DNA of 64,000 nucleotides from Ilyomonas limi. GTDB taxonomy: Bacteria; Bacteroidota; Bacteroidia; Chitinophagales; Chitinophagaceae. The translations under genes were made by a program, and so were the position numbers. Shown here one piece after another: positions 1 through 64,000 of this stretch. The notes under the pieces were generated by a model. It had not been told where the DNA came from. It saw only the letters and a list, made by a program, of their open reading frames with translations, and ran no database searches. The stretch spans positions 124,001 through 188,000 of the forward strand of contig NZ_SZQL01000012.1 of NCBI RefSeq assembly GCF_005233845.1. The letters are read 5' to 3'. The stretch's first letter is position 1; each line of letters starts with the position of its first letter.

Positions 1-821
1 AGCAGATGACCGGCAAGGCCATCCGCAACCTTGGATTGAATAGGGATGACCTGGTGATTGCTACCAAAGTGAGAGGCAAAATGAGTGAAGGTCCTAATGG
101 CAGCGGATTGACCCGCAAACACATTATGCAACAGGTAGAAGAAAGTTTGAAGCGGTTGGATACAGATTATATTGATTTGTATCAGATACATGGCTATGAC
201 CCGCTTACACCGCTGGAGGAAACTTTATGGGCACTTGACGACCTGGTAAAAAGTGGTAAGGTGCGTTACATTGGTTGCAGCAACCTGGCTGCCTGGCAAT
301 TGATGAAGGCATTGGCTTTCTCGGAGTACACAGAACAGGCAAGGTTTGTATCGCTGCAGGCGTATTATACGATTGCCGGCCGCGATTTAGAAAGGGAATT
401 GATTCCCCTGCTGCTCGATCAGAAAGTAGGACTGATGGTATGGAGCCCGCTGGCGGGTGGCTTATTAAGCGGCAAGTACAAACGCAACGGCGAGGGCCCC
501 GAAGATGCACGCCGTGTGAACTTTGATTTTCCGCCGGTAAATCGGGACAGAGCATTCGATATCCTCGATGTGCTTCATCCAATGGCAGAAGCCAAAGGTG
601 CATCGGTAGCGCAGCTGGCATTAGCGTGGCTGCTGCACCAGCCGGCAGTAAGTTCGGTAATTATTGGTGCCAAAAAAACGGAGCAATTGGAAGATAACCT
701 GAAAGCTATAGATGTTCAGTTTACAGCAGCAGAGTTGCAGCAGTTGGATGAAGTGAGTAAGCTACCTGCAGAGTACCCCGGCTGGATGCTGGAAAGGCAA
801 GGAGCCGACAGAAAGCAGTAA
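1..821 (+). CDS. aldo/keto reductase, 5' end missing
   Basis: NAD(P)H-dependent oxidoreductase of the aldo/keto reductase superfamily (TIM barrel); the substrate cannot be told. The frame is open to the left edge of the window, so the ATG at position 6 is probably internal. About 271 residues are visible against a usual 320-350; the missing N-terminus would hold the catalytic Asp and Tyr. Seen: DYIDLYQIHGYD carrying the active-site His, GKVRYIGCSN, the WSPLAGGLLSGKY motif and the C-terminal cofactor-binding region (SSVIIGAKKTEQLEDNL). No terminator follows directly. Family assignment is firm, specific function is not. Confidence 0.9.
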   Translation, partial: QMTGKAIRNLGLNRDDLVIATKVRGKMSEGPNGSGLTRKHIMQQVEESLKRLDTDYIDLYQIHGYDPLTPLEETLWALDDLVKSGKVRYIGCSNLAAWQLMKALAFSEYTEQARFVSLQAYYTIAGRDLERELIPLLLDQKVGLMVWSPLAGGLLSGKYKRNGEGPEDARRVNFDFPPVNRDRAFDILDVLHPMAEAKGASVAQLALAWLLHQPAVSSVIIGAKKTEQLEDNLKAIDVQFTAAELQQLDEVSKLPAEYPGWMLERQGADRKQ

Positions 822-959
822 ATAGGGGATAGAAGACAATGGTGCTTTTTGTGCCGGTAAAAAGGTGTGGTACGTTATGGGAAATAGGTGCAGAAAGGAA
901 TATTTTTCCACATCAATTCCCCTGTTTCAACAGTCATTAAAAAACGTCGTTCTAGAGTT

Positions 960-1144
960 AACTACTGTAAATCAACCCGATAGTAAAATGGCACTATCTT
1001 GGATGCAATTTAAGCATCAGAACGGTGATTTCCAGCTCTAAACTTTAACCTGTAAAATTACCCTTAGCAGGCGTGATTTTATAGAAAGTAAATGGAATAA
1101 GCGTTCGTAAGGTGTATTTCTTGAAAAAGAAATACACTTTTTTT
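960..1144 (+). ncRNA. candidate small RNA ending in a strong terminator
   Basis: The 349 bases between the aldo/keto reductase and the methyltransferase hold no gene. The stretch shows small hairpins in series, GATAGT...ACTATC (about 981-1000) and ATGC...GCAT (about 1003-1017), and ends in a textbook terminator. The nearest coding gene upstream stops 290 bases earlier, so the terminator may belong to a separate short transcript. No known RNA family was recognised; it could also be just the long 3' end of the upstream mRNA. Confidence 0.25.
1112..1144 (+). terminator. rho-independent terminator
   Basis: An 11-bp perfect stem (GTGTATTTCTT / AAGAAATACAC) with a GAAA loop is followed by seven T. 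It ends transcription from the left, and lies just past the stop of the convergent methyltransferase gene. Confidence 0.85.
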
Positions 1145-1170
1145 ATGAGTAATATTAGTATTCCTATAGT

Positions 1171-1956
1171 TTATTTTTTTCCTGACGGATAGCCAATCAG
1201 ATAAGCAATGCGCATACCTAGTTTGTTTTTTACTGTTCCGGCTTTCCAATGATAATTGGTGCAATATGTTGCCCTTGCGATAGCTAATAATTCTTCCACC
1301 GTATGTAGGCGTATGATGGAGACTACGCCATCCCAAATGGTGCAAAAAGGTATAAATGGAAGGAGATAGGTAAATATAATCCTTGACCAGCGAAATGGTT
1401 TTATGAAAGGTGTAAATAAGAAAAAACCAACTGGCTGCAACAGCAGAATAGTAAGGATAAATAGCACACTTTTATCGCCACCATCAAAGATGGCAATGCC
1501 TTCCCTGGCTTTGACAGCATCGTTCAATATGGTTGTTGCAGACCGTTTGCTGAAGTGATGAAAGCCGGAGAAAATAGTACGGAACCCTTTAATGCCCGCA
1601 GGCACTTGCGCTGCATCCACCGGATAATTGATATAGCTAATAACACGTTTGCTTTTTGTGTGCAACAATTTATACGCAGGAATGTTGGGGAATTTATCTG
1701 TAACTGTTATAGGCACCGTAGCGCCCTGCTTCGCTAGTAGTTTTGCTACCTGTTCTATTGGTCCGCCACTGCCGGAGCATACATCTACAATGTTGTGAGC
1801 ATTTGCCTGTTGCAACGCATCTGCAAGCAGGGGAATAATGGGTTGATATAAATTGCCTCTGGTAAAAATAAAACGCAAAAAGTCTGTCATTCCTTCTCTT
1901 ATCACATCAGGAAACCAGCTTTGGTCTTCAAACTCAAACAGGAATGGTTGGGACAT
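1171..1956 (-). CDS. class I SAM-dependent methyltransferase, membrane-associated
   Basis: Predicted methyltransferase of 261 residues. Residues about 56-64 read VDVCSGSGG, the glycine-rich SAM-binding motif I of the Rossmann fold; TVTDKFPN follows as the motif with the acidic ribose-binding residue, and TIFSGFHHF corresponds to the post-motif region. Unusual for this fold is a strongly hydrophobic stretch at about 165-205 (ILTILLLQPVGFFLFTPFI and a second segment), which suggests one or two membrane hairpins. The substrate is unknown; a lipid or other membrane compound would fit (inference). It stands alone, convergent with the upstream gene. Confidence 0.75.
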   Translation of the reverse strand: MSQPFLFEFEDQSWFPDVIREGMTDFLRFIFTRGNLYQPIIPLLADALQQANAHNIVDVCSGSGGPIEQVAKLLAKQGATVPITVTDKFPNIPAYKLLHTKSKRVISYINYPVDAAQVPAGIKGFRTIFSGFHHFSKRSATTILNDAVKAREGIAIFDGGDKSVLFILTILLLQPVGFFLFTPFIKPFRWSRIIFTYLLPFIPFCTIWDGVVSIIRLHTVEELLAIARATYCTNYHWKAGTVKNKLGMRIAYLIGYPSGKK

Positions 1957-2097
1957 ATCAGCGTGTTAATTTATTATTTGAAAGCAATACGAATTACCAA
2001 TTTTTATCCGAGTAATAATTGTTTCCACCTTTATATATCTTTCACTCTTCAAAATTCGTTGTAAGAGCATATTTATTTTTGATAAAAAATACTACTT

Positions 2098-2736
2098 ATG
2101 CGTTGGATATTTTGTTTATTATTTTTCGCCAGTGCGCTCTCCACTATTGCGCAGGACGATATGCCCGATTATCGCAGCAAAAAAGACAGCTATACAAAGA
2201 TGGCTGAAAAAGATATCAAAGGTGACCTTGCAACGTTCACTATGGCAGGTATAGATGAAAGCGTGGGGAAAACGCCGCTAGTGCGCATTGCCGCTACAAA
2301 TTATGGCAATAACTTTATGACGTTTGAAGGCAACAACATTCATGTGGAAATAAAAAGCAGTCCTTTTTTTCCTACACAACACAAAATGGATTATGCTGAT
2401 GAGGAGAAAAAATACCTGGTAAAAATAGATAAGAAAGCATATTTTGGCAATTACGGATCGGTGCCCAGGACACAAGTGGCTTCTATTACCGTAGTGGTTG
2501 ATAAAGACACCGTCGCCATTCCGCCAACGGCTTATTTTGATTTGTATAATCCTCAGTTTACTTATTCGCAGGGCGGCAGCCAAAAGTCCTACAACGGTGT
2601 GTACCTCTCTCCCGATAAACGCAATATTTACATTTATATGCTTAGCCGCGATGCCAACGACAGCTACGAAGTAACCTGGGTTATCCAGGATAAAAAATAC
2701 CTGCGCCGTGTGGTAGATTTTGGCTTTCTCAAATAA
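2098..2736 (+). CDS. secreted protein of unknown function
   Basis: A 212-residue protein not recognised. Residues 1-19 form a clear signal peptide (hydrophobic core IFCLLFFASALSTIA, cleavage before QDD), so it acts in the periplasm or outside the cell. The mature part is rich in beta-strand-like segments and ends in FGFLK; no catalytic motif or lipobox is visible. The start at 2098 is chosen because it begins the signal peptide exactly. No T9SS sorting domain is present. It is transcribed alone, divergent from the methyltransferase. Confidence 0.75.
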   Translation: MRWIFCLLFFASALSTIAQDDMPDYRSKKDSYTKMAEKDIKGDLATFTMAGIDESVGKTPLVRIAATNYGNNFMTFEGNNIHVEIKSSPFFPTQHKMDYADEEKKYLVKIDKKAYFGNYGSVPRTQVASITVVVDKDTVAIPPTAYFDLYNPQFTYSQGGSQKSYNGVYLSPDKRNIYIYMLSRDANDSYEVTWVIQDKKYLRRVVDFGFLK

Positions 2737-3046
2737 ACTTTTCTTTCACTTTAGGTAGCGGTAAATGGAGTGTTTTAGCAACGTATATGTTTAATGCTGC
2801 AAAATCACGCTTACTCATACATTTTATCTGCGGGCAAATGCCGCATCGCTAAAGCATATCAGGCTTAATAATTGAAATCTTTTAATTCCTTTTGCATGTA
2901 TATCAACCTGGTAATAAATTCCTGGGAGTATGGCGTAGATGGCTGCTAACATCCACATTGATACAGATACCTGCCCTATAAAAATAAAGTTGTCGTTTAG
3001 ACACTCCATTGCATAAACAGGTACAGTTTTTTATTTACAGCACTGC

Positions 3047-3319
3047 ATGAATTACAATGAGATAATTGGCATTATAGCCGGCGTTTTTACCGCTGCCTCT
3101 TTGCTGCCACAACTAATAAAAACGATAAAGGAAAAAGATGCTTCAGGTATATCAACTGTAATGCTGTTAGTACTAATTACAGGCATTAGTTTGTGGGTGT
3201 ATTACGGTTTTTTAAAGAAGGATATTCCCATTATTGCCACCAATATTTTCTCCGATTTAGTCAACTTAACATTGCTTTTCTTTAGTATAAAATATAAAAA
3301 AGAAAAAGGAGATATGTAG
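3047..3319 (+). CDS. SemiSWEET-type sugar transporter (PQ-loop)
   Basis: Small transporter of 90 residues, the usual length for bacterial SemiSWEETs, which form homodimers and carry sugars across the inner membrane by facilitated diffusion. Three membrane segments can be seen (about 5-25, 38-56 and 63-82). The family PQ motif lies in LLPQLIKTIKEKDASGIS at about 19-36. No sugar-related gene adjoins it, so the substrate is open. The start ATG at 3047 places the first helix at the N-terminus. Confidence 0.9.
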   Translation: MNYNEIIGIIAGVFTAASLLPQLIKTIKEKDASGISTVMLLVLITGISLWVYYGFLKKDIPIIATNIFSDLVNLTLLFFSIKYKKEKGDM

Positions 3320-3353
3320 CTTGTTTGCCGGATTCAAATAAGTTAACCTATAT

Positions 3354-3510
3354 AAGCCACGAGCAGTAAGCTTTAAGCTGCGAGCAGAAAACTAAGCGTT
3401 TCGAGCTAAGCGTATATCCCGCTACTTAATTGAAAATGGTACAGCGATATTTTCAATAGTGTGAGGTGTGATGTATTTTGCCTGCGGCTTATAGTTCGTC
3501 GCTTGCAGCC
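3354..3510. repeat. degenerate GAGCTTGYAGC-like repeat stretch
   Basis: The intergenic stretch is built of variants of the words GAGC, TAAGCT, AAGCTG and GCTTGCAGCC in both orientations (for example GAGCAGTAAGCTTTAAGCTG). The same vocabulary makes up the repeat at 37382-37497. It ends before the mechanosensitive channel gene. Confidence 0.5.
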
Positions 3511-3592
3511 ATATCACGGAGCCTGATTAAAGTTGCTGTTACTTTGCTGCCGTGGCATTATTTTTAGTAACACTAATACAAAATTTTTGAGT

Positions 3593-4384
3593 GTGAAATG
3601 GAATTGGGATAAAATTTATGACACCATTACTACTTGGGTAATTACTGTTGGACCACGCATTCTTTTAGCTATTATTTTTTTGTTTTTGGGCTTGTGGCTG
3701 ATAAGATTACTCATTATACGGCTGCATAAAATAATGGATAAGCGAAATGTCGACGCTACTTTCAAACCCTTTTTGATAGGTTTGATTAATGTTGGCCTTA
3801 ATGTTCTGCTTTTTCTGGTATTAATACAAGTATTGGGTTGGCAGCTTACTTTATTTGCAAGCTTTATAGCATCTTTTGGCGTTGCTGCAGGCCTGGCATT
3901 ATCGGGTACACTGCAAAATTTTACAAGTGGTATTTTAATACTGTTGCTAAAGCCTTACCGCGTGGGCGATAGTATTATTGCGCAGGGGCAAGAGGGGGTG
4001 GTAGATTCTATTGAGATCTTTTATACCGTAATAACTACTTATGATAATAAAACGGTCATTATTCCTAATAGCAAACTGTCTAATGAAGTGATTACCAATA
4101 TCAGCCGCGAAGGCACGCGCCGGTTGGATGTAGTATTTAAATTCAATTTTGGTATAGAGTTTAAGCAGGTGGATGATGCATTGAGCGCAGCAATCAACAA
4201 CATGCAAAATGTATTGAAGGTGCCGCAATACCGCATTGGTGTATCTACGGTAGAACCCGATGGTTACAGAGTAATGGTAAGCGTGTGGGTAAATGCGCAT
4301 GGCTTTATTGATGCAAAACTGATCATCCAGGAAAAGCTGATACAAGCTTTAAAAGGCGATGGTATTAAGCTGCCGGGGATGTAG
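3593..4384 (+). CDS. small mechanosensitive ion channel (MscS family)
   Basis: Channel of the inner membrane that opens under membrane tension and protects against hypo-osmotic shock. Three membrane segments at about 15-35, 55-75 and 82-105 are followed by the pore-lining helix and MscS beta domain: GVAAGLALSGTLQNFTSGI, then RVGDSI, VVDSIEIFYT, and IPNSKLSNEVITNISR. Length 263 residues from the GTG at 3593, close to the compact MscS type. An ATG lies 60 bases upstream in frame (3533), but it would add a Cys-rich tail not typical of the family; the GTG is preferred, TTG 3587 is possible. It stands alone; 980 bases without a clear gene follow. Confidence 0.88.
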   Translation: MKWNWDKIYDTITTWVITVGPRILLAIIFLFLGLWLIRLLIIRLHKIMDKRNVDATFKPFLIGLINVGLNVLLFLVLIQVLGWQLTLFASFIASFGVAAGLALSGTLQNFTSGILILLLKPYRVGDSIIAQGQEGVVDSIEIFYTVITTYDNKTVIIPNSKLSNEVITNISREGTRRLDVVFKFNFGIEFKQVDDALSAAINNMQNVLKVPQYRIGVSTVEPDGYRVMVSVWVNAHGFIDAKLIIQEKLIQALKGDGIKLPGM

Positions 4385-5364
4385 ATAAATCAAAGACTAA
4401 TCAACACTGACGAGGTTTAGAACACTATCAGCATTTTTATATTCCACACTGTCTCTTTTAGGAGCTACCATGTGATGGAAGAACAGTGCGTAGAAGAAGA
4501 GTATTAGATGTTGTTGGATGATATAGGCAAATCAAATTTTTTTACTTGGCGCAAGTATCTGCTTGTGCCATTATCTTTTGAGTGTTTGCTCTTATATTGA
4601 AAAACACCAAACGAATAGCCAGTATAGAAGAGGGCCCATTGGAAATGTAGGCGAGCTTAGGGTTATAATATATACTGATAAATGAGTTTTGCTATAAACA
4701 ATATAAAAATCGGCAAAACAATAGAAGTAAAAATATAGGTCTTGTAAATTCTGCCATTGTAGTATTTATAACCTTTTTTAACTGTTTTCCACTTATCCTT
4801 ATATAGGATTAAAAAATAGTTCAAAACCAACGGGAGTAAAAAATATTGTAATAAGTAACTAACAAGGCTGCTTAAACCCTGGCTTTTAAAAAGCGAAAAC
4901 TCTCATTATAGAAGTTACGTTTTATTAAAAAATTTCAAGGAATATTTTTATTGCAATTAGATTAAAAGACATCGACAATGTAATCAAGATAGGGGTTTGA
5001 AATTTCCAAACAAAATATACTTAATATACTTATACCTGATCTCGTCCAATTAATTGCATCAGACCATAATGTGTAATAATGTATAGTATAGTTTCATAAC
5101 TGCAAAATAATTCAGACTATTTACTGTTTGCTACATTGAACAAAAGGTAGCAAACAGTAAATGAATACCCATGTTCTTCGAGGTATCAGCAAAGTGCAAC
5201 TTAAAGAATGGATAAAAATGATTCTCAGGAATCATTCGAAAATAGCGAATATTCATTGCAAATTAGCATCTAATACCACCGCATAAAAACATGTGTCATC
5301 GCAATAAAGCGAACCACTCAAAACTAACTTTTCTTTTTCCCGACTTACCACCACCTTTGCCTTC
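4385..5364. other. AT-rich stretch without a convincing gene
   Basis: Nearly 1 kb with clearly more A and T than the flanking genes. On the minus strand, 4663-4902 is open for 79 codons without any ATG and reads like a membrane-protein C-terminus (LPLVLNYFLILYKDKWKT, then TSIVLPIFILFIAKLIY). This may be the remnant of a lost gene, but AT-rich random sequence also yields such strings. A 16-bp inverted repeat lies at 5119-5162. No tRNA or terminator was seen. Confidence 0.4.
5119..5162. repeat. 16-bp perfect inverted repeat
   Basis: ATTTACTGTTTGCTAC (5119-5134) is exactly complementary to GTAGCAAACAGTAAAT (5147-5162), with 12 bases between. No T run follows, so it is not a standard terminator. 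It may be a protein-binding site, the end of a lost mobile element or a structural RNA. Confidence 0.7.
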
Positions 5365-5625
5365 ATGAATGAGCATTTCAAAAACATTATCCACGCTATC
5401 AGTAAAGGTGATACCAGCCTGGTAGAACGTTTTTTCTGCCAGCCGGGCGGCAGGAAATACCTGGAAAACATCACGCTTATTCTCATTAATACTTTACCGC
5501 AGCATTATGGCGAAAAAGAAGAATTATACCTCGGCTTTGTAGAAGTGCTCGACCGCATGGAGCAACGCATTCGCCGGCAACAGGAAGGACAGGAAATATT
5601 GGAAACTGTTTTTCAAAATAGCTGA
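5365..5625 (+). CDS. small protein of unknown function
   Basis: An 86-residue soluble protein, not recognised. It looks mainly alpha-helical, with charged amphipathic stretches (EKEELYLGFVEVLDRMEQRI) and no signal peptide or membrane segment. An overlapping minus-strand frame (5253-5486) is less protein-like in composition, so this strand is preferred. It follows 980 bases without a gene and converges with the secreted TPR gene. Confidence 0.5.
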   Translation: MNEHFKNIIHAISKGDTSLVERFFCQPGGRKYLENITLILINTLPQHYGEKEELYLGFVEVLDRMEQRIRRQQEGQEILETVFQNS

Positions 5626-5682
5626 AAGGTGTATGTAACAGTCAGGCTAAACAGAGATTTTGCTTTGCTGGCGAAAAAACAA

Positions 5683-7683
5683 TCATCCATTAGTATCTAC
5701 CGGCTTTTCGTACACCATTGCGCCACCTTTTGCAAAGAGGCGTAATGCCAGTTCGCCACCTACACCTTCCGTATCTTTAAACACCAGTTTTTGATTAGTC
5801 ACAATGGTCTTTCCGTAAGCACTTTTTACGTTGATGGTGGCTTCATATCTATCGCCCTTTTTGATAAATTCAATAGTAGCATTGGCGGCATTGTTGGGTG
5901 TATCAAAATCAATATTACACCTTTTCACATCTTTCATCACCTGGTTGGTAGCATCATCTTCCACACCTAAAACATGTAACTGTACCGGCATGGCAATATT
6001 GGAAAAAGGTGCCAGCTGCGGATATACTTCCATCAAGATATTGCGATATAAATTGTAGTTGTCCCGCTCGTTTCTATAACCTTTATAGCCACGCGATAAA
6101 TCTTCGTATAAACGACCTAAAAACAGTTTTTCATTAGCCGTATCCAGCAAGGTTGTTTTTACAATATTTTCATAGTCGGTCAATGCTTCATCCTTATCAC
6201 CGTTTTCTTCTTTAAACTGTGCTGCAAACAACTTAAAATACCGTTGTATGTTTTGCCGGTTATCCGTTCGCTGATAATCTTCATACTTATTGCGGAAGTA
6301 TTTAGGACTAAAATTCTTCAACAGATACCATGCTTCATCATACGTAGTGGTAGATTCACCGCAAAACAAATCATACACTAGTCGTGTACGGTCGGGGTTG
6401 TTAGCCAACTCATTTACCGCTACATAATCTGCCATCAGCCGCTGTATTTTTAGCGAAGCAATTTTTGCAAGTGCGGTGGGTGAATACCACCAGCCACGGT
6501 TTAAAAACTTTACCTGTGATATTTGCCGGTCAAGCAGTTCCGCTTTTAATAAACTGATAGTAAAATCATACTGCGTTTGCGATAGCGTAGTGCCGATGTG
6601 CAACTCTTTAAAACCGGCTGCTTTGTTCAAAGCAAATTGCGCGCTATCCAATTGTCCATCGTACATATAGCTGCGCGCAAGCCCAATATTGTACCAGCCA
6701 AAACCTGGTGTAGAACCGTTTTGACTAATAATATCATCGCACATTTTAATGGCTTTTTTGGTATCGCCGCCATACACATACAACTGTGGCAAATAATAAA
6801 ATGGCTCCTGCAACATACCCGGCTCGCCGGCATACATGTCTTTGCTGTAATACTCAATGGCATTGGCAAACCGGCCTATTTCTCCTTGCAAATTGCCATA
6901 ATTATTCCATGATATAGCGCCGTTTTCTGCCAGTAATTGATAATAATATTCGCTGCTATCATAGTTTTTGTTGTAAGAATGAAGCAGCGCGAGATAATGA
7001 TAAATCTGTACGCGGCTTTGGTTGGCTTGCCCTGGTCCAAACCAGGCATCATTCATTGCTTTGTTATCTTCTATTTGTGCAAAGCCCTGGTAGCAACTGG
7101 CAAAGGCTGCCTGCTCGTTGGCGGCAATAGAATTTTTTAGGAAATCAAACTTGTCACTTGTAAAAAAACGGTTACGATGATACTCCCATGCCCGCTGAAA
7201 ATAAATGCCAAAATAATCGCGCTGAAAATGATAGCTTTCAATTTCATCCAGCACCGCCATCACTGAGTCGGGCATTTCTATATTATCGTAGCATTTATTC
7301 AGCGCATTGGTTATTACTATCATATCCTGATAGCGCTGTACATGTTGCGAAAAATAAGATATGGATGAATAAATATTGCGAAGTACCGGATCGTAATCTT
7401 TTTCCAGCAAATCCAACGATTTACGTAGCGGTGCAATGGCATTTTTATAACCCAGATAATCGGCGCTGCGGTTGTACTTGTACATGCCTTCGTACATCCA
7501 GCCTACATAATAGGTGCTGTCAATCCGCAAAAACTCGCGGCTGCGTGGCAGCGCATCTTTATCCGAAAAATCAACGCCTATTCTTTTGGCATCTATTTCG
7601 TAGCGGGCAGCCGTTTTGTCTTCCTGCGCAAAACAGCGGAAGGCAAAACAGCATACGATATACAACACAAACAAACGACTCAT
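5683..7683 (-). CDS. secreted TPR-like repeat protein
   Basis: A 666-residue protein with a signal peptide (LFVLYIVCCFAFRCFA, cleavage before QED). The body is helical with many aromatic residues in repeated pairs of helices (for example WNNYGNLQGEIGRFANAIEYY, then DTKKAIKMCDD), as in tetratricopeptide-like scaffolds; the last 100 residues are beta-rich (ATINVKSAYGKTIVTNQKLV). It likely binds other proteins in the periplasm or at the outer membrane; no enzyme motif is seen. Its ATG overlaps the stop of the 65-residue gene upstream (TGATG), which indicates translational coupling. Confidence 0.75.
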   Translation of the reverse strand: MSRLFVLYIVCCFAFRCFAQEDKTAARYEIDAKRIGVDFSDKDALPRSREFLRIDSTYYVGWMYEGMYKYNRSADYLGYKNAIAPLRKSLDLLEKDYDPVLRNIYSSISYFSQHVQRYQDMIVITNALNKCYDNIEMPDSVMAVLDEIESYHFQRDYFGIYFQRAWEYHRNRFFTSDKFDFLKNSIAANEQAAFASCYQGFAQIEDNKAMNDAWFGPGQANQSRVQIYHYLALLHSYNKNYDSSEYYYQLLAENGAISWNNYGNLQGEIGRFANAIEYYSKDMYAGEPGMLQEPFYYLPQLYVYGGDTKKAIKMCDDIISQNGSTPGFGWYNIGLARSYMYDGQLDSAQFALNKAAGFKELHIGTTLSQTQYDFTISLLKAELLDRQISQVKFLNRGWWYSPTALAKIASLKIQRLMADYVAVNELANNPDRTRLVYDLFCGESTTTYDEAWYLLKNFSPKYFRNKYEDYQRTDNRQNIQRYFKLFAAQFKEENGDKDEALTDYENIVKTTLLDTANEKLFLGRLYEDLSRGYKGYRNERDNYNLYRNILMEVYPQLAPFSNIAMPVQLHVLGVEDDATNQVMKDVKRCNIDFDTPNNAANATIEFIKKGDRYEATINVKSAYGKTIVTNQKLVFKDTEGVGGELALRLFAKGGAMVYEKPVDTNG

Positions 7684-7880
7684 CAGCTATCCGAACTTTT
7701 TAAATTCTTCAATATATTTTCGTACGTATAATTATCAATCTCCCTAAGCATCTCTTCTTTGCGTGCCTGTAGGCTGGCTACATCTGCTTCACTCAAAATC
7801 TGAATCTTTTTGTTGCGTTCCATTTCTTTCAGCTCCTGTAAGGCTTCATCGCTCAGCAGGTTTACTATTACATTTTCCAT
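7683..7880 (-). CDS. small helical protein coupled to the TPR gene
   Basis: A 65-residue charged, helical, cytoplasmic-looking protein (LQELKEMERNKKIQ, then ARKEEMLREIDNYTYENIL), not recognised. The stop shares a base with the ATG of the secreted TPR gene downstream, so the two are surely one transcript. The likely coiled-coil character suggests oligomerisation or a role as a partner protein. About 380 bases separate it from the MoxR gene upstream. Confidence 0.65.
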   Translation of the reverse strand: MENVIVNLLSDEALQELKEMERNKKIQILSEADVASLQARKEEMLREIDNYTYENILKNLKSSDS

Positions 7881-8260
7881 GCGACAAAATGTTTTTTAAG
7901 TAATATTGAATTAGTGTTTAATGTTTTACAAGTTTTTTTTCATAGTAAAATGCTCACTGCTGGTTCAACCATTATGTATCGTTGCTTATTCGATGATGGT
8001 AACTATTCCAGATGAATATTAACTGTGAAAATCGTAGTCTTCTTTCATAATGTTCCGGTAATATTGGCTAACCGTATTTTTAATAATGCTGTAAAAAATT
8101 TTATTGAAACATTATGAAATCAGTGTTTATTTGTTTGCAGCCATACTGTGGGCAGCTTTTTTAAAGGCTTTAGGACTGCAGCAAAAAACATTCAACTAAC
8201 TTATTATGCAGTGTTGTAAAACTACACATTTTATTACTTCATTTATCGCTGTTTAAAATT
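7881..8260. other. intergenic region before the 65-residue gene
   Basis: 380 AT-rich bases with no gene. The minus-strand promoter for the 65-residue and TPR genes should lie here. An 18-base word at 7918-7935 recurs exactly at 35782-35799 before another minus-strand gene for a secreted protein. Confidence 0.5.
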
Positions 8261-9259
8261 TTAATATTCCAGTTTTAATTTGCTTAAGCGGCTCATTTCT
8301 TTTTCCAAAATATTGCTTAGTGCTTTTTGTTTTGCTTCTCGGTTGCGGTAAATTAAGCGGTGATCCAGCACTGCCTGTGTAATAATCTGGATGTCGTCTT
8401 CGGTTACAAACGTGCGCCCGTTTACCAGTGCAAAAGCTTTGAGGCATTTTAAAAATGTAATGCCGCTACGTGTAGAAGCGCCCAACACAATATCTGGATG
8501 ACGACGTGTTTCCGTTACAATATTTCGTACAGCAGCAATAATTTCATCGTGTATAAAAACCTTCTCTGCTTCGTCCTGCAAAAACAAAATTTCATCCATG
8601 CTCAGCACCTGCTGTATATGCTCCAGGTTGCTTTGGATGCCGAGGTAATCTTTATAAATATTCAGCTCCGTCGTTTCATCCACATAGCCAAAATATATCT
8701 TTAAAAAGAACCGGTCTAACTGTGCCGCCGGCAGCGGATAAGTGCCTTCCATTTCCACCGGGTTTTGCGTAGCGATGGTAAAAAATAAGCGCTCCAGCGG
8801 ATAGGTTACATCGCCCATTGTTATCTGGTTTTCAGCCATACACTCCAGCAATGCCGATTGTACTTTGGGCGAAGCACGGTTAATTTCATCTGCCAGCAAT
8901 ACATTGCAAAACAGCGGTCCTTTTTTAAAAATAAATTCCTTTTTTATATCATCAAATATGTGCGAGCCAATGAGGTCCATGGGCAGCAAATCGGGTGTAA
9001 ATTGTATGCGTTTAAAATCGGCGCCACCTGCATGGTGCAAGCCCGAAATGCTTTTGGCTAACGTTTTTGCCATCACGGTTTTGCCGGTACCGGGATTATC
9101 TTCTATTAAAATATGACCTTTGGCCAATAAAGCCGTGAGTATAAATTGTATTTGCGTGCGCTTGCCGCGTATCACCGTTTCAATATTATCCGTCAGTTTT
9201 TGGATATTCTCCAGCGCCTGCTCCATTTGTATGTTCATTTCTGTTGCTATTGCTTCCAT
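8261..9259 (-). CDS. MoxR family AAA+ ATPase
   Basis: A 332-residue ATPase that acts as a chaperone-like remodeller, usually together with DUF58 or VWA-domain proteins. Walker A NPGTGKT at about 55-61, Walker B LLADEINRASP at about 124-134, sensor 1 TIATQNPVEMEGTYPLP, and a C-terminal lid domain with the GASTRSG motif. It is the last gene of a DUF58 - transglutaminase - MoxR set; the transglutaminase stop lies only 9 bases upstream. The set is known in many bacteria and is thought to work on the cell envelope (family knowledge). Confidence 0.93.
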   Translation of the reverse strand: MEAIATEMNIQMEQALENIQKLTDNIETVIRGKRTQIQFILTALLAKGHILIEDNPGTGKTVMAKTLAKSISGLHHAGGADFKRIQFTPDLLPMDLIGSHIFDDIKKEFIFKKGPLFCNVLLADEINRASPKVQSALLECMAENQITMGDVTYPLERLFFTIATQNPVEMEGTYPLPAAQLDRFFLKIYFGYVDETTELNIYKDYLGIQSNLEHIQQVLSMDEILFLQDEAEKVFIHDEIIAAVRNIVTETRRHPDIVLGASTRSGITFLKCLKAFALVNGRTFVTEDDIQIITQAVLDHRLIYRNREAKQKALSNILEKEMSRLSKLKLEY

Positions 9260-9268
9260 GCTTATTGT

Positions 9269-11887
9269 TTATTTAGGTTGAGAAAAATACCCAATAGTAT
9301 TATATATATTTAAAAACCTGTTGAACCTTGTTTTAAAGGGAACATTTTTATCTACCTGGGTAATGAAATCATTGTAAAAATGCGCAACAATTTCTTCTTC
9401 CCGTGGCGTTAATGATGATGAGCTGTATTTTGCTTTTTGATAAATGGCAATGAACGGAGAAAAACGGGTGCCAAACTGTTCATCGGTTTGCAACGCATAT
9501 TGCTGCGGACCCATCATTGCACGGCTGTAGCCAAGCTGATTTAGATAATAACTTGCAGCGCGATATTTATTGAAGGCGGCTAAACGTGCATTACCATTAT
9601 TACGCTTTGCACGGCTATTGTAATACACCCAAATAAAGTACGGTGTTAAGAACAGCAATAGGATAAAAGTAGCAACAGCCGCCAGTGAAGCCCACATCAT
9701 TTTTACCCAATCTATCGGCTTGCTGGCTGCTAATTGTTCTTTTTTATTCAGCTTTTTCGCTTCGTCTTTTTCAATGATTTTTATTTCATCTACCGGCACG
9801 GGATTGGGTATTTTCTTGAATATAGAAAGCATACTATCTTTTGCCGTAGCTTCTATATTTTTCAACACAGCCGCATACGAGGCAGCCGTAATGTGCATGC
9901 CTTTTTTCAAAGCACTCAAAGGCACCGTTGCTGTATCTGCCGATACGGTAGCGCGGCTTGCATCGGTTGATAGATCTAAAGTGGTATTTGTAGTATAATT
10001 CTGATCGTGGTACAGTAAATTCTTTACTTTCATTTGTACCAGTTTACCTACAGTGTCCACGTTTGTTACCTCACCATCAGCCACAAGATATACCTGCTGC
10101 ATATCCAACGGTGGTGTTTGGTCGGGCTGCGATGCCTGTTGGGTATTTACATCAGGAATAGTAGTGTCAAAATCCATCCAGCCATAACCCGGAAAATATG
10201 CCTGCACCCAGGCATGTGCCTGGTCTTCGTAGAACCAATACCAGCCAGGATTTTTACTGCTTCTGTCGATGGTTAAAAAGCCTGCTGCCAGGCGTGAAGG
10301 AATGCCCAAAGCGCGCAGCATAAACAAGGTAGCGCCCGCATAATAGGCACAATAACCTTTGCGGTTTTCAAATAAGAAATAGGAGAGTTTGCTCGCACTC
10401 GGAATACCGGGAATGCCGGGGTTATCGGAATATTTAAACAGCGGCTGGCCAAATTCATCCTTGCTTAAAAAGTAATTTCTGATTGCCAGCATTTTATCAA
10501 TTGGCGTTTGTGCATTAGCCGTAATTTGCTTTGCCAGCGCCGTAATTTTCTTATACTCCTCATTGTTGGGCATAAAGGTATAATAATCGTAAAACGTTTT
10601 ATCTAAGCCCTGAAAATCCTTGATACGGCGCAAAATATCAAAACGCTGCTTCTGGAAATCTTCCAGCGATTTATTGCCTGCGGGGTTGTAAATAAAATAC
10701 GCACTGTTCAAATCGCTCACCCACATTTTAGCACGGTAAGCGCTGGCATATTGCTGCTGATACTCCCGCGGCACGCCAATGGGCTGGCACGAAAAGGCGG
10801 TAGAAGGTGCTAAGTACTCGCTGGGCGAAAGCAGCACTTTATACACATCCGCATTTACCACTTTGCGGTTAAGCGTGGCATGTGTATTTTTTATAACGGT
10901 AGAATCTGTTCTCGTAAAATACAGTGGAATTTTTGAAGGGTCGGGTTTAAACAAATCATTGGACGGCATGTGTGCGGTATCCATCTCAAAGGTTTGCGTA
11001 AGCGTATCAAATTTAGTATAATAATACGCTGTAAAATATAACGGATTAGGTGTAATGCCATCCGGTAAAAAGTTATCCAGTTTGGCTACAAATACCAGTC
11101 TTTTGCCTTTGTTCAACGAGCCGGTAAGCCTGGTCTGGTCTTTATTTTTAATGGTGCCATCTTTATCCTGCTTCGTCATGCTTTCGCTGTTGCCCTTCTT
11201 GTTGTAATCAGGCTGCATACCGCCCCATTCTTTTTCGATGGCTTTAAAATCCTGCTGAAAATAAGTAAAGGTGCCTGCCAGCAACAGCGCCAGCACCACG
11301 GCAAAACCAATCATTCTTTTACCTATAAACCAGCCAAAGCCTGCCCCGTCTTCGTTCATATTGCGTATCAGTTCGGCAGTGTAAATAATATACACAGCAT
11401 ACGCGAGCACCGGCAGAAAAGCACCAATCAACGCCGTTGCTTTTATTTCGGCAGTTTTGCTTACAATCAATACCTGAACGACCAACAACAAGATGCTCCA
11501 TAATATTGTAAACCATCGTGCACGGCTAAAGCCATAACCTACCATCCAGGCTGCACAAAAGATGGCGCAGAAAATATAGAATTGTATGGTAATTAAGAAG
11601 CCAAACTCCGTGACGACCAGCGCGCCCAATAGTTTATAAGCTAATAACAAAATAACCGCCAGCACTGCTGCCGTGGTGATAAACCGGAAGCGGTAAGAAT
11701 AAAAAACAGTGGACAATGCTAATCCTGCCAAAAAGTAGCTACCCTGCAGCAGCCAGTCATTTTGCAGAATAGAAAAAAAACGGTTAGCATCCCAAAAATC
11801 ATAATACATCAATGCGGCTGTTGGTAATGCCAGCAACAGCAATTGCGCAATCACCTTTTTATAGCTATGTATTCTACCAATCCTCAT
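9269..11887 (-). CDS. TgpA-like membrane transglutaminase-domain protein
   Basis: An 872-residue inner-membrane protein. The first 210 residues hold about six membrane segments; a large periplasmic part follows, with the transglutaminase triad region: Cys in ENRKGYCAYYAG, His in EDQAHAWVQAYFPGYGW, and Asp in MDFDTT. One more membrane segment (about 735-760, LAAVATFILLLFLTPYFIWV) leads to a cytoplasmic tail. This domain order matches the TgpA/DUF3488 type found with MoxR and DUF58. Length exceeds the usual 650-700 because of the extended periplasmic part. Whether it cross-links or cleaves envelope proteins is unknown. Confidence 0.88.
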   Translation of the reverse strand: MRIGRIHSYKKVIAQLLLLALPTAALMYYDFWDANRFFSILQNDWLLQGSYFLAGLALSTVFYSYRFRFITTAAVLAVILLLAYKLLGALVVTEFGFLITIQFYIFCAIFCAAWMVGYGFSRARWFTILWSILLLVVQVLIVSKTAEIKATALIGAFLPVLAYAVYIIYTAELIRNMNEDGAGFGWFIGKRMIGFAVVLALLLAGTFTYFQQDFKAIEKEWGGMQPDYNKKGNSESMTKQDKDGTIKNKDQTRLTGSLNKGKRLVFVAKLDNFLPDGITPNPLYFTAYYYTKFDTLTQTFEMDTAHMPSNDLFKPDPSKIPLYFTRTDSTVIKNTHATLNRKVVNADVYKVLLSPSEYLAPSTAFSCQPIGVPREYQQQYASAYRAKMWVSDLNSAYFIYNPAGNKSLEDFQKQRFDILRRIKDFQGLDKTFYDYYTFMPNNEEYKKITALAKQITANAQTPIDKMLAIRNYFLSKDEFGQPLFKYSDNPGIPGIPSASKLSYFLFENRKGYCAYYAGATLFMLRALGIPSRLAAGFLTIDRSSKNPGWYWFYEDQAHAWVQAYFPGYGWMDFDTTIPDVNTQQASQPDQTPPLDMQQVYLVADGEVTNVDTVGKLVQMKVKNLLYHDQNYTTNTTLDLSTDASRATVSADTATVPLSALKKGMHITAASYAAVLKNIEATAKDSMLSIFKKIPNPVPVDEIKIIEKDEAKKLNKKEQLAASKPIDWVKMMWASLAAVATFILLLFLTPYFIWVYYNSRAKRNNGNARLAAFNKYRAASYYLNQLGYSRAMMGPQQYALQTDEQFGTRFSPFIAIYQKAKYSSSSLTPREEEIVAHFYNDFITQVDKNVPFKTRFNRFLNIYNTIGYFSQPK

Positions 11888-12043
11888 GAAATATGCTCCT
11901 GTTGTATCGAATGTTGTTTTGTAAGTAAAAATAAAAAGGGAAAAGTTTAGTAAATGGTAATTGTTTTAACAGCTGAGACGCGAAGTAGAATTTAGAAAAT
12001 AGAAGAGAATATTTGTATTCTTCGCACCATCGCGGTAATACAA

Positions 12044-13414
12044 TCACACACTTACCGCCTTTCCATACTTCGCAATAATTTCTTTTAACCGTTTTTCGTT
12101 GTTAAGAATTTTGTTTCGGGCAAAAGATAAGTTCCATTTTCTCCGGTACTCATTGATCGTGTCTTTTTCGTTTTGCACAAACAGCCACTGCAGCCAGTCG
12201 CCCATGCCCGATTGATGTAAACTGTTGGTCAATTGCACAAAAACAAACGAAATTTCATTACCATATTGATCCACCAGTTGCTTCACCTGTTCCGCATCGC
12301 TCAGTGACGAAACAACTACCATTGCCGCATCTTTTGCCTGCACATACTGTTTCAGGTCTTTATCGTTGTGCCACTTACCCGTACTGATACTGTATTTTAC
12401 TTGTTGCTGCACATCATTGGTATTGGTCGCAGCAATGGGTTGGTCAGGTACATAACGCACTTCAAAACCTTCCTGCACCAACTGGCGGTAAATATTCCAG
12501 ATTTTACTTTTGTAATAGTTTAAAAAAGGCACATCTATAATTTCATTCTGAGGCATACCGCCGGCAAAAAACGAAGCATACAGGTAAATATGTGAAGCAT
12601 ACGGGTCGAGTATTTCGGGTATGCGAACTACCAGGTCTTTGTTTTTAGCATAAATCTTCCACACAATGCGGCGTACATCATCGTTGCCTTCAAAATTTTT
12701 ATAGTTGATGTATTCGCCTTCCACCCGCTTTAGTTCTTCAATACGCGTGTTCGTTTCTTCGGTCTTGCGGGGCGTAGCCTGCATCACTTTGCCTGCTGCA
12801 TCCAACGGCTGTGTATAAAAACGGTTGCTTGTATTTATGGGTAATACGAGCGAAAAAAACTGGAAGAAATCTTCAAAATAAATAATGGCTTTTTCTATCT
12901 GGTATTCCTTTATCTCCGGCAATTTCCAGTTGTAAGTGCCGGCGATGGCTGTACTGATTAACTTTTTTTGTGATTGTTCTATCAGCGAAAACTTTTTGGA
13001 ATAATGTTCTTCATCGTATTTCAGCCTGATTTTAACAAAACCCAAAAAAGGCTTCAAGATGGGATGAATATCTAACTGAACCGTTTGCTTTTGCTCGCCT
13101 TTCTTTGTTTGCAAAGGCTTGGTTGCTATTTTAAATGTAATTGCCTGTTTATTTTTTTTATATAAAAAGAACAAAAAAGAGGCGAGGACCGACAGCAATG
13201 AAATGGAAAGCATTACCGCAACAAAAAATACGGCAATATGAATGAGCAGCGGGAAAATATCGGCATATGCTGTATCGGGCAATCTGGGTTGGCTGCTTAG
13301 CCATTTATAGCCCGCCAAACAACACACCGCAAATACAACAAAATACCAGGTGAAAGGAAGATAAAAAGTGATATTGTTTCGTATGCCTTTGAAGCCTTTT
13401 GTTTGCTTACTCAT
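12044..13414 (-). CDS. DUF58 domain protein
   Basis: A 456-residue protein with two N-terminal membrane segments (about 16-36 and 50-85) and a cytoplasmic DUF58 domain, seen in GNDDVRRIVWKIYAKNKDLVVRI at about 240-265. DUF58 proteins are distant von Willebrand A relatives and are partners of MoxR ATPases. The gene is first in the minus-strand set with the transglutaminase and MoxR, 156 bases before the former. Its divergent upstream region holds a 15-bp inverted repeat that could be an operator. Confidence 0.85.
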   Translation of the reverse strand: MSKQTKGFKGIRNNITFYLPFTWYFVVFAVCCLAGYKWLSSQPRLPDTAYADIFPLLIHIAVFFVAVMLSISLLSVLASFLFFLYKKNKQAITFKIATKPLQTKKGEQKQTVQLDIHPILKPFLGFVKIRLKYDEEHYSKKFSLIEQSQKKLISTAIAGTYNWKLPEIKEYQIEKAIIYFEDFFQFFSLVLPINTSNRFYTQPLDAAGKVMQATPRKTEETNTRIEELKRVEGEYINYKNFEGNDDVRRIVWKIYAKNKDLVVRIPEILDPYASHIYLYASFFAGGMPQNEIIDVPFLNYYKSKIWNIYRQLVQEGFEVRYVPDQPIAATNTNDVQQQVKYSISTGKWHNDKDLKQYVQAKDAAMVVVSSLSDAEQVKQLVDQYGNEISFVFVQLTNSLHQSGMGDWLQWLFVQNEKDTINEYRRKWNLSFARNKILNNEKRLKEIIAKYGKAVSV

Positions 13415-13462
13415 CGTGCGGAAAATTAAGCATAAGAAAGCGAAAAGAATGTAAAAGTTGTT

Positions 13463-13506
13463 TTATAGCACACGCCTGTCAGCCAACAGGAAGGCGTGTG
13501 CTATAA
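13463..13506. repeat. 15-bp perfect inverted repeat in a divergent promoter region
   Basis: TTATAGCACACGCCT (13463-13477) pairs exactly with AGGCGTGTGCTATAA (13492-13506) over 14 bases. It sits between the divergent DUF58 and methyltransferase starts, has no T run, and is therefore more likely an operator or a small repeat element than a terminator. Confidence 0.75.
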
Positions 13507-13527
13507 ACATGCTATTTGTCCAAATAC

Positions 13528-13535
13528 TATATTTG
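13528..13535 (+). promoter_or_regulatory. TAnnTTTG -7 element of the methyltransferase gene
   Basis: TATATTTG fits the Bacteroidota -7 consensus. It ends five bases before the ATG at 13541, so transcription should begin at or next to the start codon. No TTG lies at the -33 spacing. Confidence 0.55.
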
Positions 13536-13540
13536 CCGCC

Positions 13541-14446
13541 ATGCCCCAAACTATCCATTATACATCTTGTCCTGCATGCGGAAGTGAAGCAATAAAACCG
13601 GTGCTGCAGGTGAAAGATTTTACTGTAAGTAAAGAAGTCTTTGCTGTGTGGCAATGCAGCCAATGCACCTTGCGCTTTACACAGGATGCGCCTGCACCCG
13701 GCGAAGTGGGAAAATATTATTTATCGCCGCATTATATTTCTCATACCGATACCAAGCAGGGAGTTATTAATCAGCTATACCATGCGATAAGGAAATTTAC
13801 GCTGAAGAAAAAAAGGCAGTTGGTGCAAAAAGTAAGTGGCTTGCAAAAAGGCTCGCTGCTGGATGTGGGAGCAGGCACCGGCGCTTTTGCCCATATTATG
13901 CAGGAGGCAGGCTGGAATGTAATGGGGCTAGAGCCGGATGAAACCGCACGGCAAAATGCAATTAACAAATACAAGTTGAACTTTCAATTGCCCGAAGTGC
14001 TTTATTCAATTGATAGCCAAAGCTTTGATGTGATAACAATGTGGCATGTGCTGGAGCATGTGCATGACCTGCGCGGCTATTTGCAAAATTGTGAGCGTAT
14101 TCTTAAAGAGAACGGCACACTTATTATTGCGGTGCCTAATTATACCAGTTTAGATGCCAATATCTATCAGGCATTTTGGGCAGCCTATGATGTGCCGCGT
14201 CATTTGTACCATTTTTCCCCGCAAAGCATGCAAAAATTGTTGCAGCAGCACGGTTTTACAATTAGCCAATATGTGCCCATGCTGTTTGACAGTTTCTACA
14301 TCAGTATGTTGAGTGAGCAATATAAAACCGGTAAAAGCAGGTTGCCGGGTGCGTTTATCAATGGTCTGCGCTCCAACATGAATGCAATTGGCAATGCAGC
14401 GAAGTACAGTTCGGTCATTTATGTGGTAAAGAAATCTAAAAGATAA
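13541..14446 (+). CDS. class I SAM-dependent methyltransferase with zinc-ribbon N-terminus
   Basis: A 301-residue methyltransferase. The N-terminus has two CxxC pairs (SCPACGSE and WQCSQC) that form a likely zinc ribbon; SAM motif I is LLDVGAGTGAFA at about 105-116, followed by GLEPDE and WHVLEHVHDL. This layout is common in enzymes encoded near glycan or surface genes in this phylum. An in-frame ATG exists at 13496, but the TAnnTTTG element lies between it and 13541, so 13541 is taken as the start. The mtaB gene follows after 57 bases, with its own promoter motif. Confidence 0.85.
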   Translation: MPQTIHYTSCPACGSEAIKPVLQVKDFTVSKEVFAVWQCSQCTLRFTQDAPAPGEVGKYYLSPHYISHTDTKQGVINQLYHAIRKFTLKKKRQLVQKVSGLQKGSLLDVGAGTGAFAHIMQEAGWNVMGLEPDETARQNAINKYKLNFQLPEVLYSIDSQSFDVITMWHVLEHVHDLRGYLQNCERILKENGTLIIAVPNYTSLDANIYQAFWAAYDVPRHLYHFSPQSMQKLLQQHGFTISQYVPMLFDSFYISMLSEQYKTGKSRLPGAFINGLRSNMNAIGNAAKYSSVIYVVKKSKR

Positions 14447-14488
14447 GCAGCCGCTTTGTACGCTTTCAGATAAGTAGTTCCTCTATCT

Positions 14489-14496
14489 TATCTTTG
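14489..14496 (+). promoter_or_regulatory. TAnnTTTG -7 element of mtaB
   Basis: TATCTTTG, followed by CGCC, stands seven bases before the mtaB ATG. The same 12-base string TATCTTTGCGCC precedes the ABC-F gene on the other strand. The leader would be zero to two bases long. Confidence 0.55.
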
Positions 14497-14503
14497 CGCC
14501 CTT

Positions 14504-15778
14504 ATGACACAGCGGCGTTCCGTAGCATTTCATACTTTAGGTTGCAAACTCAATTTTTCTGAAACCTCTACACTCTCGCGTATGCTGGAGCGGGATGGCT
14601 TTGAGAAAAAGAGCTTTGATGAGGAGGCAGATGTGTATGTGATTAATACCTGCTCCGTTACCGATAATGCTGATAAGGAATGCCGCCAGTTGGTGCGCCG
14701 CATACAGCGCCGCTCGCCCGAAAGTGTGGTGGTGATTACCGGCTGTTACGCGCAATTAAAACCTAAAGAAATTGCGGAGATTCAAGGTGTTGATTTGGTA
14801 TTGGGGGCTGCCGAAAAATTCAATATCAGCCAGCATCTGAAAGAACTAACCAAAGGCGATTCAGCCAAAATTTCCAGTTGCGATATTGAAGAAGTAACGG
14901 GTTTTAATGCTTCTTTTTCCATTGCCGACAGAACCCGTACCTTTTTAAAAGTACAGGATGGATGTGACTATAACTGTTCTTTTTGCACGATACCCATGGC
15001 ACGTGGCAAAAGCCGCAGCGACAACATTGCCAATGTAGTTGCCAATGCCGAACAATTGGCTGCGCAAGGCGTAAAGGAAATTGTGCTGACGGGCGTAAAC
15101 CTTGGGGATTTTGGTAAAGGCCCCGATGGAAATAAAAAGAATGAAGAAAGCTTTTATGATCTGATTGTTGCTTTGGACAAAGTAGAAGGTGTTGAGCGTT
15201 ACCGCATTTCTTCGATAGAGCCCAATTTGCTCACCAATGAGATTATCTCTTTTGTAGCCGGTAGCAACAGGTTTATGCCGCATTTTCATATCCCGCTGCA
15301 AAGCGGCAGCAATAAAATACTGGGTGCCATGCGCCGCCGCTACCGCCGCGAGTTGTATGCGGAAAGAGTGGCCTGGATAAAAAGCCTGATGCCGCAGTGC
15401 TGTATTGGTGTGGATGTGATTGTAGGTTTTCCGGGTGAAACAGAAGAAGATTTTAAAGAAACCTTTGATTTTTTGCACAGTTTGGATATAAGCTATCTGC
15501 ATGTCTTTACTTATTCCGAAAGAGATAATACAAAAGCGCTGGAAATTGAGCCGGTAGTGCCGGTTCATGTCAGGCATCAGCGTAATAAAACACTACGCAA
15601 TTTGTCTTACATGAAAATGCAGTATTTTACACAGCAACATGCCGGACAAACACGCAAAGTATTATTTGAAGACCACAACAAAGAGGGCATGATGGAAGGC
15701 TATACGGATAATTATATCCGCATTGCTGCTCCTTACAAAGGAGAATGGGTAAATGAATTGATTGACTGGAGATTATGA
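14504..15778 (+). CDS. mtaB: tRNA threonylcarbamoyladenosine methylthiotransferase MtaB
   Basis: Radical-SAM enzyme that converts t6A37 to ms2t6A37 in tRNAs reading ANN codons. The UPF0004 domain comes first, with its three cysteines in HTLGCKLN, NTCSVTD and TGCYAQL; the radical-SAM CxxxCxxC is in DGCDYNCSFCTIP at about 155-167; a C-terminal TRAM domain binds tRNA. Length 424 residues is normal for the MtaB subfamily. CKLN rather than CQMN in the first motif separates it from MiaB. A small gene follows after 19 bases and may be co-transcribed. Confidence 0.93.
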   Translation: MTQRRSVAFHTLGCKLNFSETSTLSRMLERDGFEKKSFDEEADVYVINTCSVTDNADKECRQLVRRIQRRSPESVVVITGCYAQLKPKEIAEIQGVDLVLGAAEKFNISQHLKELTKGDSAKISSCDIEEVTGFNASFSIADRTRTFLKVQDGCDYNCSFCTIPMARGKSRSDNIANVVANAEQLAAQGVKEIVLTGVNLGDFGKGPDGNKKNEESFYDLIVALDKVEGVERYRISSIEPNLLTNEIISFVAGSNRFMPHFHIPLQSGSNKILGAMRRRYRRELYAERVAWIKSLMPQCCIGVDVIVGFPGETEEDFKETFDFLHSLDISYLHVFTYSERDNTKALEIEPVVPVHVRHQRNKTLRNLSYMKMQYFTQQHAGQTRKVLFEDHNKEGMMEGYTDNYIRIAAPYKGEWVNELIDWRL

Positions 15779-15797
15779 GGACGTAAATTGTTTATGA

Positions 15798-16133
15798 ATG
15801 AAAAAGTACCAGGTCATTATATCGTTTGAGATAACCGAAGAATTTATGCAGTTGGTACCACCGCACCGCACGTACATCGGTTATCTCATCAATAAATGTA
15901 TAGTGGATTGTTACCTGGTGAGTATGGAATCACAAAGCATTTGGATTACCTTCAGTGCATTATCTAAAGAAGAAATTGAAAATACCTGCGAAAATCTCCA
16001 TTGTATCCTTTCTGGACTTATACCATTGAAGAATTGTTTGTTTACGACGGGCAATTATACCGGCTGCCATCAGTGCAACTTAACTGATTTTTCCCTTTCT
16101 ATCTTATTCTATCCAAACTCTTTATCAGCTTAA
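15798..16133 (+). CDS. small protein, possible ferredoxin-like fold
   Basis: A 111-residue protein. The start (KKYQVIISFEITEEFMQLVPPHR) followed by two further strand-helix units recalls dimeric alpha/beta-barrel proteins such as muconolactone isomerase-like or YCII-like proteins, but no catalytic residue is visible and the match is only by pattern. The tail is Cys-rich (NYTGCHQC). It starts 19 bases after mtaB, so is probably in its transcript, and its last 35 bases overlap the convergent DUF4293 gene. Confidence 0.6.
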   Translation: MKKYQVIISFEITEEFMQLVPPHRTYIGYLINKCIVDCYLVSMESQSIWITFSALSKEEIENTCENLHCILSGLIPLKNCLFTTGNYTGCHQCNLTDFSLSILFYPNSLSA

Positions 16134-16506
16134 TATCGCGGTAGATGCCGCGTATTGCCATCAGTATAAATATAGGTATTAAAAAAGTAAAGATGGAAAA
16201 TAGTGAAACACCGCTCACCGATTCATCTTTATAATAAAAATACAGCCAAACGGTTATGGCGCTTAGCAGGAGGGCTACGAATGACAGCCGCAGTTGCAAC
16301 TTTCGGTTTTTATATAAAAATATCAGAAACAAACACAAGGCGCCCAGGATAGAAGTGAGTATAGTTATAACAATGTGATGCGTTGCCGTAAACTCACCCG
16401 AATCGGTTACCAAAAGTGTATTAAGGTTGTAAAACGGAAATATAAAGGTGAGAAAAGCGCAAACTGCCGCAAGCAGCAACCAGAGTGTCTGTGAACGCTG
16501 TATCAT
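16099..16506 (-). CDS. DUF4293 family membrane protein
   Basis: A 135-residue inner-membrane protein with four predicted membrane segments, of the DUF4293 family found in Bacteroidota; function unknown. The start at 16506 gives the family-typical beginning MIQRSQTLWLLLAAVCAFL; the longer frame up to 16596 adds a Cys- and aromatic-rich tail that is not likely to be translated. It converges on, and overlaps by 35 bases, the small gene after mtaB. Confidence 0.85.
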   Translation of the reverse strand: MIQRSQTLWLLLAAVCAFLTFIFPFYNLNTLLVTDSGEFTATHHIVITILTSILGALCLFLIFLYKNRKLQLRLSFVALLLSAITVWLYFYYKDESVSGVSLFSIFTFLIPIFILMAIRGIYRDIKLIKSLDRIR

Positions 16507-16648
16507 ATTCTGTAAGTTGTGTGTAATAAAGTGTGCAAAGTAGCAAAAAAAGCAACAATACTGCCACTCGCTTCCACAGTTAAAAACCATTTGCACTCAA
16601 TACTTTGGCACGGTATTACAATTGGTTTTTATAGTAAAAGTAATGAAT

Positions 16649-17056
16649 ATGAGGTACAGAAATTTACTTGTTGCATTAGCATTACCAGTGATGATGCTGG
16701 CAGCTACAAACACCCTTAAAGCACAGCAGGATACTACCGTACCACAAAACAACGTGGTAATGAATGCATATACTTACACGCCTGTTTTGTACCAGCGAGG
16801 CACCAGTTCGGCTAATATGCGGTTATTTCCCAATCCTGCATCCGGTGCTACCAATATTTACATTAATAGCATTAAAGGAGAAGATAATGGACAGGTAGTG
16901 ATTTACAACACCAATGGTACGCCGGTGTATAAGAACATTATAAAAACCGGCAATAACAGTGTTGATCTAGGTAATTTTTCAGACGGTATGTACATTATAA
17001 AGGTATTTACGCGCGACAGGTTTGTATATACCTATAAACTGATGGTACAAAAATAA
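16649..17056 (+). CDS. very small secreted protein made mostly of a T9SS sorting domain
   Basis: A 135-residue protein: signal peptide (ALALPVMMLAATNTLKA, cleavage before QQD), then only about 35 residues of low-complexity linker, and from RLFPNPASGATNIYI to the end a type A T9SS C-terminal domain (QVVIYNTNGTPVY, then DLGNFSDGMYIIKV). The T9SS domain directs export over the outer membrane and surface attachment. There is almost no cargo, which is unusual. Start 16649 or 16643 both fit. A terminator follows 23 bases after the stop. Confidence 0.85.
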   Translation: MRYRNLLVALALPVMMLAATNTLKAQQDTTVPQNNVVMNAYTYTPVLYQRGTSSANMRLFPNPASGATNIYINSIKGEDNGQVVIYNTNGTPVYKNIIKTGNNSVDLGNFSDGMYIIKVFTRDRFVYTYKLMVQK

Positions 17057-17078
17057 TTGTGTGCAAGAGACGAAGGGT

Positions 17079-17109
17079 AAAGTGAATGCCAAAGCGCATT
17101 CGCTTTTTT
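17079..17109 (+). terminator. rho-independent terminator
   Basis: AAAGTGAATGC pairs with GCATTCGCTTT (one G-T pair) over a 6-base loop and is followed by a T run; it ends the small T9SS gene. Confidence 0.8.
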
Positions 17110-17259
17110 ATTTTTAAACTAAGCTGCTATATTTCTTTAACCGCTTTGCTAATCTATTTTTTTGATTATTAACTTCGCAGCCTTGCTGAAAGCGGGCATA
17201 GCTTGCATTTGGCAACTCTTAATAAGATAATTTATTTAAAAGATTTAAATAACAGATAC

Positions 17260-18585
17260 ATGTTTAACAGTTTATCCGAGCGACTGGAAGGGGCATTTAA
17301 GAACCTGAAAGGCGAAGCCAAAATATCGGACCTCAACATTGCCAATACCGTAAAAGATATACGCCGCGCACTCATAGATGCTGACGTAAACTATAAGATA
17401 GCTAAAGAGTTTACTGATAAAGTAAAAGATAAGGCGCTGGGCGAAAAAGTATTGAACGCCATCAGCCCCGGACAATTGATGGTAAAAATTGTGCGCGATG
17501 AACTCACTGAACTGATGGGCGGCACCGAAGCCAACTTCAATAGCAGCGGTAACCCGGCAGTGATACTCATTGCCGGCTTGCAGGGTAGCGGTAAAACTAC
17601 TTTCAGCGGCAAGCTGGCTAATTATCTTAAAACCAAAAAGGGCAAAGCTCCACTGCTGGTAGCAGCAGATATTTACCGCCCGGCGGCAATTGATCAGCTT
17701 ACGGTGCTTGCCAACCAGATAGGTGTGGAAGTATATGCCGAAAGGGACAATAAAGATGCGGTGGCAATTGCCCAAAACGCAATAAATGAGGCAAAAACAA
17801 AGAATAAAAATGTAGTAATTATAGATACCGCAGGCCGCTTAGCTATTGATGAAACAATGATGACCGAAGTGGCCAACATCAAAAATGCGGTAAATCCTAC
17901 CGAAATATTGTTTGTAGTGGACAGCATGACCGGTCAGGATGCGGTGAATACGGCAAAAGCCTTTAACGACCGCCTCAATTTCAGCGGTGTAGTGCTTACC
18001 AAACTGGATGGTGATACGCGTGGCGGTGCGGCTTTATCTATCAAATACACGGTACAAAAGCCTATCAAATTTGTAAGCAGCGGCGAAAAAATGGAAACAC
18101 TCGATGTGTTTTATCCCGACCGTATGGCGCAGCGCATTTTGGGTATGGGCGATATTGTATCGCTGGTAGAAAAAGCGCAGGAACAGTTTGATGAGGAACA
18201 GGCGAAAAAACTGGAGAAAAAAATACGCAGAAACCAGTTTGATTTTCAGGATTTTCTGGATCAATTGCAGCAGATAAAGAAAATGGGCAACCTGAAAGAC
18301 CTGATGGCAATGATTCCGGGTGTAGGTAAAGCCATAAAAGATATAGATATCAGCGATGATGCCTTTAAAGGTGTGGAAGCTATTATACACTCTATGACGC
18401 CACAGGAACGTGCAAACCCCGATATTATTGATCAACGGCGTAAAATGCGCATTGCCAAAGGCAGCGGAAAACAAATGAGCGATGTGAATGCATTTATGAA
18501 GCAATTTGACCAGATGCGCAGCATGATGAAGATGATGAATAACATGCCGGCAGGAATGGGACGCATGCCGGGCTTTAAACGTTAA
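17260..18585 (+). CDS. ffh: signal recognition particle protein Ffh
   Basis: GTPase that binds signal sequences and 4.5S RNA and delivers ribosomes to FtsY at the membrane. From the ATG at 17260 it has 441 residues, the normal size. N domain first; G domain with GLQGSGKTT at about 107-115, DTAGRL, TKLDGDTRGG; then the methionine-rich M domain (MRSMMKMMNNMPAGMGRMPG at the C-terminus). The upstream in-frame ATG at 17203 would add 19 residues not found in the family. A bidirectional terminator follows after 22 bases. Confidence 0.97.
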   Translation: MFNSLSERLEGAFKNLKGEAKISDLNIANTVKDIRRALIDADVNYKIAKEFTDKVKDKALGEKVLNAISPGQLMVKIVRDELTELMGGTEANFNSSGNPAVILIAGLQGSGKTTFSGKLANYLKTKKGKAPLLVAADIYRPAAIDQLTVLANQIGVEVYAERDNKDAVAIAQNAINEAKTKNKNVVIIDTAGRLAIDETMMTEVANIKNAVNPTEILFVVDSMTGQDAVNTAKAFNDRLNFSGVVLTKLDGDTRGGAALSIKYTVQKPIKFVSSGEKMETLDVFYPDRMAQRILGMGDIVSLVEKAQEQFDEEQAKKLEKKIRRNQFDFQDFLDQLQQIKKMGNLKDLMAMIPGVGKAIKDIDISDDAFKGVEAIIHSMTPQERANPDIIDQRRKMRIAKGSGKQMSDVNAFMKQFDQMRSMMKMMNNMPAGMGRMPGFKR

Positions 18586-18607
18586 AACGTTAAATGAGTA
18601 TATCGCT

Positions 18608-18645
18608 AAAAAGAAAGCGTAGGTGTGTACTCACGCTTTCTTTTT
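18608..18645. terminator. bidirectional terminator between ffh and the convergent small gene
   Basis: AAAAAGAAAGCGT and ACGCTTTCTTTTT form a 13-bp perfect stem over a 12-base loop, with A and T runs at the ends so that it works on both strands. Confidence 0.88.
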
Positions 18646-18886
18646 AGTTGTTGCAAATAATAAAAAGTTCGTGCTCCGACCTTTCGCCGCAAAAAGCTCT
18701 CAGCAGGCGGTGACGACCTGTAATTTTTTTCCGCTCTACTACGTCTAAAATTTCGTTGGTAATAAGAAACGCATTGAAAGATTCAATATAAGGAAACAAC
18801 TTTTTCATGTTTCGCTTTTCAATCTCAATTTCTTCAGCGGTAAGAACAGAATCCTTAGGCGCAAGTAATATTAATTCCCTTTCCAT
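18644..18886 (-). CDS. small protein of unknown function
   Basis: An 80-residue protein, not recognised, with a helical acidic first half (TAEEIEIEKRNMKKLFPYIES) and a basic middle (ERKKITGRHRLLRAFCGERS). No signal peptide or membrane segment. A perfect terminator lies at its 3' end and supports it as a transcribed unit. It is divergent from the FUSC gene. Confidence 0.55.
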   Translation of the reverse strand: MERELILLAPKDSVLTAEEIEIEKRNMKKLFPYIESFNAFLITNEILDVVERKKITGRHRLLRAFCGERSEHELFIICNN

Positions 18887-19036
18887 CTCCTCACGTTTTT
18901 ATTAACTAATGTTTTTAGAAATACTAATTTGATACCAAATATAGAAGCGAAAAAATCATGTTCATAAAATGTTGATTATTTTAATTATACTTTAAGAACG
19001 GCTACTTTTTGGTAGCTGAGTACTAACTTTCCGCTA

Positions 19037-21262
19037 ATGGAAGCCACCAACAAAATCCGGAACTTTTTAAGCAGTCAAAACCTGTACACCGGTATCCGCA
19101 TGACGGCTGCCGCCCTCATTCCTTCTCTTATTTTATACCATTATAATCTGCTGGGCGCAATGATTATATTGCCGCTTGGCGCTATGTTTACGGGACTTAC
19201 CGACAGCCCCGGTCCGGTTAGACACCGCATTAATGGACTGGTAACCGGCATGCTGGTCAATTTTGCAGTTATCATTATTTCCGGCAGCCTGCATGCAAAT
19301 GTGTGGCTTGTAACGCCGGCTATTGTTTTTTTTGGCATGTTGCTCTCGCTGATAGCTGTATATGGCAGTCGCGCAAGTTCTATCGGCCTGGTAGCACTCA
19401 TTGTTTTTATATTCAATATAGACGGGCACCTTGCAGGACACATGAATGTGCTGAAGGAAGCGCTTTTATTTACAGCAGGCGGCGTTTGGTACACCATCCT
19501 GAGTTTATTGCTGCACACCCTGCGGCCCTACAAAATGATACAGCAACTGGTAGGCAACCATATTATTGAGCTGGCTAATTACCTCGAAGTAAAAGCAAAG
19601 TTTTATGAAGACAACCCAGACTATGCCGAACTGCAAAACTTGCTTATGCAAAGCCAGATTACGATACGGCAGGAGCAAGAAGAATTACGCGAAATACTGT
19701 ATAAAACGCGCCGGATTGTAGCTGAAACTTCTGTGCGTGGCCGCGTGCTGATGTCTATTTTTTTGGATAGCATTGATTTGCTGGAACGTATTATGACATC
19801 GCAATACGATTATGCTGTGTTGCACAAAAAGTTTGAAAAAGACGGTATTTTGGAAACAATTGCAGCGCAATTGCAAATTCTTGCTGCCGATTTGCACGAT
19901 ATTGGACTGGCTCTGCAGCGCGGTATGCCATCGCAAAACAGCATAGACCTGGATGCGCTGCAGCGTAAAACAATGGATGCCTTTATTGTTTTGCGTAAAG
20001 AAAACATTAATACCAAAACCATTGAAGACTTTATTGCGCTGCGCCAGATCATTTATAGCCTGCAGGATATTACAGAACGCATCAAGCGGTTGCACCGTAG
20101 TACGCGCTATGATAAGATGATAAGCCGTGAATACCGGAACGATGTGGAACTGGAAAAGTTTACATCACATACAGAAATGGATCCTAAACTGCTGCTCAAC
20201 AATCTGACATTGAAATCTTCCAATTTCCGTCATGCGGTACGTCTTACGGTGGCTTTGCTGGTTGGTTATTTTATTTCATTGTTTTATCCGCTTGGTCACA
20301 GCTATTGGATACTGCTTACCATTGCGGTTATCATAAAACCGGCATACAGCATTACGCGCCAGCGCAACCTGCAACGTGTAGCAGGTACACTCGCTGGTGC
20401 AGCAGTTGGTTTTTTGATTATTTATCTGATAAAGGATACAACAGCCTTATTCATCCTGCTCATCATTACCATGGTATTGGCATACAGTTTATTAAGAATC
20501 AATTACTTTATCAGCAGTGCCTTTATTACGCTGTATCTTCTTATCAGTCTTGGTTTTTTAGGACCAAGCGGCTTTCACCAGGCATTAAGTGACCGTGTAG
20601 CAGATACAATTATCGGCTCGGTCATCGCATTTATTATGGCTGCATGGGTCTTACCTGTGTGGGAGCATGAGCAGATTGACCGCTTAATAAAAGAAGCTTT
20701 GGAAGCAAACCGTAAATATTTCAATGTGGTGGCTTGTATGTTTACCGGTGAGCAGGTGAATGTGACGTTTTATAAATTATATCGTAAGAATGCTTTTGTA
20801 GCATTAGCCAATTTATCCGATACTTTTCAGCGGATGCTGTCTGAGCCGAAAAATAAGCAGGTAAAAATGGAGCATTATCACCAGTTTGTTGCCACCAACC
20901 ATACACTTACTTCTTATATTGCCTCGCTGTCTTATTACGCACAACGGAATGCGCATAAATATGCTTCTGATGAATTTGTGCCTATTATTAAACAAATCAA
21001 CAAACAATTTCAAATAGCTGCCGAAGCTTTGGAACATCATCAAACAGTAGCAGCTTCGCAAATAAAGCCTGCCATACCAGTAAGCAAGAAAGTAAATGAA
21101 CTGCTGGTATTGCGCCGCCACGAAGTAGCAAGCGGCAGGGCAGAACTGGAAACAACAGTAAGAAAAACATTATCCGATTTAAAAACCATTTACGACCAAT
21201 TTGAAATGATAAGTATGGTAGTAGTAGATGAGGTACGAATACTGGAGAAGCTGGCAGCGTAA
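19037..21262 (+). CDS. FUSC family inner-membrane protein (YccS/YhfK-like)
   Basis: A 741-residue protein with two membrane bundles, at about residues 18-150 and 400-530, separated by a long helical cytoplasmic part, and a helical C-terminal tail. This is the layout of the FUSC/YccS/aromatic-acid-exporter (AaeB-like) superfamily. The second bundle carries RHAVRLTVALLVGYFISLF and SYWILLTIAVIIKPAYSITRQRNLQRVAGT, the most conserved part of the family. Function is likely export of small compounds, not shown by context. Alone on the plus strand, convergent with GH15. Confidence 0.85.
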   Translation: MEATNKIRNFLSSQNLYTGIRMTAAALIPSLILYHYNLLGAMIILPLGAMFTGLTDSPGPVRHRINGLVTGMLVNFAVIIISGSLHANVWLVTPAIVFFGMLLSLIAVYGSRASSIGLVALIVFIFNIDGHLAGHMNVLKEALLFTAGGVWYTILSLLLHTLRPYKMIQQLVGNHIIELANYLEVKAKFYEDNPDYAELQNLLMQSQITIRQEQEELREILYKTRRIVAETSVRGRVLMSIFLDSIDLLERIMTSQYDYAVLHKKFEKDGILETIAAQLQILAADLHDIGLALQRGMPSQNSIDLDALQRKTMDAFIVLRKENINTKTIEDFIALRQIIYSLQDITERIKRLHRSTRYDKMISREYRNDVELEKFTSHTEMDPKLLLNNLTLKSSNFRHAVRLTVALLVGYFISLFYPLGHSYWILLTIAVIIKPAYSITRQRNLQRVAGTLAGAAVGFLIIYLIKDTTALFILLIITMVLAYSLLRINYFISSAFITLYLLISLGFLGPSGFHQALSDRVADTIIGSVIAFIMAAWVLPVWEHEQIDRLIKEALEANRKYFNVVACMFTGEQVNVTFYKLYRKNAFVALANLSDTFQRMLSEPKNKQVKMEHYHQFVATNHTLTSYIASLSYYAQRNAHKYASDEFVPIIKQINKQFQIAAEALEHHQTVAASQIKPAIPVSKKVNELLVLRRHEVASGRAELETTVRKTLSDLKTIYDQFEMISMVVVDEVRILEKLAA

Positions 21263-21414
21263 GTATGCACCAGTTGTGTATTGTGGATGATTAATTTGAA
21301 TGGGGTAACTGTAAAAATAAATAATTGCTTATACAGCGAAAGTATGTTTCAGGTTTACTGAATAAAACTCTACAGTTAACAAAAACTGCGGTGGTTTATA
21401 AAATGCAAAGCTGC

Positions 21415-23262
21415 TTACTTCATTTCCTTGTGTAAAAATGGAAGGGTTTTGCGGTGTGCTAATTCCTGTTTGTCTATTTCAACCGCAGCACTTATCAAAG
21501 AGAGGTGGGTAAAAGCCTGCGGAAAATTGCCCAGGTGCTCGCCGCGCATACCTATTTGCTCGGAGTACAAACCAAGGTGATTAGCATAGCCGAGCATCTT
21601 CTCAAAATGTTCTTTCGCTTCTTCTAAACGCCCGCTGAGTGCCAGGCATTCAACATGCCAAAAGGAGCAAATGGTAAACGTGCCTTCTTTGCCTTTCAAA
21701 CCATCCACCTCATCACTGTCTTCGCGATAGCGATATACGAGTACATCGGAGCGCAGGTCGCGGTCAATGGCATCCATGGTAAGTTCCCATTTTCTGGAGA
21801 AAGGAGAGATGACATTCAATATTGGCATCAGCAGTGCACTTGCATCTACAATGTAAGAGCCTTTCGATTGTACAAAAGATTGCTTTTTTTCATTCCAGAA
21901 ATTTTCGTAAATGTCTTTGTATATATCATCGCGTACAGTGCGCCATTGTAAGAAGTCGTACGGAAACGAAAAGTGGTCGGCTATTTTAATGGCCCGGTCC
22001 ATCGCTACCCAGCACATCATGCGCGAAAAAAGAAATTCTCTTTCTTCGCCACGTACTTCCCATATACTGCAGTCGGGCTTGTGCCAGTTTTCTATTACAT
22101 AATCAATGTATTCTACTATTATTTTCCAGTAATCATAGGTGAGGTCGCCACCATGCGTTACATAGATATAAATAGTTTCCAGCAACTCGCCGTAAATATC
22201 CATCTGATCCTGAGCATGTGCAGCATTGCCTATACGCACCGGCTGCGAGCCTTTATATCCTTCCATATACGCCAGCTCAAGTTCTTTCAGGTCGGTTCTG
22301 CCATCAATGGCAAACATTAGTTGCAGTTCTTCATCGGTGCTTCGCTTTCTTACCCATTGCAGAAATGCTTTTGCTTCGTCCATAAAACCAAGCTCGAGAA
22401 AAGCATGCATGGAGAAAGCTGCATCGCGTATCCAGGTATAACGGTAATCCCAGTTGCGCTCGCCGCCAATGGTTTCTGGCAGGCTGGTAGTCGCAGCGGC
22501 TATAATGGAACCATATTGTTTGGAGAATAATAATTTGAGCGCTAATGCCGAGCGGTTTACTTCTTCGCGCCAGCGACCATTATATGTGCAGTTTGACAGC
22601 CAGTTTTGCCAAAAGCGTATGGTTGCCTGGTAGCTGTTCTCTACATAATCTTCTAATTTTCCTTTTACACTTCCTTTTTTTTCGTGTGCGTCCAGTACCA
22701 TACAGGTGTATTCTCCTTCCTTTAAGGTAAAAGAAGCAGTTGCATCCTGCCCATCGCGGGTGAGCGGGCGGGTACTGTACAATTTAAAAGGAGGTTGGTC
22801 GCCTTTGTTGGGTGTAAATATATAAGCATCCTTCTCCTCATGTATTCTATGCCCTGTATCGGCATAGTTGAAACGCGGCGAGCAGCGCATGTTGTATTTT
22901 ATTCTGCCTCGTATAGTAGCTATTTTGCGAATGATAGTACAGCCATGATTGCCATCCTGGATAGGCATAAAATCTATTATTTCGGCAATACCTTCTTCTG
23001 CAAAAAAACGGGTTACCAGTACATTGGTATCGGGCAGGTATAACTGCTTGGATACCATATTCACCATTTCGGGGCACACCGAAAAACTGCCACCCTTGTC
23101 CGCATCCAGCAGCTTGCAAAAGATGGTAGGCGAATCGAAACGGGTGTAGGATAAAAAATCTATAGAGCAATTAAGCGATACCAGTGCTACCGTGTTGAGG
23201 TTGCCGATGACTCCATAGTTTTCAATAGGCGGATAGCGTTCTGAAGTTTGCTGTTTATTCAT
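21415..23262 (-). CDS. glycoside hydrolase family 15 enzyme (glucoamylase/trehalase type)
   Basis: A 615-residue cytoplasmic GH15 enzyme (no signal peptide), which would release glucose from alpha-glucans or trehalose by inversion. N-terminal beta-sandwich, then the (alpha/alpha)6 barrel. Seen: ERNWDYRYTWIRDA typical of the family, the general acid Glu in SIWEVRG near residue 400, and the general base Glu in LYSEQIGMRG near residue 568. Start ATG gives the family-typical PPIENYGVIGNL beginning. It is the last gene of a group with the SDR (40 bases) and PPC genes. Bacterial intracellular members often act on trehalose or maltooligosaccharides. Confidence 0.93.
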   Translation of the reverse strand: MNKQQTSERYPPIENYGVIGNLNTVALVSLNCSIDFLSYTRFDSPTIFCKLLDADKGGSFSVCPEMVNMVSKQLYLPDTNVLVTRFFAEEGIAEIIDFMPIQDGNHGCTIIRKIATIRGRIKYNMRCSPRFNYADTGHRIHEEKDAYIFTPNKGDQPPFKLYSTRPLTRDGQDATASFTLKEGEYTCMVLDAHEKKGSVKGKLEDYVENSYQATIRFWQNWLSNCTYNGRWREEVNRSALALKLLFSKQYGSIIAAATTSLPETIGGERNWDYRYTWIRDAAFSMHAFLELGFMDEAKAFLQWVRKRSTDEELQLMFAIDGRTDLKELELAYMEGYKGSQPVRIGNAAHAQDQMDIYGELLETIYIYVTHGGDLTYDYWKIIVEYIDYVIENWHKPDCSIWEVRGEEREFLFSRMMCWVAMDRAIKIADHFSFPYDFLQWRTVRDDIYKDIYENFWNEKKQSFVQSKGSYIVDASALLMPILNVISPFSRKWELTMDAIDRDLRSDVLVYRYREDSDEVDGLKGKEGTFTICSFWHVECLALSGRLEEAKEHFEKMLGYANHLGLYSEQIGMRGEHLGNFPQAFTHLSLISAAVEIDKQELAHRKTLPFLHKEMK

Positions 23263-23302
23263 ACTGTAAAATGCACCATTGCTTTTGTTTAAAGTAATAA
23301 CT

Positions 23303-24313
23303 TCAATCTTTATTACCTCCCAGCAATGCTATCAAACCAATAACTGCCGCACCGGCTGCTATCCGCATAGCAGTGCGGTGCATGCCTGCCCATAGGGTAA
23401 AGCTTTTGTTGTGAGATATATCTTTGAAATTGCCATGCGCACCGCGGTCTTCCGGCACTGGTTCCCATACATTATTTTTCCGGTTGGGTGATGCTTTTTG
23501 GTTTGTTTGCTGACCTTTAAAGCCGGTTCTCGACAGCACCCAGTCGGCATACCACGGTGCAATTTTATTGCCAATGATTGCTTCGTATGTAGGATAGCCT
23601 ACCCACACTTCGCGGCGTGGATTGGCAGCAGCAAATACGATAGCTTTTGCAGCAACCTCAGGCTGATATACTTTGCCCATCGGGCGCGGCTTGTTGGGCA
23701 ACTTGCTAAGCACCCAGCCAAACTGTGTAGTATTCATAGCCGGCAGTTGCACCATGCATATTTTTACATTGGTTTTATCGTGCATCAGTTCGGTACGGAG
23801 CGAATCAAACAAACCTTGTATGCCATGCTTGGAACCGCAATAAGCACTTTGTAACGGAATGCCCCGATACGCCAGCGCAGAGCCTACAAAAATGATGACG
23901 CCTTTGTTTCTGGGCAACATTCTTTTTAGTGCCGACATAGTGCCATATACCTGTCCTAAATAAGTTACCTCGGTTACTCGTTTGAACTCTTCGGGCTTTA
24001 TTTCTTTAAAGGGCGCAAACACACTATTCATCGCATTGTTTATCCATACATCAATAGGTCCAAATTCTCTTTCTGCCTGTTCTGCCGCAGCTTCCACCGC
24101 ATCAGGGTTTGCTACGTCGGTGGGTATGCACAACGCTTTGCCGCCATATTGTTCTATTTCTTTTTTCGTTCCATCCAGTTGTTCCTGTCCTCTTGCCAAC
24201 ACCACCACTTTAGCGCCTTGCTTCGCAAACTCCCAGGCAGTTGCCCTGCCCACACCACCACTGCCGCCGGTAATAACTACTACTTTGTCTTTAAATGTTT
24301 GATTATCTGTCAT
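23303..24313 (-). CDS. SDR family oxidoreductase with C-terminal membrane anchor
   Basis: A 336-residue short-chain dehydrogenase/reductase. Cofactor motif TGGSGGVGRA at about 16-25, NNAMNS, catalytic Ser in VGSALAY, and YCGSK with the Tyr and Lys. Beyond the usual 250 residues is an extension of about 80 with a basic linker and a hydrophobic end (MRIAAGAAVIGLIALLGG), probably a membrane anchor. Substrate unknown. Between the PPC gene (85 bases upstream) and GH15 (40 bases downstream), probably one transcript. Confidence 0.9.
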   Translation of the reverse strand: MTDNQTFKDKVVVITGGSGGVGRATAWEFAKQGAKVVVLARGQEQLDGTKKEIEQYGGKALCIPTDVANPDAVEAAAEQAEREFGPIDVWINNAMNSVFAPFKEIKPEEFKRVTEVTYLGQVYGTMSALKRMLPRNKGVIIFVGSALAYRGIPLQSAYCGSKHGIQGLFDSLRTELMHDKTNVKICMVQLPAMNTTQFGWVLSKLPNKPRPMGKVYQPEVAAKAIVFAAANPRREVWVGYPTYEAIIGNKIAPWYADWVLSRTGFKGQQTNQKASPNRKNNVWEPVPEDRGAHGNFKDISHNKSFTLWAGMHRTAMRIAAGAAVIGLIALLGGNKD

Positions 24314-24398
24314 GACTTTTTATTTTAAAATGCGCATTACGTATCATAGAAATGCTTTAATGCATAGCAACAGGAAATACAATAATTTGTTTTTGACC

Positions 24399-24833
24399 TT
24401 AATCAATCACTATTAGTGCCAAACCGGTTTCTTCATCCATACGCTTTTGCAAATAAGAAGGAGACTCTTCCAGTATTACTTCTAGTGTTGGATGCACTTT
24501 TGCCTGTAATAAATGCCCGCCAATAGCATTGCCGTTTTCTCTGCCCAATACCACGTGAATGTGTACTTGAGACTCATCGCCATACAATGCCACATCTCCA
24601 ATTAAAGACAGCACTTCTACCTGCTCATTTACCGGTATTTTTTTGTAGTCTTTTATGGTGTAATCAAAATAGCCAAGCATTGCTTCGCTAAAGGCACCCA
24701 CTGCCTTAAAACTGCTGGCTTTTAAACTGTGCTCATTGGCAAAAGTTTTCATCGTTTCTACCACTTCATCACCGCTTTCAAAGATGAGCGCGTAGGTGGC
24801 TTTGTCGCCTGAGGATAGTAATTTCCATCTCAT
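24399..24833 (-). CDS. PPC/DUF296 domain protein
   Basis: A 144-residue single-domain protein of the PPC (plant and prokaryote conserved, DUF296) family, which forms trimers and has conserved histidines that may bind a metal. Seen: SFKAVGAFSEAMLGYFD, the His pair in VHIHVVLGREN, and GGHLLQAKVHPTLEVILEE. Annotated as DNA-binding in databases by link to plant AT-hook proteins, but bacterial members lack the hook, so this role is doubtful. It heads the minus-strand set with the SDR and GH15 genes. Confidence 0.88.
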   Translation of the reverse strand: MRWKLLSSGDKATYALIFESGDEVVETMKTFANEHSLKASSFKAVGAFSEAMLGYFDYTIKDYKKIPVNEQVEVLSLIGDVALYGDESQVHIHVVLGRENGNAIGGHLLQAKVHPTLEVILEESPSYLQKRMDEETGLALIVID

Positions 24834-24905
24834 AGGTTATATGTTTTTAAAATGATTGTAGTAAACTCTTGTTGAACTGATAAAAGATAAATTCTTCATT
24901 TTGCC

Positions 24906-24969
24906 TTTGCCGGCGTTCTTCACCGGCAAATAACCGATATTATTGCTGTTGGTGAAGAACACCAACAGC
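24906..24969. repeat. two adjacent hairpins with mutually complementary loops
   Basis: Hairpin 1: TTTGCCGG (24906-24913) with CCGGCAAA (24923-24930). Hairpin 2: GCTGTTGGTG (24945-24954) with CACCAACAGC (24960-24969). GTTCTTCACC (24915-24924), the loop of the first, is an exact complement of GGTGAAGAAC (24951-24960) in the second, so two different folds exclude each other. It lies upstream of the PPC gene and downstream of the FAD oxidoreductase. Confidence 0.7.
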
Positions 24970-25002
24970 GGCGGAATGATGTGTTTAACAGTGAAGCATC
25001 TT

Positions 25003-25154
25003 CGTCATTGCGAGCGGAGCGAAGCAATCTGTGCTAAGCCTGAAATCATTATTGACGGCTCATTTTGACTTTATGCTCTTTTCTAAATCAATACTGATGA
25101 ATGATTTCGGTTTTAATACCATCCACAGATTGCCTCGCTCCGCTCGGAATGACG
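25003..25154. repeat. inverted-repeat element, family A copy 1
   Basis: A 152-base element whose 31-base ends match in reverse complement at 29 positions. It begins CGTCATTGCGAGCGGAGCGA and ends CTCCGCTCGGAATGACG. Inside, CTGAAATCATT faces AATGATTTCGG, so pairing goes on inwards. A second copy with the same end sequence is at 41319-41495. No reading frame inside, so if mobile it depends on a transposase elsewhere. Confidence 0.85.
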
Positions 25155-25181
25155 GTTTCTGCTAAGGTTCGTCTCTTGTTC

Positions 25182-28100
25182 TTATATGCTTTTTATAATG
25201 CTTTTAGTAATCGCATACGCTGTAAAAGCAACACCAACAACAGATGCAATTTTTGCCAGGCTATCAATGGTTGTGGAACCATGTAGTTTCATTTCGTCCA
25301 CATATTTTTGCTCAGGAAATGCAGCCGCTTTTTCACCGTTTTGCTCGTGCAAAGCCATTTGTAACACTTGTGCTAAATGCATTCCTTTTCTATCAGTTTC
25401 CTGCTCTATCTGTTCGCGGCAGCTAAAACCATCCGAAATAATGATGGTGGATGTAGCTGCTTTGCGAATTGCTGGTAATAGCAATTGTTCGCCGGCTTTT
25501 ATAGATACCTCATAATGCGTACCTTTTTCATATCCAAAGTAGCCAGCCATGCCGCAACAAGTGGTCGGTAATACTTCATAATCCAACCCTGTTTTATCCA
25601 GCACTTTCTTTTCGCTGTCCATCTTCATGATAGAACGGTGATGGCAATGCCCATGCACAATGGCTTTGTGCTCCAGTTTAGGAATTTTAAAATCGGGTGC
25701 CTTTTGCTTTAAAAATTCGCCCAGCGTAAATACCTGTTTGGATAACCGCGTTGCTTGTTCATTGTGCGGAAATAAATTGTGCAGTTCATCGCGGAATACG
25801 GCAACACAACTTGGTTCAAAACCAACAATGGGAATGCCTTCTTTTATTTCATCATGCAATGTATCCAGTATTTCAATCAACATTCGTTTAGCGGTATTCA
25901 GCATACCAAAATCATACAACGGTCTGCCGCAGCAAAGTGATTTTTTGGGAACGATGACTTCAAAACCTGCTGCCTCCAACACTTCTACACCGGCAACCAA
26001 TGTTTGTGGTAAAAAATAGTTATTGAACGTGTCTGCCCAGAGAATTACTTTTTCAGATGTTTGATGTACGATATTTGATGTGTGATGTGCTGTAGCTTCA
26101 TCTTGTATCTTGCCATTCTTTGCTTCTTGAATTTTGTTCCTTGCACCTCGTTTCTCGTATCTTATTTCTTGTTGTCTTTCGAAGAACCAGTTTTTGAATG
26201 ATTTCTCGGCAAACCTGGGCATTTTGCGTTGTGGTGCAATGCCTGCAATGGCTTTAGCGATACCGCTGATAACAGGAGCGTGCATGAAGAAATTAGCAAT
26301 GCCTGGTATATGTGAAGCTAGTCTGCTCCACCAGTAAATCCACCCAAAAACATACGCTGTTCTTGGACGTAACCTGCCATTGTAATAATGTGATAAAAAC
26401 TCTGCTTTATAAGTTGCCATGTCCACATTTACGGGACAATCGCCTTTACAACCTTTACATGCCAGGCACAGGTCTAATGCTTCTTTTACATTTTCATCTT
26501 TCCAGCCACCTTTTAGTACATCGCCGTGCAACATCTCGTACAACAAGCGGGAGCGGCCGCGGGTGCTGTGTTTTTCTTCTCTGGTTACCATATAACTTGG
26601 ACACATCACACCGCCTTCATGCCTTCTACATTCCCCAACACCCACACATTTCAGGGTAATGCGTTCCCAGCTATACGCGTCATCCGGAAATTGAAAGTGC
26701 GTTTTTAATTTCGGCGGATCGTAATCAATACCTATCCGCAGGTCGTTTGTTTGCCCGTAAGTATCCACAATTTTGCCCGGATTCATTCGCCATTGCGGGT
26801 CCCAGATAGCTTTAAATTCTTTGAAGGCTTCCACCAGTTCATCGCCAAACATTATGTGGAGTAAATCGCCACGCGCCTGCCCATCGCCATGTTCACCAGA
26901 AAGTGAGCCGCCATACTTTACTACTAAATGCGCCGCTTCGATAGTAAACTGTTTATATTTTTCAATACCATCCTGCGTTAAAAAATCGAAGCCAATGCGG
27001 CAGTGAATACAACCTTGCCCAAAATGCCCATAAATGGAAGGCTTGTATCCATATTTATCAAATAAGGCACGCAGGTCTTTTACATAATCACCCACATTTT
27101 TAGGATCCACCGCACTGTCTTCCCAACCCGGACCACCATTGGGCTCGCCGGGCACCCAGGCAGTGGCGCCCAATCCTGATTCACGCACCTGCCAAAGTTT
27201 TTGTTCTTGCTCCTCATCATCAAACAAACTCATGGTAGGCGGATTATTTTTTTTCTTCAATTCTTCCATCAATGCTTTTGCTTTGTTGTCAGAATCTTCT
27301 TTACTACCGCCACCAAATTCTACCAATAACCAGGCATTACCTTGTGGCAACAGGGGAATGTCATTAATGTTCAAACCTTTGCGGCGCATAAATTCAATCA
27401 GCAAATCATCTAAGCCTTCCAGACCAATTGGCTCGTGCTTCATAATTTCGGGAACTGCATAGCCGGCATCGGGCAAGCCTGGATAACCAAGTACTAAGAG
27501 GCTGCGTTCTTTGGGGGTAGTAATCAGTTTTAAGGTGGCTTCGGTAATAGTTATTAAAGTGCTTTCGGAACCGATTAAAGCATGTGCCACGTTGAAACCA
27601 TTTTCGGGTAATAAAGCAGGTAAATTATAGCCGGAAACACGGCGCGGAATGTTGGGGAATTTTGTACGGATTAGATCTGCATATTTATCGCGGAGGTCAC
27701 GCATTTTTTTATAAATCTCTGCCTTGCGCCCACCTTCCTTTTGTATTTGCTCATATTCTTCTTCCGATGTTGGGCCTACTTTCATTTTAATACCATCATA
27801 CGTTACAATAGTCATGCTTTCTGTATTGTCTGATGTGCGTGCACCATAGCCGTAGAACTGCGCCATTACAGAGTGCACACCGCAAGAGTTATTGCCGAGC
27901 ATCCCGCCTAATGTACAGTGGTCGTGTGTGGCAGGATCAGGACCAAAAGTTAGCCCGGCTTCGCGTTCGGTGGTATGCCGCATTTCATCGAGTACAATGC
28001 CAGGTTGTACGGTTACTAATTTCTTTTCTTTATTAATGTTTAATACTTGATTGTAATACTTACTCATATCCATCATTACCGCCACATTGCAGCACTGGCC

Positions 28101-28475
28101 GGCAAGGCTGGTGCCGCCACCGCGACTTAAAAGCGGGGCATTGTGCTTTTTGCAAATGCGGATGGTATTAATAATGTCTTCTTCTGTTTTGGGTAGCACT
28201 ACACCAATAGGAAGCTGGCGATAATTCGAAGCATCCGTTGAGTATAACGCACGGCTGCCGGCATCAAAACGTACTTCGCCCGTTACAGCATGTTGCAATT
28301 CATGCGCTAATGCTTTTCTATCAACATTTATAGCATATTTTGTTTGAAAGCGGGTATCTACCTGTACACTATTCACCTGCGATTTGTTGTTGTCTTTTAT
28401 ATGCACTTTGGGCTTTGGAGTATCTGTAATTTCCTTATTGCCCTTCATTTTTGCTTTTGTATGCTGCATTGTCAT
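25182..28475 (-). CDS. FAD-binding and Fe-S oxidoreductase (GlcD/YdiJ-like, D-2-hydroxyacid dehydrogenase type)
   Basis: A 1097-residue fused enzyme. PCMH-type FAD domain first (GGGTSLAGQCC, then TLGGMLGNNSCGVHS), FAD-linked oxidase C-terminal domain, then two 4Fe-4S motifs (CVGVGECRRHEGG...CP and CLACKGCKGDCP), and last two CCG domains (SLCCGRPLYDFG and TTCCGMAGYFGYEKG). Same order as E. coli YdiJ and D-lactate/D-2-hydroxyglutarate dehydrogenases, which pass electrons to the quinone pool. A predicted membrane-associated end (IASVVGVAFTAYAITKSI) could fix it to the membrane. About 80 residues longer than YdiJ, partly from a Lys-rich N-terminus. It follows the enolase-superfamily gene by 12 bases. 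Confidence 0.9.
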   Translation of the reverse strand: MTMQHTKAKMKGNKEITDTPKPKVHIKDNNKSQVNSVQVDTRFQTKYAINVDRKALAHELQHAVTGEVRFDAGSRALYSTDASNYRQLPIGVVLPKTEEDIINTIRICKKHNAPLLSRGGGTSLAGQCCNVAVMMDMSKYYNQVLNINKEKKLVTVQPGIVLDEMRHTTEREAGLTFGPDPATHDHCTLGGMLGNNSCGVHSVMAQFYGYGARTSDNTESMTIVTYDGIKMKVGPTSEEEYEQIQKEGGRKAEIYKKMRDLRDKYADLIRTKFPNIPRRVSGYNLPALLPENGFNVAHALIGSESTLITITEATLKLITTPKERSLLVLGYPGLPDAGYAVPEIMKHEPIGLEGLDDLLIEFMRRKGLNINDIPLLPQGNAWLLVEFGGGSKEDSDNKAKALMEELKKKNNPPTMSLFDDEEQEQKLWQVRESGLGATAWVPGEPNGGPGWEDSAVDPKNVGDYVKDLRALFDKYGYKPSIYGHFGQGCIHCRIGFDFLTQDGIEKYKQFTIEAAHLVVKYGGSLSGEHGDGQARGDLLHIMFGDELVEAFKEFKAIWDPQWRMNPGKIVDTYGQTNDLRIGIDYDPPKLKTHFQFPDDAYSWERITLKCVGVGECRRHEGGVMCPSYMVTREEKHSTRGRSRLLYEMLHGDVLKGGWKDENVKEALDLCLACKGCKGDCPVNVDMATYKAEFLSHYYNGRLRPRTAYVFGWIYWWSRLASHIPGIANFFMHAPVISGIAKAIAGIAPQRKMPRFAEKSFKNWFFERQQEIRYEKRGARNKIQEAKNGKIQDEATAHHTSNIVHQTSEKVILWADTFNNYFLPQTLVAGVEVLEAAGFEVIVPKKSLCCGRPLYDFGMLNTAKRMLIEILDTLHDEIKEGIPIVGFEPSCVAVFRDELHNLFPHNEQATRLSKQVFTLGEFLKQKAPDFKIPKLEHKAIVHGHCHHRSIMKMDSEKKVLDKTGLDYEVLPTTCCGMAGYFGYEKGTHYEVSIKAGEQLLLPAIRKAATSTIIISDGFSCREQIEQETDRKGMHLAQVLQMALHEQNGEKAAAFPEQKYVDEMKLHGSTTIDSLAKIASVVGVAFTAYAITKSIIKSI

Positions 28476-28487
28476 GATAAACTATTT

Positions 28488-29570
28488 TTAGCGTTTATAT
28501 TTTTCTGCATCCTGGTATTTAAATTCCAAGCCAAATCCCGGTCGGGTTAAGTCGGGAGTAAGCATACCATTGAGCGGTGGCGATACACCATCAAACAGCA
28601 GGGATTCTAAACGTTCATGGTCGTAAAAATATTCAGCGATATAAAAGTTGGGCAAAGCAATAGCTGCATGAAGATGCAATGCCGGTGCACAGTGTGAAGA
28701 GAACGGAATTTGAAAGGCTTCACACAAATGTCCTACCTGCAAAAAGCCGCTAATGCCACCACAGCGCGTAGCATCGGCCTGCAATACATCTACCGCCTTA
28801 TGGCTAAGCATGTGCTTGAAATAATTCAATTGATAACCATATTCACCGGCAGCAATTTGTATATAATGTTGTACACCATTGCGGATAAATTGCAGGCCTT
28901 CCAGATTATCAGAAGATACCGGCTCTTCAAACCAACTGATATTGTATTGGCTGAAAACTTCTGCCATATACAATGCCTGTCGTGCTGAATATGCCCCATT
29001 GGCATCTACAAATAATGCTGCATCATTACCGATAATCCGGTGCGCATTTTTTACGCGTTCTATATCCCTTTTTTCATCGCGGCCAATCTTCATTTTTACA
29101 TACTTTACTTCTTGTTGCAGCCATGCTTCAAGCTGTTTTTTTAGTTGCTTATCGGTATAGTTGGTAAAGCCACCACTGCCATAAAGCAGCATGCCTTCTT
29201 TTGCCTGCCCTAACAATGTGCAAAGTGGTAATTCTACAATTTTTGCTTTTAAATCCCACAATGCATTGTCAATGGCAGACACCGCCATAAAAGCAATGCC
29301 GCAAACGCCGTTGTTGCGGATGTGCTGTATAAGCACAGTACGTATAGCAATGATGTTCATCGCATCTTTGCCAATTACCATATCCTTCAGCGATTTGTCA
29401 ATTAATGTTGCTACAGCAATGCTTGCATAGGTATAGCCCAAACCTTTTTTACCGCCAGCTTCCAGCTCCACCAATATCATGGTAGTACTGTTCCATTCAA
29501 ATGTGCCATCTGCTTCCGGCGATGCAGTTGGAACGGTGTACACCGAAGTAGTGAGCGTTTTAATTTTCAT
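28488..29570 (-). CDS. enolase superfamily (mandelate racemase/muconate lactonizing) enzyme
   Basis: A 360-residue enzyme that would abstract the proton beside a carboxylate, mostly of a sugar acid. Seen: KxK motif in YVKMKIGRD at about 155-163, metal ligands Asp (LFVDANGAY), Glu (WFEEPV) and Glu (IAAGEYGY), and the catalytic His in FSSHCAPALHLHAA. KxK plus His fits the mandelate racemase/sugar-acid dehydratase group more than the muconate group. Only 12 bases separate it from the FAD/Fe-S oxidoreductase, so both may act on one carbohydrate-acid route (inference). Substrate open. Confidence 0.88.
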   Translation of the reverse strand: MKIKTLTTSVYTVPTASPEADGTFEWNSTTMILVELEAGGKKGLGYTYASIAVATLIDKSLKDMVIGKDAMNIIAIRTVLIQHIRNNGVCGIAFMAVSAIDNALWDLKAKIVELPLCTLLGQAKEGMLLYGSGGFTNYTDKQLKKQLEAWLQQEVKYVKMKIGRDEKRDIERVKNAHRIIGNDAALFVDANGAYSARQALYMAEVFSQYNISWFEEPVSSDNLEGLQFIRNGVQHYIQIAAGEYGYQLNYFKHMLSHKAVDVLQADATRCGGISGFLQVGHLCEAFQIPFSSHCAPALHLHAAIALPNFYIAEYFYDHERLESLLFDGVSPPLNGMLTPDLTRPGFGLEFKYQDAEKYKR

Positions 29571-29652
29571 AGTGGTAAGGTGTCAGTCATCACTTATTAA
29601 ACAACACTGTAAAGCAGTGGCATAATTCCTGATGACTAAGGCTTTATTGATG

Positions 29653-31437
29653 TTAATGCGGTAAAATGTTTTCTACTACATCTTTAAATGTTTGCTTAAT
29701 GATGCCGCCTTCGTTGGGATCTCCTTTCAGCAAGGTTTCAGCATATTTCTTCATTTCGGTAAACGTAATATGCGGCGGAATGGTAGGTACATTCGGGTCG
29801 GTGATTACATCTATCACAACAGGTTTGTCTGAAGCAAATGCCTGATCCCAGGCAGGTCCTATATCTTCGGGCTTGTTTACTAAAATGCCTTTTAAGCCAA
29901 CCAATTCTGCATATTTGGAATATGGAAAATCTGGTATATCCTGAGAGCCTTCGAACTTAGGATCACCGCTCATTACGCGCTGTTCCCAGGTTACTTGGTT
30001 CAAATCGTTGTTGTGCAGCACCATGATGATGAGGCGCGGGTCAGCCCATCTTTTCCAGTATTTAGCAATGGTAATAACACCGTTGTTGCCCAGCATTTGC
30101 ATGGCGCCATCGCCCACCAGTGCGATAGACACCCGATCGGGATACGCAAATTTTGCTGCTATTGCATACGGCACGCCGGGGCACATGGTAGCGAGGTTGC
30201 CCGACAGCGAGGCTTTCATGGTTTCCTTTACCTTCAGGTTGCGGGCAAACCAGTTTGCCGAAGAACCGGAGTCGGCAGAAAGAATACAGGTATCCGGCAA
30301 GCGCTTGGATAATTCGGAAAACACTAATTGCGGATTAATTGGGTTTGCTTCATTCTTTGCCCTTGCTTCAATTATTTCTTCCCAGTCTTTGTTATTATCC
30401 TGTATTTTCTTCAGCCAGTCTCTATCCTCTTTGCGCTGGAGCAACGGAATGAGCGCCTGTAAGGTTTCTTTGCTGCCGCCTAAAAGGTTTACATCCATTG
30501 GATAACGGAGGCTTAACTTTCTGGGGTTAATATCTATCTGTACACCTTTTGCCTGCCCTTCTTTTGGTAAAAATTCAGAATAAGGGAAGCTGCTGCCAAT
30601 CATCAATAAGGTGTCACAGTCCATCATCATATCCCAGCTTGGCTTTGTACCTAACAAACCGATAGAGCCGGTACAATAAGGAGAATAATCACTTAATGCA
30701 GCTTTGCCCAGCAACGCTTTTGCAACGCCGGCACCCAGCAACTCCGCTACCTGTTCTACTTCCTGGTGCGCGCCAATGGCGCCGGCGCCAATGAGAATGG
30801 CTACTTTTTTACCTGCATTCAATATATCGGCTGTCTTTTGCAGGTCGGCTACTGAAGGCACAATGTGAATATTTGTATATCCTACGCCGGTAAAGATGCT
30901 GCCGTGCTCGCGTGGCGGTGCTTCTTCGGCATCTTCTTCCTGTAAATCATTAGGTACAATCACACAGGTAACTGTTCTTTCGGATTGTGCTATGCGGAGC
31001 GCACGGTCAATTACCTGCCGCATTTGTGCGGGTACCGTTACCATGTGTACATATTCTTTTGCCACATCTTTAAATAAAGTATTCAAATCTACTTCCTGCT
31101 GGTAATCGCCGCCCATTGCGCGGCGTGCCTGCTGACCAACGATAGCCACTACAGGTTGTGAGTCTTTTTTTGCATCGTATAATCCATTTAATAAATGAAT
31201 GGCGCCAGGCCCCGAGGTTGCCATGCACACGCCTACTTCGCCGGTAAATTTTGCATGAGCGCAAGCCATAAACGCCGCCATTTCTTCGTGGCGTACCTGT
31301 ATAAAATCCATGATATCCTTATGCCGGTTGAGTGCGCCCATAATACCATTAATACCATCACCTGGAAAGCCAAATATGCGCGTAATACCCCACTCGTGCA
31401 TACGCTTGATTAGATAATCACTAACTGTATTTTTCAT
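29653..31437 (-). CDS. thiamine pyrophosphate enzyme, pyruvate oxidase (PoxB)-like
   Basis: A 594-residue TPP-dependent enzyme of the PoxB/acetolactate-synthase family; probably decarboxylates pyruvate to acetate with electron transfer. Catalytic Glu in QVRHEEMAAFMA at about 47-58; central FAD/nucleotide domain with AILIGAGA; TPP/Mg motif GDGAMQMLGNN near residue 440 up to NDLNQ. Lacks an acetolactate-type regulatory subunit gene nearby, and the HNNDLNQVTWEQ region fits the PoxB-like stress type. It lies 82 bases upstream of the enolase-superfamily gene and may share its transcript. Start is the first ATG of the frame. Confidence 0.88.
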   Translation of the reverse strand: MKNTVSDYLIKRMHEWGITRIFGFPGDGINGIMGALNRHKDIMDFIQVRHEEMAAFMACAHAKFTGEVGVCMATSGPGAIHLLNGLYDAKKDSQPVVAIVGQQARRAMGGDYQQEVDLNTLFKDVAKEYVHMVTVPAQMRQVIDRALRIAQSERTVTCVIVPNDLQEEDAEEAPPREHGSIFTGVGYTNIHIVPSVADLQKTADILNAGKKVAILIGAGAIGAHQEVEQVAELLGAGVAKALLGKAALSDYSPYCTGSIGLLGTKPSWDMMMDCDTLLMIGSSFPYSEFLPKEGQAKGVQIDINPRKLSLRYPMDVNLLGGSKETLQALIPLLQRKEDRDWLKKIQDNNKDWEEIIEARAKNEANPINPQLVFSELSKRLPDTCILSADSGSSANWFARNLKVKETMKASLSGNLATMCPGVPYAIAAKFAYPDRVSIALVGDGAMQMLGNNGVITIAKYWKRWADPRLIIMVLHNNDLNQVTWEQRVMSGDPKFEGSQDIPDFPYSKYAELVGLKGILVNKPEDIGPAWDQAFASDKPVVIDVITDPNVPTIPPHITFTEMKKYAETLLKGDPNEGGIIKQTFKDVVENILPH

Positions 31438-31762
31438 TGTAAAACATTTTTTATTAAGTATGGGTATATAAATAGTAATTATGCTGTGTGCAGGAGCTAA
31501 TTGCTTTTTATGAATAACCGGAAAGAAAAAGGTCGGATGTAATTACACCCGACCTTTTTGCTACCTTTTATTTCCTGTGTTTTCTTCTGTGTCAAAAACA
31601 TGTGTCCTTATGCCGGTTTTAGCTTTTGCGGCATTACATGTAGGCATAGATAGCTTAACAGTACATTGTATTGCACCAAATTGTTGGGGGCTAAAATGAT
31701 TCTTAACATACATTGAGGACATAGACGCAGCATTTAAAAAATAAAGCTATTCATCAATCAGT
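31438..31762. other. intergenic region with terminator
   Basis: 325 bases between the DUF892 and the PoxB-like genes. Besides the hairpin at 31526-31559, nothing was recognised; the promoter of the PoxB-like gene should be in its left third. Confidence 0.5.
31526..31559 (-). terminator. terminator downstream of the DUF892 gene
   Basis: AAAAAGGTCGG pairs with CCGACCTTTTT, and the inside TGTAATTACA is itself a palindrome. On the minus strand it ends in a T run; it lies about 200 bases past the stop of the ferritin-like gene. Confidence 0.8.
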
Positions 31763-32299
31763 TCACACTTTTTCCTGGCTTGCCTTGTAGTTAATGCCAC
31801 TTTCAGCAATTTGCGATAACAGCTTATCTGTTTGTTCTTCCTCCTGCAGCGTTTGTCCAAGCAGGCTCTTAGCTTCTGTAAAGCCCATGGTTTCGGCAAG
31901 CTGCGCCAGCCCGCCATAAGTGGCAATCTCATAGTGTTCGGCTTTTTGTGCGGCAATAATCAATCCTGCATCGCGTTGTGCAGAGCCCTCATCCGTTCCA
32001 TCTATGATGTCTTCTCCTTCTTCAGCAATGCCCGACATGGCAGGACATTTCCTGGTTTTTGCAGTTTCGCCTATACTGATAAATACCTGCTCCAAACGGC
32101 TCACATGATTTTTTGTTTGTTCAAGATGGTTGTTGAATGCCTGCTTTAATTTATCGCTGGTGGCTGCTTCGGCCATTTTAGGTAATGTTTTTACCAGTTT
32201 TTTTTCAGCCCAGTAAATATCCTGCAGCTGCTCTACAAACAGCTCTTTCAATTTAGAATGCGCTGTTGTTGACTGGTCGTTCATAGTTCCTGTTTTCAT
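31763..32299 (-). CDS. YciE/YciF-type ferritin-like protein (DUF892)
   Basis: A 178-residue four-helix protein of the DUF892 family, induced by stress in other bacteria and thought to bind a di-iron centre. Seen: LKELFVEQLQDIYWAEKKLVKTLPKM, HLEQTKNHVSRLEQVF, and AQKAEHYEIATYGGL, where the Glu and His residues are the likely metal ligands. Has own terminator. It stands at the upstream end of the minus-strand block with PoxB-like and GH15 genes. Start 32299 (MKTGTMNDQ) or the second Met at 32284. Confidence 0.9.
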   Translation of the reverse strand: MKTGTMNDQSTTAHSKLKELFVEQLQDIYWAEKKLVKTLPKMAEAATSDKLKQAFNNHLEQTKNHVSRLEQVFISIGETAKTRKCPAMSGIAEEGEDIIDGTDEGSAQRDAGLIIAAQKAEHYEIATYGGLAQLAETMGFTEAKSLLGQTLQEEEQTDKLLSQIAESGINYKASQEKV

Positions 32300-32716
32300 A
32301 ATAGGTTCGTTTATAAATTGTTTTAAATAACCACTATGTCTCAGATAAGTATGCCATAAAAGTGTTTGCTACCGTTAAAACTGGTACAGATAAAAATTTT
32401 TGAACTTTTATGTGTTCTGTTTCAGTAAATAGCCGGCATTATGTAGTAAAGAAAAATGTACTGTTTATTAACATACAGCCGTTCCCTTCTGCAATTCCAT
32501 AAGTATGCAACGTGGTAATTTTTTCTACACACAACTATTAAAACTATGAGAAAAAAGTACTAAATACAGGAAACAAGATATATGCCTTATTGAAAAAGGC
32601 AATTGGTTTTTCATGCTGCATAAAGCAGATAAGAGTTAGTTTGTGTGTTGTTTTACAAACAAAAGCTGCCTCATGACAGAGGCAGCTTTTGTTTGAATGA
32701 AGTAAATAAACAGCAA
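32300..32716. other. intergenic region
   Basis: 417 bases with no gene. The left part must hold the promoter of the DUF892 gene; the right part holds the terminator of the M36 peptidase gene at 32657-32694. Nothing else was recognised. Confidence 0.5.
32657..32694 (-). terminator. terminator of the M36 metallopeptidase gene
   Basis: AAACAAAAGCTGCCTC and GAGGCAGCTTTTGTTT form a perfect 16-bp stem over a 6-base loop, 22 bases after the stop codon. Confidence 0.9.
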
Positions 32717-35677
32717 TTATTCTACTATAAATTGCTCTTTATAGTTAAAGCTGTCGCCAATAATATGAATATAATAACTGCCGGCGGCTAACGTGCGTAC
32801 ATCAATGGTAGCAGATGTGCCGCTGAAGCTGGAAGCAGTAAGCAAACCACCTGTGTTGTTATATACCTTTACCTGCAACTGCTGAGTGTTGCCAGGGATT
32901 GTTATTTTTAAATAATTACGTACAGGATTGGGGGCTATAACAATGGCTTTCGCACCGTTAAAAGTGACTGTGCGTTCAATTGAAAGCTTATTGTCTTTGC
33001 TGCTGCTAACGGTGCGTATGCGGTATATATTGTTGCCTGCAGCCGGATGTATATCAACGAAACTGAAGGTATTGCTGCCAGTTGCTTTCACGGTGCCAAT
33101 GGCTGCAAATGCCTGTCCATCACTACTTCTTTCCACTATATATTTTGAGGTTTTTACAGCATGGTTTGTAGTCCAGGTAAGCTGTGCAGTTGCGTTTTGC
33201 CTGCGCGCATCAAAAGAATTTAAAGTAATAAAGTTGTTAACGCCCGGTGGCAAATCGTATGCTGCAATACCATCTTTCAGATTGTTTGATTTTTTTTGAT
33301 TTGCACTGTAGCCTAAGCCCCGTTTTGCAAAAGCCTTCCAGATAATATTGCTGTAAGCGCCGCCGAATAACAAGGTATCTGCCTCCAAAATGCCGTTGCG
33401 GGCATCTACAAAGCCGGGGTTGCACTTCTGCATTTTCATACCCTGCATTACCAGTTTCATTGCTACAATGTTTCCGCCTGTTTTGGAAGCATCGGTAATG
33501 GATGCATTAATACCGTCCTGTGCTATAATATCCCAGGTCATTGTCCAAAGCATATTGCACCACACTTCACCAGGGGTATGCGGATCGTAAGGTACCAGGA
33601 AGCCACCATTGGTGATGCGGTCGCTGCTGGCAAGGCTGTCATAAGTCCACGGATTCACATTGAAATCGGTGCTGTAAGGATAATAGCGAATGCCACCAAA
33701 CTCGGGCGTTAGTCCAAAAGCATAGTTGCCAATCGGGCGTGGTATATTAAATCCATCATTTACATGAGCAGTAGCCCAGTTGGTAGTTACCATCAAACCC
33801 ATATAGTCACTCCAGCCTTCACCCATACTGCCCGATTCTTTGTTGCTAAGACAGGTTGCAATATTAGGCCCGCCGGTAAGCCGGTTGGATATGCCATGTG
33901 TGTATTCGTGCGAGACAACGCCATTATCAAGGTCACCGTCAATCTGGGGCCCGGGTTGTAATGTAATATTTACAACAATACCCCTCCGGCGGAAATCTTT
34001 AATAGAATCAGCTACACTTTTGAGAATGGAAAATGCGGGTATGGTAATGGTGTTGTCTGTACCACCCATCAGTATAGGTGATTGTGCATCTACATTATCA
34101 CCGATGAGCACAGCTATAGCGCCGGCATTCTGTGCATTTTTTGCCTTTGTTACAAAGTCACAGTTACCGCGGTCAATATACGCTATTTTGCCGGCGAGTG
34201 CTGCTGCATTGGAAGAGGCGTTACAGCCCAGCGAAGTAGTTGTGCCCGCATCCTTATAAATAACAACATTAGCAGTAATGGCGCCGGCATTTTTTATTTT
34301 ATTGTTGGTGCTAAAACTGCTTTCCGAGGCCATTTTGAAACCTGTAAATGCAGCCGGTTTATTTGCAAAGCAAGTCTTAAACGGAGATGGGCTCCATAAA
34401 AACATTTGCATCCTTGGGTTGCTGCCATCCGCAGGGGTAGCAAAATTGGCATTGTTGGTACCAGACGCGTCCTGCGCATCAGCAATTACATAGTCGTTGC
34501 CCTTGCCACCCCGGTTTAAATTGCTTTTCTGGAAATTACCTGCAGCTTCGTCAAATCCATACTGATAACTCATATCGTGCATGATATTGTTCCAGTAAAA
34601 AAGATTGGTAACACCAAAGTTGCGTGTAGGTGCAGAACTTAAAGCGTCTTTGCTGAAGTTGGGAGTAAAGTTAAAAGTAAGGTTGGGCAAAGCAGTAGAA
34701 GATCTGGCAGCCTGTTTAAGTGTATTATTTTTGCCATCAAGATCGGGCTGTGCATACACGTTGTTGCCGCGCGTGCTGTCATAATCTTTGGCAGCATCGC
34801 TATTCCAGTTAAGTGTGTACGCATCCGCATCGGCAAACATTGTCCATGGATTGGTTACCAGCACCGGCGCTGTGAAGTTAGGATCGGAAAAAGGATAAGG
34901 TATTACGTTGTATTTGGCAGAGTTTACAGCTTCTGCCTGTAAAATGTTGTCTTCTGCAGCAATAGCTGGCTGCTCAAAACACTCCATTTTGTGTAAATGC
35001 CTGGGTGAGGTAAAATTGCAGCTAACCGTTAAGTTATCTTTCTTTATCACGTTGCCGGTTTGTGCATCTATTTTTATCAGCCAAAGCGCATTACCCACAT
35101 GGGAGTGGAGGCTTACCTGCCAGCCAAGGAGGTAATTGTTGGCTTCATCATCAGCAGGCACCCACATCAATCTTACAAAAATGCTGTTGGCATTTTCGCG
35201 GATAAACTCAAACTCCTGGCCATCTGCTGATTTTTTTACATAGGCAAGTACGTTTTCGCTTAACTCTTCTTTTACTTCTGCTGCCGCTTTGCGCAATGCC
35301 TGTTTTGCGTCAATGTTGGGTAGTATTGTTTTAGCAATAATTTTTTTATCAATAACTGGTACACTGCCCGGCTGCACAGAAATTACCTGACCGTTTTTGA
35401 ATGCTACTACTGTAATGGCATTATACACGTCTATGCCTTTGTAGGTTTGCTGCAAATACGCCATGATAGCTTGTGCATTTTTGTCGTAATAAGACGAAGA
35501 AATACGTAGTGTTCTGGCCTCATTGCTGGTAAGCCCAAGCGCACTGCTGTTTTTGATTACCAGATTTTTTACAGCAGCTTCGCTGGCATCTGCTCCGGAA
35601 GTTTTTGTTGTTTGAGCTGTTGCACCAAATGCTAATAGCAAGGTAACTGCTAAAGCACAGAAGTTCTTGTTTCTCAT
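32717..35677 (-). CDS. M36 (fungalysin) family metallopeptidase with PA and T9SS domains
   Basis: A 986-residue secreted zinc protease. Signal peptide (LAVTLLLAFGATA, cleavage before QTT), propeptide with FTP-like part, PA domain inserted at about 440-560 (ANVVIYKDAG, then KIAYIDRGNCDFVTKA), zinc motif HEYTH in GVVSHEYTHGISNRL with the third ligand Glu in GSMGEGWSDYMG, and a C-terminal T9SS type A domain (IVIAPNPVRNYLKITIP to the end). It would be secreted by T9SS and degrade proteins outside the cell. All catalytic residues are present. Own terminator. The 18-base word shared with the TPR operon lies about 105 bases upstream. Confidence 0.94.
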   Translation of the reverse strand: MRNKNFCALAVTLLLAFGATAQTTKTSGADASEAAVKNLVIKNSSALGLTSNEARTLRISSSYYDKNAQAIMAYLQQTYKGIDVYNAITVVAFKNGQVISVQPGSVPVIDKKIIAKTILPNIDAKQALRKAAAEVKEELSENVLAYVKKSADGQEFEFIRENANSIFVRLMWVPADDEANNYLLGWQVSLHSHVGNALWLIKIDAQTGNVIKKDNLTVSCNFTSPRHLHKMECFEQPAIAAEDNILQAEAVNSAKYNVIPYPFSDPNFTAPVLVTNPWTMFADADAYTLNWNSDAAKDYDSTRGNNVYAQPDLDGKNNTLKQAARSSTALPNLTFNFTPNFSKDALSSAPTRNFGVTNLFYWNNIMHDMSYQYGFDEAAGNFQKSNLNRGGKGNDYVIADAQDASGTNNANFATPADGSNPRMQMFLWSPSPFKTCFANKPAAFTGFKMASESSFSTNNKIKNAGAITANVVIYKDAGTTTSLGCNASSNAAALAGKIAYIDRGNCDFVTKAKNAQNAGAIAVLIGDNVDAQSPILMGGTDNTITIPAFSILKSVADSIKDFRRRGIVVNITLQPGPQIDGDLDNGVVSHEYTHGISNRLTGGPNIATCLSNKESGSMGEGWSDYMGLMVTTNWATAHVNDGFNIPRPIGNYAFGLTPEFGGIRYYPYSTDFNVNPWTYDSLASSDRITNGGFLVPYDPHTPGEVWCNMLWTMTWDIIAQDGINASITDASKTGGNIVAMKLVMQGMKMQKCNPGFVDARNGILEADTLLFGGAYSNIIWKAFAKRGLGYSANQKKSNNLKDGIAAYDLPPGVNNFITLNSFDARRQNATAQLTWTTNHAVKTSKYIVERSSDGQAFAAIGTVKATGSNTFSFVDIHPAAGNNIYRIRTVSSSKDNKLSIERTVTFNGAKAIVIAPNPVRNYLKITIPGNTQQLQVKVYNNTGGLLTASSFSGTSATIDVRTLAAGSYYIHIIGDSFNYKEQFIVE

Positions 35678-35900
35678 GCAGTAATAATTTTATTGCCTAA
35701 AAATATTTAAATTTCTTTAAAACTTTGCTTTTAATTAAAATGTGGGCAAGTTTATTACTGCATTATATAAATAATTAAAAATTAATGTTTTACAAGTTTG
35801 TTTGGCGAGTGGCAAATAATTTTCCGGTGAAATGTGCAGGCGTTAAAAAGTAGCTACAGAATTTATTTGAGTATTACTCATTTTTAATTCATTCAAAAAT

Positions 35901-35932
35901 AAAAATGCAGCCCCGTTGTAAGCTGCATTTTT
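35901..35932 (-). terminator. terminator of the YXWGXW gene
   Basis: AAAAATGCAGC pairs with GCTGCATTTTT over 10 bases and is followed on the minus strand by T-rich sequence, six bases after the stop codon. Confidence 0.85.
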
Positions 35933-35938
35933 GTACGG

Positions 35939-36241
35939 TTATGTCCGTGCCCAATGGCCGCTTACCCAATACCAGCCACGGCGTATATGCGCCCAATGGC
36001 CGGGCATCCACACATAATGCGGGCGCGGCGCTACCCAATAGCCCGGCTGATACACATACGTTCTTCCCATAGGTATCCATTCTCCTTCAATCCATACATA
36101 AGTGTGCGCAGGTGCGGCTGGGCGCGCCACAACAGTTGCCCCTGGTTGCACCGTTACATAAATCCGTTGGGCGCGGCTTTGTTGCGAGCACAAAAAACAA
36201 ATAGCCAACAGCATCAGATACTTTACCACAAAATGTTTCAT
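35939..36241 (-). CDS. YXWGXW repeat protein, secreted
   Basis: A 100-residue protein with signal peptide (YLMLLAICFLCSQQSRA, cleavage before QRI) and a mature part of four imperfect repeats: YVWIEGEWIPMGR, YVYQPGYWVAPRP, YVWMPGHWAHIRR, WYWVSGHWART. Each has aromatic-x-x-G-x-W. Such proteins are frequent in Bacteroidota and Proteobacteria; the role is unknown, likely in the envelope. One transcript of its own with terminator; divergent from the small membrane protein gene. Confidence 0.85.
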   Translation of the reverse strand: MKHFVVKYLMLLAICFLCSQQSRAQRIYVTVQPGATVVARPAAPAHTYVWIEGEWIPMGRTYVYQPGYWVAPRPHYVWMPGHWAHIRRGWYWVSGHWART

Positions 36242-36300
36242 AACTATTTACTTTTGTTTTTTTCAGATAAGCGAAACTGCAGTTGGTTTAACAAAGAGCT

Positions 36301-36567
36301 ATGCTAAAGAGTAAAATGCCGCAATGGATAATTGCAATACTATATGTAGTACTGTTTGTATGGATATGGATGCATAGCAAAGAACCAGCACTATCAGATG
36401 TACCGTTGTTATTTGGTGCAGGTTTGGTTGTATCGTTGTTGTGTCTTATACCCTTCAATACGAAAGCGAATCAAGTGTTAATGGTAATAAATATAGTATT
36501 GCTTATTGCTAATATTGTAATGTATTTTGCTGCTTACCGGCTGGTGAGCGGTGTTTTCAAAAACTAA
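36301..36567 (+). CDS. small three-helix membrane protein
   Basis: An 88-residue inner-membrane protein, not recognised. Three hydrophobic segments (IIAILYVVLFVWIWM, LLFGAGLVVSLLCLI, VLMVINIVLLIANIVMYFAA) with short polar links. The AIM24 gene begins 15 bases after its stop, so the two are probably co-transcribed and may act together. Confidence 0.65.
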   Translation: MLKSKMPQWIIAILYVVLFVWIWMHSKEPALSDVPLLFGAGLVVSLLCLIPFNTKANQVLMVINIVLLIANIVMYFAAYRLVSGVFKN

Positions 36568-36582
36568 CATAATATAACCTTT

Positions 36583-37377
36583 ATGATACGCAATCACGTA
36601 ATTGATTATCGCATTGCAGGCGAAGAAATGCAGTTTGTAGAAGTGGAACTGGATCCGCAGGAAACAGTTGTGGCCGAGAGTGGCGCTTTTATGATGATGG
36701 ACGATGGTATTCAGATGCAAACCATCTTTGGCGATGGCAGCCAGCAACAGCAGGGTGGCATCTTCAGCAAATTGCTGAGTGCCGGCAAGCGCCTGTTGGT
36801 AGGGGAGAGCCTTTTTATGACGGCTTTTACCAATGTAAGCAATGGCAAAAAACGGGTGAGCTTTGCATCGCCTTACCCCGGCAAAATTATCCCGTTGAAT
36901 CTGGAGCAGCTTGGCGGTTCGGTTATTTGCCAGAAGGATGCTTTTTTGTGTGCTGCCAAAGGGGTGAGTATCAGCATAGAATTTCAGCGCCGGTTGGGTA
37001 CCGGCTTATTTGGCGGCGAAGGTTTTATTATGGAAAAACTGCAAGGTGATGGCATGGCATTTATGCATGCCGGCGGCCATGTATTTGCGAGGCAATTGGA
37101 AGCTGGTGACATGCTGAAGGTTGATACCGGCTGCCTGGTAGGTTTTACCGCCGGTGTGCAGTTCGACATTCAACTCGTAGGAGGTATAAAAAATACCATT
37201 TTTGGGGGCGAAGGTATGTTCTTTGCTACACTGCGTGGTCCCGGCAGAGTATGGATACAAACGTTGCCGGTGAGCCGGTTAGCTTCGCGTATATTAAGCT
37301 ATGCTACCGTGCAGCGTAAGGAAGAAGGTAGCATTCTCGGGGGGCTGGGCAATATATTAGATGGAGATGGATATTAG
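36583..37377 (+). CDS. AIM24/TIGR00266 family protein
   Basis: A 264-residue protein of the TIGR00266 (AIM24-like) family: a beta-rich fold with repeated Gly-rich strands. Seen: [26 protein letters not shown] at the start (family typical), [14 protein letters not shown] and [23 protein letters not shown], and [28 protein letters not shown] near the C-terminus. Exact molecular role unknown; the yeast homologue is mitochondrial. Start with preceding 88-residue gene. A repeat stretch follows. Confidence 0.9.
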
Positions 37378-37381
37378 TAAT

Positions 37382-37497
37382 AGCTTCGGGCCGTAAGCTA
37401 CGAGCTTGATAGCCTGATAGGTAAATTTTCTGTTTACAACCTTCTGCTTGCAGCCTGAAGCTTGTGGTTTGTAGCTTATTGCTCACGGCCCGAAGCT
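37382..37497. repeat. inverted-repeat element made of AGCTT-type words
   Basis: AGCTTCGGGCCGT (37382-37394) matches ACGGCCCGAAGCT (37485-37497) exactly in reverse complement. The 90 bases between carry further AAGCTACGAGCTT, TTGCAGCC and TTGTAGCTTATTG words. The same word set occurs at 3354-3510. It stands between the AIM24 gene and the flippase gene. Confidence 0.65.
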
Positions 37498-37536
37498 CAT
37501 AGCCCGCAGCTTTCTTAAATATAAAAACACTTTCCT

Positions 37537-39036
37537 TTGAGCATAAAAAGCCTTGCCGGTCAAACGTTGTGGTATGGCGTCAGCAGTATAGCGGCAAGAT
37601 TTATTAACTATTTACTGACTCCTATTCTTACTTATTCGGCTATTGTAACAATAGCCGATTTTGGCCGTATGAGCGCCGTTTATGCCATGATGCCGCTGAT
37701 GAATGTGCTGCTTACCTATGGCATGGAAACAGCTTATTTCCGGTTTATACAGAACAAAGAAAAAACGGCAATTATAGACAGTACAGCTTCTATCAGTTTG
37801 CTGTTGAGCACAGCGGTGTTTGCTGTATTGTTGTGGCTGAATCAAGGATTGTTGATTAAGATTACCGAGCTAAAGGAATTTCCTGTACTGGTGCAGCTTA
37901 GCATTTTTATTATTGTGATGGATGCCTTAAGCGCTATTCCTTTCGCCAAAATCCGCAACGAAGGCAGACCACGGTTATTTGCCCTGATAAAAATCATCGG
38001 TATTATTTTATACATAGGGCTGACCGCTTTTTTTGTAATGTACTGTCCGTATGAATACAACAAAAATGGCGGCAACTCTTGGGTAGTCTTGTTTTACAGT
38101 CCGCGAACGAACCCCATTGTATATGTGCTGATTGCGAATATCTTTCAATCCGGCGTTACATTGTTATTGCTTTTGAAATGGCTGTTACCAAAGAAATTTG
38201 TATTTAGTTTTCCCGTCTGGAAGGACATGATTGTCTATGCTTTCCCCATGTTAATCGCAGGCTTGGGCTATACGGTGAATGAAACTTTCGACAGGCTAAT
38301 GCTCGGATGGTGGTTGCCGCCTTCGGTTGCCAAAGAGCAATTAGGTATTTACAGCGCGTGTTATAAACTGGCTATTTTAATATCCCTTTTTATACAGGCA
38401 TTCCGCATGGGCGCCGAGCCATTTTTCTTTAAGCAGGCAGAAGGTAAAGATGCACCCAGAACGTATGCCCGTGTAATGAAATTCTTTGTGCTTACTATTA
38501 CACTCATGTTTTTGGTGGTGGTATTGTATATACCCATATGGAAGTATTTTATAGCACCCAAATATTGGGAGGGGTTGAAAGTAGTGCCTATTCTATTGCT
38601 TGCAAATATGAGTCTTGGCATTTATATCAACCTGAGTATCTGGTACAAAATTACCAGCCGCACATGGGCCGGCAGCATTATAACAATGATTGGTGTGGCA
38701 ATCACTTTTTCGGTGAACTATCTTTTCATTCCCCGGTTTAGTTATGTTGCGAGTGCATGGGCTACTTTTTTGTGTTATTCTACCATGATGGTGGTGAGTT
38801 ATATATGGGGACAAAAGCATTATTACATACCTTATGCGTGGAAAAAATTACTTGCTTTTTTAGTGATTGTGCTACTCCTGTTTTTCATACACAAAGGCAT
38901 TACGATGTTGTGGAGCAATACCGTATTTAGCCTGCTGGTGGCAACCATTCTGATTAGTTTGTATGCATGGTTTATTGTACAGGTAGAAAGGAAAGAGTTT
39001 AAACTCTTTCCGGTGATTGGAAAGTATATTAGATGA
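37537..39036 (+). CDS. polysaccharide flippase (MOP/Wzx-type)
   Basis: A 499-residue inner-membrane protein with about 12-14 membrane segments of the oligosaccharide flippase family; it should turn lipid-linked glycans across the inner membrane. The family-like N-terminus SLAGQTLWYGVSSIAARFI supports the unusual TTG start at 37537; the next in-frame ATG would remove the first helix. Also seen: ETAYFRF, NETFDRLMLGWWLP and the long hydrophobic C-terminus. Alone; no glycan cluster beside it, although a glycosyltransferase gene is 2.6 kb further. Confidence 0.88.
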   Translation: MSIKSLAGQTLWYGVSSIAARFINYLLTPILTYSAIVTIADFGRMSAVYAMMPLMNVLLTYGMETAYFRFIQNKEKTAIIDSTASISLLLSTAVFAVLLWLNQGLLIKITELKEFPVLVQLSIFIIVMDALSAIPFAKIRNEGRPRLFALIKIIGIILYIGLTAFFVMYCPYEYNKNGGNSWVVLFYSPRTNPIVYVLIANIFQSGVTLLLLLKWLLPKKFVFSFPVWKDMIVYAFPMLIAGLGYTVNETFDRLMLGWWLPPSVAKEQLGIYSACYKLAILISLFIQAFRMGAEPFFFKQAEGKDAPRTYARVMKFFVLTITLMFLVVVLYIPIWKYFIAPKYWEGLKVVPILLLANMSLGIYINLSIWYKITSRTWAGSIITMIGVAITFSVNYLFIPRFSYVASAWATFLCYSTMMVVSYIWGQKHYYIPYAWKKLLAFLVIVLLLFFIHKGITMLWSNTVFSLLVATILISLYAWFIVQVERKEFKLFPVIGKYIR

Positions 39037-39080
39037 AAATCAAATTATCATGCTTTAAGCACTCTTCATAATACTATACC

Positions 39081-39569
39081 ATGTCTCCATTGATCTTTTT
39101 GCCAATAGACATAGATGAAGCGAAAAATACGCAGTTCAACAACCATCCGGAATGTGTGGAAATATTACAAGTATATCCGCCTTTTTATAAAAAAGTAGGT
39201 TTCAATAAGCCCTGGATCGGCTATTTTATAACCTTTAATGGAGTAGAAATTATCGGCGGCGGTGGTTATAAAGGAAAACCCATAAACGGCAAAGTGGAAA
39301 TTGCTTATGGGACATTTAAGAATTATCAGGGGCAAGGGATAGGTACTGAGATTTGCAGGCAATTAACCCTGTTAGCTTTTCAAACCGACCCAACATTGCA
39401 AATAACCGCCAGAACGTTGCCAGATAATCTCGCGTCCATCAGGATATTAAAAAAGAATGGATTTAAATGTTTGGGAACAGTTTATGACGAAGAAGACGGC
39501 AACGTTCTGGAATGGGAATTTGAAAAGCACAGTGCCAAACATCAACTAATCCATTTACCAGGCAGCTAA
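39081..39569 (+). CDS. GNAT family N-acetyltransferase
   Basis: A 162-residue acetyltransferase. The acetyl-CoA motif is FKNYQGQGIGTEICRQL (Q/R-x-x-G-x-G/A) at about 78-94; before it VEIAYGTFKNY, after it ARTLPDNLASIRILKKNGFK typical for the C-terminal half. Substrate unknown. It ends 74 bases before tRNA-Leu. Confidence 0.9.
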   Translation: MSPLIFLPIDIDEAKNTQFNNHPECVEILQVYPPFYKKVGFNKPWIGYFITFNGVEIIGGGGYKGKPINGKVEIAYGTFKNYQGQGIGTEICRQLTLLAFQTDPTLQITARTLPDNLASIRILKKNGFKCLGTVYDEEDGNVLEWEFEKHSAKHQLIHLPGS

Positions 39570-39602
39570 TTCTGTTATAAAGTAGTTACATCTTTTTCGC
39601 GA

Positions 39603-39633
39603 TTTGTTTATTCTGCTAAAACCATTATTTTTG
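39603..39633 (+). promoter_or_regulatory. promoter of tRNA-Leu (TTTG-N19-TAnnTTTG)
   Basis: TTTG at 39603-39606 and TATTTTTG at 39626-39633 are separated by 19 bases, exactly the Bacteroidota sigma consensus. The expected start lies about six bases on, just before the tRNA. Confidence 0.85.
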
Positions 39634-39643
39634 CGCCCCGTTT

Positions 39644-39725
39644 GCGGATGTGGCGAAACTGGCAGACGCACTAGACTTAGGATCTAGCGCCGCAAGGCAT
39701 GTAGGTTCGATTCCTATCATCCGCA
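39644..39725 (+). tRNA. tRNA-Leu (anticodon UAG)
   Basis: Acceptor stem GCGGATG / CATCCGC, D arm with GCGAAACTGGCAGACGC, anticodon stem CTAGA / TCTAG with loop CTTAGGA giving anticodon TAG (reads CUA and other CUN codons), a long variable arm (CGCCGCAAGGCAT) as usual for tRNA-Leu, and T arm with GGTTCGATTCC. The CCA end is not encoded directly after the discriminator A. It has its own promoter and terminator. Confidence 0.96.
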
Positions 39726-39729
39726 CACC

Positions 39730-39757
39730 AAAGCCCCATTCCCTAAAGGGGCTTTTT
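39730..39757 (+). terminator. terminator after tRNA-Leu
   Basis: AAAGCCCC pairs with GGGGCTTT over a 10-base loop, followed by more T. It separates the tRNA from trigger factor. Confidence 0.88.
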
Positions 39758-39780
39758 AATTACTATTACACTAAAATCAC

Positions 39781-39798
39781 CCCCCTTAGGGACGGGGG
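39781..39798 (+). promoter_or_regulatory. GC hairpin in front of trigger factor start
   Basis: CCCCC (39781-39785) faces GGGGG (39794-39798) with TTAGGGAC as loop, 11 bases before the tig ATG. In the mRNA it would stand where a ribosome binds, so it may affect translation or be a small repeat; not proven. Confidence 0.4.
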
Positions 39799-39809
39799 TT
39801 TCACTTACA

Positions 39810-41171
39810 ATGGCTACCGTTACCAGAGAAAACATCGGTCCTTTAAACGATAAACTCACCGTTAATATAGCAAAGCAGGACTACCTGCCCGCATTTGAAA
39901 AAAGCCTGAAAGACTATGCTAAGAAAGCCAATATTCCCGGCTTCCGCAAAGGCATGGTGCCCCCCGGGCTGGTGAAAAAAATGTATGGCAGCAGTGTGTT
40001 TACCGATGAAGTATTGCGCACCGTAGAAAAAGAACTGAACAACTACGTAACCGAAGAAAAACTGGATATTCTTGCCCAGCCATTGCCGCTACCCAGCGAC
40101 TCACAAAGGCTGGATGTTTTTAATCCCGCTGATTATACTTTCGATTTTGAAGTAGGCTATAAGCCTGAAATAAATATAGATATTCACAACATCCACGTTA
40201 CACGTTACAAAGTGACTGTAACCGAAGAAATGGTGAACGATGAAATCAACCGTTTGCAAATCCGCAGTGGCAAAATGACCAACCCGGATGTGATTGACAA
40301 TGATGAAAACGTGTTGAATGTAGAACTGAAAGAGGCTGATGCCGAAGGTAATCCTATAGAAGGTGGCATTCAAAAAGACAATTCATTTTTACTGAAGTAT
40401 TTTACGGAAGACGTAAAAACGCAATTGCGCGAAAAAAAGGTAGAGGATACCATTCTGATTCAGTTGAGCAAAGCGCTCGAGCCAAAAGAAAGGGAATTGG
40501 TAATGAGCGATCTGGGACTGGATAACCATAGCGATATAGATGCAGATAAGTACTTTTTGATGACCATCAAAAAGATTGGATTAGTAGAAAAGTCGGAATT
40601 GAACGAGGAGTTTTTTAATACCGTTTATCCCGGACGAAATATTACTGCTGAAGAAGACTTTGGTGCAGAGGTAAAGAAAGAGATTGAGGCTTATTATGAT
40701 GCACAAAGCAGAAGCCAGGCACAAGACCAGATTTTTCATGCGCTTACCGATCATACCCAATTGCAATTTCCGGAAAGCTTCTTAAAACGTTGGTTGCAGT
40801 TGAATGGCGAACAGCAAAAAACCGAGGAAGAGGTAAACGAAGAATATCCTAAATATGAAAGCCAGTTGAAGTGGAGTTTGATTGCCACTAAGCTTATTCA
40901 GGACAACAATATTTCTGTAAGCCCCGATGAAATCAGGACATTTGCCCAGCAGCGCCTGATGAGCTATATGGGCGGGCAAAACTTTGGCGATTTGTCGTGG
41001 ATGGAAGACTACACCAACCGCATGATGCAGGATAAAAAATTTGTAGAGCAAAGCTACAACGAAATACAGGCTGCCAAGCTGTTTGATATCTTGTTAGACC
41101 AGGTACAGAGTACTGAAGAGCCTATCTCGGCAGACGATTTTGCAAGCAAATTGCACCACCACCATCATTAA
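39810..41171 (+). CDS. tig: trigger factor
   Basis: Ribosome-bound chaperone, 453 residues. N-terminal ribosome-binding domain with the signature IPGFRKGMVPPGLVKKMYG at about 42-60 (GFRK loop), middle part degenerate like in other Bacteroidota where the peptidyl-prolyl isomerase domain lacks its clear signature, and a long helical C-terminal chaperone domain. The last residues are KLHHHHH, a natural five-His tail. The start is the first ATG after the hairpin. A strong terminator follows. Confidence 0.95.
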   Translation: MATVTRENIGPLNDKLTVNIAKQDYLPAFEKSLKDYAKKANIPGFRKGMVPPGLVKKMYGSSVFTDEVLRTVEKELNNYVTEEKLDILAQPLPLPSDSQRLDVFNPADYTFDFEVGYKPEINIDIHNIHVTRYKVTVTEEMVNDEINRLQIRSGKMTNPDVIDNDENVLNVELKEADAEGNPIEGGIQKDNSFLLKYFTEDVKTQLREKKVEDTILIQLSKALEPKERELVMSDLGLDNHSDIDADKYFLMTIKKIGLVEKSELNEEFFNTVYPGRNITAEEDFGAEVKKEIEAYYDAQSRSQAQDQIFHALTDHTQLQFPESFLKRWLQLNGEQQKTEEEVNEEYPKYESQLKWSLIATKLIQDNNISVSPDEIRTFAQQRLMSYMGGQNFGDLSWMEDYTNRMMQDKKFVEQSYNEIQAAKLFDILLDQVQSTEEPISADDFASKLHHHHH

Positions 41172-41192
41172 TTTTTAAAAATAGTAGCATAT

Positions 41193-41222
41193 AAAAAGCC
41201 TGCAATTTTTGCAGGCTTTTTT
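41193..41222 (+). terminator. terminator of tig
   Basis: AAAAAGCCTGCA pairs with TGCAGGCTTTTT over a 5-base loop, 21 bases after the stop. Confidence 0.9.
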
Positions 41223-41318
41223 GTTTTGGTAACGGGTGGTGTAGGGCATATAGGAAGTATTTGATGTAGCCTCTGGCGCTACCAGTGCCATCACTCACTG
41301 CAACACCTGTACGCGCGT

Positions 41319-41495
41319 CGTCATTGCGAGCGATAGCGAAGCAATTTGTGAGTAGCTGTAAATCCATATAGGTGGCTTAGTTGTGAAACATTCATGTGTC
41401 AGGTTCAAGAATCTAACAGGTGAAATAGCCCTAATTCTAAAGGTATATTTTGATGTTATTAAAATCCACAGATTACGTCGTGCCTCGCAATGACG
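41319..41495. repeat. inverted-repeat element, family A copy 2
   Basis: A 177-base element with ends CGTCATTGCGAGCGATAGCG and TGCCTCGCAATGACG. Ends are near-identical to the copy at 25003-25154 (CGTCATTGCGAGCG, GAAGCAAT, CACAGATT), while the middle is different. It lies in the 395 bases between the convergent tig and glycosyltransferase genes; the rest of that gap holds only a CCCTCTC/GAGAGGG hairpin at 41582-41603. Confidence 0.85.
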
Positions 41496-41616
41496 GAAAA
41501 ACGTTAGCAGGATTCCGAACCTGCCAGCGTTGATACAAAAATTAAAATCCGCCTTACACTTCGGTGACAGCCTTTTCGTTTCCCTCTCCACTTGTTGAGA
41601 GGGGCAGGGGTGAGTG

Positions 41617-42762
41617 TTACTTCACCTTTCTATCTTTCCATTGATACTTCCCAAACAAGCCCAGCCAGCCTGCAACAACAGTATAAACAATATGAAAAGG
41701 CTGCATAACCGGAAACCATATTAACAACTTTTCCTGCTTAAAGAAGCGGGCAACCGGTATTATAAAACTTAGTTCGCATACCGTTTTTATAATTAATAAA
41801 AGTAGCCAAAAAATAAACAGTTTGGGCACCAAAAAACAGCTGAAGAATAGTACTAAAAGCGATAAATTAAACAAATACACCAACGCCAAAACAGCTATAA
41901 TTTTTCCATCCTGGTACTTACCTGTTTTACTTGCCCAGCGTATGCGTTGATTAATAAAATCTTTCCATGTTGGCATTGGAAGCGTTTGTACAATGCTGTT
42001 ATTATTAAATAGGTATCCTGTTTTTCCGGTATACTGCTTTTGTATCTTACCCATCAGCAGCATATCATCACCACTGGCAATAGTATCTATGTCTTTAAAG
42101 CCATCCACTGCATAAAAAATCGCTTTGCTATAAGCCAGGTTGGCACCATTGCACATACTATGCACACCGGCAGAAACAGCGGCTGCCGTAATGCCTTGCA
42201 GGCTCATAAAATCGAGACACTGAAAAAGACTAATAAAAGAATGTGTATTGATAAATGATACCGGTGCTGCTACAAATACAGCGTTTGTTTGATGGATATA
42301 ATTATTTAAATTACTTAACCAGTTTTTTGGCACAATGCAATCCGCATCGGTAGTTACGATCCAATTGCTTTTTGCTTGCTCAATTGCCAGTTCAATGGCT
42401 TTCTTTTTATAAGCCAACATGGAACGTTTGCCAATCATTGCTTCCAACGATAATAATTGTATGTTGCTGTACTGTTGTTGCATTTTTCTTACACATTCCG
42501 GTGTGTTATCTGTAGAAAAGTCATCTATTACAATTATTTCAAAAAATGCTTGCGGATAGTTATTCGTTATAATGGATTGTAGGCAATTGGTAATGTTTGC
42601 TGCTTCATTTCTTGCCGGAATAATAACAGAAAAGGATTGGTATTGATCAGGAGCATCAGTTGGCTGAAAAGGTTGTAGTTTTTTAAACCAAACTCGGTAA
42701 GCAATAATAATACTACAATATACTGCACACAACAAAGAACAGAGGATATACAAAAGCGGCAT
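41617..42762 (-). CDS. family 2 glycosyltransferase, membrane-bound
   Basis: A 381-residue processive-type GT2. N-terminal membrane helix, then GT-A fold: SVIIPARNEAANI at about 48-60, VIDDFSTDN, TTDADC (DxD-like) and the acceptor motif QRIRWASKTGKYQ (QxxRW), followed by three C-terminal membrane segments. Transfers a sugar to a lipid or polysaccharide acceptor; not identified. Its start lies 14 bases after the stop of the alpha/beta hydrolase gene, so they form one transcript. Confidence 0.9.
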   Translation of the reverse strand: MPLLYILCSLLCAVYCSIIIAYRVWFKKLQPFQPTDAPDQYQSFSVIIPARNEAANITNCLQSIITNNYPQAFFEIIVIDDFSTDNTPECVRKMQQQYSNIQLLSLEAMIGKRSMLAYKKKAIELAIEQAKSNWIVTTDADCIVPKNWLSNLNNYIHQTNAVFVAAPVSFINTHSFISLFQCLDFMSLQGITAAAVSAGVHSMCNGANLAYSKAIFYAVDGFKDIDTIASGDDMLLMGKIQKQYTGKTGYLFNNNSIVQTLPMPTWKDFINQRIRWASKTGKYQDGKIIAVLALVYLFNLSLLVLFFSCFLVPKLFIFWLLLLIIKTVCELSFIIPVARFFKQEKLLIWFPVMQPFHIVYTVVAGWLGLFGKYQWKDRKVK

Positions 42763-42776
42763 GGCTGCAAAGAAAC

Positions 42777-43589
42777 TTATTTATCATCATCAAAGAACGA
42801 TGCAATTAAAGGCGCGTAATTCTCACGTAAAAAATAATGCCCGGTATCCAACAGCTTTATAGTGGTATAATTTTCTAAACCTTTTGTAAATAAAATACCT
42901 TTATCTGCAATAATAATTTTATCACTTTTACCAAACACCATTACCACCGGAATACGATATTTTACTATCTGGTTTTTGAGGAGGTTTAGGTTAGGCTGAA
43001 AATACCGCGTGCCCATCCACCGGTAATAAATAGCCATCCGCGACGTTTCACTGCTCATATATAATTCCGCCATATTAATATACCCTTTGCTGATGGCGCC
43101 TCTGGCGTGTAACTGTTTTGCTAAGGAAAAAAGCAGGCGCGGATTTCTCATGCTTTTGTAAAAGATATTTCTGCCAACAATAGTATGTGTGGCAAAGCGA
43201 TACAAAAAGTTTTTGTGCAGCCCGTCCGGCGCCAGCAGCACCACTTTTTGTATTTGTTCGGGTATTTGCTGCAGCAGACGCAGGGCAATTCTGCCACCCA
43301 TGCTGTAACCCAGGAGGTAAAACTTATCGTGATTTTTTGGCAATACCTGTTTTATTATTTCAACCAGTTTTTCCACTGTAAAATTTTCCTGCTTATTCCA
43401 CATCGTATCGCCATGAAAGGGCAGATCAAAAGCTATGAGCGTAAACTTGTTGCCGAGGAAAGGCTCCAGTATGCCCCAGCGGTAGCCTGTCTGACCAAAG
43501 CCATGAAAACACAGCATATAGCGATTGCCCTGTCCATATTTTTTGTAAGCAATAACGCTGTTTTTATAAACAACCTTTTCCTCCTGCAT
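42777..43589 (-). CDS. alpha/beta hydrolase
   Basis: A 270-residue hydrolase. Oxyanion region CFHGFGQTGYRWG, nucleophile elbow GYSMGG with the Ser at about 96, acid in FGKSDKIIIADKG and His in LLDTGHYFLREN. Substrate unknown. It forms a two-gene set with the GT2 gene; an unusual combination that may point to lipid or surface-glycan metabolism (inference). Confidence 0.88.
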   Translation of the reverse strand: MQEEKVVYKNSVIAYKKYGQGNRYMLCFHGFGQTGYRWGILEPFLGNKFTLIAFDLPFHGDTMWNKQENFTVEKLVEIIKQVLPKNHDKFYLLGYSMGGRIALRLLQQIPEQIQKVVLLAPDGLHKNFLYRFATHTIVGRNIFYKSMRNPRLLFSLAKQLHARGAISKGYINMAELYMSSETSRMAIYYRWMGTRYFQPNLNLLKNQIVKYRIPVVMVFGKSDKIIIADKGILFTKGLENYTTIKLLDTGHYFLRENYAPLIASFFDDDK

Positions 43590-43705
43590 ATAAGCTGCAA
43601 AATAACTGTAAAGAAGTTTGCCGCAAACAACCTTTGTATAATAGAGATATTAAAATTTCATATAAGACAAGCGGTGTTGCTGCCAGGAAGCTCATTATCA
43701 AAAGC

Positions 43706-43734
43706 AAAGAGCCGGCAATATTTGCCGGCTCTTT
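43706..43734 (-). terminator. terminator of the sigma factor gene
   Basis: AAAGAGCCGGCAA pairs perfectly with TTGCCGGCTCTTT over a 3-base loop; on the minus strand it lies 25 bases after the rpoD stop. The other strand is equally symmetrical. Confidence 0.85.
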
Positions 43735-43758
43735 ATTAATAATACTTTGTAAAACAAA

Positions 43759-44616
43759 TTATCCCAAATACGCTTTCAGCGCATTGCTGTACCTTGCTTT
43801 TTGCAGGCGTTTGATGGCACGTTCTTTAATCTGGCGGATACGTTCTTTGGTCAGGTCGTACTTCATACCAATTTGTTCAATGGTATTGCCGCTTTCTCCA
43901 TCCAGTCCAAAATAAGCATTCACAATTTCTGCTTCTCTGGGTGAGAGTGATTTAAGTACGCGGCGGATTTCTTCGCGCAGCGAATCTTTCATCACATCAT
44001 CATCGGTATCGTCGTTACCTTCCAGCAGGTCGCCCATTGCTACGTCTTCGGCTTCATGCACGGGTGCATCCAGCGAAGTGTGGCGCGTGTTGCTCTGGAA
44101 AATGTTGTTGATTTCCGTTTCGCTCATTTCAAGAATATCAGCCAGCTCTTCGGTAGAAGGTTCGCGCTCATGTTCCTGTTCAAAAGCCATGTAAGCCTTA
44201 TTGGCTTTGTTGTAGGTGCCAATTTTGTTTTGAGGCAGGCGGACTAATCTGCCCTGCTCTGCCAACGCCTGCAGGATGGACTGGCGAATCCACCATACTG
44301 CGTACGAAATAAATTTAAAGCCCTTGGTTTCATCGAAACGCTGGGCTGCTTTTATCAAACCGAGGTTGCCCTCGTTGATGAGGTCGCTAAGCGAAAGGCC
44401 CTGGTGCTGGTACTGCTTAGCCACAGATACCACGAAACGGAGGTTGGCCTGCACGAGTTTGTCCAGTGCTCTCTGGTCACCCATCTTGATCCGCTGTGCC
44501 AGTGTGGTTTCCTCTTCGGGAGTGATCATCGGAATCTTAGAGATTTCCTGCAGATACTTTTCTACGGCCTGCGAGTCACGATTGGTGATCTGGGTGGCAA
44601 TTTTAAGCTGCCTCAT
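43759..44616 (-). CDS. rpoD: primary RNA polymerase sigma factor (RpoD/SigA)
   Basis: Sigma-70 of 285 residues, the short form of Bacteroidota without a long region 1.1. Region 1.2 (AVEKYLQEISKIPMITPEEE), region 2 with NLRFVVSVAKQYQ, GLSLSDLINEGNLGLIKAAQRFD and FISYAVWWIRQSI, region 3 (EREPSTEELADIL), acidic spacer, and region 4 with EQIGMKYDLTKERIRQIKERAIKRLQ. It should recognise the TTTG/TAnnTTTG promoters seen in this window. Transcribed alone, with promoter motif at 44699-44706 and terminator. Confidence 0.97.
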   Translation of the reverse strand: MRQLKIATQITNRDSQAVEKYLQEISKIPMITPEEETTLAQRIKMGDQRALDKLVQANLRFVVSVAKQYQHQGLSLSDLINEGNLGLIKAAQRFDETKGFKFISYAVWWIRQSILQALAEQGRLVRLPQNKIGTYNKANKAYMAFEQEHEREPSTEELADILEMSETEINNIFQSNTRHTSLDAPVHEAEDVAMGDLLEGNDDTDDDVMKDSLREEIRRVLKSLSPREAEIVNAYFGLDGESGNTIEQIGMKYDLTKERIRQIKERAIKRLQKARYSNALKAYLG

Positions 44617-44698
44617 AGTGGTTACTTGCTTGTTTTATTTTAAAATCGAATCTATTAAGCATTTTAGCCGGTTGCACCGCTGTTTACAAATCAGCAGG

Positions 44699-44706
44699 CA
44701 AAGTTA
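44699..44706 (-). promoter_or_regulatory. possible -7 element of the sigma factor gene
   Basis: On the minus strand TAACTTTG fits TAnnTTTG; it would give a leader of about 75 bases. A clear TTG at the -33 distance is lacking. Confidence 0.4.
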
Positions 44707-44904
44707 CAAAAAATATTTGTCCCCGTTAACTGAAAATTATCAATAATTTCTTATATTTCTCGCCCGGCTTTTGTGTAATGCCCATTTTCGCTCCAATTAT
44801 CCCCAATTTTTACCAAACCCTTCTTCGATATGCAAAACGCCTATCTTCGTACTTTAGCTGTTTAATAACAACAAACCAACATACAGAAAAGTACTGTTAC
44901 AATT

Positions 44905-46554
44905 ATGTTTCCAAAAATCAATCCCACCACTACCCAGGCCTGGCTATTGCTGAGAAGGCATTTTGAAGAGGAAATGAGCCGCACCCACATGAAAGATTTG
45001 TTTGCCAGAGATGCAGACCGCTTCTCTAAATTTTCGCTCACGGCTGAAGGAATTTTATTTGATTATTCTAAAAACATCATTACTGCCAAAACGCTGCAAC
45101 TACTGCTGCAACTGGCAGAGGACTGCAAACTGAAGGAAGCCATTGAAGCCATGTTCAGCGGGGAAAAGATTAATGAAACAGAAAACCGCTCGGTACTGCA
45201 CATTGCTTTGCGCAACCTGAGCAACAAGCCCATTTACAGTGATGAACAGGATGTAATGCCGGAAGTAAATAAGGTGCTACAGCAAATGAAAGATTTTTGC
45301 GAAAAAGTACATACCGGCGAGTGGAAAGGGTATTCGGGTAAAAAGATAAAATACATTGTAAATATAGGCATTGGCGGCTCCGATTTGGGACCCGTGATGG
45401 TTACTGAAGCCCTGAAGCCGTATTGGCTCGAAGGCATCCAGGCTTATTTTGTAAGTAATGTAGATGCCACCCATATTGCCGAAACACTGAAAAAAGTAAC
45501 GCCCGAAGAAACATTATTTCTCATTGCCTCCAAAACCTTTACCACGCAGGAAACAATGACCAATGCCCGCACGGCGCGCGACTGGTTTTTGAAATCGGCA
45601 ATGAATGAAGAGGACGTTGCCAAACATTTTGTGGCCTTAAGCACCAACGAAAAAGAGGTGATAAAATTTGGTATTGATCCGGCAAATATGTTCCAATTCT
45701 GGGATTGGGTGGGCGGCCGTTATTCGCTGTGGAGTGCTATTGGTTTGTCTATCGCATTAACCGTTGGCTTTGATAATTTTGAAAAACTACTGAAAGGTGC
45801 TCATACCATAGATGAATATTTTAAAAACACTTCTTTCGATAAAAATATTCCGGTGCTGATGGGCTTAATTGGTATATGGTATATCAACTTTTTTGGTGCA
45901 CAAACCGAAGCTATTTTGCCCTACGACCAATACATGCATCGCTTTGCAGCCTATTTTCAGCAGGGTGATATGGAAAGCAATGGCAAGAGTGTAGATCGCA
46001 CAGGTCACCGCGTTTCTTACTCCACTGGTCCGGTTATCTGGGGCGAGCCTGGAACCAACGGGCAACATGCTTTTTACCAGTTAATTCACCAGGGCACCAT
46101 CCTTATTCCCTGCGATTTTATTGCACCGGCAATCAGCCACAATCCTATTGGTGACCATCACGAAAAGCTGTTGAGTAACTTCTTTGCGCAAACAGAAGCC
46201 CTGATGAATGGCAAAAACGAAAAAGAAGTAAAAGCCGAGCTGGAAGGCATGCCCGAAGATACGATGAAGAAGCTTGTATGTTTTAAAGAGTTTCAGGGAA
46301 ATAAGCCTACTAACTCCTTTTTGCTAAAGGAAATAACACCGAAGTCACTCGGCAGTTTGATAGCTTTGTACGAGCATAAAATTTTTGTACAAGGCGTTAT
46401 CTGGAATATATTTTCGTTTGACCAATGGGGCGTAGAACTGGGCAAGCAACTCGCCAACAAAATTTTGCCCGAGTTGAAAAATGACGAAGAAATAAAAAGT
46501 CATGATTCCTCTACAAATGGATTGATAAATGCGTATAAAACTTTGCGTCAGTAG
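44905..46554 (+). CDS. pgi: glucose-6-phosphate isomerase
   Basis: Glycolytic enzyme that interconverts glucose-6-phosphate and fructose-6-phosphate, 549 residues, long (E. coli-like) form. Seen: [17 protein letters not shown] at about 153-169, [13 protein letters not shown], the signature [22 protein letters not shown] and [19 protein letters not shown] with the active-site residues, and [16 protein letters not shown]-like C-terminal signature ([20 protein letters not shown]). Alone; an inverted-repeat element follows right after the stop. Confidence 0.97.
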
Positions 46555-46565
46555 CCTTTATTGCA

Positions 46566-46709
46566 CACGGATGACACGAATTGCACGAATTGCACGAATT
46601 GTTCTGATACGAATGACATGAACTGAACGAATTTTTGGAACACGGATGACTAAGATTACATACATGGATAAACAAAATTTATTAATTCGTGCAATTCGTG
46701 TCATCCGTG
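46566..46709. repeat. inverted-repeat element, family B (26-bp perfect arms)
   Basis: The left arm 46566-46591 (CACGGATGACACGAATTG...) and the right arm 46684-46709 (...AATTCGTGTCATCCGTG) are perfect reverse complements over 26 bases. The left arm includes a 9-base tandem (ACGAATTGC twice and part of a third copy), and a further CACGGATGAC stands at about 46640. The element starts 11 bases after the pgi stop and its right arm lies inside the next coding sequence. Confidence 0.88.
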
Positions 46710-47719
46710 CTTTTGAAATTCATGTTTTATTAGTGTTCCTCTTTTTATTCATAGCTTTTTATTCCCGTGCGCAAACTATTCAGGTGCTTACGAGTGGCGC
46801 AAACACTTCGCTACGCGGATTAAGTGTGGTGAATAATAGTGTACTATGGGCGAGCGGCAGTAATGGTACGGTGGCGCGCTCTACTGATGGCGGTAAAACC
46901 TTTAACTGGATAACTGTAAAAGGCTATGAGCAGCGCGACTTTCGCGATGTGGAAGCTTTTGATTCCAATACAGCTATCATCATGGCAATCGCTGAGCCGG
47001 CAATTATTTTAAAAACACTTGACGGTGGGAAAACATGGAAGAAAGTATTTGAAGACAGTACGAAAGGGATGTTTTTGGATGCAATGGATTTTGCTGGTGA
47101 TTATGGTGTTGTGGTTGGCGACCCAATAGATAAAAAAGCTTTTATTGCAGTAACAGAAGATAGCGGCAATCATTGGCATTCCTCCTCATTGCCTTACGCG
47201 TTAGATAGTAATGAAGCTTTTTTTGCATCGAGCGGCACTAATGTAAAATTGAATTTTGATTCATTTGAAAGAATATATAATCATGTGGCAGTAAGCGGTG
47301 GTTCGCAATCCAACTTGCTTATTGATAAAAAATATAAATTGCCCTTGCTGCAAGGAAAAGAGACGCAAGGTGCTAATTCTGTTACTATTAATCCAAAAAA
47401 TAAAAGAATAGTTGTAGTTGGGGGTGATTTTAAAAATGATAAAGAATCAGCAGGTAATTGCGTATTAGTATCACTTAATAAAAAAATTAAAATTGAAGTT
47501 CCCCAAACCCCACCACATGGCTATCGTAGCTGCGTTGAATTTATAAACGACAAACAACTTATCACCTGTGGCACTTCCGGCGTAGATATTTCTAATGATG
47601 GGGGCATGAACTGGACACTTATTTCACCGGAGAGCTTTCACGTTTGTCAGAAAGCGAAAGAGGGCAATGCCGTATTTCTCGCAGGCAAAAACGGGCGTAT
47701 TGCCAAACTATACTTTTAA
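46664..47719 (+). CDS. secreted BNR/YCF48-like beta-propeller protein
   Basis: A 351-residue protein with a long signal peptide; charged n-region (KQNLLIRAIRVIRAFEIH) and core VLLVFLFLFIAFYSRA before QTI. The mature part has beta-propeller repeats of the BNR/sortilin type: STDGGKTFNWI, TLDGGKTWKKV, TEDSGNHWHSS, SNDGGMNWTLI. Related proteins are called YCF48/HCF136-like or 'oxidoreductase' without proof. No T9SS domain is seen. Unusual: codons 7-16 come from the right arm of the inverted repeat at 46566-46709. The in-frame ATG at 46646 is an alternative start. Confidence 0.85.
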   Translation: MDKQNLLIRAIRVIRAFEIHVLLVFLFLFIAFYSRAQTIQVLTSGANTSLRGLSVVNNSVLWASGSNGTVARSTDGGKTFNWITVKGYEQRDFRDVEAFDSNTAIIMAIAEPAIILKTLDGGKTWKKVFEDSTKGMFLDAMDFAGDYGVVVGDPIDKKAFIAVTEDSGNHWHSSSLPYALDSNEAFFASSGTNVKLNFDSFERIYNHVAVSGGSQSNLLIDKKYKLPLLQGKETQGANSVTINPKNKRIVVVGGDFKNDKESAGNCVLVSLNKKIKIEVPQTPPHGYRSCVEFINDKQLITCGTSGVDISNDGGMNWTLISPESFHVCQKAKEGNAVFLAGKNGRIAKLYF

Positions 47720-47989
47720 TAGACTTTTCTTTTTGCCAGCTATTCATGCTTAAACTGCTTCTTTCTTTTCATATTTATCCATTATACATCTGCTGCTTAT
47801 CTGCATACATAACTAATGCGCATTTTTATTCATTTTGCTTTTTTTGAGTATTGCTTTTTCATGGAGGCTGTATTTTATAAACCGATTTGATAAAAAGCTA
47901 TAGAATATCTCCTTACATTTAAGAAAATTATGCGCTTTGGCATGGTAATCGTTCCAAAAATGTATTACAAACAATTAAATCTTTGCACT

Positions 47990-48178
47990 ATGGACAAGCT
48001 GGAAATAAAAGGTAAATGGAATGAATGGAAGGGTAAGCTGAAGCAGGCACATGGTGACCTGACTGATGATGATCTTGAATATAATGAAGGTAAGGACGAT
48101 GAGTTTTGGGGTAACCTGCAGCAGAAGACGGGTAAAGCAAAGGATGACCTCATTAAGTGGTTGAGAGATGCAGGATAA
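47990..48178 (+). CDS. CsbD family stress protein
   Basis: A 62-residue, strongly charged helical protein of the CsbD family, often induced by general stress; biochemical role unknown. Seen: [17 protein letters not shown] at the start and [20 protein letters not shown], the family core, followed by [13 protein letters not shown]. The start at 47990 gives exact family length; the longer frame from 47930 adds a non-conserved tail. About 270 bases before it hold no gene. Confidence 0.9.
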
Positions 48179-48258
48179 ATAGGTAACTCCCTTGTAAAGA
48201 ACCATAATAGATTCTGCTTATCTTTATCAAAAGGTATTTGTTATTACCTATCCTGCAT

Positions 48259-49161
48259 ATGGAATTTGGAAAAACAGATCCGGAACAATTGAAATCAATA
48301 AACCTTTCGCTGCCGCCCGAACCGGTAGCGAACAAGGCATTACTTGCTAAAAGCAATAAGAAAGAACAAAAGATTTACGTAGGCTGCCCTGAATGGGGCA
48401 AGAAAGAATGGGTAGGTAAATTTTATCCTTCCGGTACGCAGGAAAAAGATTTTTTGTATGCCTATGCACGCTTATTCAACTGCATAGAGTTAAACACTAC
48501 TTACTACCAGATACCGGCTGTAGCGCAGGTGCAAAAATGGAGAGCAACAGCCGGTCCTGGTTTTAAATTCTGCCCTAAATTTCCCCAGTTTATTACGCAT
48601 GTACAGCGCCTTACCAACTGTATGGCAGAAACCATTGCATTTATTAATGCCATCAGCGCTTTTGAAGATAGTTTAGGCCCGTTGTTCTTAATGCCGCACC
48701 CACAAATGGGTCCGAATGCTTTAGGAATCATTGAAAAATTTATTGCTAAACTGCCCGCTGATTTAGACTTGTTTCTGGAGCTGCGACATCCTTTATGGTT
48801 TGCTAATGGACTTAATAAGCAACTCTATGACATGGCAAGACATTACGATGTAGGATTGATTATAACCGATGCTGCCGGCCGGCGCGATTGTGTGCACATG
48901 TACTTAACCAAGCCCGAAGCATTTATACGTTTTGTAGGTAATGAGCTACATCCCACAGATTATGCACGTATTGATGAATGGGTAAACCGCATTAAGTTGT
49001 GGCTGGATGAAGGCTTACCTTCGCTGTACTTCTTCATGCACCAACACAACAGGGTAGATGCGCCGGTACTGAATAAGTATTTGGTAGAAAAGCTGAATGA
49101 AGTTTGTCATTTGCATTTGCCTGTTCCGCAAATGCACGATGCGCAAGGTGTGTTGTTTTAA
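48259..49161 (+). CDS. DUF72 domain protein (YecE-like)
   Basis: A 300-residue TIM-barrel-like protein of the DUF72 family. Seen: IYVGCPEWGKKEWVGKFYP, FNCIELNTTYYQIP, FCPKFPQFITH, LFLELRHPLWF, and SLYFFMHQHNRVDAP. The usual second motif reads GT/GCxxW and AVExNxTFY; both are present. Function unknown. Start 48259 is chosen (MEFGKTDPEQ). The convergent symporter gene ends five bases after its stop. Confidence 0.9.
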   Translation: MEFGKTDPEQLKSINLSLPPEPVANKALLAKSNKKEQKIYVGCPEWGKKEWVGKFYPSGTQEKDFLYAYARLFNCIELNTTYYQIPAVAQVQKWRATAGPGFKFCPKFPQFITHVQRLTNCMAETIAFINAISAFEDSLGPLFLMPHPQMGPNALGIIEKFIAKLPADLDLFLELRHPLWFANGLNKQLYDMARHYDVGLIITDAAGRRDCVHMYLTKPEAFIRFVGNELHPTDYARIDEWVNRIKLWLDEGLPSLYFFMHQHNRVDAPVLNKYLVEKLNEVCHLHLPVPQMHDAQGVLF

Positions 49162-49165
49162 TACC

Positions 49166-50401
49166 TTATTGCAATACTGCTGCTTTGTCCATATCTATTT
49201 CTTTCTCCCATTTAGCCATAATAACCGTGGCAGTTGCATTGCCAATAATATTGGTGATAGCTCTTGCTTCGCTCATAAAACGGTCAATACCTAAGATAAG
49301 CGTAAGTCCGGCTACCGGCACATGTCCCACGATTGGGAGCGTGGCAGCCAGGGTAATAAAACCGCTGCCTGTAACACCCGCCGCTCCTTTGGAAGTAACC
49401 AGTAAAACCAGCAACAGCGATAATTGATGACCTACATCAAGTGGTGTATCGGTGGCTTGTGCAATAAACACGGCTGCCATCGTAAGGTAAATAGAAGTGC
49501 CATCGAGATTGAAAGAATAACCGGCAGGAATAACCAGTCCAACAACAGAAGGCGAGCAACCTGCATTCTCTAACTTTTCAATCAGCGGCGGTAAGGCAGA
49601 TTCTGATGAAGACGTACCAAGCACAATCAGCAATTCACTTTTAATGTAAGAAAGTAATTTGAAAATACTAAAACCAAACAGCTTTAATACGGCGCCCAAT
49701 ACAACAATAATAAATAATAAACAGGTGAGATAAAAAGTAATCATCAGCCCGGCAAGTGGTTTTAATTGTGCTATGCCATACGCACCAATGGTATAACTCA
49801 TAGCACCTAAAGCGCCTATCGGCGCCGTTTTCATAATGATATTAATAACAGCAAACAAGCCATGCGAAACCGATTGTATAATAGCAATTGCCGGCTGTGC
49901 TTTGGTGCCAATTTTGGATAAACCAAAACCAAATAAAACCGAAAAGAATAATACCGGCAGCAGGTCTGTTTGGGTAAAAGCGCCCACTATTGTTTCAGGG
50001 ATGATATGCAATAAAAATTCGGTGGTGCTTTGTGGTGCGTGTTGCTTTATACCGATGGCAGATGCATCCAGCGTGGCGGCATTGATGTGCATGCCGCTGC
50101 CGGGATGAAAGAGGTTGATTAACAGCAATCCAATCAGCAAAGCCAGCGTAGTCATTACTTCGAAATATACGAGCGATTTGATGCCCACACGTCCTACTTT
50201 TTTTCTATCTTCCATGCCGGCGATGCCTGTAACAATAGTGCAAAAAATAACAGGCGCAATCATCATTTTTATCAGCCTGATAAATGCATCGCCCAACGGC
50301 TTTAACTGCACGGCAAAATTGGGAAAGAAATGCCCTAGTAAAACGCCGCCAACAATGGCCAATAATACATAGAAGTAAAGACTGCCTGTGATTCTTCGCA
50401 T
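49166..50401 (-). CDS. dicarboxylate/amino-acid:cation symporter (DAACS family)
   Basis: A 411-residue inner-membrane carrier, imports C4-dicarboxylates or acidic amino acids with Na+ or H+. Eight membrane segments plus re-entrant loops; seen: [17 protein letters not shown], the serine-rich loop [46 protein letters not shown] and [20 protein letters not shown]. The start at 50401 gives [18 protein letters not shown], the family-like N-terminus; the longer TTG frame to 50494 is unlikely. Divergent from the small membrane-protein gene. Confidence 0.93.
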
Positions 50402-50503
50402 TAAAAGTGCTGGTTTAAATATTATAGTGCAAAGAAGTAAAAAACCAATACTTTTCCGTTTTCTTTCTGCATTATTCTTAAAAATAGTTGTCAAATCTGG
50501 TTT

Positions 50504-50953
50504 ATGGGAAATTTGGGCTTTCAGGAATTATTGCTTTTAGCATTTGTATTGGTATTTATGGTGACTGTCATTTTATTCCTGATTACTTTACAAAATACTC
50601 TAAAAGCAGTTGAACCCGAAAATCGCACCATGAATCCGGGTAACGTTTGGCTGATGCTGATCCCATTTTTCAATGCTATTTGGGTGTTTATAGTAGTGAA
50701 TGCAATAGCCAACAGCAGCCAAACGCAATTAGAGCTGTATGGCGAGTATAGTGGGCAAAAAGTTACTTATAATATTGGTATGGCATGGGCAATTTGTTCA
50801 GTGTTAAACTGGGTTCCAATAATAGGTTTAATTGCCGGTTTTGCCGCTCTTATTTTGTTTGTAGTTTATTGGATAAAAGTAAATGAAACAAGAAAGCAAT
50901 TGCTTGTACTAAAGCAGTTACACGAAAGCAGGGAAGATGCTTCTATCTTGTAG
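50504..50953 (+). CDS. small four-segment membrane protein
   Basis: A 149-residue inner-membrane protein. Hydrophobic segments at about 7-28, 48-68, 92-106 and 108-128, followed by a charged helical tail ([20 protein letters not shown]). The conserved-looking [19 protein letters not shown] resembles DUF4328-type proteins but the match is loose. Function unknown. Convergent with the ABC-F gene, nine bases away. Confidence 0.7.
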
Positions 50954-50962
50954 CATCGTTTA

Positions 50963-52852
50963 CTACATCATCTCACTCAATTCCAGCCAGCGCATTTCTT
51001 TAGCGTTTATTTCGTTGGCAATATCACCAATGCGGTTGCTCCACAAGGTTATCTGGTCGTAAGGCGCATCGGCATTGCCCAACTGCTGCTCCAATTGTTG
51101 CTTTTCTGCCTCCAGCGCTGCAAGCTCTTTTTCCAGCATTTCAAATTCCCGTTTTTCTTTATAGCTCGGCTTGCGTTTACTGTCCACACGCATTGGTGGC
51201 TGATTGCTGTTGCTTTGTTGAATAACAGGTTTTGCTTCAGCAACTACCTTCTTTGCTTCATTTTGCTTTTCTTCCAATCGATATTGCGTGTAGTTGCCGG
51301 GGAAGTCCCTTACCACACCATCGCCTTCAAACACAAATAAATGGTCTACCAATCTGTCCATAAAATAACGGTCGTGCGAAACAATGAGAAGGCAGCCCTG
51401 ATACTCACTTAAGAAATTTTCGAGCACTGCCAATGTGGGTAAATCAAGGTCGTTTGTTGGTTCGTCTAATATTAAAAAGTTAGGATTGCGGAACAAAATA
51501 GTAAGCAATTGCAGCCGCTTTTTTTCGCCGCCGCTTAATGAATTCAAGTACGTGTATTGCTTTTCGGGCGGAAACAAAAACAGCTCTAAAAATTGCGCCG
51601 CACTTAAACTGCCACCCTTAGCTAATGGGAAACTTTCGGCAAATGTTTTTACATATTCAATCACACGCAGGTTGTCTTTTATTACCAATCCCAGTTGCGA
51701 AAAATTGCCAAAAATTACTGTATCCCCAAGGTTTACTTTGCCGCTGTCGGGCTGTTCCAGCCCTTGAAGTATGTTTAAAAAAGTAGATTTACCAACGCCA
51801 TTTTTGCCAATAATACCAATGCGTTCACCTTTGCTGAATGTATAATCAAAGCCTTTTAAAATGGGTTTGTCGCCGTAACTCTTATACACTTTTTTCAGTT
51901 CGGCTACTTTGCCACCAAGCCTGCTCATTTTTACTCCTAACTGCATTTGCGCATCAGCTATTTTTTGTTTGGCTTTTGCTTCCACTTCGTAAAAGTTGTC
52001 CTGCCGCGATTTGCTTTTGGTAGTGCGTGCCTTAGGTTGCTTGCGCATCCATTCCAGTTCTTTGCGATATTCATTTTTAGCTTTATCAATACTCGCATTT
52101 TCACTTTCCAGGCGCGCTGCTTTTTTTTCTATATAATTTTCGTAATCGCCCTTATATACGTACATATTGCTCCTTTCCAGTTCCCATATCTCACTGCACA
52201 CTGCATCTAAAAAATAACGGTCGTGTGTCACCAGCAACAGCGTTACATTTTCCTGGTTCAGATAATGTTCCAGCCATTCAATCATTTCCACATCAAGATG
52301 GTTGGTTGGTTCGTCCATCATCAGCAGGGTGTGCTTATGCTCAAAGCCTATATCTATAAGGGTTTTAGCGAGTGCCACACGTTTGCGCTGCCCGCCACTC
52401 AATTCACTTACTATGTTTTGTAAATGATGAATATTCAGCTTGCCTAATATCTGCTTTACTTTAGCTTCAAAGTTCCAGGCGCCCAATTCATCCATTCTGG
52501 TAATCGCCGCTGCAATCAGGTGTCCGTCATTACTTTCTTCTGCATCTTCATATTGCCGTATGGCATCCATTACCGGGTGTGCCGTATGAAAAATATTTTC
52601 CAGTACTGTTTTCGCTTCATCAAACTTCGGGTCCTGCTCAAAGAGTGCTACTGTTACTTCTTTATTTATCCAAAGCTTGCCTTCATCTACTGTTTCGCTG
52701 CCGGCAAGTATGCGCAGCAGTGTGCTTTTGCCTACGCCATTGCGGGCAATCAGCGCTATCTTGTCGCCTTCATTTATATTGAAAGAAATATTTTGAAACA
52801 AAGGCGTTACCCCAAAACTCTTCGTTAATCCTTCTGCTGAAATATAATGCAT
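50963..52852 (-). CDS. ABC-F family ATPase
   Basis: A 629-residue cytoplasmic protein with two ABC domains and no membrane part. Walker A ARNGVGKSTLL and GKNGVGKSTFL; signatures LSGGQRKRVALAK and LSGGEKKRLQLL; Walker B LLMMDEPTNHLD and LILDEPTNDLD; the linker between the domains and a C-terminal coiled coil (EKELAALEAEKQQLEQQLG). The form is like Uup (EF-D/C-terminal coiled coil). ABC-F proteins act on ribosomes or their substrates. Start at 52852, because the -7 element lies four bases upstream of this ATG; the longer frame to 52885 would include it. Confidence 0.93.
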   Translation of the reverse strand: MHYISAEGLTKSFGVTPLFQNISFNINEGDKIALIARNGVGKSTLLRILAGSETVDEGKLWINKEVTVALFEQDPKFDEAKTVLENIFHTAHPVMDAIRQYEDAEESNDGHLIAAAITRMDELGAWNFEAKVKQILGKLNIHHLQNIVSELSGGQRKRVALAKTLIDIGFEHKHTLLMMDEPTNHLDVEMIEWLEHYLNQENVTLLLVTHDRYFLDAVCSEIWELERSNMYVYKGDYENYIEKKAARLESENASIDKAKNEYRKELEWMRKQPKARTTKSKSRQDNFYEVEAKAKQKIADAQMQLGVKMSRLGGKVAELKKVYKSYGDKPILKGFDYTFSKGERIGIIGKNGVGKSTFLNILQGLEQPDSGKVNLGDTVIFGNFSQLGLVIKDNLRVIEYVKTFAESFPLAKGGSLSAAQFLELFLFPPEKQYTYLNSLSGGEKKRLQLLTILFRNPNFLILDEPTNDLDLPTLAVLENFLSEYQGCLLIVSHDRYFMDRLVDHLFVFEGDGVVRDFPGNYTQYRLEEKQNEAKKVVAEAKPVIQQSNSNQPPMRVDSKRKPSYKEKREFEMLEKELAALEAEKQQLEQQLGNADAPYDQITLWSNRIGDIANEINAKEMRWLELSEMM

Positions 52853-53297
52853 GGCGCAAAGATAAGCGAACGAAGTGCGATACATAAAAGCGACACGTAC
52901 TATACTGCCAGCTAAATTGCGCCCGGTTTTTCAGGAGGTGCTACCCGCCGGTAACGCTCTGTTGGGTGGTGTCGCACCTTCTGGAATAAGATTGTGGTCT
53001 CAGGTATTATTTAGTTGGCAGTGTACTTGCAATATGGTAAGCCTTTCAATTGCACTTCACGAGGTGAAGAACTATAAAAAATTACCAGGCTTTCTTTGGG
53101 TAATTTGCAGTCACCGTAGTAATAATAAACGATCAACTTTCCGGTTCAACATATAGTTAGTGTTTTTTATATAAACTAACAACTGGTTTCTTTTGCCCGC
53201 CTCAATCGTCTTTTTACCGATCATTTATCAATTTTAATGCTTATAGAACTGTTAATTTAAAATTTATCTATACTTTCCTGCTCTAAATCAATTGCTA
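52853..53297. other. intergenic region between divergent genes
   Basis: About 445 bases between the ABC-F and the M4 peptidase starts. It contains the ABC-F promoter element and an imperfect hairpin (AGGTGC...GCACCT, about 52936-52979). A 93-codon frame at 52875-53156 is not protein-like. Nothing else recognised. Confidence 0.5.
52857..52864 (-). promoter_or_regulatory. TAnnTTTG -7 element of the ABC-F gene
   Basis: On the minus strand TATCTTTG followed by CGCC and directly by ATG. Transcription would start at the ATG, so the mRNA should be leaderless. The 12-base string is identical to that before mtaB. Confidence 0.55.
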
Positions 53298-55262
53298 ATG
53301 AAAAAACTTCTATCCTTCTCTTTGCTTGCTACGATTGGTATTGTTCAATTTGCACATGCACAAACTATCACCAAAAAACTACAAGACATTAAGGGATTGC
53401 ATCCCACGTATCTCGAATTTAGTGCTGCTGATGCACCTGCTTTTATAAGAGGCAATGTTTGGGTGCAGAATGAAAAACAAAAAATGGTACAGCAGGCTGC
53501 CAGGCTGCTGCGCAGCTCTACCGATGCACTTGGTTACACCAATTATCGTTATCAGCAAACCATCAATGGTATTCCGGTAGAAGATGCCGTATATATACTG
53601 CATGTAAAAGGTGGTAAAGTATTGGCAGAAAATGGCCGCTGGGCAAAAGATTATCCCAACAATCTGGCGGTGAGTGCTGCTTTAAACGAAGCGGCTGCGT
53701 TGCAGCGTGCTTTGAATAAAATTGGTGCAAAAGAGTATAAATGGCAAAATGCCGCCGAAGAAGATTACCTGAAGCAGGAGACCGGCGACCGCAGTGCTTC
53801 TTACTATCCAAAAGGCACGCTGGTGTATTTTTCTGCAGGCGAAGATGTATCGGCACAAGACCTGCGGCTTGCTTACAAGTTTGATGTGTATGCTACTACG
53901 CCGCTGGTGCACAAATATGTATTTGTAGATGCTGCCAATGGTACTGTGCTGGGCACTAAAGATTTGATACAACCCGTTGATGGCACTGCTGAAACAGCTT
54001 ATAGCGAAACACAGCAAATTAGTACTACTAAAAATAGTGCCGGCAGGTACATACTCAAAGATAAAGTAAGAGGCAAAGGTATTGTAACGATGAACATGAA
54101 AAAAGGGACTGACTACAGTGCTGCCGTTAACTTTGTGGATAATGATAACAACTGGAACAATGTAAATGCTGCAAAAGACCAGTATGCTACCGATGCCCAT
54201 TGGGGGGCAGAAATGACATATGATTTTTATAAAGACGTATTTAACCGCAACAGTATTGATGATAATGGTTTTGCCATCAAAAGTTATGTTCACTACGATA
54301 AAAACTATTTCAATGCTTTTTGGGATGGCGAAAAAATGACGTATGGCGACGGCGATGCATCCAATAATAATCAGCCGCTTACAGCAATAGATGTATGCGG
54401 ACATGAAATTACGCATGGGTTAACTACTTTTACTGCTAACCTCAACTATAGCAATGAATCCGGCGCACTCAACGAAGGCTTTAGCGATATATTTGGTACC
54501 TGTGTAGAAGCTTTTGCCCGTCCTGAAAAGAAAGACTGGCTCATTGGTGGTGACTTTGGCGCTATCCGCGATATGAGCAATCCAAATGCTTTCTCACAGC
54601 CCGATACATACAAAGGTAAAGCCTGGGCAAAAGGCCTGCTGGCATGGCTCGATAACGGTGGCGTACATACCAACAGCGGGGTATTGAACTATTGGTTTTA
54701 CCTGATAAGCGAAGGCGGCAGCGGCACCAACGATAATGGACTGGCCTATAATGTAAAGGCAATTGGTATAACTAAAGCACAGGCTATTGCCTATCGTACT
54801 TTAACTACTTACCTCGTGCCAACATCGGTATATAAAGATGCGAGAATGTATTCTATACAGGCCGCCAAAGATTTGTATGGTGCCAAATCTTTTGAAGTAA
54901 ACCAGGTGACTAAAGCCTGGAATGCTGTGGGCGTAAAAGCAACTACTGCTACTGCTACCATAGAAAACGATGCACCGATAGCTGCTGTAAATCCAGCACT
55001 CAAAATAGCAAATGATATAAAAGTTTTCAGCATATACCCCAACCCGGTTAAGAACCGGTTTGCTTTGGAGTTTACGCAGGCAAAAGCCGGTAAAGTATAT
55101 GTAGATGTGTATAACATGGCTGGCACCAAAGTACACGAAGAAGTAATAGCAGCAATTGCAGGTGCAAACCGCATATCTGTTGCACTGCCTCAATTGAGTG
55201 CAGGTAATTATATTGTAAAGCTGAATAACGGTAATGCCACTACCATTCAGGTAGTGCAATAA
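53298..55262 (+). CDS. M4 (thermolysin) family metallopeptidase with T9SS domain
   Basis: A 654-residue secreted zinc protease. Signal peptide (LLSFSLLATIGIVQFAHA, cleavage before QTI), FTP and PepSY propeptide, peptidase M4 domain with HEITH in DVCGHEITHGLTTFT, third ligand Glu in SGALNEGFSDIFG, and catalytic His in NNGGVHTNSGVLNYWFYL. A C-terminal T9SS type A domain runs from SIYPNPVKNRFALEF to the end (LPQLSAGNYIVKL). All catalytic residues are present. Like the M36 peptidase at 32717-35677, it should be secreted by T9SS. The start is at ATG 53298; a TTG two codons upstream is less likely. Strong terminator behind it. Confidence 0.95.
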   Translation: MKKLLSFSLLATIGIVQFAHAQTITKKLQDIKGLHPTYLEFSAADAPAFIRGNVWVQNEKQKMVQQAARLLRSSTDALGYTNYRYQQTINGIPVEDAVYILHVKGGKVLAENGRWAKDYPNNLAVSAALNEAAALQRALNKIGAKEYKWQNAAEEDYLKQETGDRSASYYPKGTLVYFSAGEDVSAQDLRLAYKFDVYATTPLVHKYVFVDAANGTVLGTKDLIQPVDGTAETAYSETQQISTTKNSAGRYILKDKVRGKGIVTMNMKKGTDYSAAVNFVDNDNNWNNVNAAKDQYATDAHWGAEMTYDFYKDVFNRNSIDDNGFAIKSYVHYDKNYFNAFWDGEKMTYGDGDASNNNQPLTAIDVCGHEITHGLTTFTANLNYSNESGALNEGFSDIFGTCVEAFARPEKKDWLIGGDFGAIRDMSNPNAFSQPDTYKGKAWAKGLLAWLDNGGVHTNSGVLNYWFYLISEGGSGTNDNGLAYNVKAIGITKAQAIAYRTLTTYLVPTSVYKDARMYSIQAAKDLYGAKSFEVNQVTKAWNAVGVKATTATATIENDAPIAAVNPALKIANDIKVFSIYPNPVKNRFALEFTQAKAGKVYVDVYNMAGTKVHEEVIAAIAGANRISVALPQLSAGNYIVKLNNGNATTIQVVQ

Positions 55263-55350
55263 GAACCGGATTTTTGAGATGTAAGCATGAATGGTATGAA
55301 AGAAAATAAAGGATGATTGTTGTGTATTCTTTATAGCTCTGTTTACAAAT

Positions 55351-55390
55351 AAAGAAGGTTCCGAAGCTTTGGTGCGTCGGAACCTTCTTT
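55351..55390. terminator. bidirectional terminator
   Basis: AAAGAAGGTTCCGA and TCGGAACCTTCTTT form a 14-bp perfect stem over 12 bases between the convergent M4 peptidase and lipoprotein genes. Confidence 0.9.
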
Positions 55391-55398
55391 ATTTATTG

Positions 55399-56244
55399 CT
55401 ATCCTTTATGCTTTTGCGATGCAATACAATAGTTGTAACCTACCTGAAGGTTGGTAAGCCGGTGACCAAATGAACACTGGATGAATGGTGTATGCTGCTT
55501 GAAAGTGTATGCGCCGGACAGCGTAATGTAATTGTACCGGCGCGGCGGCGCTTCGTAAAAGTAGGTGAGCTGTGTATTTCTATAATCTTTACCTGCAATC
55601 CAGCTATACGTTAAGTCTATATTGAACCATTCCTGTTTTCTGGATTTGATAGATAACTCGCTGCCAAAGGACAAAGTATTAAGTGTGCCGCTGGTTGCCA
55701 GCCCGGTTATAACAACCGAATCGTTGTACAGATCTCTTCTGAACCTTTTATAATCCCCAAACTCTTGTTGAAAAGAAGGTGAAAAATGAAGTATGCGCCA
55801 TTCACTGCCATTCTCCAATGGTAAACAATACAATATACCGGCATTCAGGTTGAAACTGCCAAAATAGTAAGCGCCGGTATGCGCATTGATGTAGCTGGTA
55901 TCGAAGTTGGGATTAACAACATAACCCTCCTTAAATGCTCTTGCATGATATAAACCGCTGCTAAGCCCTGTGCCATACCATACTTTCCACCTTGCAAACT
56001 GGTGGGCATTGTAAATATTACCCTGCCAGGTATATACATCATCATGCAGGTTTTGATTGGTGCTTCCAAAAGTAATGGTGCTATTGGCATATAAGCTGCT
56101 TTTTACACTGTCCGACATAAAAGGCAACGTGCGATAGCTATTGCTGCTGCCATACATGGGGCTTACGTAATATGAACTAGTGCGGCAACTTGTAAACAGG
56201 AATAATGAAACCAGGTATATAATACAGTAAGCAGTTAATCTCAT
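55399..56244 (-). CDS. outer-membrane lipoprotein, probably beta-barrel-like
   Basis: A 281-residue protein with a lipoprotein signal peptide: LVSLFLFTSC, the Cys at 20 being the lipidation site. The mature part is rich in aromatic, alternating strands (GAYYFGSFNLNAGILYC, then YNYITLSGAYTFKQH, and LTNLQVGYNYCI at the end), as in small outer-membrane barrels. Function unknown. It has a strong terminator and no partner gene in its transcript; the next gene upstream is the histidine kinase on the same strand, 147 bases away. Confidence 0.75.
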   Translation of the reverse strand: MRLTAYCIIYLVSLFLFTSCRTSSYYVSPMYGSSNSYRTLPFMSDSVKSSLYANSTITFGSTNQNLHDDVYTWQGNIYNAHQFARWKVWYGTGLSSGLYHARAFKEGYVVNPNFDTSYINAHTGAYYFGSFNLNAGILYCLPLENGSEWRILHFSPSFQQEFGDYKRFRRDLYNDSVVITGLATSGTLNTLSFGSELSIKSRKQEWFNIDLTYSWIAGKDYRNTQLTYFYEAPPRRYNYITLSGAYTFKQHTPFIQCSFGHRLTNLQVGYNYCIASQKHKG

Positions 56245-56391
56245 AAAGAGTTTTGTTTTAAAAAGACGCCTGCCAGCAGGTAACTGCTGCTTAAAACATA
56301 ATTTTTAGTTGTAAATTAAATCAGGACTGGTTAGTCTTTATCTTTTTATCTCTTCGTGCACCTTTTTGCGTGTACACGGTTCCAAAAAACA

Positions 56392-57441
56392 TTACTCTTT
56401 TTTAGTTTCCAAAGTAAAGCCTATAGTGGTGCCCACATCGGGTTTGCTGCGTACATGAATAACCTGTCCGTGTGCTTCTATAATGTGCTTGCAAATAGCC
56501 AGTCCCAGGCCTGTGCCGCCAATATCCCGGCTGCGGGCAACATCGGTGCGGTAAAAACGCTCAAAAACGCGGGGTAAATGCTCGGCGGCAATACCAATAC
56601 CATCATCGCCAATCTCTATCAGTGCATGTGCTTCATCAGTTTTATAAAAGCTTGCGGTAATGTGTCCGCCATAGCGACCATACTTGATGGCATTCTCCAC
56701 TAAATTAAATAATACCTGCTTTATTTTTTCTTTATCAGCATATACAAACAGCGGCGGTTCGCAGCCTTTTTTGATAGTAGCTTTAATGTTTTTGGCATTG
56801 GTAAGAATATACAAAGATTGGTACACTTCCCTTATCACCTCCTGAATAACAAATTTTGTTTTATTAATACGTTGCTCGCCGCTTTCCAGCCTGGATATTT
56901 CATCTAAATCATTTACTAAGTTTACCATGCGCTCCACATTACGGGCGGTGTTTTGCAAAAACTTTTTGTTCAATCGGGCATCTTCCATGGCGCCTTGCAG
57001 CAGCGTTTCCACATAGCCTTGTATAGCAAAAATGGGCGTCTTAAACTCGTGCGATAAGTTTTGCAAAAATTCCTTGCGGTATGCCTCATTAGTTTTTAGC
57101 ATTTCTATCTCTTCCCTGCGTTGCTGCGCCCACTTGGCCACATCTTCCTGCACTTCATCAATGCTCTTTTGCGGCAATACATACTTGTAGTAGGTTTCTT
57201 CCTTTTTGGTGGCTTTTGTTTGATAAATGAATTTATAAATGAGTTTTATTTTTCGATAAATAAACCATTGCAATACAAAACGGATAAGAAAATAACTGCC
57301 AAAAAAAGTAACAGCAATAGCTACCAGCGCAATCACCGGATGCGAGCTGACAATAAAGAAAACGATGCCTTCGGGTATTGATAAAATCAACGCCGTAAAT
57401 AGCGATAACTGGTTGGGCGTAAGATTTTTTGTTTCAAACAT
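56392..57441 (-). CDS. sensor histidine kinase (PhoR-like)
   Basis: A 349-residue kinase with two N-terminal membrane segments (about 15-33 and 36-58) and almost no periplasmic loop, so it probably senses a signal in or at the membrane. Phosphorylation site His in NLSHEFKTPIFAIQGYVET; ATPase domain with NLVENAIKYG, IGDDGIGI, FERFYR and GGTGLGLAICKHI. It starts 53 bases after the PhoB-like regulator and surely works with it. Confidence 0.93.
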   Translation of the reverse strand: MFETKNLTPNQLSLFTALILSIPEGIVFFIVSSHPVIALVAIAVTFFGSYFLIRFVLQWFIYRKIKLIYKFIYQTKATKKEETYYKYVLPQKSIDEVQEDVAKWAQQRREEIEMLKTNEAYRKEFLQNLSHEFKTPIFAIQGYVETLLQGAMEDARLNKKFLQNTARNVERMVNLVNDLDEISRLESGEQRINKTKFVIQEVIREVYQSLYILTNAKNIKATIKKGCEPPLFVYADKEKIKQVLFNLVENAIKYGRYGGHITASFYKTDEAHALIEIGDDGIGIAAEHLPRVFERFYRTDVARSRDIGGTGLGLAICKHIIEAHGQVIHVRSKPDVGTTIGFTLETKKE

Positions 57442-57494
57442 AATAATGATTAACAGGCTGGTGGAGGGCTACTTGTAAAGTACATCTACATATA

Positions 57495-58187
57495 TCAACA
57501 TTCAAATTTGTAACCAACGCCTTTTACGGTAGTAATGCAGTCAACACCCATCTTTTGCCTTATTTTACGGATATGCACATCTATAGTGCGGTCGCCCACA
57601 ATTACGTCAGTGCCCCATACAGTGTTTAAGATTTCGTTGCGAAGAAATACCCTGCCGGGCTTGGATATAAGCAGGTATAATAGTTCAAATTCTTTTTTAG
57701 CTAATGTTACTTCTTTACCATTGACCGTTACTACAAAGCGTACCGGATCTATGATAATACCGTCAGACTGTAAAGTCTTATTTTCGGCTATCTCGGCAAG
57801 CGGCTTGCCTGTTCTTCTAAACAGTGCATTGATGCGGCTTACCAATACTTTGGGACTCACCGGCTTACTAATGTAATCATCGGCGCCTATTTCCAGCCCT
57901 TTGATGTGCGAAACATCATCGTTTACAGCAGTTAAAAATACAATGAGTGTGTCATCAAATGCATCCTGTGCGCGCAGCGTGCGGCATACTTCAATGCCTG
58001 TTTTGTAAGGCATCATGATGTCGAGAATAATTAATTGCGGCATTACTTCTTTTGCCTTTTCCAGTGCTTCTTTACCATCGCGTGCAGTATAAATGTCATA
58101 GCCTTCTTTATGTAGATTGAAGCCGATAATTTCCAAAATGTCAGGCTCGTCGTCTGCAATCAAAATTTTTTTCCCGGTACTTTCCAT
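57495..58187 (-). CDS. response regulator, OmpR/PhoB family
   Basis: A 230-residue regulator. Receiver domain with ADDE, phospho-acceptor Asp in ILDIMMPYKTG at about 55, Thr in FLTA and Lys in DDYISKPV; the C-terminal winged-helix ends in the typical DRTIDVHIRKIRQKMG and TVKGVGYKF. Partner is the histidine kinase just downstream. In Bacteroidota such pairs are often PhoB/PhoR, but no phosphate gene is near. Divergent from the caspase-fold-like protein gene. Confidence 0.93.
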   Translation of the reverse strand: MESTGKKILIADDEPDILEIIGFNLHKEGYDIYTARDGKEALEKAKEVMPQLIILDIMMPYKTGIEVCRTLRAQDAFDDTLIVFLTAVNDDVSHIKGLEIGADDYISKPVSPKVLVSRINALFRRTGKPLAEIAENKTLQSDGIIIDPVRFVVTVNGKEVTLAKKEFELLYLLISKPGRVFLRNEILNTVWGTDVIVGDRTIDVHIRKIRQKMGVDCITTVKGVGYKFEC

Positions 58188-58318
58188 TAACGATTTGTTT
58201 ACACAAAATTAAAATTCATTTATCAGTGCCTGTATGTTGCCGCATTATATTATTGTTAAGCAAAAAGTATGGCGTTTGGTTATATTTTTGCTTCATTGAA
58301 CCACCGTTTTTGATTTTT

Positions 58319-58433
58319 TTTGAACCACAAAGGCACAGGGAACAAAAAGGGACACAAAGCGTAGCATAAAATACTTTGTGTAACGCTATCTGCCGGCAGG
58401 CAGGTTCTTATCTTCGTGACTTCGTGGTTCAAA
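58319..58433. repeat. inverted-repeat element, family C
   Basis: Outer arms TTTGAACCACAAAGGCAC (58319-58336) and GTGACTTCGTGGTTCAAA (58416-58433) match at 16 of 18 positions in reverse complement; an inner pair ACACAAAG (58352-58359) and CTTTGTGT (58374-58381) continues the symmetry. It lies upstream of the secreted caspase-fold-like gene, 31 bases before its ATG. Confidence 0.8.
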
Positions 58434-58463
58434 TGGAACTTAAGAAAGAAAATAAATGCTGTG

Positions 58464-60656
58464 ATGATAAGAAATGTTACTGTTCTGCTGCTTTTGATTT
58501 GTGTGTTGTGTACTATACAACCTGTTGCTGGCCAACAAAACGCCATTCCGCTAATGCGCCAAACTTTTCACGACCGTATTGATGCTGCGCAAAAGCACCT
58601 GCTGCGGCTGGATGGCACGCCTGACAATGAGATGAACCTGACGGATGATGAAGATATGAATCTGCAGCTTACCTATACCGCTACCAGGCGCATAGATGAT
58701 CTGCAAAACAACATAGAAAAAGATACTACACTTAATGGCAATGATAAGATACGTTACCTGCGCGGAATGAGTGAAGTACTCGAATTATTTAACCGGTATT
58801 ACCGCTTTCAAATGGCTAAGGCTTCCAACTTTCCGGTACTGGTCAATACTTACACGCAGGCAATAGCATTGGATAAGCAAAATATTTCTATACAACATAT
58901 TATTGCAAAAAGCAGCTACGAGGTGGGTAATATCTTGATCCAAAGTATTGCTTTTGCAGACAATCCCGGCATTGCACAGGCAAAAAATATCGTATTTCTC
59001 AAAGACTGCAAGCTGCACCCCGATAAAATTTTGTCTTATCTCAACAGCAACTCCAACTATCCGTTTACCGATAGTCTGATTATTGAGGCAGCCCGCTACG
59101 ATCCCGATCAGTTTTATGACTATGCGCAGGGTTACGGGCAACTGGCGAGTAAAATAAAGAATAGTCCCGATACACTGGTACAAACCATTAGCAAGCTGGC
59201 GGTTCGCAAATCGGGCCGGCTATATTTCCCTTTCCTTGATAACTTATACCATGGTAAGGTAACACTGGATGAAATTGATGCGGTAAAAGATGATATACCC
59301 AAGTATTATAGCTTGCTGGTGAAAACGAAAATAGACTATATGGACCGCGTGATGCAACGCGATACCCCTATGGGTTTGGTTGCCATTGATGCAGGTCTTA
59401 CCGAAAAAGGCAAATATTACATAAACACCATCAACGGCTTGCACGAGTCTCCAAATAATGTGCGCTTTAAAATATTGGAAGGCCTTTCGCCGGAGGAATT
59501 GTATTATTTAGCCGTGATGCAGGAAGAACTCATTTATACATCCAGTTATGTACAAGGCGTATATCCGCGTATTTTTCAACGGATGAAAAACCCACGTGGC
59601 GATTCTTTGCTTATCAACGTGCGTTTTGACCATTTTAAAAAATGGATAAAAATGGCTGCCAACTACAATACGCTCGATGATTTTTTGAAGCGCATGGATA
59701 AGCAAAATGCGCTGGTGCTGATGAAAGCATTTGTAAACGGGCTAGATAAAGGTCGTGGCAAAGACAGCCTGGAAGACGCGGTGGATGTTGCTGCCTCGTA
59801 TGCCAGCATTTACGATAAAGATCTGCAAAGATTGGTGCTGCATCAGGTACAGGAAAACCTGCAAGCGGCGAAGCAAAACAACAACAAACGCGCACAGGAT
59901 ATTTACAGTATTCTCAATACCTTATTCTTATCTATGGACTCTTCCAATCAAATAGATGTGAGTAAAGAGCTTGGTATTCGCCCGGTGTATTTCATGCCCG
60001 ATAAAAGCCTCGAAGATTCTGCCGGCAGGGTAGTGATTCAGCAGTTCTTTTATGGCGATAAAGATGGACAGAATATATTCAATGCATTTGTAAATGCGTA
60101 TAGCAACAGTAACTGGAAACGAACTTCTACCGAATATTGGGTTTCGTTTACCTCCACTAAAGGTAAACCTATCACCATTTATTCCAACAGGCCATTGGAT
60201 GAAAAACAAGCCCTGGACGATAAGGCCCAACATGAACTGGATGATTATTTAAGCGAACACGGTATTAGCCCTACGGTGGTGTTGCATCGCGGACACAGCT
60301 ATTACCTCAATGCCACGCTCGACCAATTGCCTTCATCGGCGCAGGTAGTACTGCTGGGTAGCTGCGGTGGGTATCAAAGCCTGAGCCGTGTGCTCTCTAT
60401 TTGTCCTGAAGCGCATATTGTTTCTTCCAAGCAAACGGGTAGCGGATTAATAAACCTGCCAATGATTAACGGCATTGTAGAAAAGCTGCGGCATGGTAAA
60501 GATTTAGATTGGCCGGCTATGTGGGAAACATTCCGTAAGCAGTTTAGCAGCGGACAAACCAAAGAATTGTTTGATGATTATGTGCCGCCCTATAAAAATT
60601 TAGGTGCTACTTTCATTATGGCTTATACGAAGCTGCAGAATAAGGATAATGGGTAA
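58464..60656 (+). CDS. large secreted protein with caspase-fold-like C-terminal domain
   Basis: A 730-residue protein not matched to a named family. Signal peptide (VTVLLLLICVLCTIQPVAG, cleavage before QQN); a long alpha-helical body; then from about 560 an alpha/beta region. There VVLHRGHSYY (His 608 and 611) is followed by strand-turn VVLLGSCGGYQSL (Cys 634), SSKQTGSG and an aromatic C-terminus. His in HxGH and Cys in a hydrophobic strand followed by CGG is the dyad pattern of clan CD peptidases (caspase, gingipain, CHAT). Whether it is a peptidase is inference. The frame is open upstream to a GTG at 58416, but this lies in repeat C; the ATG at 58464 exactly begins the signal peptide. Own terminator. 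Confidence 0.7.
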   Translation: MIRNVTVLLLLICVLCTIQPVAGQQNAIPLMRQTFHDRIDAAQKHLLRLDGTPDNEMNLTDDEDMNLQLTYTATRRIDDLQNNIEKDTTLNGNDKIRYLRGMSEVLELFNRYYRFQMAKASNFPVLVNTYTQAIALDKQNISIQHIIAKSSYEVGNILIQSIAFADNPGIAQAKNIVFLKDCKLHPDKILSYLNSNSNYPFTDSLIIEAARYDPDQFYDYAQGYGQLASKIKNSPDTLVQTISKLAVRKSGRLYFPFLDNLYHGKVTLDEIDAVKDDIPKYYSLLVKTKIDYMDRVMQRDTPMGLVAIDAGLTEKGKYYINTINGLHESPNNVRFKILEGLSPEELYYLAVMQEELIYTSSYVQGVYPRIFQRMKNPRGDSLLINVRFDHFKKWIKMAANYNTLDDFLKRMDKQNALVLMKAFVNGLDKGRGKDSLEDAVDVAASYASIYDKDLQRLVLHQVQENLQAAKQNNNKRAQDIYSILNTLFLSMDSSNQIDVSKELGIRPVYFMPDKSLEDSAGRVVIQQFFYGDKDGQNIFNAFVNAYSNSNWKRTSTEYWVSFTSTKGKPITIYSNRPLDEKQALDDKAQHELDDYLSEHGISPTVVLHRGHSYYLNATLDQLPSSAQVVLLGSCGGYQSLSRVLSICPEAHIVSSKQTGSGLINLPMINGIVEKLRHGKDLDWPAMWETFRKQFSSGQTKELFDDYVPPYKNLGATFIMAYTKLQNKDNG

Positions 60657-61279
60657 TTTTTTAGTAGGATAAGGATGTAACTGGTGTTTCACTGATTAAA
60701 CTGATAAGATGAAAAGTGCCGGACTTTCAGGATGTCCGGCGCTTTTTTATCAGGTTAGCGTGTGTGCGTTTTAAATATTCGTCTCTGCTGGTGAAAAGCA
60801 TCATAGCTGTTGGGAAGAAGGGTTAAAACAGCGTTACCTGTTGGACCAACGTCATTCTTCGCTGCTACCCGTAATGAAGGCGATACGCTACTTTAAATTA
60901 ACAGTATTTAGGTTTCGTACGCGGATGTCTCCCGGTCTGCATTTTATTTACAGCTATGTTCATCTGCTTATTACGACAAATAAAAAGAGAGACTTTTTTT
61001 GGATGTTTTGATAAGGGACATGCTGGTGGTTTGGGTGAGGCCGAAAATACCCCTTGTTTTTTATCTCCAGATGCGCGTTGCTAACACCAGCAAAAAATGG
61101 TAAGGCAGCGCAGCAAATAGCTTGAAATGTACGTCCTTTGAATCTCGTTCAGTATAATTGCTGTCTTCCGGATGAGTGAATTTTAAATGTCAGTGCTGCC
61201 CCGTACAGTAAAATACAAATCAATGCCGCAAAGATCTGCGCCCAATATTTCTACTCGGTCGTTCGTTTATTCAACAATC
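60657..61279. other. intergenic region
   Basis: 623 bases without a recognisable gene. The terminator at 60712-60748 is at the left; the rest has mixed composition, several stops in every frame and no repeat found. The promoter for pdeM should lie in the last 150 bases. Confidence 0.5.
60712..60748 (+). terminator. terminator of the caspase-fold-like gene
   Basis: AAAAGTGCCGGAC and GTCCGGCGCTTTT form a 13-bp stem (one T-G pair) over nine bases, followed by T, 55 bases past the stop. Confidence 0.88.
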
Positions 61280-61939
61280 ATGTCCACACCCATACATCAC
61301 ATTATCCACAACAATACCTTTTGGCTTTCGCCGCAACGCTGCCTCTATTGGGAAGAAGCGCAGGCATTGATTGTATCGGATTTACACCTTGGCAAAACCG
61401 GGCATTTTCGCAGGCAGGGTATTGCAGTGCCACAGGCAGTTTATAAAGAAGATTTGCAATGTCTATTTAGCCAGATACAATACTACAAGCCCAAACAACT
61501 GATTATTGTAGGCGATCTGTTCCACAGCAAAGAAAACCGTGAACTGGATTTATTTATAAGATGGCGCAACGATATACCCCAGGTTGATGTTCATTTGGTG
61601 AAGGGAAATCACGATATTTTAAAAAATGAGTGGTACAGCAATGCCAATATTGGCATTAGCCAGGAACAGTTGTGTATAGACCAGTTTATTTTTACCCACG
61701 AAGCTACTGCTGCCAATTGCACCGGCAACAATCAGTCTTATATTTTTAGCGGACATATTCATCCGGGGGTATCAATACATGGACTGGGCAGGCAATCACT
61801 TACCTTTCCATGCTATTTCTTTGGCGAATGGTATGCAGTATTGCCCGCATTTAGTAAGTTCACCGGCGTAAAGGTAATGCATAAGAGTAAAGGCGATCAT
61901 GTATTTGCTATTGTAAACCAATCGGTAATGAAAGTCTGA
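61280..61939 (+). CDS. pdeM: ligase-associated DNA damage response endonuclease PdeM
   Basis: Metallophosphoesterase of 219 residues, in other bacteria linked to a DNA-repair set with an ATP-dependent ligase, a helicase and an exonuclease. Metal and catalytic motifs: VSDLHLGKTGHFRRQG, VGDLFHSKEN, VKGNHD, FTHE and FSGHIHPGVS. The start at 61280 matches the family length; the longer frame from 61187 lacks support. The usual partner genes are not in this window. It shares a bidirectional terminator with ssb. Confidence 0.9.
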   Translation: MSTPIHHIIHNNTFWLSPQRCLYWEEAQALIVSDLHLGKTGHFRRQGIAVPQAVYKEDLQCLFSQIQYYKPKQLIIVGDLFHSKENRELDLFIRWRNDIPQVDVHLVKGNHDILKNEWYSNANIGISQEQLCIDQFIFTHEATAANCTGNNQSYIFSGHIHPGVSIHGLGRQSLTFPCYFFGEWYAVLPAFSKFTGVKVMHKSKGDHVFAIVNQSVMKV

Positions 61940-62066
61940 TTTTGAATCCCGATATTCCTGATACGTCTGATTTTTTCTTATTAGGTTGATAAGAATGCGC
62001 TACTTCATTCTTTGTGTAGCTTCTTCTCATAGTACCTTGGCAATTTAAAATAGTGGCTCAGAAAAC

Positions 62067-62094
62067 AAAAAGCAGCTATCATAGCTGCTTTTTT
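62067..62094. terminator. bidirectional terminator between pdeM and ssb
   Basis: AAAAAGCAGCTA and TAGCTGCTTTTT form a 12-bp perfect stem over TCA; it lies 24 bases after the ssb stop. Confidence 0.9.
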
Positions 62095-62117
62095 GTATAT
62101 CAATAATGTAAAATTAT

Positions 62118-62588
62118 TTAGAAAGGTAAGTCATCCATTGGTTCGTCCTGGGTAGCAACCGGTGCTGCCTGCGTTGCGGGTTGCGTATTATAATTGTTGT
62201 TGTATCCGTAAGAGGTATTGCCGCCCTGCTGCTGTTGTTGCTGGTTATCGTTTTGTCCGCCGCTTTCGTTATTGCGGCCGCCAAGCAACTGCACATATTG
62301 CACATTAAGGCGCAATGAGGCACCTTGCTTGCCGTCGTTGGAGGTATAAGTACGCACATCCGGGCTGCCTTCCAAATAAACGTTTGTACCTTTTTTAAGA
62401 TACGGGGCTATGCCGGTACGGTCGCTCCAGTAAGCACATTCTACCCAAATTGTTTTTTCTTTTGGCGTACCCGAACTGTCTTTAAACTTCTCGGTATGGG
62501 CAACATTGAAGTTGATAACGTTTTTACCGTTTACATTGTTTACAACGCAATCTTTTCCAAGATTGCCGATGAGCGTTAACTTTATCAT
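62118..62588 (-). CDS. ssb: single-stranded DNA-binding protein
   Basis: Binds ssDNA in replication and repair; 156 residues. N-terminal OB fold (KLTLIGNLGKDCVV, then WVECAYWSDRTGIAPYLKKGTNVYLEG, DGKQGASLRLNV), a disordered Q/N/G-rich linker at about 105-145 and the acidic tip DEPMDDLPF that recruits partner proteins. Length is normal. Start ATG is first of the OB fold. Near pdeM, convergent. Confidence 0.96.
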   Translation of the reverse strand: MIKLTLIGNLGKDCVVNNVNGKNVINFNVAHTEKFKDSSGTPKEKTIWVECAYWSDRTGIAPYLKKGTNVYLEGSPDVRTYTSNDGKQGASLRLNVQYVQLLGGRNNESGGQNDNQQQQQQGGNTSYGYNNNYNTQPATQAAPVATQDEPMDDLPF

Positions 62589-62945
62589 TTGTCTAAAATT
62601 TAAGTGAGTGAATATACATAAAATTCAACTCGGTGAATGCGTTGCGGCAAAAAAATTACAAACCTTTATATATGGTTTTTATAATGCGTTTTTAAACATT
62701 GTTGTACACAGTAGCGCATTTCTGTTGTTTGTATGCCTGTGGAGGCTTACATTGCACCTGCTGCAAACCTGTTGGCAATGCCTGCAAGCAGCATTTATTT
62801 GGTATTAAAATAGTAGTATTTTCATTAAAAAACGGTTGCAACCATTAAAAGGAAATAAAAAACTTTTAACATTTTACCGCCAAAAAGTTAAAAATACATA
62901 GCTTTATTCCTCAGAATATCAATATCAAAATCCCAAATTCAACTA
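62589..62945. other. intergenic region between ssb and the second response regulator
   Basis: 357 bases, divergent promoters. There is a GGTTGCAACC palindrome at about 62833 and two AACTTTTAAC/AAAGTTAAAA-like words near 62870-62895 that might be operator sites. A 66-codon frame at 62608-62808 is not convincing. Confidence 0.4.
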
Positions 62946-63641
62946 ATGGAAAATTCCTACAGAATCCTACTCGCAGAAGATGAGCCAAAGCTTAGTCAGG
63001 TAGTACAGGAAGAGTTAACCCGCCAAGGGTATGTAACCGATGTGGCGTATGATGGCAATATTGCCGAAAAAATGTTTAAGCAACATGCCTACTCGCTGGT
63101 GTTGCTTGATATTAACCTGCCTTACAAAAATGGTTTAGCGCTGTGCAAAGAGTTCCGGGAGATTAACAGCAAAGTTCCTATTATCATGCTTACGGCACTT
63201 GGTGAACTGAAAGATAAGATGGACGCTTTTAGTCTGGGAGCAGATGATTACTTAGTCAAACCTTTTGAATTTGATGAGCTGTCTGCCCGCATCAAAGTAT
63301 TTTTAAAACGCGCCGAAAACACCCCATCTGTAAGTGACAAAATTGTGGTTGCCGATATGGAAATTGATATGGAAAACAAAACCGTATCGCGCAGCGGCAA
63401 AAACATCAATCTTACGGCAAAAGAATTTGCCCTGCTGGTATTGCTCTCCCGAAACAAAGGGAAAGTGATTTCGAAAACAGACATACTGGAGAAAGTATGG
63501 GACCTAAGCTTTGATACCGGCACCAACACCATTGAAGTATATATCAGCTTCCTGCGTAATAAAATAGACAAGCCCTATGAAACAAAACTGATTCATACTA
63601 AGCCTGGCTTTGGCTATTATGTAAGAGAAAGCGTTATATAG
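62946..63641 (+). CDS. response regulator, OmpR/CusR-type
   Basis: A 231-residue regulator: receiver with AEDEPKLSQ, Asp in LLDINLPYKNG at about 54, Thr in MLTALGE and Lys in DDYLVKPFEFDEL, then the winged-helix domain (NLTAKEFALLVLLSRNKGKVISK, TNTIEVYISFLRNKIDK, HTKPGFGYYVRE). The partner kinase starts eight bases after its stop. CusR-type regulators often react to metals or envelope stress; no target gene is visible. Confidence 0.93.
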   Translation: MENSYRILLAEDEPKLSQVVQEELTRQGYVTDVAYDGNIAEKMFKQHAYSLVLLDINLPYKNGLALCKEFREINSKVPIIMLTALGELKDKMDAFSLGADDYLVKPFEFDELSARIKVFLKRAENTPSVSDKIVVADMEIDMENKTVSRSGKNINLTAKEFALLVLLSRNKGKVISKTDILEKVWDLSFDTGTNTIEVYISFLRNKIDKPYETKLIHTKPGFGYYVRESVI

Positions 63642-63649
63642 TTTTATCA

Positions 63650-64000
63650 ATGACATTAAGGTTTAAGTTTACTATTTTTTTTAGTTTACTCATTTCTCTT
63701 GTTTTAATAGCAGCATTAGCGGTTATCTATTCTTTATTCGATAAAACACGGGAAGCTGATTTCAACGAACGCCTCTTTTCGCAGGCGGCATACTCTTATG
63801 CCAACTTTTATAAGCTGAAACCGGACAGCTTTACCCGTGCGCGTATTGAAGCGCGCCGGCCTGGTACAATTGCAGGCGTTAATGTAGTTATTTATGATGC
63901 CCGTAAAAGACTGGTATATCATTCTGATACCACTTATTATAAGCCGGATGCTTCTTTTTTTAGCAAGGTTGCACAGCAAGACTCCCTGTTTTTTAAGCAT
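63650..64000 (+). CDS. sensor histidine kinase, N-terminal part, cut by the window edge
   Basis: From the ATG at 63650 the frame is open for 117 codons to the window end. It begins with a membrane segment (FTIFFSLLISLVLIAALAVIYSLF), followed by a periplasmic-looking domain (INVVIYDARKRLVYHSDT-like stretch: VNVVIYDARKRLVYHSDTT). No kinase motifs are reached yet. Eight bases behind a CusR-type response regulator, which makes a CusS-type kinase very likely. Confidence 0.85.
   Translation, partial: MTLRFKFTIFFSLLISLVLIAALAVIYSLFDKTREADFNERLFSQAAYSYANFYKLKPDSFTRARIEARRPGTIAGVNVVIYDARKRLVYHSDTTYYKPDASFFSKVAQQDSLFFKH

Follow-up and report, generated by a model that had tools for sequence, protein, structure and literature searches.

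It has been reported that RU-2, the Yersinia palindromic sequence, is a MITE that codes for residues 1–30 of the predicted 41-residue signal peptide of YPO1552, and that YPO1552 homologues outside Yersinia carry signal peptides unrelated to this one (Delihas 2007; PMC2759123, PMC2229807). Rickettsia palindromic elements (RPE) are palindromic repeats of ~150 bp that are translated in frame inside their host genes (review PMC10969869). Given RU-2/YPO1552 and the RPE, the uptake of repeats into genes and MITE-derived signal peptides are already known. A MITE of the Bacteroidota, BrickBuilt of Porphyromonas gingivalis, has inverted ends and contains short repeats in tandem (PMC4596501).

In the window, which is the whole 64,000-nucleotide stretch of Ilyomonas limi DNA analysed here, a dispersed palindromic element likewise lies at the 5′ end of a gene and, as judged from sequence alone, appears to code for part of a signal peptide. 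The element, the phylum and the gene differ from those of RU-2/YPO1552; the RU-2 case is conserved in several strains, whereas the present one is known from a single genome, and here the start codon would lie between the arms, with one arm coding for the charged n-region. RPEs are often found in ORFs, while the copies of the present repeat are mostly intergenic and this one is N-terminal. BrickBuilt can be likened to it by description, as a Bacteroidota MITE with short internal tandem repeats and inverted ends, but its units are 23 nt long (9 nt here), and signal-peptide coding is not among the features described in the available part of that source (PMC4596501). A literature search with the repeat sequence returned nothing relevant, and the element family and the gene are, as far as searched, new.

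The gene concerned (46646–47719, + strand) is open and full length and codes for a YCF48/BNR-like, presumably secreted protein of 357 aa (PF14870, E 4.5e-11, 43 bits, cut-off 27). It is single-copy in its own genome, has a match in 43 of the 61 genomes searched, and its closest homologue shares ~63% identity, too little for the DNA before and after insertion to be compared. The upstream neighbour is phosphoglucose isomerase, pgi (44905–46554, + strand; PF00342, E 1.2e-246). Between 46400 and 46760, no match was found to a Bacteroidota-type promoter (TTG-N17-23-TANNTTTG, one mismatch allowed). As described in the first-pass annotation, the left arm (46566–46591, units CACGGATGA CACGAATTG CACGAATT) and the right arm (46684–46709) are perfect inverted repeats, complementary at 26/26 positions with a spacing of 92 nt; the chance expectation for perfect 26-nt inverted repeats no more than 200 nt apart in 64 kb is ~6e-9. 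Three tandem copies of the 9-nt unit CACGAATTG lie at 46575–46601. The right-arm codons ATT CGT GCA ATT CGT GTC ATC CGT, in the frame of the ORF, read IRAIRVIR, and together with the preceding codon they give the LIRAIRVIR that had been pointed out earlier.

The predicted hairpin has a folding energy of −53 kcal/mol (z = −5.5, equalled in 0 of 200 shuffles), and its perfect stem is 26 nt long against 6–16 nt in the 27 other family copies compared, from which it follows that the arms of this copy have been kept or made identical; the stem is either a recently homogenised quasi-palindrome or one under selection. Such a stem and fold would also suit a terminator or a regulatory RNA structure in the gap that follows pgi, the coding overlap being incidental; this is nevertheless very unlikely, since Rfam families have no match within 44000–49000, no U-run follows the stem, the homologues have no repeat upstream, and the family is dispersed at unrelated loci. 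The exact right arm is found only in its own genome among 299 genomes of the order, with one-mismatch forms in four others. Two other inverted repeats were seen in the window. One, at 25003–25154, has 31-nt arms (CGTCATTGCGAGCGGAGCGAAGCAATCTGTG, 94%), is intergenic and follows the 3′ end of ORF 25182–28475 (minus strand), and it looks like another type of dispersed repeat; the other, at 37382–37497, has 25-nt arms (AGCTTCGGGCCGTAAGCTACGAGCT, 84%) spaced 66 nt apart and directly follows the ORF 36583–37377.

The inverted repeat had been called an element, and a search of the genome for further arms, as proposed at the time, bears this out. Two adjacent units (CACGRATKNCACGRATK, ≤1 mismatch) have 24 genome matches against 2 for the reversed control, and a sequence model (R1) built from nine copies, with the copy at 46566–46709 left out, finds at least ~37 distinct loci at E ≤ 1e-3 and matches the left-out copy independently; overlapping strands were merged by hand and 150 of 1383 candidates were scored, so that the count is a lower bound. 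The element is thus one copy of a divergent, dispersed repeat of ~200 bp, bounded by terminal inverted repeats (TATAGCACACGGATGA...TCATCCGTGTGCTATA) and containing 9-nt units CACGRATKN. Copies measure ~130–250 bp and contain no long ORF; many have the terminal inverted repeats TATAGCACACGGATGA / TCATCCGTGTGCTATA with 0–3 mismatches, many share the internal segment GGATAAGGATTGAACTGAT..CTGATTAAACTGATTCATT, and the element ends start and finish with TA. The copies are ~60–75% alike, and the family is therefore probably old. The majority of the other top-scoring copies do not overlap any ORF of ≥100 codons and are mostly intergenic. The family looks like a MITE or a REP-like dispersed repeat: it has the short length, multiple dispersed copies, lack of transposase coding and terminal inverted repeats of a MITE. 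A cognate transposase was sought among Y1_Tnp and GxxExxY genes only, and no unit arrays lie beside any of these. A RAYT partner was rejected, as none of the five Y1_Tnp loci in the genome is flanked by the repeat within ~1.5 kb and the REP/RAYT arrangement of repeats around a Y1 transposase is not seen at them; a GxxExxY gene was likewise rejected as autonomous partner, the repeat flanking none of the four loci located. A partial family copy, consisting of the internal segment with the ends absent, is present in the window at 60659–60719. A few other genomes in the order, chiefly G010 and G048, also have related repeats. In a further genome of the order, G192 (L248, L250–L261), near-exact arms of the AATCCGTTTAATCCGTGTCATCCGTG type number at least 24; a related repeat has perhaps expanded there more recently, and empty sites and a transposase may be easier to find in that genome.

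Because the element is quasi-palindromic, model R1 matches the present copy on both strands: minus strand, 46560–46729 (44.0 bits, E 6e-13); plus strand, 46560–46734 (32.2 bits). The left terminus TATTGCACACGGATGA is identical to the family end TATAGCACACGGATGA at 15 of 16 positions, and the right end is degenerate. From the model matches and the family-like left end, the whole copy is placed at 46560–46734. The extent of 46566–46709 given in the first-pass annotation therefore holds for the arms and is too short for the element, which reaches into the codons for EIHVLL. The 22-nt segment from 46710 is equalled in its match to the internal TTTGAATAATTCGTGTTT of the family by only 12 of 63720 other 22-mers (empirical p ~2e-4).

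The predicted N-terminal sequence of the product is MTKITYMDKQNLLIRAIRVIR. The frame is closed upstream by a TGA at 46619–46621, and the only in-frame ATGs before the mature part are at 46646–46648 and 46664–46666, both between the arms; no Met stands between the arm and the hydrophobic core, as had been claimed. Translation from the second ATG would give MDKQNLLIRAIRVIRAFEIH-VLLVFLFLFIAFYS-RA/QT, in which the −3 and −1 residues of SRA|QT, S and A, suit cleavage by signal peptidase I. The presumed signal peptide would be long, with 36 residues from M7 or 42 from M1, and those of homologues mostly have ~18–26; its h-region VLLVFLFLFI has a hydrophobicity of 3.65 compared with 2.4–3.5 in 12 homologues. 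Among 101 homologues, in which the start was taken as the closest ATG lying 15 or more codons upstream and the distance was counted to the equivalent of IQVL, the start lies at a median of 23 codons before that mature part, further downstream than here; the second residue is K or R in 60/101, and 0/101 have paired units in the 300 nt that precede the gene. The corresponding position reads FEIHVLLV in this gene, with no Met or ATG, and the DNA there is element-like. The comparison of this locus in relatives that had been suggested thus yields homologues without the repeat upstream, and none of those examined has the same N-terminus without an inverted repeat; as judged from sequence, the element would code for the N-terminus here, and the homologues lack it. 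Besides the two ATGs, the only in-frame ATG, GTG or TTG before the mature part is the GTG at 46733, inside the hydrophobic core. GTG is allowed as a start and this one is located at the edge of the element, which would then be merely 5′ untranslated sequence; the product, however, would be MFLFLFIAFYSRA, with a signal peptide of 13 residues that is shorter than those of nearly all homologues and has no positive charge before the core, and initiation at this codon is accordingly given very little weight.

The segment TTGAAATTCATGTTTTATTAGT (46713–46734, + strand) can be read either as element-derived (family TTTGAATAATTCGTGTTT) or as a frameshifted remnant of the native start. According to the latter reading, the element was inserted just upstream of the native start, which later lost a base (or the assembly lost one T), so that it is by luck that the element can be read through in frame, and the gene is either in decay or, in the real genome, intact. 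The +1 frame at 46713 reads LKFMFY*, and TTGAAATTCATG at this position is possibly the broken start: a former ATG-AAA-TTC-ATG-TTT... would now be TTG AAA TTC ATG TTT TAT TAG (46713–46733), and one extra T would give MKFMFLLVFLFLFIAFYSRAQT, a typical 22-residue signal peptide of homologue-like length. However, the same DNA is also explained as element by the rare match noted above, both an ATG to TTG substitution and a deletion are required, the T run (46725–46728) is only four long and not a usual site of error, and the genome is 100% complete with a contamination of 0.02. A broken native start in another frame (TTG-AAA-TTC-ATG, 46713–46724) is regarded as rather unlikely, yet it is the strongest of the rival readings.

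The start codon and n-region coming from the element is the simplest reading, because there is no Met where the homologues start, in-frame ATGs stand in the loop, the TGA at 46619 closes the frame, and the GTG at 46733 leaves a 13-residue peptide. It is considered moderately probable that the element took the place of the native start and n-region and that translation of the gene now begins within the element. A non-autonomous MITE/REP-like repeat would have entered the stretch that separates pgi from the ycf48-like gene, at the extreme 5′ end of the latter. It would have displaced or overwritten the native ATG and n-region and, probably, the residues with which the hydrophobic core began; the gene would have survived because one frame through the element is open, beginning with the ATGs of the loop. 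Translation would most likely start at 46664, or else at 46646, and IRAIRVIR of the right arm would serve as the positively charged n-region, followed by FLFLFIAFYS as the native hydrophobic core and by the cleavage site, SRA|QT. Family membership, position, the open frame and the homologues without an upstream repeat are observed, whereas we infer the insertion history, the start codon used and a working fused signal peptide. The earlier claim that the element had been taken up into the gene to supply its start and n-region is borne out in part, namely as to family membership, the 0/101 homologues with the repeat, their downstream starts and the ATGs inside the element, and the translation start itself is putative; altogether, capture is well supported by sequence comparison and putative at the level of translation. 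Several points speak against it: initiation might be impeded by so strong a hairpin around the start codon, the presumed signal peptide is long, 46400–46760 has no match to a Bacteroidota-type promoter, and TTGAAATTCATG may be a broken native start.

Other family copies also touch genes. The copy at L150 (C34:265573-265755) reaches up to a TIGR02757 gene (L150 1501–2475, E 3.2e-66), whose relatives mostly have an ATG a few codons before LKxFLD. This gene has no ATG there, only TTGs, of which the nearest, at −8, falls narrowly beyond the model match; a further ATG stands 28 codons upstream, inside the element. This may be a second case of capture, or a TTG start may be used instead. At L168 (1501–1663), the last ~20 codons of a long ORF lie inside a model match, and the repeat copy may also form a C-terminus. 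At L016, near 1501–1560 (C6:162984), the start codon of an efflux-pump-like ORF (MNKFIKNIIHFSLRHRYLVFF) stands within the unit-like AATCCATG, beside degenerate repeat arms. It is conceivable, though doubtful, that in this lineage the family has captured the starts of genes time and again. The YCF48-like protein would owe to it the start codon, the charged n-region and part of the hydrophobic core, and the TIGR02757 protein possibly its N-terminus, with the in-gene arm of the YCF48-like gene kept perfect by quasi-palindrome correction, in which case a DNA hairpin would be writing protein sequence.

The locus offers a concrete and testable example from the Bacteroidota in which a small dispersed repeat would give a conserved single-copy gene both its start and its export signal. 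As signal n-regions accept many basic sequences, it is there that non-coding repeats would most naturally find their way into proteins.
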